Shown here: positions 1-37,745 of the stretch, piece by piece
Position numbering within the stretch: the first letter of the stretch is position 1
Layout: every line of letters starts with the position of its first letter
Program-made: the position numbers and the translations under genes
Notes under the pieces: generated by a model
Database searches by the model: none
Seen by the model: the letters and a program-made list of their open reading frames with translations, nothing else
What the model was told of the DNA's origin: nothing
From: Rikenella microfusus
GTDB lineage: Bacteria > Bacteroidota > Bacteroidia > Bacteroidales > DYQK01
Reading direction: 5' to 3'
Assembly: GCA_020719385.1 (NCBI GenBank)
Contig: DYQK01000012.1
Coordinates: 5,817-43,561, forward strand
Length of the DNA: 37,745 nucleotides

Positions 1-892
1 TTTTCCGCAACCCTTCGAGTTCGCCCTTTCTCAACCCTTCGAGTTCGCCCTTTCTCAACCCTTCGAGTTCGCCCTTTCTCAACCCTTCGAGTTCGCCCTT
101 TCTCAACCCTTCGAGTTCGCCTTGCTTAATCAATTTATACGCCGTTGACTCGAACACTTCACCTAATTCAAAGTTTAATTTTTCAGCACTCGTTTTTACC
201 GTCTCAACATTTAACTTCGTGCCGCTGAAAAAATAAATCATTGTCGTATCGAGAAATCTTTTTCCCATATCAGATTCCTGCAATTTTTTGAAATCGGCAA
301 AAATGACAAGCAATTTTTCCAATAATTCCTCTGTTGAGTCGAAAATATGTTTCATTAAAAGTAAACCTGTTCGCAGTGCAACTTGATTAAACAGAATTTT
401 CACTGCAGCGTCGGACAAAAATTTTGTATTTATCACTTCAAAATCAAAATTCGGAAGATAATTTCGCAAAAGGTTATCCATTTTTTCGAAATAAGAATCA
501 AATTTTTTCTGTTCAAATTTCTTTTTCCCGTGATAAAAGAGAATTGGAATCACAGGAATCAGTTTTTTATTCTGTTTAACATTCGTCTCCCAAATTTTCA
601 ACATATAACCAAGCAGTTGAAGATACGGATGTTGCGGAACATAACTTTTATGCTCGAAAAGTAACGCAATTTTCAACCTATAACTTGTTTTATATTTGCA
701 AGAATATACCAAATCGGAGTACGTATTTTGCAGATTTTCATCAATATAAGTTGTTTCGTCGAGCGTAAGCGTGTTTAATTTGAGATACTTCGCAACATTG
801 GGCAGCGCCCCGATGAGAAAATCTTGCATTATCTCTTTTTTCGAAAACAATTCGCGAAAATATTTGTCGTGAATATTGGTGATTTTTTCCAT
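1..892 (-). CDS. Rpn family recombination-promoting nuclease / putative transposase (partial, runs off left edge)
   Basis: The frame opens at ATG 892 and stays open to base 1, so about 297 residues are visible and the C-terminus is missing. The N-terminus has the Rpn/YhgA-like opening ([13 protein letters not shown], then a LP near residue 31). A PD-(D/E)XK-type core follows: Asp60 in YSDLVY, then Glu80 and Lys82 in LLFEHKS, with QLLGY about ten residues later. Known Rpn proteins are DNA endonucleases that promote RecA-independent recombination, and some act in phage defence. The last 40 visible residues are five copies of an octapeptide, RKGELEGL or KQGELEGL, encoded by a 24-nt tandem repeat. 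A -7 element lies at 914-921. The family call is firm; the biological role here is inference. Confidence 0.85.
8..127. repeat. 24-nt tandem repeat encoding the Rpn C-terminal octapeptide
   Basis: Five head-to-tail 24-nt units lie at 8-31, 32-55, 56-79, 80-103 and 104-127. The four units at 8-103 look identical base for base. The unit at 104-127, the first to be translated, differs at its end and gives KQ instead of RK. Bases 1-7 begin another unit that starts to diverge. The unit length is a multiple of three, so gain or loss of copies keeps the reading frame. Confidence 0.95.
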
Positions 893-913
893 AAAAATAT
901 TTTTTTGGGAACG

Positions 914-921
914 CAAAGTTA
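914..921 (-). promoter_or_regulatory. -7 promoter element (TAACTTTG) of the Rpn gene
   Basis: The minus strand reads TAACTTTG 21 nt upstream of ATG 892. It matches the Bacteroidota sigma-ABfr -7 consensus TAnnTTTG. Confidence 0.7.
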
Positions 922-962
922 TAAAAAAATTTTACAAAAATAAAAAGAATTTGAAAAATAAA

Positions 963-994
963 AAAGAATCTGTCTCAAAAATGACAGATTCTTT
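963..994 (-). terminator. intrinsic terminator of pepP
   Basis: A perfect 12-bp stem (AAAGAATCTGTC at 963-974 and its complement at 983-994) has an 8-nt loop. It lies just past the pepP stop and is followed on the minus strand by a T-rich tract. Confidence 0.8.
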
Positions 995-1003
995 CAAAAA
1001 AAT

Positions 1004-2314
1004 TTATCTTCTCATCAATGCTTCGATGTCATCGGGTTCGATGGGTTCAGAAGCGAGTAAGTCAATAGGTTTTCCATCGGTGATTAAAATATCGTTTTCC
1101 AAACGAATTCCGATATTTTCTTCAGGAATATAAATTCCTGGCTCGCAACTGAGCAACATTCCTGGTTCGAAAGGTGTATCTTTACTTCCGACATCGTGAA
1201 CGTCAAGTCCCATAAAATGCGAGTTTCCGTGCATAAAATACTTGAACGCAAGTTTCTTTTCGCGTTCCAAATTGGGTTTTTCTTTGCGTTCTTTCGCCAC
1301 TTCTTCTGCTTTGAGAAGTCCGAGATTTACCAATTCGTCAGTTATCAATGCATCAACTTCGAGATTTAACGAGTTAATCGTTTTTCCAGGCACCATTAAA
1401 TTAATTGCTTGCTTCATTACTCGCAAAACTGCTTCATAAACTTGTCTTTGTCGCGGCGAGAATTTTCCGTTGACGGGAATAGTGCGTGTTGTGTCGGCGG
1501 CATAATTTCCGTATTCCGCACCGAAGTCCAACAAAATTAAATCACCGTCGAGACAAGGTTTGTCGTTGTCGGGATAATGCAAAATGCAGGCATTTCGTCC
1601 AGAGGCAATAATCGGGGAATAAGCGTGTCCCGAAGCGCCTTGTCGCAAAAATTCGTGAGTAATCTCTGCTTCGATTTCGTATTCCATAACTCCCGGACGC
1701 ATAAATTTCAAAACTCTGTGAAATGCGTCATTGGTGATTTTACAAGCATTTTGAATCACTTCGACTTCTTTTTCGTCTTTTTTCAAACGCAATTTTGTAA
1801 TTAACGGAGCAACGCGTTTATATTCGTGCAAAGGAAAACGGTTTTTCACCTGACTGATAAAACGCAAATCTTTGTACGGAACTGATGTTGAAAAACGCGG
1901 ATTTTCGTTTGTATTCATATAAACGAACTCTACGTGTTGCATCACATCGCCGAGTATTGAGTCGAATTCAGAGAGCCATTTTACGGTTTTTGCACCAGAG
2001 ATTTTTTTTGCTTCTTCTTCGGTGAATTTATGTCCGTACCAAGTTTCCATCGTTTTATCGCCGTAGACGAGAAATAAAATTTCTCGATACTTAGGATTTG
2101 GGTGTTCGGGGGCAAGCATAAGAATCGTTCTTTCTTGGTCGATTCCTGTGAGATAAAACAAGTCAGGATTTTGGCGATAAGTAAAAAACTGGTCGCCGCT
2201 TCGGGGTGATTCATCGTTACCGCAAACTAAAACCACAGAATTGGGTTTTATCATTTGCAACAATTTTTCGCGATTGCGAACAAATAATTCGGAAGGAATG
2301 CTTCTATATTTCAT
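1004..2314 (-). CDS. pepP: Xaa-Pro aminopeptidase (M24B, aminopeptidase P)
   Basis: This metallopeptidase removes an N-terminal residue when proline is in position two. An AMP_N domain fills roughly residues 1-140, followed by the pita-bread M24 domain. With the ATG at 2314 (436 aa) the two-metal ligands are all visible: Asp263 (LLDFGAE), Asp274 (AADTTRT), His366 (NSHFMG), Glu391 (CEPGIY) and Glu406 (RLENDI). His373 sits in the supporting LDVHDVG motif. The frame extends three codons upstream to a TTG at 2323, but ATG 2314 begins a normal protein. It is likely cytoplasmic. It stands alone, transcribed away from sdhC and closed by the hairpin at 963-994. No convincing -7 element is visible. 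Confidence 0.95.
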   Translation of the reverse strand: MKYRSIPSELFVRNREKLLQMIKPNSVVLVCGNDESPRSGDQFFTYRQNPDLFYLTGIDQERTILMLAPEHPNPKYREILFLVYGDKTMETWYGHKFTEEEAKKISGAKTVKWLSEFDSILGDVMQHVEFVYMNTNENPRFSTSVPYKDLRFISQVKNRFPLHEYKRVAPLITKLRLKKDEKEVEVIQNACKITNDAFHRVLKFMRPGVMEYEIEAEITHEFLRQGASGHAYSPIIASGRNACILHYPDNDKPCLDGDLILLDFGAEYGNYAADTTRTIPVNGKFSPRQRQVYEAVLRVMKQAINLMVPGKTINSLNLEVDALITDELVNLGLLKAEEVAKERKEKPNLEREKKLAFKYFMHGNSHFMGLDVHDVGSKDTPFEPGMLLSCEPGIYIPEENIGIRLENDILITDGKPIDLLASEPIEPDDIEALMRR

Positions 2315-2351
2315 TTTTTTCAAAAAAATTAATAAAAATTAAAAAATTTAT

Positions 2352-2359
2352 TATCTTTG
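2352..2359 (+). promoter_or_regulatory. -7 promoter element (TATCTTTG) of sdhC, long leader
   Basis: TATCTTTG matches TAnnTTTG but lies 121 nt before the sdhC ATG. This leader is far longer than the 14-35 nt seen elsewhere in the window. The leader carries a small hairpin at 2416-2434 (AATGAATT/AATTCATT) flanked by two AACGTT copies at 2395-2400 and 2438-2443. Confidence 0.5.
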
Positions 2360-2480
2360 TAAAAATTGATTTCTCGTTTTTTTCGGTGAAAATAAACGTT
2401 AAATACTTAAAAATCAATGAATTACAAATTCATTAAAAACGTTTTAAAATTAAAAAAAATCTTTTAAACAAACAAATTTT

Positions 2481-3152
2481 ATGAAAGAATTTTTCACCTC
2501 TTCGATAGGACAAAAATTTTTAATGAGTCTTACAGGATTGTTCCTTATTTCGTTTTTATGTGTTCACCTAACCTTAAATATTTTACTTTTATTCGGTGAT
2601 GGAACAATTTACAATACCGCTGCTCATTTTATGTCAACGAATGTGGTTATGAAAGTTTTAGAACCAATTTTGGCAATTGGTTTTATCATTCACATTTTAT
2701 ATTCGGTGAAGTTGACCGTTCAAAACATTATGGCGCGTCCGCAAGGTTATGCCGTTGTAAATCAAGCGAATAGCAGCAAATGGGCTTCGAGAAATATGCT
2801 AATTTTGGGAAGTTTAATTGGAATTTTTTTGACTCTTCACCTAATAAACTTTTTTTGGAAAATTAAATTTGGAACGCCGCCGACAACGATTATTGATGGA
2901 ACAGAAATGCACAACACTTACGCACTCGTATCGAGTTTATTTATTGAATATTGGTGGTATGACGCAATTTATATTTTGGGTGCGATATTTTTGGGGCTGC
3001 ACCTGCATCATGCTTTTTGGTCGGCGTTTCAAACTTTGGGAATGAGTAATATTGCGTGGCGAAAACGTCTCGAAGTGCTTGGAGATATTTTTGCGATAAT
3101 CATTGCGTCTGGTTTTTCTGTCATTCCGTTATATTTCTGGATTTTTAGATAA
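2481..3152 (+). CDS. sdhC: succinate dehydrogenase / fumarate reductase cytochrome b subunit
   Basis: This 223-residue polytopic membrane protein is of the Bacteroidota cytochrome b558 type. It anchors the SdhA/SdhB catalytic dimer and passes electrons between quinol and the iron-sulfur subunit. The N-terminus, with FTSSIGQKFLMSLTGLFL, is characteristic. About five hydrophobic segments can be drawn (near residues 12-34, 58-80, 103-125, 150-175 and 193-220). Histidines suitable as heme ligands lie in or beside them (VHLTLN, IIHILYS, LTLHLIN, LHLHHAF). In Bacteroidota this gene normally begins an sdhCAB operon. Here no sdhA or sdhB follows: the next gene is an unrelated propeller protein 234 bp away with its own promoters. 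The family call is strong; whether it serves a distant sdhAB is inference. Confidence 0.92.
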   Translation: MKEFFTSSIGQKFLMSLTGLFLISFLCVHLTLNILLLFGDGTIYNTAAHFMSTNVVMKVLEPILAIGFIIHILYSVKLTVQNIMARPQGYAVVNQANSSKWASRNMLILGSLIGIFLTLHLINFFWKIKFGTPPTTIIDGTEMHNTYALVSSLFIEYWWYDAIYILGAIFLGLHLHHAFWSAFQTLGMSNIAWRKRLEVLGDIFAIIIASGFSVIPLYFWIFR

Positions 3153-3182
3153 AATTTTAAATCTCTTAATTTCTTAGCGAAA

Positions 3183-3214
3183 GCGTTGCCATCTTTATCA
3201 GAAGATGACAACGC
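3183..3214 (+). terminator. stem-loop after sdhC
   Basis: The stem GCGTTGCCATCT pairs with AGATGACAACGC through a single C-A mismatch around an 8-nt loop, 31 nt after the sdhC stop. The tract after it is A-rich with no T-run, so it may be a weak terminator or an mRNA 3'-end structure. Confidence 0.5.
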
Positions 3215-3250
3215 AAAATTATTGTCGAAAAATGTTTAATAACATTTTTT

Positions 3251-3258
3251 TATATTTG
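3251..3258 (+). promoter_or_regulatory. upstream -7 element (TATATTTG) of the propeller gene
   Basis: This exact TAnnTTTG match lies 128 nt before ATG 3387. It is the first of two in the same intergenic region and may give a longer transcript. Confidence 0.45.
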
Positions 3259-3348
3259 TAACTTCTTAATTATCAAGAAATTAAAAAAATAATTTTAAAA
3301 AAGTGAAAAAAAATTGCGAAAAATTTGGAAATTAGAAAAAAAAAGTTT

Positions 3349-3356
3349 ATATTTGT
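3349..3356 (+). promoter_or_regulatory. proximal -7 element (TATATTTG) of the propeller gene
   Basis: This exact TAnnTTTG match lies 30 nt before ATG 3387, the usual spacing for this window. Confidence 0.65.
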
Positions 3357-3386
3357 AAAAATTGTTAAAAACTAAATGAGTAAATT

Positions 3387-4121
3387 ATGGAAAATAATCG
3401 CGGAGAATTCAGACAAATTCGTTCCACAGGCGAATGGACGAACACGGTTTTGGCAGTTGTCGCCGCCGGTAAAATAATTTCGATTGATAAACTTGGCGAT
3501 ATGCATGTGACCGACCCCGTTACAGAAGAATGTCGTTTGATTAACAACGAAAAATACACTCACTCGCAATTCCTTTTCGGAACCAGCGAATATGTTTATA
3601 ACATTGATAAAAACGGAACTTTGTTCGCAACCAATGTAAACGATGGAAGCAGAAAACAATTAAGCGAGTTTGCCAACTACAATTCGGCTTTCGGAGTTTC
3701 TTGCGGCGAAAACATTATTACGATTGGGGGAAAAAGTGGTCGCCCATTTTTAACTAATCCCAACGGAGAAGTTACCAAAATTAACGACTTTGATTATTCC
3801 AAAACTAAATTTTTGTTTGGGGGTACTAACTTTTTCTTCTCCATAGAAAATAATAATTTATACTCTACGAATCCCGTAAACGGCGATTGTAAAAAAATCG
3901 GCGGAGACGGTGCTTTTGCGAATACTAAAACCGGTGTCGGAATGAACGACAAGGTTTACACACTCGAAACTACCGGCGTTATTTGGGAAACAGATACTGA
4001 AACAGGACAATATACTAAAGTTATTGACCATTCGTTTCTCGATACACGTTTAATGTTTGCAGGAAATACAAAGTTGTACGCAATATTGCCAACAGGTTGC
4101 CTGTACGAAATTAGTATTTAA
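3387..4121 (+). CDS. six-repeat beta-propeller protein (40-residue period), function unknown
   Basis: I do not recognise a named family. The 244 residues are built from a repeat of almost exactly 40 residues. The core strand recurs at residues 37 (GDMHVTDP), 77 (GTLFATN), 118 (GRPFLTNP), 157 (NNLYSTNP), 197 (GVIWETD) and 237 (GCLYEIS). The segment after each core (EECRLI, GSRKQL, GEVTKI, GDCKKI, GQYTKV) has its sixth copy at the N-terminus as GEFRQI. This suggests a closed six-bladed propeller in which the first strand completes the last blade. There is no signal peptide or membrane segment, so it is probably cytoplasmic. It resembles tachylectin-like lectin propellers in layout, but those have longer blades. 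The next gene starts 18 nt later and is probably co-transcribed. Confidence 0.6.
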   Translation: MENNRGEFRQIRSTGEWTNTVLAVVAAGKIISIDKLGDMHVTDPVTEECRLINNEKYTHSQFLFGTSEYVYNIDKNGTLFATNVNDGSRKQLSEFANYNSAFGVSCGENIITIGGKSGRPFLTNPNGEVTKINDFDYSKTKFLFGGTNFFFSIENNNLYSTNPVNGDCKKIGGDGAFANTKTGVGMNDKVYTLETTGVIWETDTETGQYTKVIDHSFLDTRLMFAGNTKLYAILPTGCLYEISI

Positions 4122-4139
4122 AAAAAACAGAAATTAATT

Positions 4140-4883
4140 ATGAAAACAATTTTTGCATTAAAAGGAAGATTCGTAACAATCTTAATCGCGGTATTGTTTG
4201 CGATGCAGTTGTCGAATGTAATTGCTCAGGAGCCGGCTGTTCCTGCTTATCGGAAAACGTTTGGAGACGGAATAATTATTTTTTCTGATAAAGGACTTCC
4301 TGAAAGAAAGAATTTTGATGCCTCAATGTACGATTATCGTGACGGAATGTGGTATGTGAAAAGTGGACAAGAATCTCAGATTAATCTAAGAATATTTCTT
4401 CCTAAAGGCAGAAATGTATCAAGTTACATCAAAGATTTAAAAAAGTCCAAGCCGGAGAACTTGAAATATCACAGCGGAGATTTATTAATCGTTAAAGTAT
4501 TCCGTTCACACGACCATATGGGCAATGATCTTTTGGCGGCCGGCGGTCATAAATGGCCCAAAACTGTCACAGAAATTCCAAAATGGGAAACTGAATCTTT
4601 CGAGATTATGATGAATGTTGAAGAAACAAGCACAGACACCGACCCCGGAGCAAGTTGGGTTAATAATCTCAGGTCAAGATTATATGGTATTATGCCTTTC
4701 ACCCAACCCGGACAAAAATTATATTTCGTAGTTCAGTTCGCTTATGAGTATAAAACACCTGCAGGAGAAATGGAGACCAAGTGGGACGCACAACTCAATA
4801 AATGGGTTCAAGTAAGATCCAACGGTCTCTTGGGTTATGTTTATTCTGAACCAATTGTTGCTGCAACATTAGTATTCAAATAA
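4140..4883 (+). CDS. secreted protein of unknown function
   Basis: This is a 247-residue protein with a long N-terminal signal sequence: basic MKTIFALKGR, then a hydrophobic stretch to about residue 29 ending IAQ. No family is recognised. The mature part is rich in aromatic, charged and glycine residues, without internal repeats or further membrane segments, which suggests a soluble periplasmic or surface beta-rich protein. A single cysteine-free mature region argues against a lipoprotein. It follows the propeller gene by 18 nt with no promoter between and ends before the hairpin at 4938-4977, so the two probably form one transcript. A functional link between a cytoplasmic propeller and an exported protein is not evident. 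Confidence 0.6.
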   Translation: MKTIFALKGRFVTILIAVLFAMQLSNVIAQEPAVPAYRKTFGDGIIIFSDKGLPERKNFDASMYDYRDGMWYVKSGQESQINLRIFLPKGRNVSSYIKDLKKSKPENLKYHSGDLLIVKVFRSHDHMGNDLLAAGGHKWPKTVTEIPKWETESFEIMMNVEETSTDTDPGASWVNNLRSRLYGIMPFTQPGQKLYFVVQFAYEYKTPAGEMETKWDAQLNKWVQVRSNGLLGYVYSEPIVAATLVFK

Positions 4884-4937
4884 TACTCAACCGTTCAAAT
4901 TTTCTATTTTGCGGACAAATGTCAAAATTTATTTTCA

Positions 4938-4977
4938 CTTGTCTCGAAGTTTCACAAAAACTTTGAGACAAGTTTTT
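4938..4977 (+). terminator. intrinsic terminator of the propeller/secreted-protein unit
   Basis: The arms CTTGTCTCGAAGTTT and AAACTTTGAGACAAG pair across 15 positions with one G-T wobble, then TTTTT. It lies 54 nt past the stop at 4883. Confidence 0.85.
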
Positions 4978-5159
4978 CTGTCGAAAGAGGATTATCCCAA
5001 TCAATTTCTTGATTATCAATTGATTTTCTGATTCATTCGAATCGAAATTTAATTTTCTCGCAGCATTTCCCATCTTTTTTAAAACTTTCGTTTTGCGGCA
5101 AAGATACAAATCTTTTTCGAAAAAATTATATTCTCTTGATTTTCAATGAAATAAAAAAA

Positions 5160-5210
5160 CCTTGTCGCGAAGTTTCACAAAAACTTGGAGACAAGGTTTT
5201 GTGAAACCTT
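5160..5210. repeat. second copy of the hairpin element with overlapping alternative stems
   Basis: Bases 5161-5195 repeat 4938-4972 with two T-to-G changes, which weaken the stem. Three pairings are possible. One is CCTTGTC/GACAAGG (5160-5166 with 5190-5196). The second is GTTTCACAAAA/TTTTGTGAAAC (5172-5182 with 5197-5207). The third is AAGGTTT/AAACCTT (5193-5199 with 5204-5210). The second excludes the other two. Confidence 0.7.
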
Positions 5211-5295
5211 ATATAAAATAAAAAAAATGCCAAGTAAGTCATAAAATAATTTTTTGCAGAAATAATAAAAAATTCACAATAAACAAATATTTTCT

Positions 5296-5303
5296 TAATT
5301 TTG
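5296..5303 (+). promoter_or_regulatory. -7 promoter element (TAATTTTG) of hydE
   Basis: TAnnTTTG match 25 nt before ATG 5329. Confidence 0.65.
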
Positions 5304-5328
5304 TGCGTTTAATTTTTTTTGAGAATTT

Positions 5329-6414
5329 ATGGAAAATAATTTTGGAAAAATTTTGTCGCAAAACGAATTTTCACAGAATGACATTTTGAAACTTCTTTCG
5401 TTCAACGAAACCGAATCGCAAATTTTATTTCAAAAATCAAGAGAAATAAAAGAAAAATTTATCGGGAAAAAAGTTTATTACCGCGGTTTGATAGAATTTT
5501 CAAATATTTGTCAAAAAAATTGCTTTTATTGCGGCATTCGAGCAGGAAATTCTAACGTTTTGCGTTACACTCTCACCGAAGAAGAAGTTTTTAACGCAGT
5601 AAAATTTGCTTATGAAAATCAATTTGGGTCGCTTGTGCTTCAGTCAGGAGAACAAAGCAACGAACATTTTACCGAATTAATCTCTCATATCATTTTGAAA
5701 ATCAAAGAGTTATCAAAAGGAACATTAGGAATAACATTGTCGCTTGGCGAACAAACACAAAAAACTTACGAGAAATGGTTCGCCGCAGGTGCTCATCGAT
5801 ATTTACTTCGAATCGAAACTTCAAACAAAAATTTATATCAAAAACTTCACCCAAACGATGAGAAACATTCTTTCGAAAAACGCCTTGAGTGTTTAAAAAT
5901 GATAAAAAATATCGGTTTTCAAACAGGAACAGGAGTAATGATTGGTTTGCCGTTTCAGACTCTCAACGATTTAGCCGCAGATATTTTGTTTTTCAGAGAT
6001 TTCGACATAGATATGATTGGAATGGGACCTTATATTGAACACGAGGAAACGCCGTTTTTTCAATATTCGCAAAATTTATCACCACTTAATGAACGTTTTT
6101 TTCTATCTCTAAAAATGCTTGCTGTTGCGAGAGTCGTTTTGCGAGACATCAACATTGCCGCAACTACCGCACTTCAGGCTATTGATGCGGAAGGAAGAGA
6201 AAAAGCATTGAAAATTGCGGCAAATATTTTAATGCCGAATCTTACTCCTTCGCACCGCGAGGATTATCAGTTGTATAAAAATAAACCTTTTATCAATGAA
6301 CGCAAACTTGACCTTGCGTCTTTGGAAACGAAAATCAACAACATTGATTTAGAAGTTGCCCGCAACGAATGGGGCGATTCGCAGCATTTTAAAAATAAAA
6401 ATTCACAGAAATAA
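5329..6414 (+). CDS. hydE: [FeFe]-hydrogenase H-cluster radical SAM maturase HydE
   Basis: HydE is a radical SAM enzyme that, with HydF and HydG, builds the 2Fe subcluster of the [FeFe]-hydrogenase active site. The 361 residues match the family length. The [4Fe-4S] cluster motif is Cys61, Cys65 and Cys68 (CQKNCFYC), preceded by YYRGLIEFSNI and followed by GIRAGN, as in HydE. Other visible features are LQSGEQ, LSLGEQ (SAM contact region), HRYLLRIETS and GVMIGLPFQTLNDLA. HydE belongs to the same superfamily as biotin synthase and PylB. The GIRAGN and IETSN motifs favour HydE, but PylB-like relatives cannot be wholly excluded. hydF, hydG and the hydrogenase are not in the window. It is transcribed alone from 5296; the following gene has its own promoter. 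Confidence 0.88.
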   Translation: MENNFGKILSQNEFSQNDILKLLSFNETESQILFQKSREIKEKFIGKKVYYRGLIEFSNICQKNCFYCGIRAGNSNVLRYTLTEEEVFNAVKFAYENQFGSLVLQSGEQSNEHFTELISHIILKIKELSKGTLGITLSLGEQTQKTYEKWFAAGAHRYLLRIETSNKNLYQKLHPNDEKHSFEKRLECLKMIKNIGFQTGTGVMIGLPFQTLNDLAADILFFRDFDIDMIGMGPYIEHEETPFFQYSQNLSPLNERFFLSLKMLAVARVVLRDINIAATTALQAIDAEGREKALKIAANILMPNLTPSHREDYQLYKNKPFINERKLDLASLETKINNIDLEVARNEWGDSQHFKNKNSQK

Positions 6415-6456
6415 TTTTTTTTTTGAGAAATATTCTCTTTTTTGCAAAAAAAACAT

Positions 6457-6464
6457 TAAATTTG
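6457..6464 (+). promoter_or_regulatory. -7 promoter element (TAAATTTG) of the ARPP-1-like gene
   Basis: TAnnTTTG match 35 nt before ATG 6500. It lies inside the upstream extension of the same frame, so it supports the start at 6500. A six-codon ATG-to-stop frame (6472-6492) sits in the leader. Confidence 0.65.
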
Positions 6465-6499
6465 TAAAAAAATGTTTTATTTCTCAAAATGAAATTTTT

Positions 6500-7561
6500 A
6501 TGAAGTCAATAATTGGGTTTATTTTTTTGTTTTTCCTTGTAAATCAAGGATTTTCGCAATTTTCTTTAAGTGAAGAACACATCAGTGTTGAGAAAAGTGC
6601 TACGTCAAGTGATGGTTTTTCGTATAAAAATCTCAAAATTTTTCCACTTGTCGGTGGACAAAAGTTTCGCAAAGCAAACGAACACGTTGGAAATTATACG
6701 AATCTTGAGGAAGCGTTGCAAAATAAAAAAATCGAGATTGTTGAGATGGGGAATGTTAGCGATTCGGCTTCTTTGTCGCAACAAAGAAATTCTCAAAGTC
6801 GCGAATTACAACGCAATAACGAAGAAGATGTGCAACAATATAATAATCGAGGAAGACGTGGAAATTCCGACCAAGTAAATAAATTATTTGCGAGGAATCT
6901 CTCGAAAGATACGATATTTCTGATGGCAGGCGAGGTAATAAAAGGCGGAAAGCAAGACAGAACGCTTGCTCAGGATATGATTTTGCCTCCGAGTGGTGAG
7001 TTAGTCGAGTTGCCTGTTTTTTGTGTTGAACATCATCGTTGGTCGTATCATCGCAAAAGAGGGAATTTTGATGGTTACTCCAAAGTGGCGAGTAATTCTG
7101 TGCGAAGTCGGGCTGTTGTCTCAAAAAATCAAGGCGAAGTTTGGCAATATGTCGATTCTGTAACCCGAAAAGCAAATTCTCGTTCCGCAACAGGAACGTA
7201 TGCGTCAATTTTTTCGTCAGATTCGTTGCAAAAAATCATTCAGGAATATACAGATTATTTTGAAAAAGCACTCAATAATGTTGAAAATTGTATTGGTTTC
7301 GTTGCGGCAACAGGTGACACAATTTTGGGCTGCGATATTTTCGCCACAACGCCGTTATTTCGCAAACAAATGAAAAATTTGTTAAATTCTTATGTAACCG
7401 AAGCGGTTTTGAGTGGGAAAAAAGTTTCGATTCGAAGCGAAAAAATCACTCAATATTTGGAACATTTTTTGGGAAACCAAGAATTACAGGAAAAAAGAGT
7501 GAACGAAAAAGGCACTCAATTCAAGTATAAAAACAAAAGTTTACACTTAAACACTTATTAA
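6500..7561 (+). CDS. secreted ARPP-1-like domain protein
   Basis: This 353-residue protein has a signal peptide (MKSIIGFIFLFFLVNQGFSQ). The frame is open back to 6356, but that segment overlaps the end of hydE and the promoter at 6457, so ATG 6500 is chosen. Residues 136-181 carry the signature I associate with the ARPP-1 domain (PF20208): SKDTIFLMAGEVIKGGKQDR, then LPPSGE, then PVFCVEHHRW. A Gln/Asn/Arg-rich insert of about 30 residues (93-125) interrupts the domain before this motif. The rest is alpha/beta with FVAATGD late in the chain. The molecular function is unknown. It is separated by a single base from the following DUF4139 gene, so translation is probably coupled and both products would act outside the cytoplasm. 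Confidence 0.7.
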   Translation: MKSIIGFIFLFFLVNQGFSQFSLSEEHISVEKSATSSDGFSYKNLKIFPLVGGQKFRKANEHVGNYTNLEEALQNKKIEIVEMGNVSDSASLSQQRNSQSRELQRNNEEDVQQYNNRGRRGNSDQVNKLFARNLSKDTIFLMAGEVIKGGKQDRTLAQDMILPPSGELVELPVFCVEHHRWSYHRKRGNFDGYSKVASNSVRSRAVVSKNQGEVWQYVDSVTRKANSRSATGTYASIFSSDSLQKIIQEYTDYFEKALNNVENCIGFVAATGDTILGCDIFATTPLFRKQMKNLLNSYVTEAVLSGKKVSIRSEKITQYLEHFLGNQELQEKRVNEKGTQFKYKNKSLHLNTY

Positions 7562-7562
7562 A

Positions 7563-9212
7563 ATGCGAGTTTTCATCGTTTTTTTATTTTTGGGAATACA
7601 TTTTTCTCTCCTCGCGCAAACCGTAACGACCAAGACGTTAAAATCTGAAGTTGTTGGAGTTGTGCTTTACACAAGCGGAGCGGAGGTTCAACATTTAGAA
7701 ACGGTAAATCTTGTTGCGGGCAGGAATCTCTTGGTTTTCGAAGGTTTAACACCCGATATGGACGAGAAAAGTATTCGAATTGCAACGAATGAACATATCG
7801 AGTTGTTGTCTATCTCTCACAAAATCAATCATTTAACGAAAGTTGAGGAAAGTGAAAAGATAAAAAAATTAAAAGATTCGGTTTCTTTGACAGAGAAAAA
7901 AATCGGATATTTGAGCAACGACCTTGACGTTTATAAAAGAGAAAAAGAGTTAATTTTAACGAATATTTCATTGGCAGGCGACAATAACGGTGTTCAAGTT
8001 TCTGAATTAAAACAAGCGGCAGAGTTTTATCGGATTCGTCTCAAGGAGTTAAACGACAAGACTTTCGAGACAACAGGCGAAATTTTAAAACAAAATGAAA
8101 TTTTGCAGCGTTTAAGAAATCAATTGCAAGAGTTAAATGCGAAATATTCGTATCGCCGTTCGGAGGTTAGTGTGCTTTTGTCTGTTACCGCAGCACAAAA
8201 TTGCGAAATTGAGTTGAAATATTTGGTCAATAAATCGGGTTGGATTCCGTTTTATGATATTCGGGCAACTGAAATCGGCAAACCTTTGAAGTTTACTTAT
8301 CGGGCAAAAGTGTTTAACAACACAGAAATTGATTGGAAAAACATAAAAGTGACTCTTTCTACCGCCGACCCTCAAAAAAGTATCACAAAACCAACTATTG
8401 AACCTTGGTATTTAGGTACAGGAATAACAATTTCGTACTCAAATACGAATAATGAAGCCGACGGTTATATGCAAAATCAAATGTTTAACGCACAAAGCGG
8501 TCTTCCAACAATATTTTCTGCCTCGCGAGCCGCCGATTTTGATACCATCGAAGTCCCTGAATTGGCAATTATTTTCGAGATAAAAGAGAAATATACCATT
8601 CCTGCGGATGCGAAAAAGTATATTGTCAACGTGAAAGAGATGGAAGTGCCTGCGTTGTACAAACATTTCTCTATTGCAAAAGAAGACAGAGACGTATTTC
8701 TCTTGGCAAGAATCTTGAATTGGGAGGATTTAAACTTAATTGATGGCACGGTTAATATTTATTTTGCAGGAAATTACATCGGCGAATCGAATATTGTTAC
8801 CCGAAATCTCAACGACACTCTCGATATTTCATTGGGAAGAGATGGAAAAGTGTTAGTTACTCGCACAAAAATGAAAGAGTTTAGCAGCACTCAATTTATT
8901 GGAAGTAAGGTAAAATTGTCTTATTCCTTTGAATTGAATGCAAAAAATAATCGAAAAGTTCCTATTGACCTTGATATTATCGACCAAGTGCCGATTTCGC
9001 AAAACGAAAATATCGAAGTGAAAATAGAGGAAATATCGAATGGCACTTTAAACCCAACTTCGGGGCAGTTGAAGTGGAAAGTAAAACTTGAAGCGGGTGA
9101 AAGCAAAAAATTTGTGTTGTCTTTTACCATCAAAGGTCCGAAGGAGGAAAATAATGTTCGTTACAATTACAAAAAACAAAATAGATCGCAAATGCGTTAC
9201 AGAGCGAAATAA
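7563..9212 (+). CDS. DUF4139 (MuiA-like) secreted protein
   Basis: This 549-residue protein has a signal peptide ending LLAQ near residue 19. A DUF4140-like N-terminal beta domain (VVLYTSGAEV, GLTPDMDEKSI) comes first. A charged coiled-coil region follows, about residues 95-200 (EKIKKLKDSVSLTEKKI onward). The C-terminal DUF4139 domain covers about 215-540 and includes YLVNKSGWIPFYDIRA and KVFNNTEIDWKNIKVTLSTA. The family is called mucoidy inhibitor A after an early Azotobacter observation, but its biochemistry is unknown. It ends with GPKEENNVRYNYKKQNR and a basic tail. The start at 7563 lies one base after the previous stop, suggesting an operon with the ARPP-1-like gene. A hairpin terminator follows at 9220. 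Confidence 0.88.
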   Translation: MRVFIVFLFLGIHFSLLAQTVTTKTLKSEVVGVVLYTSGAEVQHLETVNLVAGRNLLVFEGLTPDMDEKSIRIATNEHIELLSISHKINHLTKVEESEKIKKLKDSVSLTEKKIGYLSNDLDVYKREKELILTNISLAGDNNGVQVSELKQAAEFYRIRLKELNDKTFETTGEILKQNEILQRLRNQLQELNAKYSYRRSEVSVLLSVTAAQNCEIELKYLVNKSGWIPFYDIRATEIGKPLKFTYRAKVFNNTEIDWKNIKVTLSTADPQKSITKPTIEPWYLGTGITISYSNTNNEADGYMQNQMFNAQSGLPTIFSASRAADFDTIEVPELAIIFEIKEKYTIPADAKKYIVNVKEMEVPALYKHFSIAKEDRDVFLLARILNWEDLNLIDGTVNIYFAGNYIGESNIVTRNLNDTLDISLGRDGKVLVTRTKMKEFSSTQFIGSKVKLSYSFELNAKNNRKVPIDLDIIDQVPISQNENIEVKIEEISNGTLNPTSGQLKWKVKLEAGESKKFVLSFTIKGPKEENNVRYNYKKQNRSQMRYRAK

Positions 9213-9219
9213 TCGTTTT

Positions 9220-9256
9220 TATTTTCCCCGTAAAAAATTGCGGGGAAATATTTTTC
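9220..9256 (+). terminator. terminator of the ARPP-1/DUF4139 operon
   Basis: A stem of TTTCCCCG with CGGGGAAA around a 10-nt loop is followed by a T-rich tract, 8 nt after the stop. Confidence 0.75.
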
Positions 9257-9299
9257 TAAAAATATTTCGTTTTTCGCTGCGGGTTTAGAAAAAAAATTT

Positions 9300-9307
9300 T
9301 AACTTTG
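9300..9307 (+). promoter_or_regulatory. -7 promoter element (TAACTTTG) of the 9336-12816 gene run
   Basis: TAnnTTTG match 28 nt before ATG 9336. No other such element is seen before the next three genes, which follow with gaps of -4, 7 and 4 nt. Confidence 0.7.
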
Positions 9308-9335
9308 CAGCGAATTTTATAAAAAAATAAATTTT

Positions 9336-10169
9336 ATGAGAGAAATTAAATTTCTACATTGGAATATTAATCGGAAAAATTTGTTAGAACAAATTACAGA
9401 ACTTTCTCAAAACATTGATATTTTATTGCTTGTTGAAAATTTTGAAATTTCAGATGAAGAAATTCTGAAAAAAACTGGTTTTCGAAAATTGGAAAATTTT
9501 GATGAAACTTGTAATAAAAAAATTATTACTCCGCAATTTTACACAAGACTTGAGATGTCTGAATTTCAATATTGCAGCACAGGACATAATAAAAGATTTG
9601 TTTTTGCAAGTCTCAAGATAGGTGAATTCGAAGAAATTCTGATTATTGGTATGCATTTCCCAAGTAAAATGCGTAAGACTGATGATAATCAGGAAAGAGT
9701 AGCAAGAAATTGTATCAAAGAGATTGTTAATGCTGAGAACAAACTTAAACTTCAAAGAACTCTTATTGTTGGAGATTTTAATATGAATCCTTTCGAAAAA
9801 GGAATGTATGAATGTGATGCGTTCAACGCGACTTTATCAGAAATTAAGACAAAAGGAATCTCCCAAAAAGTTGATTATAACAATTATGATTTTTTTTACA
9901 ACCCAATATGGTCTCTTTTAGGTGATAGAAATTGTGAAACAGGAAAATTAAAATTACCTGGCACTTATTATTTTGAAAAAGATTTTTATTGGAATATTTT
10001 TGACCAAGTTATTATGCGACCTTCTGTTATTCCTTTTTTTGATTTTAAAACGTTAAAAATTATTGAAAAATCAAAAGCTTATTCACTAACTGATGAAAAT
10101 CACCAGATAAAAACTGAATTTTCTGATCATTTACCTTTAACTTTTTCTTTAAACTTTTCTGAAGTATGA
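9336..10169 (+). CDS. endonuclease/exonuclease/phosphatase (EEP) family protein
   Basis: The 277-residue protein carries the EEP catalytic landmarks in order: HWNIN at residues 8-12, a degenerate VEN where the metal-binding Glu belongs, MHFPS, GDFNMNP (Asp and Asn of the active site), FDQVIM, and SDHLPL near the C-terminus. EEP enzymes are Mg-dependent phosphodiesterases or phosphatases acting on nucleic acids, lipids or proteins. There is no signal peptide, so it is probably cytoplasmic. The substrate cannot be read from sequence. Its stop overlaps the next start by 4 nt (ATGA), which predicts translational coupling to the small 142-residue protein. Codon use is AT-richer and less TCG/CGC-rich than in the flanking housekeeping genes. 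Confidence 0.8.
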   Translation: MREIKFLHWNINRKNLLEQITELSQNIDILLLVENFEISDEEILKKTGFRKLENFDETCNKKIITPQFYTRLEMSEFQYCSTGHNKRFVFASLKIGEFEEILIIGMHFPSKMRKTDDNQERVARNCIKEIVNAENKLKLQRTLIVGDFNMNPFEKGMYECDAFNATLSEIKTKGISQKVDYNNYDFFYNPIWSLLGDRNCETGKLKLPGTYYFEKDFYWNIFDQVIMRPSVIPFFDFKTLKIIEKSKAYSLTDENHQIKTEFSDHLPLTFSLNFSEV

Positions 10170-10594
10170 AAAACAAAGCATTAATCGATCTTTTGCCGAA
10201 TAAATCAGAATCCGCAAATACTACTTTCGAATTATTGTATGATTTTGCAGAGGCGATTAATCAAAAATACAAAAAAGAACTTACTGCGAACATCACAGAA
10301 TCTACTTTTTTCGAAGACGAAAAGAAAAAATCATTCTTGACTTACGCATTTTATCTCAATGCTCCACTTGGAAGAGGTTATTTCTACCGATTATTCGCAG
10401 TAGATTGTTCTCCCGAAAATGTGTATCCTGCAAAAATAACTTTATTTCTGCAAGAGCCAACAGAAATTGGAACTGCAAAAAATTCCGATGAATTTAATGA
10501 ATTAATTCTATCTGTTTTTAAAAATGACGAAGTGCAACGAATGATGCAAAATATTCTTGCATTAGTTGAAAAGCACAATAAAAATTTAACATAA
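10166..10594 (+). CDS. small protein of unknown function coupled to the EEP nuclease
   Basis: This 142-residue, apparently soluble protein has no signal peptide and matches no family I recognise. The middle (YFYRLFAVDCSPENVYPAKITLFLQEP) looks like paired beta strands and the two ends look helical. The C-terminal part (FNELILSVFKNDEVQRMMQNILALVE) is a likely amphipathic helical pair. The start overlaps the EEP gene stop (ATGA), so the two are probably made together. It could be a partner or regulator of that enzyme; this is inference from gene order only. ftsY begins 7 nt downstream, within the same run. Confidence 0.6.
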   Translation: MKNKALIDLLPNKSESANTTFELLYDFAEAINQKYKKELTANITESTFFEDEKKKSFLTYAFYLNAPLGRGYFYRLFAVDCSPENVYPAKITLFLQEPTEIGTAKNSDEFNELILSVFKNDEVQRMMQNILALVEKHNKNLT

Positions 10595-10601
10595 AAAAAT
10601 T

Positions 10602-11570
10602 ATGGGTTTTTTTGGTCTATTTTCTAAAGAAAAAAAAGAAAATCTCGACAAAGGGTTAGAGAAAACCAAAGAGAGTATTTTCAAAAAAATAGCAAAAATT
10701 ATCGTAGGAAAATCGAAAGTTGATGACGAAGTGCTTGATAATTTAGAAGATGTGCTTGTCGCCTCAGACGTAGGCGTCGAGACAACATTGAAAATTATCA
10801 AACGAATCGAAGAACGAGTCGCCCGCGATAAATATACCAACGCCACAGAATTAAATCGAATTCTGAGAGAAGAAATTTCTACCTTATTAGCAGAAAATAA
10901 TCCCAAAGAAATCGACAATTTCATTAAAACGACAAACGGAAATCCGTATGTCATTATGGTTGTTGGAGTTAACGGTGTTGGAAAAACAACAACAATCGGA
11001 AAACTTGCTTATCAGTTTAAAAAAGAAGGGAAAAATGTTTATATCGGTGCAGCAGACACCTTTCGGGCAGCCGCCATCGACCAACTCGCTATTTGGGCAA
11101 CTCGCGTTGGAGTGCCAATTATTAAACAAAAAATGGGTTCTGACCCTGCGTCAGTCGCTTTCGACACGGTTGTCTCGGCACAAAAAAACAACGCAGATGT
11201 CGTTTTAATTGATACTGCAGGAAGACTTCACAACAAAGTCAATTTAATGAACGAATTGTCGAAAATTAAAAAAGTGATGCAAAAAGTTATTCCTGAAGCA
11301 CCTCACGAGGTTTTATTAGTCCTTGACGGCTCGACAGGGCAAAACGCTTTCGAACAAGCAAAACAATTTACGCTCGCAACCGAAGTTACCGCCCTCGCCA
11401 TCACTAAACTTGACGGAACGGCAAAAGGAGGAGTCGTCATTGGAATCTCGGACCAATTTAAAATTCCTGTGCGATATATCGGAATCGGTGAAAAATTAGA
11501 CGATTTGCAAATTTTTAATCGAACAGAATTTGTAGATTCTTTGTTTAAAGGAAACGAAGTTACCACATAA
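10602..11570 (+). CDS. ftsY: signal recognition particle receptor FtsY
   Basis: FtsY is the SRP-family GTPase that docks ribosome-SRP complexes at the membrane for co-translational insertion. The 322-residue form has only a short N-terminal acidic/basic region, as is common in Bacteroidota, then the NG domain. Visible motifs are G1 [10 protein letters not shown] (122-131), ADTFRAAA (151-158), DTAGR (204-208) and [10 protein letters not shown] (268-277), with [12 protein letters not shown] near the C-terminus. It sits 7 nt after a gene of unknown function and 4 nt before cysN, so it appears to be part of a mixed operon. Confidence 0.97.
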
Positions 11571-11574
11571 TACG

Positions 11575-12816
11575 ATGGAATTGTTAAGATTCACAACAGC
11601 AGGAAGCGTCGATGATGGAAAAAGTACGTTAATTGGTCGTTTGCTCTATGACAGCAAAGCCATTTTCGAAGACCAACTTGACGCACTTGAACTCACGCGA
11701 AAACGAAGAGGTGAGGAAAATATAAATCTCGCTTTATTGACCGACGGCTTGCGGGCAGAAAGAGAACAAGGAATTACTATTGATGTTGCGTATCGATATT
11801 TCTCTACGCCGAAACGCAAATTTATCATCGCTGATACGCCCGGACACGTTCAATATACACGCAATATGGTTACGGGTGCTTCGACGGCTAACGCTGCTCT
11901 TGTCTTAATTGATGCCCGAAACGGCGTTGTTGAACAGACTATTCGCCACGCTTATATTGCGTTTTTGTTAAAAATTCCGCATTTAATTGTGTGCATCAAC
12001 AAAATGGATTTAGTAAATTTTCAGGAAGATATTTTTCTCAAAATTAAAAATGATTTTCTCAATATTTCGCAAAAATTAAACTTTTTAGATATTTCGTTTC
12101 TCCCGATTTCTGCAAAATTCGGCGATAATGTTGTCGAAAAATCTGCGAATATTTCTTGGCATTCGGGAGAAACTTTACTTTCGTTTCTTGAAAATTTGTC
12201 TATCGAAAAAGATGAGAATTTTACAGATTTACGTTTTCCTGTTCAAAATGTAATTCGTCCTCAGAACGAAAAATTTCACGATTTTCGCGGATATGCAGGC
12301 AGAATCGCAAGTGGAATTTTCAAAGTTGGTGAAAAAATTACGATTTTACCTTCTTTGCAAACTTCAACCATCTCTCAAATTTATTTTGCGACAGAAACTC
12401 TCGAAAAAGCCTTGCCTTCGCAGTCTGTTACGTTGCTTTTGTCCGATAATATTGACATTAGCCGCGGCGATATGATTGTTGGTTTAGAAAATTTGCCGAA
12501 TATTTCGCAAGATATTTCGACAATGTTATGTTGGTTTAACTCTAAACCGTTGAATATCAATGCGAAATATATTTTGCGGCACACAACAACAGAGATGCGT
12601 TGTTTGATAAAAAATATCGATTTTAAAATTGATATTAACTCGTTGCAGGAAAATATTGTTGACAGAAATGTCGGAATGAATGATATTGCAAAAGTTCAAC
12701 TTCGCACTTCGAAGCCGTTATTTTTCGATTCTTACGCAAAAAATCGCGTTACAGGAAGTTTAATTTTAATTGACGAAGGCACAAACGAAACGGTTGCTGC
12801 AGGAATGATTTTATAA
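11575..12816 (+). CDS. cysN: sulfate adenylyltransferase subunit 1 (ATP sulfurylase GTPase subunit)
   Basis: CysN is the regulatory GTPase that drives CysD to make adenosine 5'-phosphosulfate in sulfate assimilation. The 413 residues show the EF-Tu-like G domain: P-loop GSVDDGKST (10-18), RAEREQGITID switch I (60-70), DTPGH (87-91) and NKMD (142-145). Beta-barrel domains II and III follow. The length fits stand-alone CysN without a fused APS kinase (CysC). Normally cysD lies directly upstream. Here the preceding gene is ftsY, 4 nt away, and no cysD, cysC or cysH is in the window. The bidirectional hairpin at 12849-12886 ends the run. Confidence 0.93.
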   Translation: MELLRFTTAGSVDDGKSTLIGRLLYDSKAIFEDQLDALELTRKRRGEENINLALLTDGLRAEREQGITIDVAYRYFSTPKRKFIIADTPGHVQYTRNMVTGASTANAALVLIDARNGVVEQTIRHAYIAFLLKIPHLIVCINKMDLVNFQEDIFLKIKNDFLNISQKLNFLDISFLPISAKFGDNVVEKSANISWHSGETLLSFLENLSIEKDENFTDLRFPVQNVIRPQNEKFHDFRGYAGRIASGIFKVGEKITILPSLQTSTISQIYFATETLEKALPSQSVTLLLSDNIDISRGDMIVGLENLPNISQDISTMLCWFNSKPLNINAKYILRHTTTEMRCLIKNIDFKIDINSLQENIVDRNVGMNDIAKVQLRTSKPLFFDSYAKNRVTGSLILIDEGTNETVAAGMIL

Positions 12817-12848
12817 AACTTTTTGCAAAGAGAATCAAAAAAAATTTA

Positions 12849-12886
12849 AAATCTTTGTCTGATTTCTCGAAATCTGACAAAGATTT
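12849..12886. terminator. bidirectional terminator between cysN and the S46 peptidase
   Basis: An 18-bp stem with one mismatch (outer arms AAATCTTTGTC and GACAAAGATTT) has a tiny loop, with TTTTT on the plus side and an A-rich tract on the other. It serves two convergent genes. Confidence 0.85.
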
Positions 12887-12898
12887 TTTACAGAAAAT

Positions 12899-15067
12899 TT
12901 ATTTTATCAAAGTCATTTCGTTGATTAAGTGTTTTGCTCCTGCAAATTTTTCAATCACAAACAACACATAACGAATGTCAAGCGTGATATTTCGGCAATA
13001 ATCGGGATGATACATTATGTCGCTCATTGTTCCTTCCCAAGTTCTGTCGAAATTTATTCCAATTAAATAGCCGTTTGCGTTCAAAACGGGACTTCCTGAA
13101 TTGCCGCCTGTTGTGTGATTTGTCGCAATAAAACACAACGGCATTTTTCCATTTTCCGCATAATTTCCATAATCTTTGTTTTCGAAAAGCGATTTTAACT
13201 TCGGCGAAACATTATAATCATCAAATTCGGAGGCAATCATTTTTGATTTCTCTATTGCACCGTCTAATGTTGTCTGAAAATGATATGTTACTCCGTTTCG
13301 CGGGTTAAAACTTTTCACTTTTCCATACGAAATTCGCAACGTAGAATTTGCATCAGGATAGAATTTTTTTTCAGGCTGCATTTCTCGTAACGCTTTGATA
13401 TACAAACGATTGAGTCTTGATAAATTATTTTCTAATTCCACCAAGGTCGGACTAACTTTGGAAATATAAACATCAATGAAATCTAAATATTGCTTGACAA
13501 CAGGGTCTTTTCGCAATTTTTTAATCATTGAAGGTTTAAAATTCACCAAAAATTCGTTCACTTTGTCCTGCGAAACTAAAATAGATTTTTCAAAAACGTA
13601 GTCAACAAATTTTTCGTAATTTCCTTTGAATTTCGAATCAATAAATTTGTACGTTTCTGCGTGAAATTCTGACGGCAAACTGTCGCGGTAGGTTTTCAAA
13701 ATTGCAGCCATAATTTTCTTGTCAGTCGGTGCATTATAATTTTTGAAAAAACCTTTCGAAACGATGGTTAGTCGGTCGATAATTTTTCGTTTCTCGGTTT
13801 CGGTGGTTTGGTCGTTGATGGCGAGTAAATTTCGAAATTCGAGTGCAAAACTCAATGCTTCGATGGTAAAAATTCCTTCAAACAGATAATCATCAACAAG
13901 AGCAAGCGGCGTCATTTGGTTGTAAACTTTTTCAAATTCAGCCAACAAAGTTCCATATTGTTTTTGTTTAGTTTCGTCAGAATTTGCCCATTCTTGAAAT
14001 TTTTTCTCTAAATTTCGTTTTTTCTCGATAGCACCTAACTTTCGGAGTCCTGCCGTTTCGCCCATCCATTTTTTCCAATAATTGCTGATTCCTGCGTATT
14101 TTGCGGAATATTTGATTCTCACTTCTGCACTTTTTCCCATATCATTTTTCAAAATATTGATTCGTTGTTGTCTCAAATTAATTTGATGTGGGTTTTCAAC
14201 CTCAGAAACCATTTGCACCGCAAACGAAGTTAAATATTCCTGTGTTCGTCCGGGGTAGCCGTAAACCATCGTAAAATCGTCTTCTTTCACTCCGCCGAGA
14301 TAAATCGGGAAATATTTTTTGGGTTTATAAGGAACATTCTCTTTGGAATAACTCGCTGGTTGGTTATTTTTGTCCGCATAAATTCTGAAAACGCAAAAAT
14401 CGCCTGTGTGACGCGGCCAATCCCAATTATCTGTGTCTCCTCCGAATTTTCCTATCGAAGAAGGCGGCGCACCGACTAATCTCACATCGCGAAAGACTTC
14501 AGAGATAAACAAATAATATTCGTTTCCATAGAAAAATGGTTTTATTACCGCTTGATATTTTCCATTTTCTGAAGCCGCTTTTTCCAAATCTTCGATAACC
14601 TTGCTAATTGTTGCTTGACGCACCGATTCTGGCATTCCCGAATTGACATTTGACAAAACTTTTTGCGAAACATCTTCCATTCGCACCAAAAAACTCACTG
14701 ACAAACTCGGATTCGGCAATTCTTGCTCGCGATTCATCGCCCAATAACCGTTTGTGAGATAATCATTCTCGACAGAACTATGAAATTGAATGTTGTTATA
14801 GCCGCAATGATGATTTGTGAGAAGTAAACCTTCGTTAGAAATGAGTTCACCTGTACAGCCGCGACCAAAAAGAACGACCGCATCTTTCAAACTTGCCGCA
14901 TTTACGTTGTAAATGTCATCTGCGGTGAGTTTAAAACCCAGTTTTTTCATATCTTCGATGTTGTATTGCGAGAGAAATAATGGAATCCACATTCCTTCGT
15001 CTGCTCGAATGACTTTCGAAAAGAAAAATAATACGAAAAATTGAATTGCTACAAATTTTTTTATCAT
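12899..15067 (-). CDS. S46 family dipeptidyl-peptidase, DPP11-like (Asp/Glu-specific)
   Basis: This 722-residue secreted peptidase, with a signal peptide of about 22 residues, belongs to the S46 family that releases dipeptides from peptide N-termini in asaccharolytic Bacteroidota. The catalytic His is the one before Cys in LLTNHHCGY (His87). The nucleophile is Ser657 in GGNSGSPVL. The acid is probably the Asp in WPRHTGDF (about 223). GFGRG-like and GGDTDNWDWPRH signatures are clear. Eighteen residues after the nucleophile, INFDRTWEG carries Arg675. This position is Arg673 in P. gingivalis DPP11, where it selects acidic P1 residues, and Gly in DPP7. The enzyme would act in the periplasm. It has its own -7 element (15099-15106). 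Confidence 0.9.
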   Translation of the reverse strand: MIKKFVAIQFFVLFFFSKVIRADEGMWIPLFLSQYNIEDMKKLGFKLTADDIYNVNAASLKDAVVLFGRGCTGELISNEGLLLTNHHCGYNNIQFHSSVENDYLTNGYWAMNREQELPNPSLSVSFLVRMEDVSQKVLSNVNSGMPESVRQATISKVIEDLEKAASENGKYQAVIKPFFYGNEYYLFISEVFRDVRLVGAPPSSIGKFGGDTDNWDWPRHTGDFCVFRIYADKNNQPASYSKENVPYKPKKYFPIYLGGVKEDDFTMVYGYPGRTQEYLTSFAVQMVSEVENPHQINLRQQRINILKNDMGKSAEVRIKYSAKYAGISNYWKKWMGETAGLRKLGAIEKKRNLEKKFQEWANSDETKQKQYGTLLAEFEKVYNQMTPLALVDDYLFEGIFTIEALSFALEFRNLLAINDQTTETEKRKIIDRLTIVSKGFFKNYNAPTDKKIMAAILKTYRDSLPSEFHAETYKFIDSKFKGNYEKFVDYVFEKSILVSQDKVNEFLVNFKPSMIKKLRKDPVVKQYLDFIDVYISKVSPTLVELENNLSRLNRLYIKALREMQPEKKFYPDANSTLRISYGKVKSFNPRNGVTYHFQTTLDGAIEKSKMIASEFDDYNVSPKLKSLFENKDYGNYAENGKMPLCFIATNHTTGGNSGSPVLNANGYLIGINFDRTWEGTMSDIMYHPDYCRNITLDIRYVLFVIEKFAGAKHLINEMTLIK

Positions 15068-15098
15068 AAAAATTTAGATTTTGTGAAAAATTACATCG

Positions 15099-15106
15099 CA
15101 AAAGTA
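15099..15106 (-). promoter_or_regulatory. -7 promoter element (TACTTTTG) of the S46 peptidase
   Basis: TAnnTTTG match on the minus strand, 31 nt before ATG 15067. Confidence 0.65.
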
Positions 15107-15155
15107 TAAAAAAAGCAGCATTTTCATAACTTTTTGCGAAAATTTTTTTAATTTT

Positions 15156-15464
15156 TCAACAAGAAATGTTATTAGTGAAAATTTTGTACAAATAATTCAC
15201 TAAAATAATTGTTGTATTGAAAAAAAAGAGATATTTTAGAATGGTTGCACCGTTTTTGAAATGAAAAATTAGGTGCAAAAATAAAATCAAAAACATTGAC
15301 ATCAGCGGAATTAGAGCAGGATAAAGTTGCAAACTTTCGAGAAAATTGCCTTTGAGAAGTGCGATAATTGAACGCTGCATTCCGCACCCGGGACACTGAA
15401 TCCCAAAAAATTTGCAATAAAAACATTCTGCCAGATGATTTTCTAACCACTCAATTAACGACAT
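15156..15464 (-). CDS. DUF2752 small membrane protein
   Basis: This 102-residue protein has the DUF2752 signature CPGCGMQRS (residues 24-32) after an N-terminal WLENHLAECFYCKFFGIQ. Two hydrophobic segments follow (about 46-68 and 76-96). Two further cysteines lie close to the N-terminus. The conserved Cys pair and small size are typical of the family, whose function is unknown. It has its own -7 element and is transcribed divergently from the GNAT gene. I see nothing in the context that suggests a role. Confidence 0.85.
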   Translation of the reverse strand: MSLIEWLENHLAECFYCKFFGIQCPGCGMQRSIIALLKGNFLESLQLYPALIPLMSMFLILFLHLIFHFKNGATILKYLFFFNTTIILVNYLYKIFTNNISC

Positions 15465-15487
15465 AATTTTAAAACTTTTTAATTTTG

Positions 15488-15495
15488 CAAAAGTA
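15488..15495 (-). promoter_or_regulatory. -7 promoter element (TACTTTTG) of the DUF2752 gene
   Basis: TAnnTTTG match on the minus strand, 23 nt before ATG 15464. Confidence 0.65.
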
Positions 15496-15534
15496 AAAAA
15501 TTATCTCAAAATTGAAAAATTTAGAAATTTTTTT

Positions 15535-15542
15535 TATCTTTG
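15535..15542 (+). promoter_or_regulatory. -7 promoter element (TATCTTTG) of the GNAT gene
   Basis: TAnnTTTG match 23 nt before ATG 15566, divergent from the element at 15488-15495. Confidence 0.65.
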
Positions 15543-15565
15543 TCCGTTAAAAAATTTGATTTTTT

Positions 15566-16087
15566 ATGAGAAAAGAACTCTGTTGCGTGAGAACTTTTTA
15601 TTTGGAAATGACGCAAAAACCTGAAAATTTTGCTTTCGAGACAAAAACTGAATATTCGATTTTGCAAAGTGAAAAACCGAATTTAGAATTTTATCGATTT
15701 TTGTACAATTTTGTCGGAAAAGATTGGAATTGGTCGCGGCGTTTATTGATGACTGACGAGGAATTGTTAAAAATAATTCATCATTCAGATACTGAAATGT
15801 ATATTTTATATTCTGATGGTTGTCCTGTTGGTTTTGCAGAATTAGATTGTCGAAATAATGAAGAGATAGAATTTGTTTATTTCGGTCTGACAAAAAACTC
15901 TATCGGCAAAGGTTTGGGAAAATATTTGATGAATTTTATTATTGACAAAGTTTTTTCTCGCTCGCCGAAACGTTTTTGGTTGCATACCTGCGAGTTAGAC
16001 CACCCAAAAGCAGTTGATTTTTATCAAAAAGCAGGTTTTTCGCTTTACAAAACGCAAAACGAAATGGAAGAAATTGTTTTTCAATAA
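15566..16087 (+). CDS. GNAT family N-acetyltransferase
   Basis: This 173-residue cytoplasmic protein has the GNAT fold signature. The acetyl-CoA pyrophosphate-binding loop is visible as FGLTKNSIGKGLGKYLM (about 111-127), preceded by beta strands (YILYSDGCPVGFAEL, EIEFVYFGL). It is followed by KRFWLHTCELDHPKAVDFYQKAGF, a typical motif A/B ending. It transfers an acetyl group from acetyl-CoA to an unidentified amine. The WSRR stretch near residue 56 is also seen in some uncharacterised bacterial members. The gene converges on the cupin gene with only 5 nt between stops and no terminator between them, so 3' transcripts probably overlap. Confidence 0.85.
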   Translation: MRKELCCVRTFYLEMTQKPENFAFETKTEYSILQSEKPNLEFYRFLYNFVGKDWNWSRRLLMTDEELLKIIHHSDTEMYILYSDGCPVGFAELDCRNNEEIEFVYFGLTKNSIGKGLGKYLMNFIIDKVFSRSPKRFWLHTCELDHPKAVDFYQKAGFSLYKTQNEMEEIVFQ

Positions 16088-16092
16088 CATTT

Positions 16093-16458
16093 TCACCTGT
16101 AAGATTCGTAAATATAATCTGCGGCGTCGAAAAATTCAGAAGCAAGCACCATTAAAATTGCTTCGGGAGAGAAGGAATACATTTTATGCCAATCTTCGGG
16201 ATATAAAATTAAACATTTGCTCGGCGAGTCGAGAATAAATTCGTGAGTTTCAATGTTGTTGTCGTTGTAAACGGTGCATTTTCCTGCCAAACAAATGGCT
16301 GCTTGCACCGTTTTATGATGTCGATGTCCGCCGCGAGCCGAATCGTCAACACCGTAGATGTAAAAAATACGTTTAATATCGAAAGGAATCACCTTTTCTA
16401 TCACCGTGAGATTGCCGCGTTGGTCGGTGAAAGTTTTTAAATCGATTAATTTTGCCAT
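16093..16458 (-). CDS. FdtA/QdtA-type sugar 3,4-ketoisomerase-like cupin
   Basis: This 121-residue single-domain cupin starts IDLKTFTDQRGNLTVIEK and contains VDDSARGGHRHHKTVQAAICLAGKC, the signature of the WxcM-like/FdtA family. Members isomerise dTDP-4-keto-6-deoxyglucose on the way to 3-amino-deoxysugars of surface polysaccharides. The catalytic histidine candidates are in GGHRHH (near 44-47). A related possibility is a carboxylate-binding WxcM domain with no isomerase activity. The start lies 8 nt after the stop of the methyltransferase/nuclease fusion, so it is probably on the same transcript, an unexpected partner. No dTDP-sugar genes adjoin it, though a nucleotide-sugar dehydrogenase lies at 20815. 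Confidence 0.75.
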   Translation of the reverse strand: MAKLIDLKTFTDQRGNLTVIEKVIPFDIKRIFYIYGVDDSARGGHRHHKTVQAAICLAGKCTVYNDNNIETHEFILDSPSKCLILYPEDWHKMYSFSPEAILMVLASEFFDAADYIYESYR

Positions 16459-16466
16459 AAAAATGT

Positions 16467-18194
16467 TTATTTTTCGAGATTTACTCCGCCGTTGATGTGC
16501 AAAGTAATAGTTTCGAGAGTTTCAAGACCGTCATTATCAACAACTTTCGCTGCGATTTTGTGAATGCCTTTTGTAAATTTATATTTTTGTAAACCGTCTT
16601 TGTCAATGTAAATGTCGGCAGAAAATTTTTCCTCGAAAGAGAAATCCCACGCATAAAATTCGATTTTTTTATTTTCATCGGCAACGCCCTCGGCTTTGAA
16701 CGAGATTTCTGTCAACCCTGATTTATCTGTTTCGAAACTCAAAATTTCCAGTTTTAAACTTGGTTTCTTTGCAAACGGAATAAAACTGTCCACTCGAATT
16801 AACTCAATTATCACATTATCAACACTTTTGAGTCGGGCAATTTCCTCGATTAGTCCTTTTCCAAAAGAAAACGCAATTAAAAACCCTACAGGTTTTCCTG
16901 TTTCGCGGTTTTTTTCGTATAAATTTCTGTCGTTGCGAATAATTGCTGCGTGAAAATTATCGGCGTATTCTCTGCCGATGGAATCTTGTCTTTTGACTTG
17001 AATCGGAATTCCGTCTTTTGTTTTTCCATCAACTCCCTTGTCGCCGCGTTTTTTGAGATTTTCAATTCCGCCAAACATTCGCACAGCAAAACCTTCAAAG
17101 TCGAAAGCATCAGAGTTTCGCACGGTTTCGTAGTCGTATTTGTGCAACACTTTGACAAAAGGTTTCTGCAAAATATCTGCTTGTTTTTGCAGTCGCATTT
17201 CAGAAACAGAAATAGCAGTTGCTAACTCGTCAATTCCTACCCAATTTCGATTCAACTTATCTGCCACGCAAACCGTTGTTCCGCTTCCAAGAAATGGATC
17301 TAAGACAAAATCTCCTTCGTTTGAGGCACAAGAAATAATTCTTTCCAAAAGTTTTTCAGGTTTTTGTGTCGGATAACCAATTCTCTCTTTTGCGTGTGTT
17401 GTAACATTGCTGATGTCGTCCCACCAATCTCCAAGCATTACTCCTTTGCTCGGATTTAAAAAAAGTTTGAGTCTCGGAACACCGTTTTTAGTAAACTCAA
17501 TTAAATTGTTTTCGTACAACAAATCTAATTTTTCAGAGTAAGACATTTTTTTTGCTTTTTCCTCACCAACAAGTTCAATAACAATTTCTCTTGGAATTCC
17601 CCAACTTCTCCCTCTTGACGCAGGATTATACCCTTTCCATTCCTCGTTTTTGGGCTTATTAGTCGGAGCTGTCAAATTGCTTGAACTATAAAAACCTTTT
17701 CCATTTTCGTGGCAATAAATTGCTTTTTTGTATTTTTCGCTGTGTTCTGTAAAAATCGAATAATAAGTGTATTCATCGGTTTTTGTGTAATAAAAAATGC
17801 TATCTTTTAACACAGGTAATTTTTTTGAAGCGTTGCTTTTTGCACTTGTTCGCTTCCACACAATTTCGTTTCTGAAATTATTTGCTCCGAATATTTTGTC
17901 GAGAATAAAACAACGAATATAAGAATTTGCGTGATAATCGCAATGCAGAAATATTGCCCCTGTCGGTTTCAAAAGTCGATGCATTTGCTCAACTCTTGGT
18001 TTTAACCATTCGATAAAGTTCATTATTCCGCCTGCCCAGCGGTCTTTGTAACTGCGAAGTTCTTGTGCCTCGCCCCAAATTAACTCTTGATTTTTTCCTG
18101 TAAAAAACGGCGGGTCGAGATAAATTAAATCAAAAATCTCGTTTTCCATTTTTTTCATTATCTCAAGATTGTCGCCCAAAAGTAACTGATTCAT
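16467..18194 (-). CDS. fused DNA methyltransferase / PD-(D/E)XK nuclease / PKD-like protein
   Basis: With ATG 18194 this is 575 residues. The frame runs upstream to 18257, but the -7 element at 18209-18216 falls inside that extension. Residues 1-340 are a beta-class amino-methyltransferase: motif IV LDPPF at 26-30, target-recognition insert about 120-260, GYPTQKP at 273-279 and motif I DPFLGSGTT at 299-307. Residues about 350-465 look like an Mrr-type nuclease: FEGFAVRMFGG, Asp389 in DKGVDG, then Gln399 and Lys401 in IPIQVKRQ. The last 85 residues resemble a PKD fold (FYAWDF, IHKIAAKVVDNDGLETLETITL). The likely role is single-chain restriction-modification with a methyltransferase setting specificity. 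A regulatory nuclease-like domain is an alternative. The cupin gene follows by 8 nt. Confidence 0.8.
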   Translation of the reverse strand: MNQLLLGDNLEIMKKMENEIFDLIYLDPPFFTGKNQELIWGEAQELRSYKDRWAGGIMNFIEWLKPRVEQMHRLLKPTGAIFLHCDYHANSYIRCFILDKIFGANNFRNEIVWKRTSAKSNASKKLPVLKDSIFYYTKTDEYTYYSIFTEHSEKYKKAIYCHENGKGFYSSSNLTAPTNKPKNEEWKGYNPASRGRSWGIPREIVIELVGEEKAKKMSYSEKLDLLYENNLIEFTKNGVPRLKLFLNPSKGVMLGDWWDDISNVTTHAKERIGYPTQKPEKLLERIISCASNEGDFVLDPFLGSGTTVCVADKLNRNWVGIDELATAISVSEMRLQKQADILQKPFVKVLHKYDYETVRNSDAFDFEGFAVRMFGGIENLKKRGDKGVDGKTKDGIPIQVKRQDSIGREYADNFHAAIIRNDRNLYEKNRETGKPVGFLIAFSFGKGLIEEIARLKSVDNVIIELIRVDSFIPFAKKPSLKLEILSFETDKSGLTEISFKAEGVADENKKIEFYAWDFSFEEKFSADIYIDKDGLQKYKFTKGIHKIAAKVVDNDGLETLETITLHINGGVNLEK

Positions 18195-18208
18195 TATTTT
18201 TTTTTTTG

Positions 18209-18216
18209 CAAAAATA
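18209..18216 (-). promoter_or_regulatory. -7 promoter element (TATTTTTG) of the methyltransferase/nuclease fusion
   Basis: TAnnTTTG match on the minus strand 14 nt before ATG 18194. It decides against the longer reading frame. Confidence 0.6.
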
Positions 18217-18295
18217 AAAAAATTTATAATTATGTAATTTCGATAAAAAATTTTCACAAAATTAAAAAATATTTTTGTTTTTTAAATAATTTTTA

Positions 18296-18303
18296 TATTT
18301 TTG
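18296..18303 (+). promoter_or_regulatory. -7 promoter element (TATTTTTG) of the porin-like gene
   Basis: TAnnTTTG match 31 nt before ATG 18335. A second match lies at 18270-18277. Confidence 0.55.
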
Positions 18304-18334
18304 TAAAAAATTTCATTTTAAACATTTTTTTTGT

Positions 18335-19123
18335 ATGCAAATTTTTCGAAAATTTTTAGTTCTTTTTCTTTTTAGTGCGAATTTCTTTTTTGTTTCTGCT
18401 CAAGATTCGGGTTTAAATGTTAAGATTTCTGCCGATTTAGTGACAAATTACATTTGGCGTGGCGGACATTCGGGGGCAATGTTGCAAACAGGGGTTTACA
18501 ATTCGCAAACTTTTCTGGGACCGAGTTTTCAACCAACATTAGCCGTTCAGTACAACGGTTTCGAGTTAGGTGCGTGGGGTTCAACAGACTTTTTGGGACT
18601 CTACAAAGAAGCCGATTTATATGCTTCTTTTTCGAAAGCAGGACTAACATTAACAATTTACGATTATTATTGGGAATCAACCTGGACAACTGACCGATAT
18701 TTCTCTTTCAATGACACAACAACAAAGCACATTTTAGAGGGAATTATCTCGTACAAATTGCCGATAAATCAAACTTCTCTGACTCTGACGGCAGGAATGA
18801 TGTTTTTTGGGAATGACAAAAAATTTGACAAAGAAACGCGAATTTTTGATGTGAAAAAAAATAATTATTCAACATATTTCGAGTTGCTTTACAATTTTCC
18901 TGTGGGGCAACAAAATGTTGATGTTTTTGTCGGAGCAACACCGTCTGACGGATTTTACGGAGATTATTACGGCGGCGTCGAGGGTTTTGGAATTGTCAAT
19001 ATCGGAGTAACAGGCTATCGAAATATAAAAATTTCAAGCGAATATTCTTTGCCTGTAAAAGCGTCATTTATTGTAAATCCGCAGTCGGAGAAGTCGTATT
19101 TGCTTTTTGGAATCACTTTTTAA
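18335..19123 (+). CDS. outer-membrane beta-barrel protein, TorF/Gcw_chp-like
   Basis: This 262-residue protein has a signal peptide ending FVSAQ (about residue 23). The mature part begins VKISADLVTNYIWRGGHSG, the hallmark opening of the Gcw_chp (TIGR02001) family. Alternating amphipathic strands follow (ADLYASFSKAGLTLTIYDYYW, SLTLTAGMMFFG, VNIGVTGYRNIKISSEYSL), and the chain ends in an aromatic residue (LLFGITF), as outer-membrane barrels do. Its transport role is unknown; putative porin is the usual label. It stands alone with its own promoter and a strong terminator at 19130. Confidence 0.8.
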   Translation: MQIFRKFLVLFLFSANFFFVSAQDSGLNVKISADLVTNYIWRGGHSGAMLQTGVYNSQTFLGPSFQPTLAVQYNGFELGAWGSTDFLGLYKEADLYASFSKAGLTLTIYDYYWESTWTTDRYFSFNDTTTKHILEGIISYKLPINQTSLTLTAGMMFFGNDKKFDKETRIFDVKKNNYSTYFELLYNFPVGQQNVDVFVGATPSDGFYGDYYGGVEGFGIVNIGVTGYRNIKISSEYSLPVKASFIVNPQSEKSYLLFGITF

Positions 19124-19129
19124 CAATTT

Positions 19130-19188
19130 TTTCACAAAATATATCAAATTTCTCAATATTTTGATATGTTTTGTGAAATATTTTTTTT
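19130..19188 (+). terminator. terminator of the porin-like gene
   Basis: A long stem pairs TTTCACAAAA (19130-19139) with TTTTGTGAAA (19169-19178) and ATATCAAA with TTTGATAT inside it. It is followed by a run of eight T. Confidence 0.85.
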
Positions 19189-19231
19189 GAAAATTTCTAA
19201 AAATTAATTTGATATTCTCAAAAATTATTTT

Positions 19232-19239
19232 TAACTTTG
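19232..19239 (+). promoter_or_regulatory. -7 promoter element (TAACTTTG) of pepD
   Basis: TAnnTTTG match 28 nt before ATG 19268. Confidence 0.7.
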
Positions 19240-19267
19240 CAAAAATTAAACATTTTTATTTCATTCT

Positions 19268-20728
19268 ATGAATAACGATTTATTGTCTTTGTTACCTCAA
19301 CCTTTGTGGCAATATTTTGGGCAAATTTGCGATATTCCACATCCTTCAAAACAAGAAGAAAAAATAATCAATTTTGTCAGAACTTTTGGCATTGACCTCA
19401 AACTTGAAACTGTTGTTGATAAAGTCGGCAACGTAATTATTCGCAAACCTGCGACCGCAGGAATGGAAAATTGTAAAGGAGTGATTTTGCAAACGCATCT
19501 CGATATGGTTCCGCAAAAAAACAGTGATTCTCCACACAATTTTGACACCGACCCAATTTTACCCTACATTGACGGCGAATGGCTCAAGGCACGCGGCACG
19601 ACATTAGGTGCAGACAACGGCATCGGCGTAGCCGCAGCACTCGCTATTTTAGCAGACAACAACATTTCTCACGGTCCCATCGAAGCACTTTTCACCGTTG
19701 ACGAGGAAACAGGCATGACAGGTGCTTTCGGACTCGAAAAAGGTTTATTGAACGGTGATATTTTGATTAATCTCGATTCCGAAGACGAAGGCGAACTCTA
19801 CGTTGGTTGTGCAGGCGGCGTCAACACTATCGCAACTTTGCCGTACAAAACCGAAGTTTCGTTGAAAAATTCTGTTGCGTTTTTGGTTTCTCTCAAAGGT
19901 TTAAAAGGCGGACATTCAGGACTCGATATCATTTTGCAACGCGGAAACGCAAATAAAATTTTGAATCGTTTTCTCTATATTTTGTTGAAAAAATACAACA
20001 TTAGAATTTCTGAAATTTGCGGCGGAAATATGCGAAACGCAATTCCAAGAGAAGCATTTGCAAAATTTACGGTTCTCAAGCGTTTTGCTTCGAAAATTAA
20101 TCTCGAAACAGAAAATTTTGTTCAAATAATCAAAGACGAATTGTCAAGTGTTGAGTCTGATTTTACTTTTGAGGTAAAAGAAGTCGAAATGCCCGCAACC
20201 GTTATTGACAAAGCAGCAGCAACGAAAATGATTCGTTTAGTTTCTGCTTGCCCTCACGGAGTAATTAGAATGAGCAGCGAGGTCGAAGGCTTGACAGAAA
20301 CTTCAACAAATTTGGCAATTGTCGAAGCGAAAGACGGAATGTTTATTTTCACAAATTTACTTCGCAGTTCTGTGAATTCGGCAAAAGAATATTTGCAGGA
20401 AGTTATTGAGAATGTTTTTGAATTGGCAGGAGCAAAAGTTGAACACAGCGGTGCTTATCCTGGTTGGAAACCGAATATTAATTCTCTGATTTTGAAGACG
20501 ATGCAAAACGTTTATCAAGCGATGTACGGCAAAATTCCAGAGATAAAAGCTGTTCATGCAGGTTTAGAATGCGGGCTTTTTGGTGGAGTTTACCCGAATT
20601 TAGATATGATTTCTGTTGGTCCAACGATTCGTTTTCCACACTCTCCAGACGAGAAGGTCAATATTCCTTCCGTAGAGAAGTTTTGGAGATTCTTAGTCGA
20701 AACGTTGAAAAATATTCCAACGAAATAA
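19268..20728 (+). CDS. pepD: aminoacyl-histidine dipeptidase (M20, PepD)
   Basis: This cytosolic non-specific dipeptidase of the M20C family hydrolyses dipeptides including carnosine-type Xaa-His. The 486 residues match the family length. Metal-binding motifs are visible: VILQTHLDMV (His and catalytic Asp), LGADNGIGVA (bridging Asp), TVDEETGMTGA (general-base Glu and metal Glu), LINLDSEDEGELYVGCAGG, and late HAGLECGLF and GPTIRFPHSPDEK. The lid/dimerisation domain includes LKGLKGGHSGLDI. It would complete digestion of the dipeptides released by the S46 peptidase encoded about 4 kb away, though the genes are separate transcription units. Confidence 0.96.
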   Translation: MNNDLLSLLPQPLWQYFGQICDIPHPSKQEEKIINFVRTFGIDLKLETVVDKVGNVIIRKPATAGMENCKGVILQTHLDMVPQKNSDSPHNFDTDPILPYIDGEWLKARGTTLGADNGIGVAAALAILADNNISHGPIEALFTVDEETGMTGAFGLEKGLLNGDILINLDSEDEGELYVGCAGGVNTIATLPYKTEVSLKNSVAFLVSLKGLKGGHSGLDIILQRGNANKILNRFLYILLKKYNIRISEICGGNMRNAIPREAFAKFTVLKRFASKINLETENFVQIIKDELSSVESDFTFEVKEVEMPATVIDKAAATKMIRLVSACPHGVIRMSSEVEGLTETSTNLAIVEAKDGMFIFTNLLRSSVNSAKEYLQEVIENVFELAGAKVEHSGAYPGWKPNINSLILKTMQNVYQAMYGKIPEIKAVHAGLECGLFGGVYPNLDMISVGPTIRFPHSPDEKVNIPSVEKFWRFLVETLKNIPTK

Positions 20729-20742
20729 AACTTTTTTTCAAT

Positions 20743-20780
20743 AAAAAACTGTCAGATTTTTTCGAAATTTGGCAGTTTTT
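20743..20780 (+). terminator. terminator of pepD
   Basis: AAAAACTGTCA pairs with a complementary arm (TTTGGCAGTTTTT) with minor mismatches around a TTTTTTCGAAA region, 14 nt after the stop. Confidence 0.75.
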
Positions 20781-20810
20781 AAATTTTATTCACAAATTTT
20801 AACACATTTT

Positions 20811-20818
20811 AGTTTTGT
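20811..20818 (+). promoter_or_regulatory. TAnnTTTG-like string overlapping the TTG start of the nucleotide-sugar dehydrogenase
   Basis: TAGTTTTG (from the T at 20810) matches the -7 consensus but contains the TTG start codon itself at 20815-20817. If it is a working promoter, its transcript could not include this start, so it is probably coincidental. Confidence 0.2.
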
Positions 20819-22116
20819 ACGAAAATTTATTAAACAAAAAAAGCAAATTAGCAATAATTGGTTTGGGTTATGTTGGTTTGCCGTTAGCTGTTTCTTTCGC
20901 AAAAAAAATTTCAGTAATTGGTTTTGATATTCAAAAAAATCGCATTGAAAAATTAACACAAAAAATTGACCCGAATAACGAGATTTCTGCAGAGTCTTTC
21001 GAGAATCTTGATATTTTTTTCACTTCCAATGTTGAGAATTTGCGGGAAGCGGCGGTTTTTATCATTGCCGTTCCGACTCCAATAGATTCTCATAATCAGC
21101 CCGACCTTTCTGCATTAGTCCATTCGACAGAGATGGTTGCAAAAAATTTGAAAAAAAATGATTATGTAATTTACGAGTCAACGGTTTATCCCTGTTGTAC
21201 GGAGGAAATTTGCGTTCCGATTTTAGAGGAATTCTCAAATTTGAAGTTAAATATCGATTTTAAAGTTGGTTATTCACCCGAAAGAATTAATCCTGGCGAT
21301 AAGATTCATACTCTTGAGAGAGTTATAAAAATCGTTTCGGGCAGCGATGAGGAAGCATTGGAAAATATCGCAAAATTGTATGAGTTAATTATTGAGGCAG
21401 GTGTTCATTGCGTTAGCGAGATAAAAGTTGCGGAGGCGGCAAAAATTATCGAGAATACACAGCGGGATGTCAATATTGCGTTGATAAATGAACTTTCGAT
21501 TTTGTTTAATCGTATGAAAATCAATACGTTTGAGGTTTTAGAGGCGGCAGAGACAAAGTGGAATTTTCTGAGGTTTTACCCTGGACTTGTCGGCGGACAT
21601 TGCATCGGCGTTGACCCATATTATTTGGTTCACAAAGCAAAGGAGTTAAATTATCACACTCAAGTAATTACGGCAGGCAGATTTGTCAATGATTCGATGG
21701 GAAATTATATCGCCAAGCAAATAGTTAAACGAATTATTTATGCGGGAAAAGACATTCGCCAAGCGCGCGTTTTGATTTTGGGAATCACTTTTAAAGAGAA
21801 TGTTTCAGATATTCGCGGCTCGAAAGTTGTCGATATTATTCGGGAATTGAAAACTTATACCGTTGAAGTAGATGTTTTTGATTCTTTCGCAGAAAAAAAT
21901 GAAGTTAAATCGGAATATAATTTAGAATTAATAAATTTTCCGCGAGAGAATTATTATGACGCAGTTGTTGTTGCGGTGAGTCATCGCGAGTTTTTGTCGT
22001 TAGATAAAAATTATTTTCGTTCTTTGATGCGAGACAAAATAATTCTGATGGATATCAAAGGAATTTATCGCAAAACTTTGTCGCAAGATGCAGAAATAAT
22101 TTATTGGAGTTTGTGA
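20815..22116 (+). CDS. nucleotide-sugar dehydrogenase (UDP-N-acetylhexosamine 6-dehydrogenase type, TviB/WbpO-like), TTG start
   Basis: This NAD-dependent enzyme oxidises C6 of a UDP-sugar to a uronate for surface polysaccharide. The 433 residues show the Rossmann motif IGLGYVGLP (14-22), AVPTPID, YESTVYPC, YSPERINPGD, EAAKIIENTQRDVNIALINE (catalytic Lys210 and Asn214 region), the thiol Cys263 in GGHCIGVDPYYL, and ITFKENVSDIRGSKV. The YPC and IENTQRD versions favour the TviB/WbpO/WbpA branch over UDP-glucose dehydrogenase. The only start giving the expected N-terminus (MYENLLNKKSKLAIIGLG) is TTG at 20815; no ATG lies in reach. No glycosyltransferase genes adjoin it. It converges on the type II methyltransferase gene with 14 nt between stops. 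Confidence 0.9.
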   Translation: MYENLLNKKSKLAIIGLGYVGLPLAVSFAKKISVIGFDIQKNRIEKLTQKIDPNNEISAESFENLDIFFTSNVENLREAAVFIIAVPTPIDSHNQPDLSALVHSTEMVAKNLKKNDYVIYESTVYPCCTEEICVPILEEFSNLKLNIDFKVGYSPERINPGDKIHTLERVIKIVSGSDEEALENIAKLYELIIEAGVHCVSEIKVAEAAKIIENTQRDVNIALINELSILFNRMKINTFEVLEAAETKWNFLRFYPGLVGGHCIGVDPYYLVHKAKELNYHTQVITAGRFVNDSMGNYIAKQIVKRIIYAGKDIRQARVLILGITFKENVSDIRGSKVVDIIRELKTYTVEVDVFDSFAEKNEVKSEYNLELINFPRENYYDAVVVAVSHREFLSLDKNYFRSLMRDKIILMDIKGIYRKTLSQDAEIIYWSL

Positions 22117-22130
22117 AAAATGAATTTACA

Positions 22131-23024
22131 TCAATGATTTTTCATTTCAAAAATTCTGTTTTCTGCTAATTTTATATATTCTAAATTATTTTCGTAGCCG
22201 ATATATTTTCGTTCAGATTTTAAAGCAGCAATTGCTGTTGTCCCGCTGCCCATAAAAGGATCAAAAATTATGTCATTTTTGAAGGAATAAAGTTGTATTA
22301 GTCGATAAGGCAATTCGACAGGAAAAGGAGCAGGATGTCCGATTCGCTTTGCAGATTCGGTGTTCATTGCCCAAATTGATTTTGTCCATTCCATAAATTG
22401 TTCCTTCGAAATTGTGTTTTCTCGATTTTTTTGTTCGCGTTTATAATTTCCTTTCGAAAAAATTAAAATATATTCGTGAATATCTCGTAAAATTGGGTTA
22501 CTTGCTGACTGCCAACTTCCCCAAGCAGTAGAAGTGCCTGCACCTGCCGATTTATTCCAAATAATTTCGCCGCGCATATTAAATCCAATTTCTAACATTA
22601 TCTGTGAGATATAATCAGAAATCGGAATGTAAGGTTTTCTGCCTAAATTCGCAACATTGACGCAAGCCCTTCCTCCATTTATCAAAACGCGAAAAGTTTC
22701 GCAAAAAACATTTTTCAGAAAAGTTAAATATTCAGTCAAAGATAAATCGTTGTCATATTCTTTCGCAACATTATACGGCGGCGAGGTAATCATCAATGCA
22801 ACAGAATTGTCAGGAATTTCTGCGAGATTTTCGGAATTTCCGAGTAAAATTTTATTCTCTAATTCTGTGGGAAAAATATTTTCGACAGAATTGTCAATAT
22901 TTTTTACAGATAATTCGCTGTATAATTTTGTGTCATAAAACTTCGAAGAATCATGATTTACGCGGCTGGTTGTGCCGAAACTGCTTGTTTTTGTGCCTTT
23001 TCGAGATTTTTTTATTGTTTCCAT
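22131..23024 (-). CDS. type II site-specific DNA methyltransferase (beta class)
   Basis: This 297-residue amino-methyltransferase has motif IV before motif I (beta class): TSPPYNVAKEY, then EIIWNKSAGAGTSTAWGSW, then FDPFMGSGTTAIAAL and YIGYENNLEYIKLAENRI. The SPPY form is common in N4-cytosine methyltransferases but also occurs in N6-adenine enzymes. The frame runs 12 nt further to a TTG at 23036; ATG 23024 is preferred. That ATG lies upstream of the stop of the restriction endonuclease gene, overlapping it by 13 nt, so the pair is translationally linked. It protects host DNA from the partner endonuclease. Confidence 0.88.
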   Translation of the reverse strand: METIKKSRKGTKTSSFGTTSRVNHDSSKFYDTKLYSELSVKNIDNSVENIFPTELENKILLGNSENLAEIPDNSVALMITSPPYNVAKEYDNDLSLTEYLTFLKNVFCETFRVLINGGRACVNVANLGRKPYIPISDYISQIMLEIGFNMRGEIIWNKSAGAGTSTAWGSWQSASNPILRDIHEYILIFSKGNYKREQKNRENTISKEQFMEWTKSIWAMNTESAKRIGHPAPFPVELPYRLIQLYSFKNDIIFDPFMGSGTTAIAALKSERKYIGYENNLEYIKLAENRIFEMKNH

Positions 23025-23638
23025 AAATCGAGCCAACGTTCAAAATTGTTAAAATTAATTTTTTCTTTTTTCCAAAAAATTTTTATTTTCAAAGTTTCGC
23101 TATCATCAAGTAAGGTTCGCGAACCCTTCGCAGACATTTCTACACCCCGCGGGTTAGTACCTTTTTTAGGAAGTTTTATGTAATTTTCGCGACCAATTTT
23201 CGCAAGAATTTTAATTTGAGTTTTTTTTGAAATAAAATACAAACCACCTTCGCCATTCCAAATAATTTGAGACAAAAGCAAATCGCAATTTAGAGAATAA
23301 TTTTTAGCAAATTCAAAAGATTTTTCCGCATCAACGGTCCAAATTAATTTTATTCCCGAATTTTTGCCCGAAATAGTTTTTATTGAAATTGGATTTTCGA
23401 AAACTTCAACATCAACTTCAGATTCGGTGATAGGAATGTCTGTTTGTACATTTTTTTCACCGAATTTGTAAATCAATAACGCAACTAAAATTTTTTCTCG
23501 CACCGAACCAACTTCCATTCCGATTTTTCCTGCTCTTGAACTTTCGAGTTCGGCAATTTGAAAAAGTGTTGGCAATTTTTGTTGAATTTTTTCGACAATT
23601 TCTTTGTCTGTAAATAATTCTAAAATTTTTGAACTCAT
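23012..23638 (-). CDS. type II restriction endonuclease, possibly ThaI family
   Basis: This 208-residue protein is directly upstream of and overlapping a cognate methyltransferase. It looks like a PD-(D/E)XK nuclease: MEVGSVREKILVALLIYKFG supplies a helix with Glu42 and Glu48, and Asp76 (ESEVDVEVF) is followed after eight residues by SIK (85-87). An S-x-K variant is known in Cfr10I-type enzymes. WTVDAEKSFEF, NCDLLLSQIIWNGEGGLYFI and KGTNPRGVEMS remind me of ThaI-family enzymes, which cut CGCG, but I recall this only loosely. No -7 element is visible between its start and the speD-speE gene, only a strong hairpin. Confidence 0.72.
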   Translation of the reverse strand: MSSKILELFTDKEIVEKIQQKLPTLFQIAELESSRAGKIGMEVGSVREKILVALLIYKFGEKNVQTDIPITESEVDVEVFENPISIKTISGKNSGIKLIWTVDAEKSFEFAKNYSLNCDLLLSQIIWNGEGGLYFISKKTQIKILAKIGRENYIKLPKKGTNPRGVEMSAKGSRTLLDDSETLKIKIFWKKEKINFNNFERWLDLWKQ

Positions 23639-23657
23639 TTTTCGGTAATTTTTTCTA

Positions 23658-23692
23658 AAAATTTGCCAAATTTTTTAGATTTGGCAAATTTT
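23658..23692 (-). terminator. terminator between speD-speE and the restriction gene
   Basis: A perfect 14-bp stem AAAATTTGCCAAAT/ATTTGGCAAATTTT has a 7-nt loop. On the minus strand it lies just after the speD-speE stop and 19 nt before the restriction endonuclease ATG. Confidence 0.75.
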
Positions 23693-23697
23693 CTCGT

Positions 23698-24972
23698 TTA
23701 TTTGTAAAGCAATTCTCTCACATAATTCGGCAAAACAAAAACGCTTCTGTGAATTTCCTCGTTGTAAAATTTCAATTTATGTTGTAAAGTGAAATTTTTT
23801 GCTTTTTCCACATCAAAATCTTTCACAGGATTCAGACCGTTTTTCGAACAAAGACAAAAACCCCACAAACCTGAAGGATAAGTCGGAATATTTGCCAAAT
23901 ACGGATGACAATTTGTTTTTCCAAAAATTCTGTTCATAACAGCAAAAATTTCTGAGTAAACTTCCGTATTATACCACGGCGATTCTGACTGATTTGTGAA
24001 AATGCCGTTTGGTTTTAAGATTCGGTGAATATTTCGGTAAAAATCTTCGGTAAAAATTCCTTCAGAAGGACCGCCCGGGTCGGTGCTGTCGACTAAAACT
24101 ATATCATAAGTTTCATTCGGCGCATTTTTTACAAACGCAATTCCGTCTTCGACTCGAAGGTCAACTCTCGGATTATCAAACGAATTCGCCATTTGCGGCA
24201 AATGTAAACGACTTGCTTTTATCACCAACTCGTCAATTTCAACAATTGTAATTTTCGAAATCGATTCGTGTTTTAAAAGTTGCGTAACAACTCCGCCGTC
24301 TCCTGCTCCGATGACTAAAACTTTTTCAGGTTTTGGGTGCGAAAGACAAGGAACATGCGAAATTGCCTCGTGATACACAAACTCGTCTCGCTCGGTTGTC
24401 ATTACTTTGCCGTCAATAATCAACATTTTGCCGTATTCGAGAGTATCATACATTTCGACTTTTTGATATTGCGAAGTCTCTCGAAACAACATTTCTCCCG
24501 TATGACGAACTGAGAATGCAATATTTGGATTTCTTTCTGTAAACCAAACATTTCTTTCGTAAACAGGTTTTGCGTTCGTCGCAGGAATTTTGTCAATCTC
24601 GTACTCAAATTTGGGGAGAAGATGTAATTGTCCTCTCAACAATTCCATTGCTGAAACGTGTTTCGCCGACAATTTTTCTTTCAAAAAATCGAAAGCAATC
24701 CAAGGATTAATTAAACTTCCGCAAGTGTAAATATCTACGGCGGCATATCGATATTCGGGCCAAGTATGAATTGCCAAATGACTTTCCTGAATCACAACAA
24801 CTCCCGAAACGCCGAAGGGCGAAAAATGATGAAATGTCGAATTGATAATTGTTGCGTCAGCCTGTTTTGCCGCTTCGAGCATATAATTTTCAATATCAAC
24901 AACATCTCGCAAAACTTCTTCGTTGCAGTCGTACAATTCAACTAAAATATGTCTTCCTAAACTTCCGTTCAT
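23698..24972 (-). CDS. fused S-adenosylmethionine decarboxylase / spermidine synthase
   Basis: One 424-residue chain combines two consecutive polyamine enzymes. Residues 1-115 are a prokaryotic AdoMet decarboxylase (SpeD): GRHILVELYDC, then IQESHLAIHTWPEYRYAAVDIYTCG, in which Glu63-Ser64 is the self-cleavage site giving the pyruvoyl group. His69 and Cys84 are the expected helpers. Residues about 140-424 are an aminopropyltransferase (SpeE): RETSQYQKVEMYDTLEYGKMLIIDG, VLVIGAGDGGVV, DSTDPGGPSEGIFTEDFY and NQSESPW. The chain would be cut at Ser64, leaving a small beta piece and an alpha piece carrying the transferase. It starts 13 nt after the peroxiredoxin gene, so they share a transcript. Ornithine or arginine decarboxylase is not nearby. 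Confidence 0.9.
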   Translation of the reverse strand: MNGSLGRHILVELYDCNEEVLRDVVDIENYMLEAAKQADATIINSTFHHFSPFGVSGVVVIQESHLAIHTWPEYRYAAVDIYTCGSLINPWIAFDFLKEKLSAKHVSAMELLRGQLHLLPKFEYEIDKIPATNAKPVYERNVWFTERNPNIAFSVRHTGEMLFRETSQYQKVEMYDTLEYGKMLIIDGKVMTTERDEFVYHEAISHVPCLSHPKPEKVLVIGAGDGGVVTQLLKHESISKITIVEIDELVIKASRLHLPQMANSFDNPRVDLRVEDGIAFVKNAPNETYDIVLVDSTDPGGPSEGIFTEDFYRNIHRILKPNGIFTNQSESPWYNTEVYSEIFAVMNRIFGKTNCHPYLANIPTYPSGLWGFCLCSKNGLNPVKDFDVEKAKNFTLQHKLKFYNEEIHRSVFVLPNYVRELLYK

Positions 24973-24985
24973 TTTGTAAAAAAAA

Positions 24986-25618
24986 TTATTTTTTGCTTAA
25001 AAATTCTGCGATTCCTTGTTGCGAAGGTTTAACAGCCTTATCTCCGCTTTTCCAATTTGCAGGACAAACCTCGCCGTAATTTTCGAAATGTTGAAGTGCA
25101 TCAACCATTCGCAAAACTTCGTCAACATTTCTGCCCAAAGGCATATGATTTACCACCTGATGTTGAACAACACCGTTTTTGTCAATTAAAAATAAACCCC
25201 TGAAAGCACGCGGAACGCCTGAAAAAACCAATTCGCCTGCCTCGTCATACTCGTAATGTCCTGCAAGAACATCATAATTCTCCGAGATAACTTTTGACTG
25301 GTCAGCAACAATAGGATATTTTACTCCTTTGATTCCGCCGTCTTTTAACTCAGTTTGTAACCATTTCCAATGCGAAAATTCAGAATCTACCGAGCAACCA
25401 ACAATTGCTACGTTTCGTTTCTCGAATTCAGTCATTTTGTCTTGAAAAGCCAAGAGTTCGGTGGGACAAACAAAGGTAAAATCTGCAGGATAAAAGAAAA
25501 AAACTACGTATTTTTCACCCAAATATTGTTCCAATGAAAAATCGTTGATAATTTCTCCGCCGTTGATAACTGCTTTTGCTTTGAAAGCGGGTGCTTCTTT
25601 GCCAACTAAAACTGCCAT
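24986..25618 (-). CDS. ahpC: 2-Cys peroxiredoxin (AhpC/TSA type)
   Basis: This peroxide-reducing thiol enzyme has 210 residues, no signal peptide and a cytoplasmic location. The peroxidatic cysteine is Cys51 in DFTFVCPTELLAF. The resolving cysteine is Cys185 in GEVCPANW, so it is a typical 2-Cys enzyme. The GGxxG-like insert (ELKDGGIKGVKYPI) and a C-terminal tail ending in EFLSKK are present, features associated with peroxide-sensitive members. No ahpF follows; instead the spermidine enzyme fusion starts 13 nt later. Transcription is from a -7 element at 25649, divergent from ldcA. Confidence 0.93.
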   Translation of the reverse strand: MAVLVGKEAPAFKAKAVINGGEIINDFSLEQYLGEKYVVFFFYPADFTFVCPTELLAFQDKMTEFEKRNVAIVGCSVDSEFSHWKWLQTELKDGGIKGVKYPIVADQSKVISENYDVLAGHYEYDEAGELVFSGVPRAFRGLFLIDKNGVVQHQVVNHMPLGRNVDEVLRMVDALQHFENYGEVCPANWKSGDKAVKPSQQGIAEFLSKK

Positions 25619-25648
25619 TTTGTGTAATTTTTAGAAAAAAAATTTTTG

Positions 25649-25656
25649 CAAAGATA
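25649..25656 (-). promoter_or_regulatory. -7 promoter element (TATCTTTG) of ahpC/speD-speE
   Basis: TAnnTTTG match on the minus strand, 30 nt before ATG 25618. Confidence 0.7.
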
Positions 25657-25689
25657 AAAATTTTTTCTGAAAAATATTGAGAAATTTTT

Positions 25690-25697
25690 TAATTTTG
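25690..25697 (+). promoter_or_regulatory. -7 promoter element (TAATTTTG) of ldcA
   Basis: TAnnTTTG match 18 nt before ATG 25716. It lies inside an upstream extension that begins with TTG at 25677, and so fixes the start at 25716. Confidence 0.65.
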
Positions 25698-25715
25698 TCA
25701 AAATTTTTGTTAAAA

Positions 25716-26660
25716 ATGAAAAAATTAATCAAACCGAAGCGATTAAAACTCGGTGATTCTGTTGGTTTAATTGCCCCTGGAAGTGCAGTAACATCGTTGC
25801 AACTGCAGGAAACGGTTACAAAAATCGAAAAACTTGGTTTTCACGTAATATTGGGAAAACATATCGAAAAGAAAAATGGTTTTTTGGCAGGAAACGACCA
25901 AGAAAGAGTTTTTGATATAATGCAAATGTTTGAAAATCAAGAAGTTGATGCGATTTTTTGTATTCGAGGAGGCTACGGTTGTTTGAGAATTTTACCTTTT
26001 CTAAATTATGAAGTGATTTCTCGACATCCCAAAATTTTTATTGGTTACAGCGACGTAACTGCTTTATTACAAAGCATTTACAAATTTTCAAATTTAGTAA
26101 CTTTTCACGCACCTTTGGGCGTTTCGAGTTTCAACGAATATACTTTTTCGCAATTTCAGAAAGTTTTAATGTCTGAAACGAAAAATTTGGAATTGAAAAA
26201 TAGCGAAAATATCGAAGTTTCGCCTTATTTTATCAATGAAGGAATTTGCGATGGAATTCTTAGCGGCGGAAATCTTGCCGTTCTAACTTCTTTATTATCA
26301 ACGACTTTCGAGCCAAATTTGCGAAATAAACTTCTTTTCATAGAAGACATCGGCGAGGCACCTTATCGAATCGACAGAATGTTGACTCAATGGTTGTTGA
26401 GTGAAAATTTTCGACATTTAAAAGGAATAATTCTTGGAATTTTTAAAAATTGCGACATCAATAACGATGATGTTACCTCAGAAAATTCTTTTTCTCTTGC
26501 TCAAGTGCTTGATGAACGGTTGAAAAATCTCAATATTCCGATTTTTTATGGTTTTTCTTTTGGGCATATTTCTGAAATTTGCACTTTGCCGCTCGGAATA
26601 AAATGTCGTTTAGATTCGAAAAATCAAAAAATCACGTTGTTAGAAAACTCTGTTTTGTGA
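25716..26660 (+). CDS. ldcA: LD-carboxypeptidase (S66 family)
   Basis: This 314-residue cytoplasmic serine peptidase removes the terminal D-Ala from murein tetrapeptides during cell-wall recycling. S66 residues are visible: nucleophile Ser112 in FIGYSDVTALL, Glu210 in LLFIEDIGEAPYRIDRML, and His284 in GFSFGHISE. IAPGSAV near the N-terminus and RGGYGCLRILP are also family signatures. The length is normal for the family. Related S66 members include microcin-C immunity protein MccF, but the context gives no sign of that. gcvT follows after 76 nt with its own promoter. Confidence 0.93.
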   Translation: MKKLIKPKRLKLGDSVGLIAPGSAVTSLQLQETVTKIEKLGFHVILGKHIEKKNGFLAGNDQERVFDIMQMFENQEVDAIFCIRGGYGCLRILPFLNYEVISRHPKIFIGYSDVTALLQSIYKFSNLVTFHAPLGVSSFNEYTFSQFQKVLMSETKNLELKNSENIEVSPYFINEGICDGILSGGNLAVLTSLLSTTFEPNLRNKLLFIEDIGEAPYRIDRMLTQWLLSENFRHLKGIILGIFKNCDINNDDVTSENSFSLAQVLDERLKNLNIPIFYGFSFGHISEICTLPLGIKCRLDSKNQKITLLENSVL

Positions 26661-26701
26661 AAATTTTGCGAAAAAATTTTTCAAATTGTCAAATAAATTA
26701 T

Positions 26702-26709
26702 TAACTTTG
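26702..26709 (+). promoter_or_regulatory. -7 promoter element (TAACTTTG) of gcvT
   Basis: TAnnTTTG match 27 nt before ATG 26737. Confidence 0.7.
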
Positions 26710-26736
26710 CAAAAATTAATTTAAAATTTTTTTCGA

Positions 26737-27816
26737 ATGAAAAATACACCGTTCACTCATATTCACCAAAAATTAGGTGCAAAAATGGCACCTTTCGCAG
26801 GTTATAATATGCCGATAGAATATTCGGGACTTATAGACGAACACATCACGGTTCGCACAGGAGTCGGGGTTTTCGATGTTTCGCATATGGGCGAATTTTG
26901 GGTAAAAGGAGAAAAAGCACTCGATTTTGTGCAAAAAGTTACCTCAAATGATGCTTCTGTTCTTACCCCTGGCAAGGTTCAATATTCCTGTTTTCCCAAT
27001 GGAAAAGGCGGAATTGTTGATGATTTGTTGGTTTATTGCTATGAACCGCAAAAATATTTGCTCGTTGTGAACGCTGCGAATATTGACAAAGATTGGGCTT
27101 GGTGTAATTCGCAAAATGATTTAGGTGTTGTTCTCGAAAATGCTTCAGATAACACTGCTCAACTTGCCATTCAAGGTCCAAAAACTATTGAAACATTGCA
27201 GTCTCTGACAGATATTGATTTGTCTAAAATTGTTTATTATACCTTCGTTACGGGGAAATTTTTGGGTTGCGAGGTAATTCTCTCTGCAACGGGTTACACA
27301 GGTTCGGGCGGTTTCGAGATTTATATGCGAAACGAAGACGCTGTGAAAATTTGGGACGCAATTTTCGAAGCAGGAAAACCTTACGGAATTAAACCCATCG
27401 GACTCGGAGCAAGAGACACTTTGAGACTCGAAAAAGGATTTTGTCTCTACGGAAACGATATTGACGACTCAACATCGCCCATCGAAGCAGGACTCGGTTG
27501 GATTACAAAGTTTGTTGACCACAAAAATTTCATTGACAAAAACGTACTTTTAGAGCAAAAAAACAAAGGAGTAACTCGCAAACTTGTCGGTTTCTCAATG
27601 ATAGACAGAGGAATCCCAAGACACGAATACCCCATTGTTGATGCTTCGGGCAACGAAATCGGCAAAGTAACTTCAGGCACGATGTCTCCGATGTTAAAAG
27701 TCGGAATTGGAATGGGCTATGTGAAAACAGAATTTTCAAAATTAGATTCAGAAATTTTTATCTCAATAAGAGGCAAAAATTTGAAAGCAAAAGTAGTTAA
27801 AATTCCGTTTTTATAG
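26737..27816 (+). CDS. gcvT: glycine cleavage system aminomethyltransferase (T protein)
   Basis: GcvT transfers the methylene group from aminomethylated H-protein to tetrahydrofolate and releases ammonia. The 359 residues carry the family features: [49 protein letters not shown] (folate-site region with the Asp), [23 protein letters not shown], and [22 protein letters not shown]. The other glycine-cleavage genes (gcvH, gcvP) are not in the window, as is common in Bacteroidota where gcvT is separate. The convergent hairpin at 27840 ends the gene. Confidence 0.96.
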
Positions 27817-27839
27817 GATTTTTTTGTAAATTGATTATA

Positions 27840-27874
27840 AAATTCTGTCAGATTCAAAAAATTTGACAGAATTT
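27840..27874. terminator. bidirectional terminator between gcvT and the sensor gene
   Basis: The arms AAATTCTGTC (27840-27849) and GACAGAATTT (27865-27874) form a stem with further inner pairing and T-rich flanks. It serves two convergent genes. Confidence 0.8.
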
Positions 27875-27897
27875 TTTCTCAAAAATATAAAATTTTT

Positions 27898-30800
27898 CTA
27901 AAATCTTATTCCTAAAACTAAAATATCATCGATTTGTCTGCTGTAACCTTTCCAATTTTGATGAGTTTGCCACAAAATTTCCTTTTGTTCTTCCAAAGGA
28001 AGATGAGAAATCTCTAATAGTAATTGTTTAAAGCGTCTCGTTTTAAATTTTTCTCGATTCGTTTCGTTAAATTGGTCGATATAACCGTCTGAAAACAAAT
28101 AAATAACATCATTTTTCTGAATTTCAACATACTGAGATTCAAAACTTTTTTCTTTCGCATAAATTCCTATCGGATTCGAAGTTGCTTTCAACTCGATAAG
28201 TTGTTTATCACGAATGAGAAAGGCAGAATTGTATGCACCTGCAAAATCAAGAATGTTCGTTTCGAGATTTAAAGCACAAAAAGCGATGTCCATTCCGTCT
28301 CTTGAGTCGAGTTTTTCGTTGGTTTGCTTCAAAGTTTTTTTAATTTGAATGCGAAGTTCCTCTAAAACTTGATACGAGTTTTGTATATCTTCTCGTCTTG
28401 TGATTTCGTTTAACAAAGAAATTCCCAAGGCACTGACAAACGCCCCAGGAACGCCGTGACCTGTGCAGTCTGCGACTGAGAAAAGTAAATGTTGATGAAT
28501 TTGCGAGACCCAATAAAAATCGCCTGAGACAACATCTCTTGGCTGAAATAAAATAAAATAATCTGAAAAACATTGCTCGAAAATTTCGCTTTGCGGAAGC
28601 ATTGCTGCTTGAATTCGGCTTGCGTAATTGATGCTGTCGGTGATTTCTTTGTGTGCTTTCTCGATTTTCTGCTTTTGTCGAATCACTTCGGCGGTTCTTT
28701 CTGCAACTTTTCGCTCCAAAATATTTTGAATCTGAATTAAATTGCGTTCGCGAATTTTTATAAACAAAAATATCGCTGAACCAACAATCAAAAAATACAT
28801 CACATACGCAACATTTGTGCGATACCAAGGTGGACGAATGCGAATTTTTAAACTGCACCCAATCTCATTCCAAATTCCGTCATTATTTGAACCTTTTACC
28901 TTGAAAAAATAACGTCCGGGCGAGAGATTCGGCACAATGACAAAATTTCGCGTACCAATTTCGAGATATTCGTCCATTAAACCTTCGATTTTATAGGAAT
29001 ATTTATTTTTCTCAGGTTTCGTAAAATCAAGAGCCGCCAGTTCAATGACAAATTCGTAATAATCCGAATTTAAAATTAACTCGTCATTTTCGCCAATACG
29101 AATTTTAATTTTTTTGTTAAAATCATTTTTCACAATTCCTGAAATAACTACCGGCGGAATATAATCGTTGTCTCGCAAAGAATCGGGATAAAAAGAGTTT
29201 AAACCGTTCATTCCGCCGAAAAAGATTTCGCCATCCGCACTTTTATAACGAGACTGCAAATTAAACTCGACACTTTGCAAACCTTCTTCGACAGAATAAG
29301 TTCGAAATGTCTTTGTTTCTCTATAAAAACGCGAGAGTCCGTTTCCTGTTGCGAACCAAAGATTTTTTCGGTTGTCCTCCAAAATCTCATACGTTATATT
29401 GCTGGGCAAACCGTTTTCTTTGCTGTACAACGAAAATTTTCTCGTTTTTTTATCAAAAACATTGACGCCGTCGTTAGTTCCAATCCAAATTTTTCCCTCA
29501 AAATCCTCACACAACGCAACAACAAAATTATTTGACAAAGAATTTACGTTTCCTGTTTCTCTCTGAAAATGTGTAAAACTTTGATTTTTAACGTTATACC
29601 AATCTAATCCATTTGAAGTAGCAATCCAAATATCGCCGTCCTTGTCGCAAATGATATTATAAATTAAATTTGAGGAGATTCTTGGTTCTGAAGTTGCCGC
29701 AACGAAATGCTTCGAAAAACTGTTATTTAAGTCAAAAATATAAACTCCGTTTTGCGTTCCGACCCAATATTTATTTTCCTTATCCTGTTTTATAGAAGTA
29801 ATTCGCAAATTATTGAAGTTCGGCAAATCTGAATTGTTAAAAAATTCGCTATAAGGAACGAAAGAATTTTTTTCTTTGTTGTAAATTGAGATTCCGTTTC
29901 GAGTGCCGAGCCAAATTTGCTTTTTGTTGTCCTCGAAAATTACGTGAACAAAATCGTTAGAAATATAATAATTTCCTTTGCCTTGCGTAGAGAAATGTTC
30001 AACTTTTTGCGTTTTGCGGTCAAAAATATTGAGTCCTTTTCCCCAATTTCCGACCCAAACTTTTCCGCTTTCGTCCTTATAAACGCCTGCGATGATGTTG
30101 TCCAAAAAATTTACGGAATAAATGCCGTTATTTTTGCGATAAAGATTAAACTTAGGTCTTTTCAAATCTGCTTTTGCGATGCCGTTTAATGTTCCTGCCC
30201 ACAAATTTTTCGATTTATCAAAAAATAACGACAAAACATCATCACTCAATAAACCGCTTTGCGTATTGTAAGTTTCGACAAAAACGATTTTATTTTGTTT
30301 GAGATAACATTTGTTTAAACCGCCATATTCCGTTCCAACCCAAATATTTCCTTCAAAATCTTGCTGAATACAACGAATAAAATTATCGCTTAAACGAATT
30401 TTTTGTTGCGAAAATCTCGTAAATTGTTTATTAATTTTGTTAAAACGATTTAAACCGTTTTGCGTTCCGACCCAAATAAATCTGTCTTTGTCCTCGAAAA
30501 GTGCGGTAATTACGTTGCTTGAGAGAGAATTTGTGTCTTTGGGATTTGTAAAATAATTTGTAAACTTTTCTGTTCTTGGGTTAAAACAGGCGAGTCCTTT
30601 GGTTGTGCCGCACCATATTAGTCCTTCGCTGTCTTCGATAATCGGAATATTCTGGTCAAAAACTGACGCATCATACTCAATTTCGGCATTTTGATACGTT
30701 TTTAACTCATCATTTTGTGTGTTGTACAAATTCAGAAATGGCGGCGTGTTGATTAAAATAGTCCAATTACTCCCGACGGCGAGTCCGTAAACGTTGTTAT

Positions 30801-31188
30801 TGAAAACATCTCTGAAATAATTTTTTTTGTAATTAAAACGAGAAAATTTCCCTGTTTTAACATTTAATTTATTGAGTCCGTCTTTTGTCCCGACCCAAAT
30901 ATTACCTGTGCCGTCTTCGGTAATCGAATAAATCCAACTATCAGAAAGTGAGAAACTGTCTGTGAAATTATGATAAAAATTTTCAAAACGGTAACCGTCA
31001 AAGCGATTTAAACCATTTTGTGTGCCGAACCAAATATAGCCCTTGCTGTCTTGATAAACACAATTTCCTACGCTTTGCGACAAACCTTTGTCTACTCCAA
31101 AATGAGTAAAAAATAAGTTCTGTGAAAAGGTTTTTTGTGTGTAAAATATTGAAAATAAACAAATTACAAAAATAAATATTGATTTCAT
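27898..31188 (-). CDS. two-component-regulator-type propeller sensor with SpoIIE/PP2C phosphatase output
   Basis: This is 1096 residues from ATG 31188; a TTG two codons upstream is ignored. A signal peptide (to FSQ, about 24) is followed by repeated blades of the hybrid-two-component propeller type, recognised by recurring WxGTxNGLNxF-like strings (DSKGYIWFGTQNGLNRFDGY, DGTGNIWVGTKDGLNKLN and about a dozen more). Then come a Y_Y_Y domain, a membrane span near 793-812 and a coiled coil (about 818-855). The SpoIIE-like Ser/Thr phosphatase domain is 870-1096, with PRDVVSGDFYW, ADCTGHGVPGAF, MDIAF, SDGYID and RQIDDI. The periplasmic propeller would sense a ligand, often a glycan, and control dephosphorylation in the cytoplasm. 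No anti-anti-sigma partner or sigma factor adjoins. Confidence 0.9.
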   Translation of the reverse strand: MKSIFIFVICLFSIFYTQKTFSQNLFFTHFGVDKGLSQSVGNCVYQDSKGYIWFGTQNGLNRFDGYRFENFYHNFTDSFSLSDSWIYSITEDGTGNIWVGTKDGLNKLNVKTGKFSRFNYKKNYFRDVFNNNVYGLAVGSNWTILINTPPFLNLYNTQNDELKTYQNAEIEYDASVFDQNIPIIEDSEGLIWCGTTKGLACFNPRTEKFTNYFTNPKDTNSLSSNVITALFEDKDRFIWVGTQNGLNRFNKINKQFTRFSQQKIRLSDNFIRCIQQDFEGNIWVGTEYGGLNKCYLKQNKIVFVETYNTQSGLLSDDVLSLFFDKSKNLWAGTLNGIAKADLKRPKFNLYRKNNGIYSVNFLDNIIAGVYKDESGKVWVGNWGKGLNIFDRKTQKVEHFSTQGKGNYYISNDFVHVIFEDNKKQIWLGTRNGISIYNKEKNSFVPYSEFFNNSDLPNFNNLRITSIKQDKENKYWVGTQNGVYIFDLNNSFSKHFVAATSEPRISSNLIYNIICDKDGDIWIATSNGLDWYNVKNQSFTHFQRETGNVNSLSNNFVVALCEDFEGKIWIGTNDGVNVFDKKTRKFSLYSKENGLPSNITYEILEDNRKNLWFATGNGLSRFYRETKTFRTYSVEEGLQSVEFNLQSRYKSADGEIFFGGMNGLNSFYPDSLRDNDYIPPVVISGIVKNDFNKKIKIRIGENDELILNSDYYEFVIELAALDFTKPEKNKYSYKIEGLMDEYLEIGTRNFVIVPNLSPGRYFFKVKGSNNDGIWNEIGCSLKIRIRPPWYRTNVAYVMYFLIVGSAIFLFIKIRERNLIQIQNILERKVAERTAEVIRQKQKIEKAHKEITDSINYASRIQAAMLPQSEIFEQCFSDYFILFQPRDVVSGDFYWVSQIHQHLLFSVADCTGHGVPGAFVSALGISLLNEITRREDIQNSYQVLEELRIQIKKTLKQTNEKLDSRDGMDIAFCALNLETNILDFAGAYNSAFLIRDKQLIELKATSNPIGIYAKEKSFESQYVEIQKNDVIYLFSDGYIDQFNETNREKFKTRRFKQLLLEISHLPLEEQKEILWQTHQNWKGYSRQIDDILVLGIRF

Positions 31189-31210
31189 AAACAAAAAAAT
31201 TTATTTGCAG

Positions 31211-31218
31211 CAAAGTTA
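31211..31218 (-). promoter_or_regulatory. -7 promoter element (TAACTTTG) of the propeller-phosphatase gene
   Basis: TAnnTTTG match on the minus strand, 22 nt before ATG 31188. Confidence 0.7.
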
Positions 31219-31261
31219 CAAATAAATTTTTAATTTGAAAAGTAAAAAAATTATTTTTCAA

Positions 31262-31292
31262 ATAAAAAAAATCGCTGTTGTTGCGAACAGCG
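31262..31292 (-). terminator. terminator of the small secreted protein gene
   Basis: On the minus strand the arms CGCTGTT and AACAGCG surround a 6-nt loop and are followed by ATTTTTTTATT, a classical intrinsic terminator. It lies before the next promoter at 31211. Confidence 0.85.
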
Positions 31293-31317
31293 GTTTTCGA
31301 CATTTTTAGATTAATCT

Positions 31318-31689
31318 CTACTTTGTGGAATATTTATATTTTCCGTCCTCGCCAATCCAAATAGTGATTTCAGAAATACCGCAAAGATTTAACCCATAAA
31401 TTACCACTGAGGTTTGCTCACTTTCATCCTCGGTCAATTTCATATCCCAAGTGCAAGTTTGCTCGCCGTCATCGTTGAAATTTACTTCAATAGTTGCTCC
31501 ATCTGCAACTATATCTTGTGGGAGAATATCTTTTCCCCAATTTGTTGTGTTTGCATCAGTTACATAAACGCCGTAAAGCGACATTCCAGTTTTATTCACG
31601 ATTTTAAAATCTAAAGCGCTTTGAGCATTCGCAAACTGAAAAATGCCGACAAAAGCAAAAATCGCAAATAATGAAATCAATTTTTTCAT
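31318..31689 (-). CDS. small secreted protein of unknown function
   Basis: This is 123 residues with a clear signal peptide (MKKLISLFAIFAFVGIFQFANAQ). The mature 100 residues begin LDFKIVNKTGMSLYGVYVTDANTTNWGKDILPQD, followed by GATIEVNF, CTWDMKL and INLCG-like strands. This is a compact beta-sandwich pattern (a strand, then an NxTG turn, a WG-D segment, and alternating strands) that I have seen in small secreted proteins of several phyla without an assigned function. Two mature cysteines could form one disulfide. It is a single-gene unit with its own promoter and terminator, between the giant repeat protein and the sensor-phosphatase, all on the same strand. Confidence 0.65.
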   Translation of the reverse strand: MKKLISLFAIFAFVGIFQFANAQSALDFKIVNKTGMSLYGVYVTDANTTNWGKDILPQDIVADGATIEVNFNDDGEQTCTWDMKLTEDESEQTSVVIYGLNLCGISEITIWIGEDGKYKYSTK

Positions 31690-31714
31690 AGAAAAAAGAT
31701 TTAAAATTGAGACG

Positions 31715-31722
31715 CGAAGATA
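31715..31722 (-). promoter_or_regulatory. -7-like promoter element (TATCTTCG) of the small secreted protein gene
   Basis: A one-mismatch version of TAnnTTTG lies 25 nt before ATG 31689 on the minus strand. Confidence 0.5.
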
Positions 31723-31765
31723 ACATTTTTTCGAAATAAACGTATATTTTTCGAAAAATATTTTT

Positions 31766-34700
31766 TTATTTCATCAAACCTTTCTCCTTAAGTGCTTGAT
31801 AATTAGACCGCAAACGCAAAAACCAAAAGATTTTCTCTTCTTGATAAAATTCACTGCTATTCGCAACAGGTCGTTTCACGCGTTGATAAAAATATAGAAA
31901 AAATGATTTCGTCAGACTGCCGTCAGGTTTTTCTGAAAAATAATAAAATGGAAATAAACTTTTTTCTGTCTCACCGTCAAGTTTTTTATTTGCCCAAATC
32001 AAATGACAAAAACGCTTCTCAAAATCGCCGTTTTCGTATTTCTCTTGCGTATAAAGTTTCCACAAAAAATTCTTCGAAGTGCTTTTTGTCGCAAAATTTT
32101 GTTCATATTTGTACAGAAACCACAAAATTCTATGCGTATTTTCAACAGAATCTTGAGAATGATAATAAAACGGCTGAATCGAAAATAATTTCGAAGTTTC
32201 AGTTTTTTCATACCAAACCAAAGGCACAAAACGAAAATATTGATAACTTTTATCTCGTTGATATTCACAAAACGGATATAAAAAACTCCATTCCTTGCGT
32301 TCAGCGTCTTTTTTGTAACGAAATAAAATAAACAAAACATTGAATTTCGAAAACGAATTGTCAACCGAACTCCCTGCAGAAAATATCGGCGCAAACGTAA
32401 ACGACTTATAATTTTGCGTTTTATAACTCCAAATAAGCGGAAAAAAGACTTTGTGATTTCGATTTTTATCCTTCACAGCCCAATAAAGCGGAAAAAAGAC
32501 TTCTTTTTTCGAAAAATTCCCCGAATCTGAATTTGTCTTCGACCAATAAAGCGGAAAAAGTGTTGTAAATTTTTTATTCTCCTCCTCAAACCTCCAAAAT
32601 AACGGCGTAATAACCAAATGCTTTTTATTGTTTTTCAAAGACCTTCCACCCGAATAAAACGGAATAATCGTAAGAGATTTGTAATCAAGATTTTTAGAAT
32701 GCCAAAAAAGCGGAAAAAGTGTGTGATAATTCTTATTCGAAGATTCGTAAGCCCAATAAATTGGGAAAACTACGTTTTTTGAATACATTTCTCCGCCCAT
32801 CTCAAATTTTCGATTCCACCAAATCGGAAACAAAACATTTTTGTAACCAAACTCGTTTCGAGTGTGCCAAAAAAGCGGCGTAATAATCAAATGTTTCTCT
32901 TTGCGTTGCGGCGAATAACCGTAAGAAATAAACGGAACAAAAGTAAACGAATGATAATTCTCATCTTGATATTTCCAAATAAACGGAAAAACAACTTGAT
33001 TATTTTCAAATTTATTCTTCTTCGCCCAAAAAATCGGAAACAAAACGCTTCGATAACTGCTGTCTGTTTTATCTTTTTTGTACCAAAAAAGTGGAAAAAC
33101 AACTTTTTTATTTTTTAAACTTGTCTCGCGCGACCAATAAATTGGAAAAATTGTATTTGCAAATAACGAATCGCCGTTGTAAAGAATCTGTTTTTTCTGC
33201 CACCAAATCGGGAAAAGTACGTTTTCGTAGCCCAATTCTTTGTCATCGAAATGCCAAAAAAACGGAGTTACCGCAAAATACGTAAATTTTGTAAATTTAT
33301 TTTTGCCGTATGAAAAAAATGGAAAAAACGTTCGAGAAGTGCGAAAAGAATTTTCATAATCAAAATAAAACGGAAAAAATGTTTTATTATTTTTTTCTTT
33401 ATCTCGATACGACCAATAAAACGGAAATAAAGTACTTGAATGCAACGTATCATTCGACAAAATCTCGGTTTTATTCCAAAAAAGCGGAAAAAATGTGTTT
33501 GTAATTTTATTTGGCGAGACAAAACGCCAAAAAAGCGGCGTAATTGCCAAATGTTTAACTTTTTTATCAGACGTTTCTCCTTTCGAAAAGAACGGAATAA
33601 ACGTAAATGACTTATAAAATTCACTTTTCAAGTCCCAAATCAAAAAACCATACGACTTATTATTCGTATTTTTGTCTTTGTAACGAAAATAAAACGGAAT
33701 AAAAATGTCTGTGTACCTTGCATTTTCGCCTTCGCCGACTTTTATATTCCAAAAAATCGGGAAAAATGTATTTTTGTATCCGTCTGCGGTTTTGAAATGC
33801 CAAAAAAGCGGCGTTATCGCAAGATGTTTAAACGAAGAATCTTTCGAAATACCTTTCGAAAATAATGGAAAAAACGTTATTGAGTGATATTTCTCATTTT
33901 TCAAATTCCAATACAACGGAAAAAACACAGAATTTTTTTTATAATTGTCTTTGTATTTCCAAAAAATCGGAAAAACGACTAACTTTTGAAACGTATCTTT
34001 ATAATTTTTCACATTGCTGTACCAAAAAATCGGAAAAAAAGTTTTTCGTTGAACATTTTTTTTCGTTTTTGCCCAATAAAACGGAAATAAAACCGTTTTC
34101 TGAAACGTATCTTGCGGCGATTTAACATCTTTGTACCAAAAAATGGGAAAAATTATTTTTTCATTTTCAAATTTATTCCGATAAGAACGAAAAATTAACA
34201 AAAACGAAAAATTTTCGAAGGAATTATAGGAATAAGAAAACTTTTTATAATGAAAAAGCGGAAACAAAGTTTTTTTGTCTTCATATTTATTGCGATAACT
34301 CCACCAAAACGGGAAAAATACGGTTTTTAACGAGGAATCTGAAAAATTATTTCTGTACCAAAAGAGCGGAAATATCATTTTTTCATTTTTCTGTTCATTT
34401 CGAAAACTCCAATAAACATATAAAAACGAAAAAAGCGTTGAAGTGTCGTTTTGCGAATATTCGTTTTTGTAATAAAACATCGGAATCAACGTTTTTCGGT
34501 GTTTGTACTTATCTCGATAACTCCAATAAAACGGGAAAAGCACAGTTTTGCGAATAGTATCTTTTAACAAATAATTGCGTTTATACCAAAAAAACGGAAA
34601 TTGCGTGATTCTCAATATTGACGAATCTTGATAAGTTCCTAAAAGTGCTGGATAAACCGTGTGATGATAAATTGTGTTGTTGAAATTTTTCTCTTTTCGA

Positions 34701-35707
34701 TATCGATAAATTGGGAAAACAGTTTTTCTATGTTCGTTTTTATCTTGATGAGTCCAAAAAATCGGGAACAAAGTTGTTTTTCGAATCGTATCTTGCAGAT
34801 AAACTTGTTTTTTATTCCAAAAAATTGGGAAAAAAACATTTTTATTTGTTCGCGAGTCTTCGAAATGCCAAAAAAGCATCAGAATCGAGAAATATTTATC
34901 TCTTGCATCAACTTTTGAATTGCCAGCAGAAAATAAGGGCAAAAAAGTAAACGATTTATAACTTTTGTCGTTAAAATTCCACACAATCGGGAAAAAAATA
35001 TTGACTTTTTCGAAAGTATCTCGATATGAGAAATAAAATGGAATCAGAAAATTAGAAAATTCTACACTTTTTTTCTCTTTGTCCAATCCTTCTGCGTGCC
35101 AAAAAAGCGGCGTTATGGCGAAATATTTCTTTTTTTCAGAATTTCCCTTCGCAAAAAGCGGGAAAAATGTTGCGAAAAGTTTGTCTTTGTTGCGAAATTG
35201 CCAATAAAACGGCAAAATAACGAGATGCGAGGTTTGCAAAATTTTGTCATTTTTATAAAACATAAAAAACAACAAATTATTTTTCACAAAAAGTCCGTCT
35301 TGCGATTTAGAAAACTCGGCGGCATTCATATAAGGTAGAAATTCGAGAATTCGTACAGATTTAATTTGCCTGTCTTTTTCGGTATATTTTCGAAAAAGAG
35401 AGGGATAATAAAATGTTGCGAGTCGAAAATCTGAAAAATTTTGCGAGTCGGTTTTCCAAAAAAACGGCAATAAATGCGAATGTTTATAACCTGTTTTGAA
35501 ATTTTCGCGATTTCTGTAAATAGTGAAAAAAATTTGTAAATCTTTCTCGTCTTTGTTTTTTCGATATTGAACGATGGGCCACAGATTTTCGAGTCGCACT
35601 CTTGTTAGTCCGAAGTCAAATTTCATCTGATTTTTTGCCGTGTCGGGCTGTGCGGAGATTGAGAAAATATTTAGAAAAAACAATATGATAAAAAAAAGAG
35701 TTTTCAT
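31766..35707 (-). CDS. giant exported protein built of ~60 aromatic-proline (FPxFW) repeats
   Basis: I cannot assign a family. The 1313-residue protein has a signal peptide (MKTLFFIILFFLNIFSISAQ). Almost everything after residue 75 is a string of units of about 20 residues with the core [T/V]-[L/F]-F-P-[L/I/F]-[F/Y]-W followed by a charged, Lys/Asp/Asn-rich turn; I count about 60 by eye. A second-order repeat is visible. A unit ending PLFSKG or PFFSYG is followed by (K)HLAITPLFWHF, seven times (AITPLFWH, SILMLFWH, AITPLFWH, AITPLFWR, AVTPFFWH, IITPLFWH, VITPLFWR). The units alternate hydrophobic strand and polar turn, suggesting a very large beta-hairpin array, either an outer-membrane barrel or an elongated surface or periplasmic structure. 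The C-terminus (RLRSNYQALKEKGLMK) is not a typical barrel end. Its transcription unit is single-gene. Confidence 0.75.
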   Translation of the reverse strand: MKTLFFIILFFLNIFSISAQPDTAKNQMKFDFGLTRVRLENLWPIVQYRKNKDEKDLQIFFTIYRNRENFKTGYKHSHLLPFFWKTDSQNFSDFRLATFYYPSLFRKYTEKDRQIKSVRILEFLPYMNAAEFSKSQDGLFVKNNLLFFMFYKNDKILQTSHLVILPFYWQFRNKDKLFATFFPLFAKGNSEKKKYFAITPLFWHAEGLDKEKKSVEFSNFLIPFYFSYRDTFEKVNIFFPIVWNFNDKSYKSFTFLPLFSAGNSKVDARDKYFSILMLFWHFEDSRTNKNVFFPIFWNKKQVYLQDTIRKTTLFPIFWTHQDKNEHRKTVFPIYRYRKEKNFNNTIYHHTVYPALLGTYQDSSILRITQFPFFWYKRNYLLKDTIRKTVLFPFYWSYRDKYKHRKTLIPMFYYKNEYSQNDTSTLFSFLYVYWSFRNEQKNEKMIFPLFWYRNNFSDSSLKTVFFPFWWSYRNKYEDKKTLFPLFHYKKFSYSYNSFENFSFLLIFRSYRNKFENEKIIFPIFWYKDVKSPQDTFQKTVLFPFYWAKTKKNVQRKTFFPIFWYSNVKNYKDTFQKLVVFPIFWKYKDNYKKNSVFFPLYWNLKNEKYHSITFFPLFSKGISKDSSFKHLAITPLFWHFKTADGYKNTFFPIFWNIKVGEGENARYTDIFIPFYFRYKDKNTNNKSYGFLIWDLKSEFYKSFTFIPFFSKGETSDKKVKHLAITPLFWRFVSPNKITNTFFPLFWNKTEILSNDTLHSSTLFPFYWSYRDKEKNNKTFFPFYFDYENSFRTSRTFFPFFSYGKNKFTKFTYFAVTPFFWHFDDKELGYENVLFPIWWQKKQILYNGDSLFANTIFPIYWSRETSLKNKKVVFPLFWYKKDKTDSSYRSVLFPIFWAKKNKFENNQVVFPFIWKYQDENYHSFTFVPFISYGYSPQRKEKHLIITPLFWHTRNEFGYKNVLFPIWWNRKFEMGGEMYSKNVVFPIYWAYESSNKNYHTLFPLFWHSKNLDYKSLTIIPFYSGGRSLKNNKKHLVITPLFWRFEEENKKFTTLFPLYWSKTNSDSGNFSKKEVFFPLYWAVKDKNRNHKVFFPLIWSYKTQNYKSFTFAPIFSAGSSVDNSFSKFNVLFILFRYKKDAERKEWSFLYPFCEYQRDKSYQYFRFVPLVWYEKTETSKLFSIQPFYYHSQDSVENTHRILWFLYKYEQNFATKSTSKNFLWKLYTQEKYENGDFEKRFCHLIWANKKLDGETEKSLFPFYYFSEKPDGSLTKSFFLYFYQRVKRPVANSSEFYQEEKIFWFLRLRSNYQALKEKGLMK
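31846..35480 (-). repeat. degenerate tandem repeat array inside the giant gene
   Basis: At DNA level the plus strand repeats strings such as CCAAAAAAgCGGaAAAA or CCAATAAAaCGGaAAAA roughly every 60-90 bp across 3.6 kb; each is the complement of a codon run for F-P-x-F/Y-W. Copies are diverged, so this is an old amplification. Overlapping Lys/Phe-rich frames on the other strand are its by-product. Confidence 0.8.
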
Positions 35708-35733
35708 AAGAAATTTTGCGTAAAAAATTTTTA

Positions 35734-35741
35734 CTAAATTA
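35734..35741 (-). promoter_or_regulatory. possible -7 element (TAATTTAG) of the giant repeat gene
   Basis: A one-mismatch match on the minus strand lies 26 nt before ATG 35707. It is weak evidence, supported only by position. Confidence 0.3.
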
Positions 35742-35856
35742 CAAAAAAAATTTAAAAAAACAAATTTTTATCTAAAAATTTCAGAAAATGATGAAAAAAT
35801 AAGTTAAATAAAATAAAATATAGTTAAAATAAATTTTGTAAAATCTGAAAAATTAT

Positions 35857-35864
35857 TATATTTG
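35857..35864 (+). promoter_or_regulatory. distal -7 element (TATATTTG) before the CdiA-CT-like gene
   Basis: An exact TAnnTTTG match lies 124 nt before ATG 35989. The start-proximal candidate is at 35956-35965. Confidence 0.4.
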
Positions 35865-35955
35865 TTAAACAAAAAAGAATAATTTTGAATTATTTAAAAT
35901 ATTGATAAACAAGTAATTGGGTGAAAAAATAAATGCTTTTAGATAATTTATTTAT

Positions 35956-35965
35956 TATCTTTTTG
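35956..35965 (+). promoter_or_regulatory. proximal -7-like element (TATCTTTTTG) of the CdiA-CT-like gene
   Basis: TAnnTTTG with two extra T, 23 nt before ATG 35989, at the spacing usual in this window. Confidence 0.4.
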
Positions 35966-35988
35966 TAAAAAATTAAACTTTTTTTGAT

Positions 35989-36453
35989 ATGGATGTAGAA
36001 ACAAAACTCATTTACACCAATAATTTAGGAAAAGTGTATTCTGAAAAATTAGAAAAACACTTATTGATTGATGAATTGGAAATTGCAAAACATCTCGCAA
36101 ATTTCGGGAAAACAGTCATTTTGAAAAAGGAAATGGATATTTCGAATATCAAAAATGCAGATGCGGTAGTTGATGGAAAGATAATTGAGTTTAAAACAAT
36201 TTCGAATGCAACAAATTTTAAACGTGCAATTGAAAATGCGTTGCGTAGAAGTAAAAAACAGGCAAAAAATACTTTGTTATATATAAAACAGAAATTTTGC
36301 CTTTCTGATTTATACAGAGGTATTGAAACTGCAATAAAATTTGATAAAAGTAAAAAAATAACAGAAATTCAGATTCTTTTTTCTGATGGAAATTTAAAAA
36401 TTTTGTTGAGAAATCAAATAGAAAATGGTAGTTACAAGGAACTCTTAAAATAA
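35989..36453 (+). CDS. stand-alone CdiA-CT-like PD-(D/E)XK nuclease domain protein
   Basis: This 154-residue soluble protein has no signal peptide. The stretch from residue 28 resembles the tRNA-nuclease CdiA C-terminal domain (PF18451-type). It has DELEIAKHLANFGKTVILKKE (a helix with Glu31 and a strand), then NADAVVDGKIIEFKT, with Asp58, Glu67 and Lys69 as the PD-(D/E)XK triad. A helix IENALRRSKKQAKNTLLYI follows. Related domains end contact-dependent inhibition toxins and phage or ICE-borne proteins. Here it is encoded alone, not as the tail of a large exported protein. It may be a free toxin, a decoy, or a domesticated nuclease. No candidate immunity gene follows; the next 367 bp are noncoding with three hairpins. 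Confidence 0.6.
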   Translation: MDVETKLIYTNNLGKVYSEKLEKHLLIDELEIAKHLANFGKTVILKKEMDISNIKNADAVVDGKIIEFKTISNATNFKRAIENALRRSKKQAKNTLLYIKQKFCLSDLYRGIETAIKFDKSKKITEIQILFSDGNLKILLRNQIENGSYKELLK

Positions 36454-36479
36454 AAGTGCTATGTTTTGCATAGCACTTT
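36453..36479 (+). terminator. hairpin overlapping the stop of the CdiA-CT-like gene
   Basis: An 11-bp perfect stem AAAGTGCTATG/CATAGCACTTT has a TTTTG loop and starts on the last base of the stop codon. Only three T follow, so termination efficiency is uncertain. Confidence 0.65.
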
Positions 36480-36820
36480 CCGAGGCAGTCGACCACCAAC
36501 GGTGGACGGCTATATTTCTCAAAAAATATCATCACAGATAATATTTTTGAGAAAATTAAAATTATTTGTATTCCGTACAAAAAACAAAAATTAATAATAC
36601 AAAGATATAACGTATTTTTACATTATACAAATTTTATTCAATAGATTTTCACATTTTTTATACATAAAGCAGGAATCTCAATACAAAAAGCAATTATCTC
36701 TGTATAAAATAATTTTAATAAAAATGCTTTTAGTAAGAGATATTAAGCAAAATATTAATTTTTCTCTAAAAAATTTGTAAAATAAAATTTTTTATTTACT
36801 TTTGTGAAAAAAAGAATGCT
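36454..36820. other. 367-bp noncoding region with three consecutive hairpins
   Basis: No gene is seen. In order it holds hairpins at 36453-36479, 36487-36511 (GC-rich, in an otherwise AT-rich region) and 36515-36554 (TTTCTCAAAAAATAT with ATATTTTTGAGAAA, T-rich tail). About 240 bp of AT-rich sequence without recognised structure follows, ending with the SIMPL-gene promoter at 36797. Confidence 0.7.
36797..36804 (+). promoter_or_regulatory. -7 promoter element (TACTTTTG) of the SIMPL-domain gene
   Basis: TAnnTTTG match 16 nt before ATG 36821. Only an ATG-CTA-TGA triplet run (36816-36824) intervenes, overlapping the true start. Confidence 0.6.
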
Positions 36821-37567
36821 ATGAATTTTTATGAACGTTTTAAAATAACCATTCACATTTCAATTCTTGCGATTACGTTGATTTTTTGTGCAGTCATTTT
36901 ACACTTTTCGATAAAAAATCGCGGAAAAGCAGCGAACGTAATTTCTGTTATTGGAATGGCAACGAAAGATTTTTCCTCCGATTTAATTGTTTGGCAGGGT
37001 TCATTTCTTCGAAAAAATATGAATCTCAAAACCGCTTATGAAGAGTTGGACAAGGACAAAGAAATTTTGCGTAAGTATTTGATTTCCAAGAATGTAAATG
37101 AGAAAGATATTGTCTTCTCGGCTGTTGATATTGCAAAAGATTTTGAACAGAAATATGACAGAAACGGTCTTGTTGATAATGTTTTCACAGGATTTCGATT
37201 AACGCAAAGAGTTTCTATTGAGTCAAAAGAGGTAGAGAAAATTGAAGAAATTTCGCGGCGTGTTACGGAATTGATAAATAGCGGCGTAGAATTTTATTCA
37301 GAAATTCCGCAATATTATTACACAAAACTTGCGGACTTGAAACTTGAGTTAATTGCGATGGCATCCGATGACGCACACAAAAGAGCCGAATCTATTGCTT
37401 CTAAATCGATGGCAAAATTAGGAAAATTGCGTGCAGCCAACGCAGATGCGTTTCAAATTACGGCAAGATATGTTTCAGAAACGTTTACTTACGGCGGTTT
37501 ATATAACACTTCTGCCAGAAATAAAACTGTAACCATCACAATTCGCATTCAATACGAAATCGAGTAA
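36821..37567 (+). CDS. SIMPL (DUF541) domain protein, membrane-anchored
   Basis: This 248-residue protein has one N-terminal membrane span (residues about 10-30, ITIHISILAITLIFCAVILHF) and a SIMPL/DUF541 domain filling the rest. Family features are VISVIGMATKDFSSDLIVWQGSF, LKTAYEELDKDKEILRKYLISKNVNEKDIVFS, GFRLTQRVSIES, LADLKLELIAMASDDAHKRAESIASKS and the C-terminal NKTVTITIRIQYEIE. Members form periplasmic or outer-membrane oligomers with uncertain roles, sometimes linked to stress or kinase signalling in eukaryotic homologues. The domain would face the periplasm. It is a single-gene unit with its own promoter and a perfect terminator. Confidence 0.88.
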   Translation: MNFYERFKITIHISILAITLIFCAVILHFSIKNRGKAANVISVIGMATKDFSSDLIVWQGSFLRKNMNLKTAYEELDKDKEILRKYLISKNVNEKDIVFSAVDIAKDFEQKYDRNGLVDNVFTGFRLTQRVSIESKEVEKIEEISRRVTELINSGVEFYSEIPQYYYTKLADLKLELIAMASDDAHKRAESIASKSMAKLGKLRAANADAFQITARYVSETFTYGGLYNTSARNKTVTITIRIQYEIE

Positions 37568-37584
37568 ACCAATTTTTGAGAAAC

Positions 37585-37620
37585 AAAAACAGTTTTCACT
37601 GAAAAGTGAAAACTGTTTTT
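37585..37620 (+). terminator. terminator of the SIMPL-domain gene
   Basis: A perfect 16-bp stem AAAAACAGTTTTCACT / AGTGAAAACTGTTTTT is closed by a GAAA tetraloop, with a further T; it lies 17 nt after the stop. Confidence 0.92.
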
Positions 37621-37638
37621 TACTTCACAACCACTTTT

Positions 37639-37652
37639 TGTGTAGTTACACA
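37639..37652. promoter_or_regulatory. small inverted repeat near right edge
   Basis: TGTGTA-GT-TACACA is a perfect 6-bp inverted repeat about 80 nt upstream of the edge -7 element. It could be an operator, but nothing confirms this. Confidence 0.25.
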
Positions 37653-37732
37653 CGCAAATTGACGGAATTTACATTTTTTCAACAAAAGAAAATTTTTTTC
37701 GACAAAAAAACAAATTTTTTAAAAAATAATTG

Positions 37733-37740
37733 TAAATTTG
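37733..37740 (+). promoter_or_regulatory. -7 promoter element (TAAATTTG) of a gene beyond the right edge
   Basis: TAnnTTTG match 5 nt from the end of the window, in an AT-rich tract with no coding sequence; a gene is expected to start within about 30 nt outside. Confidence 0.45.
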
Positions 37741-37745
37741 CAGAA

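Follow-up and report, generated by a model that had tools for sequence, protein, structure and literature searches.

The giant repeat gene and its product

The window, by which we mean the whole stretch of 37,745 nucleotides that was analysed, contains an open reading frame that fills positions 31766-35707 on the minus strand and encodes a protein of 1313 aa; the plus frame of the same interval is riddled with stops. The gene is present in a single copy in its genome. Its product begins MKTLFFIILFFLNIFSISAQ, which by eye reads as a plain Sec signal peptide, with the cleavage site likewise placed by eye, and continues through a conserved N-terminal region (motifs KFDFGLTR..LWPI..DLQI..SHLLPF..YYPSLF..NNLLFF), a long array of short units and a conserved C-terminal region. 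Throughout the family, both conserved regions are made of the same kind of units as the array; for the C-terminal region, profile comparison against the repeats lends this modest support (E 1.8e-4, probability 49%). Aromatic residues make up 25% of the protein and its net charge is +90. The features, all on the minus strand, are as follows:

31766..35707, minus: giant repeat protein gene, complete from ATG to stop, 1313 aa, with relatives in 24 other genomes
35651..35707, minus: predicted signal peptide, aa 1-19, MKTLFFIILFFLNIFSISA, with a Bacteroidota-style ...SAQ junction; read from the sequence, similar in complete relatives
35180..35650, minus: conserved N-terminal region, about aa 20-176, of degenerate units
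32354..35179, minus: repeat array, approximately aa 177-1118, in which units 17/19/21 aa long share the core [IVT][LIF]FP[LFIV][FYW]W
33890..34849, minus: alternating long and short units (21-17-21-17...), aa 287-606, without clear FSxG units
33617..33889, minus: five-unit 91-aa cycle 1, aa 607-697, FSKG unit first
33344..33616, minus: five-unit cycle 2, aa 698-788
32957..33343, minus: seven-unit cycle 3, aa 789-917
32684..32956, minus: five-unit cycle 4, aa 918-1008
32411..32683, minus: five-unit cycle 5, aa 1009-1099
32366..32956, minus: segment modelled with AlphaFold2, aa 918-1114, 11 units (pLDDT 78.9, pTM 0.63)
31769..32353, minus: conserved C-terminal region, about aa 1119-1313, of diverged units, ending EEKIFWFLRLRSNYQALKEKGLMK
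31318..31689, minus: gene for a predicted exported protein of 123 aa, starting 76 bp downstream in the same orientation, without a Pfam match
31292-31273, minus: terminator-like stem after the 123-aa protein gene

The 123-aa protein is a possible operon partner of the giant repeat gene; among the relatives with neighbourhoods listed, its gene does not stand beside the repeat gene.

Unit grammar and the family

The earlier note had described a signal-peptide protein of 1313 residues built from about 60 units with a hydrophobic-Pro-aromatic-Trp core, and this description holds: a regular expression finds 52 cores in the window protein, and a PSSM trained on the family counts 60 units. From proline to proline, the spacing is nearly always 17, 19 or 21 residues. 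A total of 1280 units were detected in 28 family proteins and fragments; of the 1166 spacings between 15 and 30 residues, 1092 are odd and 74 even, an imbalance that chance composition does not explain. The second-order period is five units, or 91 aa, with spacings of 19-17-21-17-17, and this cycle occurs 77 times in the same-order set; its units are E = YHSFTIFPLFSKGHSPDG, A = SHLMITPLFWHFKNPDGYSN, B = NVLFPLWWNKKTGSGEN, C = SNVVFPLYWSYKDK and D = NKVLFPLVWSLKNPKYHS. Among all members, cycles of five units (100 cases) are accompanied by cycles of four (13), three (3), seven (3) and other lengths.

The claim that an FSxG unit is always followed by an ITPLFW unit, in seven instances, was right about the existence of a second-order repeat but not about "always" or "seven". 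The window protein has eight FSxG-like units (at residues 183, 257, 614, 705, 796, 925, 1016 and 1107), and an I/VTPLFW-like unit comes after six of the eight, with five literal ITPLFW; the two degenerate followers are FSILMLFW after 257 and FNVLFILF after 1107. The two motifs are better described as two of the five units of the 91-aa cycle. The earlier note did not mention that the gene lies on the minus strand, that the period is five units, that each strand is broken by a proline or that a family exists.

Within the window protein, cycles share a DNA identity of 0.54-0.59 and codon position 2 diverges least, so it is the protein pattern that is kept; in some other members, recent near-identical repeat copies reach 92-96%. 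An apolar strip of about seven residues spans positions -3 to +3 around the proline, with lysine-rich turns on its flanks, and its two faces, T/V/I-F-L-W on one and L-P-F/Y/W on the other, are both apolar in mid-strand. Near-complete members from the same order carry net charges of +59 to +113.

Relatives were found in 24 further genomes of the class Bacteroidia: 12 among 392 other genomes of the same order and 12 among 394 others in a class-wide sample. One row of an alignment that served purely as a search profile contains one mistyped residue. In a phylum-wide sample, the window's own genome was the sole match. A single-sequence query of genome contigs gave no useful relatives, and an alignment-based query gave one locus, in a metagenome-assembled genome whose record is labelled Draconibacterium orientale; the label is taken as given, and the name belongs to Marinilabiliales, Bacteroidia. 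In several relative genomes the contig stops inside the repeat gene, probably owing to repeats disrupting the assembly, and the family is therefore likely to be under-counted. Similar 'FPLFW' repeat proteins may also exist in Myxococcota.

Complete members range from 771 to 1830 aa, a 2.4-fold span, with conserved ends and a freely varying repeat number; within a single genus (loci L110, L112 and L115), the lengths are 1200, 1326 and 1830 aa. Gene neighbours are not conserved except among close relatives, and the neighbourhoods of relatives hold no conserved gene pointing to lipid metabolism. The view that no named family has this architecture was supported within the reach of our searches: neither Pfam nor NCBIfam matches the 1313-aa protein at E <= 1, searches of PDB sequences gave no relevant match to the family, PHROG gave one meaningless match and no credible one, and the literature searches found no described family. 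A chance or low-complexity reading frame was rejected on the strength of the 24 other carrier genomes and the low divergence of codon position 2, and an origin in phages or plasmids for lack of any match in phages, plasmids or viral contigs. The family is uncatalogued, real and recurrent in Bacteroidia. Its members are very large and exported, and their sequence-to-strand grammar is unusually clear and allows strands to be gained or lost singly.

Strand pairing and local fold

Mutual information was calculated between the Pro-relative positions of adjacent units, with partners permuted within protein and unit class. For the 533 adjacent pairs of the same-order set, z reaches 10.1 at 4/-4, 6.7 at 5/-5 and 6.1 at 2/-4, with further signal at -3/3 (4.6) and 3/-3 (4.5) and a high value also at 3/-5; among all diagonals, the antiparallel zero-sum diagonal scores best, at 10.4. 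A wider set of 1061 pairs has the same position pairs on top over a higher background, and the zero-sum peaks are seen separately for spacings of 17, 19 and 21 residues. The signal is weak for units two apart (maximum z 5.1) and fades from three apart on. Neighbouring units thus pair antiparallel in a fixed register, proline opposite proline, forming a meander without a mean register shift. A parallel beta-solenoid with one unit per coil was rejected, the parallel diagonals being weaker than the antiparallel ones, and so was long-range packing of units, for which no peak comparable to the neighbour signal appears from three units apart on.

Except for the window's own protein and its L046 relative, the sequences behind the covariation lay outside the input of the structure prediction, a 7-row alignment of window and L046 sequences. 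For aa 918-1114, the best AlphaFold2 model (pLDDT 78.9, pTM 0.63; the other four 34-55) is a sheet in which every unit forms a strand interrupted at its proline; the whole of a 902-aa relative, predicted from a two-row alignment, reached a pLDDT of 28. The local fold of the ribbon is moderately supported by this model. The earlier reading of each unit as one strand plus turn agrees with the neighbour covariation and the predicted secondary structure, and its long beta-ribbon is supported too.

In VIA-align, the best match of the modelled fragment is apolipoprotein B-100 (9coo_A, residues 2832-3009; Z 14.8, 2.5 A over 173 residues), and the rows after it are outer-membrane barrels with Z up to 12.9 and rmsd of 5-11 A. 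The result reads as a gently curved long sheet, and locally it would fit a very large barrel too, since a giant barrel is near-flat over 11 strands. AsmA, TamB and VPS13 are not among the best 50 rows, which excludes nothing. Foldseek found no match to the fragment at E <= 0.001, its weak matches including LptC (probability 0.96, E 0.062) and OspA (2ol7, E 0.054), and the fold search of BFVD likewise gave nothing at E <= 0.001.

A proposed open beta-belt and its alternatives

The explanation that we favour, while holding it at somewhat less than even probability, is that these proteins form an open, two-sided, lipid- or membrane-associated beta-belt, an exported family of Bacteroidia. Once the signal peptide is removed, nearly the entire chain would form one antiparallel beta-meander, a ribbon in which each unit supplies one strand of about 13-15 residues, broken by proline in the middle, and a turn that is tight in units of 17 residues and longer in those of 19 or 21. 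Neighbouring strands keep a constant register with the prolines facing each other, so that the ribbon has neither a steady shift nor an edge that is always top or always bottom. The apolar strip runs about seven residues wide across the ribbon with polar, lysine-rich edges beside it, and the combination of strip and lysine-rich turns would suit contact with both the acyl chains and the head groups of lipids. The ribbon may then act as an open amphipathic belt like that of apolipoprotein B, which wraps lipid in human LDL, and owe its length to how many five-strand cycles it contains; taking some 4.8 A for each strand, as in beta-sheets generally, 50-100 strands would extend over roughly 25-45 nm.

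An unlikely alternative is a lipid-conducting bridge between membranes, similar to AsmA/TamB or the eukaryotic repeating-beta-groove (RBG) proteins. The five-strand modules in varying number recall RBG modules, which are five-strand meanders followed by a crossing element and whose domains also vary from 3 to 7 strands (PMC7613979), and the weak Foldseek match to LptC points the same way. Against this, no sixth, crossing element lies between the cycles, the 91 aa being filled by five strands and their turns so that no room is left for a crossing segment, and an N-terminal membrane anchor beyond the signal peptide is absent. A gap of fixed span also fits poorly with the 2.4-fold range of lengths and the 1.5-fold difference within one genus, and the periplasm-crossing ribbon of the earlier note would meet the same objection if taken as a fixed-span bridge.

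We consider it quite unlikely that the protein is a surface or extracellular ribbon with a structural or adhesive role, such as a matrix, sheath or amyloid-like sheet, and with no special relation to lipid. A putative export signal, high repetitiveness and an aromatic-rich, basic composition are common in adhesive and matrix proteins, and the labile repeat number with its recent copies would suit such a role. Yet so wide an apolar strip, present on either face, would have to be buried, conservation of the ends goes beyond what a simple matrix polymer would lead one to expect, and neither Pfam nor NCBIfam matched a C-terminal type IX secretion domain.

A giant integral outer-membrane barrel of 50-100 strands, in which the tryptophans at both ends of the strip would form two interfacial girdles, appears improbable. 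In its favour are the predicted export, the apolar strip flanked by tryptophan and the barrels below the first VIA-align row; moreover, in aa 294-597 of the window protein and in locus L116 the loops are long and short by turns, in the manner of barrel hairpins. In known bacterial barrels, however, the periplasmic turns are short, the outer loops long and the strands even in number, and closed barrels need shear, that is, a steady register shift. Most cycles in the family are odd in unit number, such that successive cycles would point in opposite directions, and counting units from one conserved end landmark to the other gives an even number in 11 relatives and an odd one in 7; four members without imputed gaps have 66, 67, 52 and 63 units, two even and two odd. 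The long loops have no preferred edge, their mean majority-edge share being 0.602 against 0.603 by chance among family members, with exceptions in one L116 reading frame (9/9 on one edge) and in L058 (11/14). The parity and loop-edge tests are weakened by the imputation of gaps and by equating every unit with a single strand. The odd cycles, unconserved parity and long loops on both edges together make an ordinary sided barrel unlikely; a sided barrel should fail none of the three tests, whereas a ribbon with a like environment at both edges passes all of them. Covariation gives one register for units of 17, 19 and 21 residues and hence a mean shift of zero, which would fit poorly with a closed sheet; both faces are apolar; and the chain ends RLRSNYQALKEKGLMK without the terminal aromatic signature of barrels, as do the relatives. 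The earlier note had thus been correct on the missing barrel C-terminus, while the exceptionally large barrel that it had entertained is not favoured.

The open belt has its own difficulties. Both faces are apolar in mid-strand, which differs from a simple amphipathic belt with one apolar face; one AlphaFold2 model in five was confident, L116 and L058 show a loop bias, and no conserved neighbour gene points to lipid metabolism. Should the family bind lipid, bacteria would have their own counterpart of the apolipoprotein B belt; if closed in a membrane, the family's protein would be larger than the 36-strand SprA barrel. It is a bolder proposal, and one that we think unlikely, that Bacteroidia make giant belts like that of apolipoprotein B which edge or encircle lipid, evolved independently of the animal protein and form particles whose size depends on how many five-strand cycles have been gained or lost in tandem; the bound lipid may be a lipoprotein-like particle, the rim of a bilayer disc or a vesicle.

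Among known systems, OspA of Borrelia shares the free-standing, single-layer antiparallel sheet, but the exposed faces of OspA are polar and its sheet is short, whereas the present family has apolar faces and would form a ribbon of 50-100 strands. With SprA (36 strands), the family has in common a single exported chain of dozens of antiparallel strands, a Bacteroidota host and aromatics beside an apolar strip; it differs from barrels of this type in its lack of sidedness, unconserved parity, absent net register shift and missing barrel C-terminus. With VPS13/ATG2 and AsmA/TamB, it shares the five-stranded meander module, the variable number of modules and occasional variants of 3-7 strands, but not the crossing element or the membrane anchor, and searches of Pfam and NCBIfam at E 1 matched no Chorein_N, AsmA or TamB domain. 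The beta-belt of apolipoprotein B-100, from the large lipid transfer protein superfamily, resembles the proposed ribbon in being a long antiparallel meander with about 16-18 residues per strand. In contrast to that superfamily, the bacterial proteins have no vitellogenin-type N-terminal domain (none in Pfam even at E 1), no sequence similarity to apolipoprotein B-100 was seen in the PDB sequence searches, and regular 91-aa repeats, a proline in every strand and two faces apolar in mid-strand set them further apart. Judged by the modelled fold, the family nevertheless looks more like the lipid-wrapping belt of apolipoprotein B than like a normal outer-membrane barrel.

Genes flanking the giant gene

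On either side of the gene for the 1313-residue repeat protein (the giant gene, minus strand) lie the following features of the window:

27898-31194 (-), large sensor-like protein with Reg_prop propeller repeats and a Y_Y_Y domain, and with a SpoIIE phosphatase domain at its C-terminus
35989-36453 (+), short protein of 154 aa that carries CdiA_C (PF18451), a C-terminal domain of contact-dependent inhibition

The sensor-like gene shares the strand of the giant gene and lies downstream of it, and its product ends in the phosphatase domain in place of a kinase. The CdiA_C gene is oriented divergently from the giant gene, and its product lacks the CdiA body.

Three further entries were assigned by eye:

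16467-18257 (-), large DNA methyltransferase-like ORF
22131-23638 (-), separate methyltransferase and nuclease-like pair
23698-24972 (-), single ORF of 424 aa, AdoMet decarboxylase-like part fused to a spermidine synthase-like part

Judged from sequence, the first two are probably two restriction-modification systems, and the third looks like an AdoMet decarboxylase/spermidine synthase fusion.

Neighbourhoods of the relatives

A conserved neighbourhood of the giant gene was found only in the genus of L110, L112 and L115 and in one other (L048/L053). In the former, the giant gene adjoins an aminopeptidase-like gene in all three genomes; a second neighbour, by eye a WG-repeat protein gene, is likewise present in 3/3. 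TPR-like lipoproteins, which we take to resemble SprE/PorW, are encoded a few genes from the giant gene in two relatives, an association that may be due to chance:

L050:8967-11597, TPR-like lipoprotein
L057:611-3223, TPR-like lipoprotein

A one-edged variant

In the relative L116, an in-frame stop interrupts the giant gene and leaves two ORFs. In one of these, cycles of four units place all long loops (9/9) on one edge of the ribbon, and in this L116 differs from the rest of the giant-protein family.
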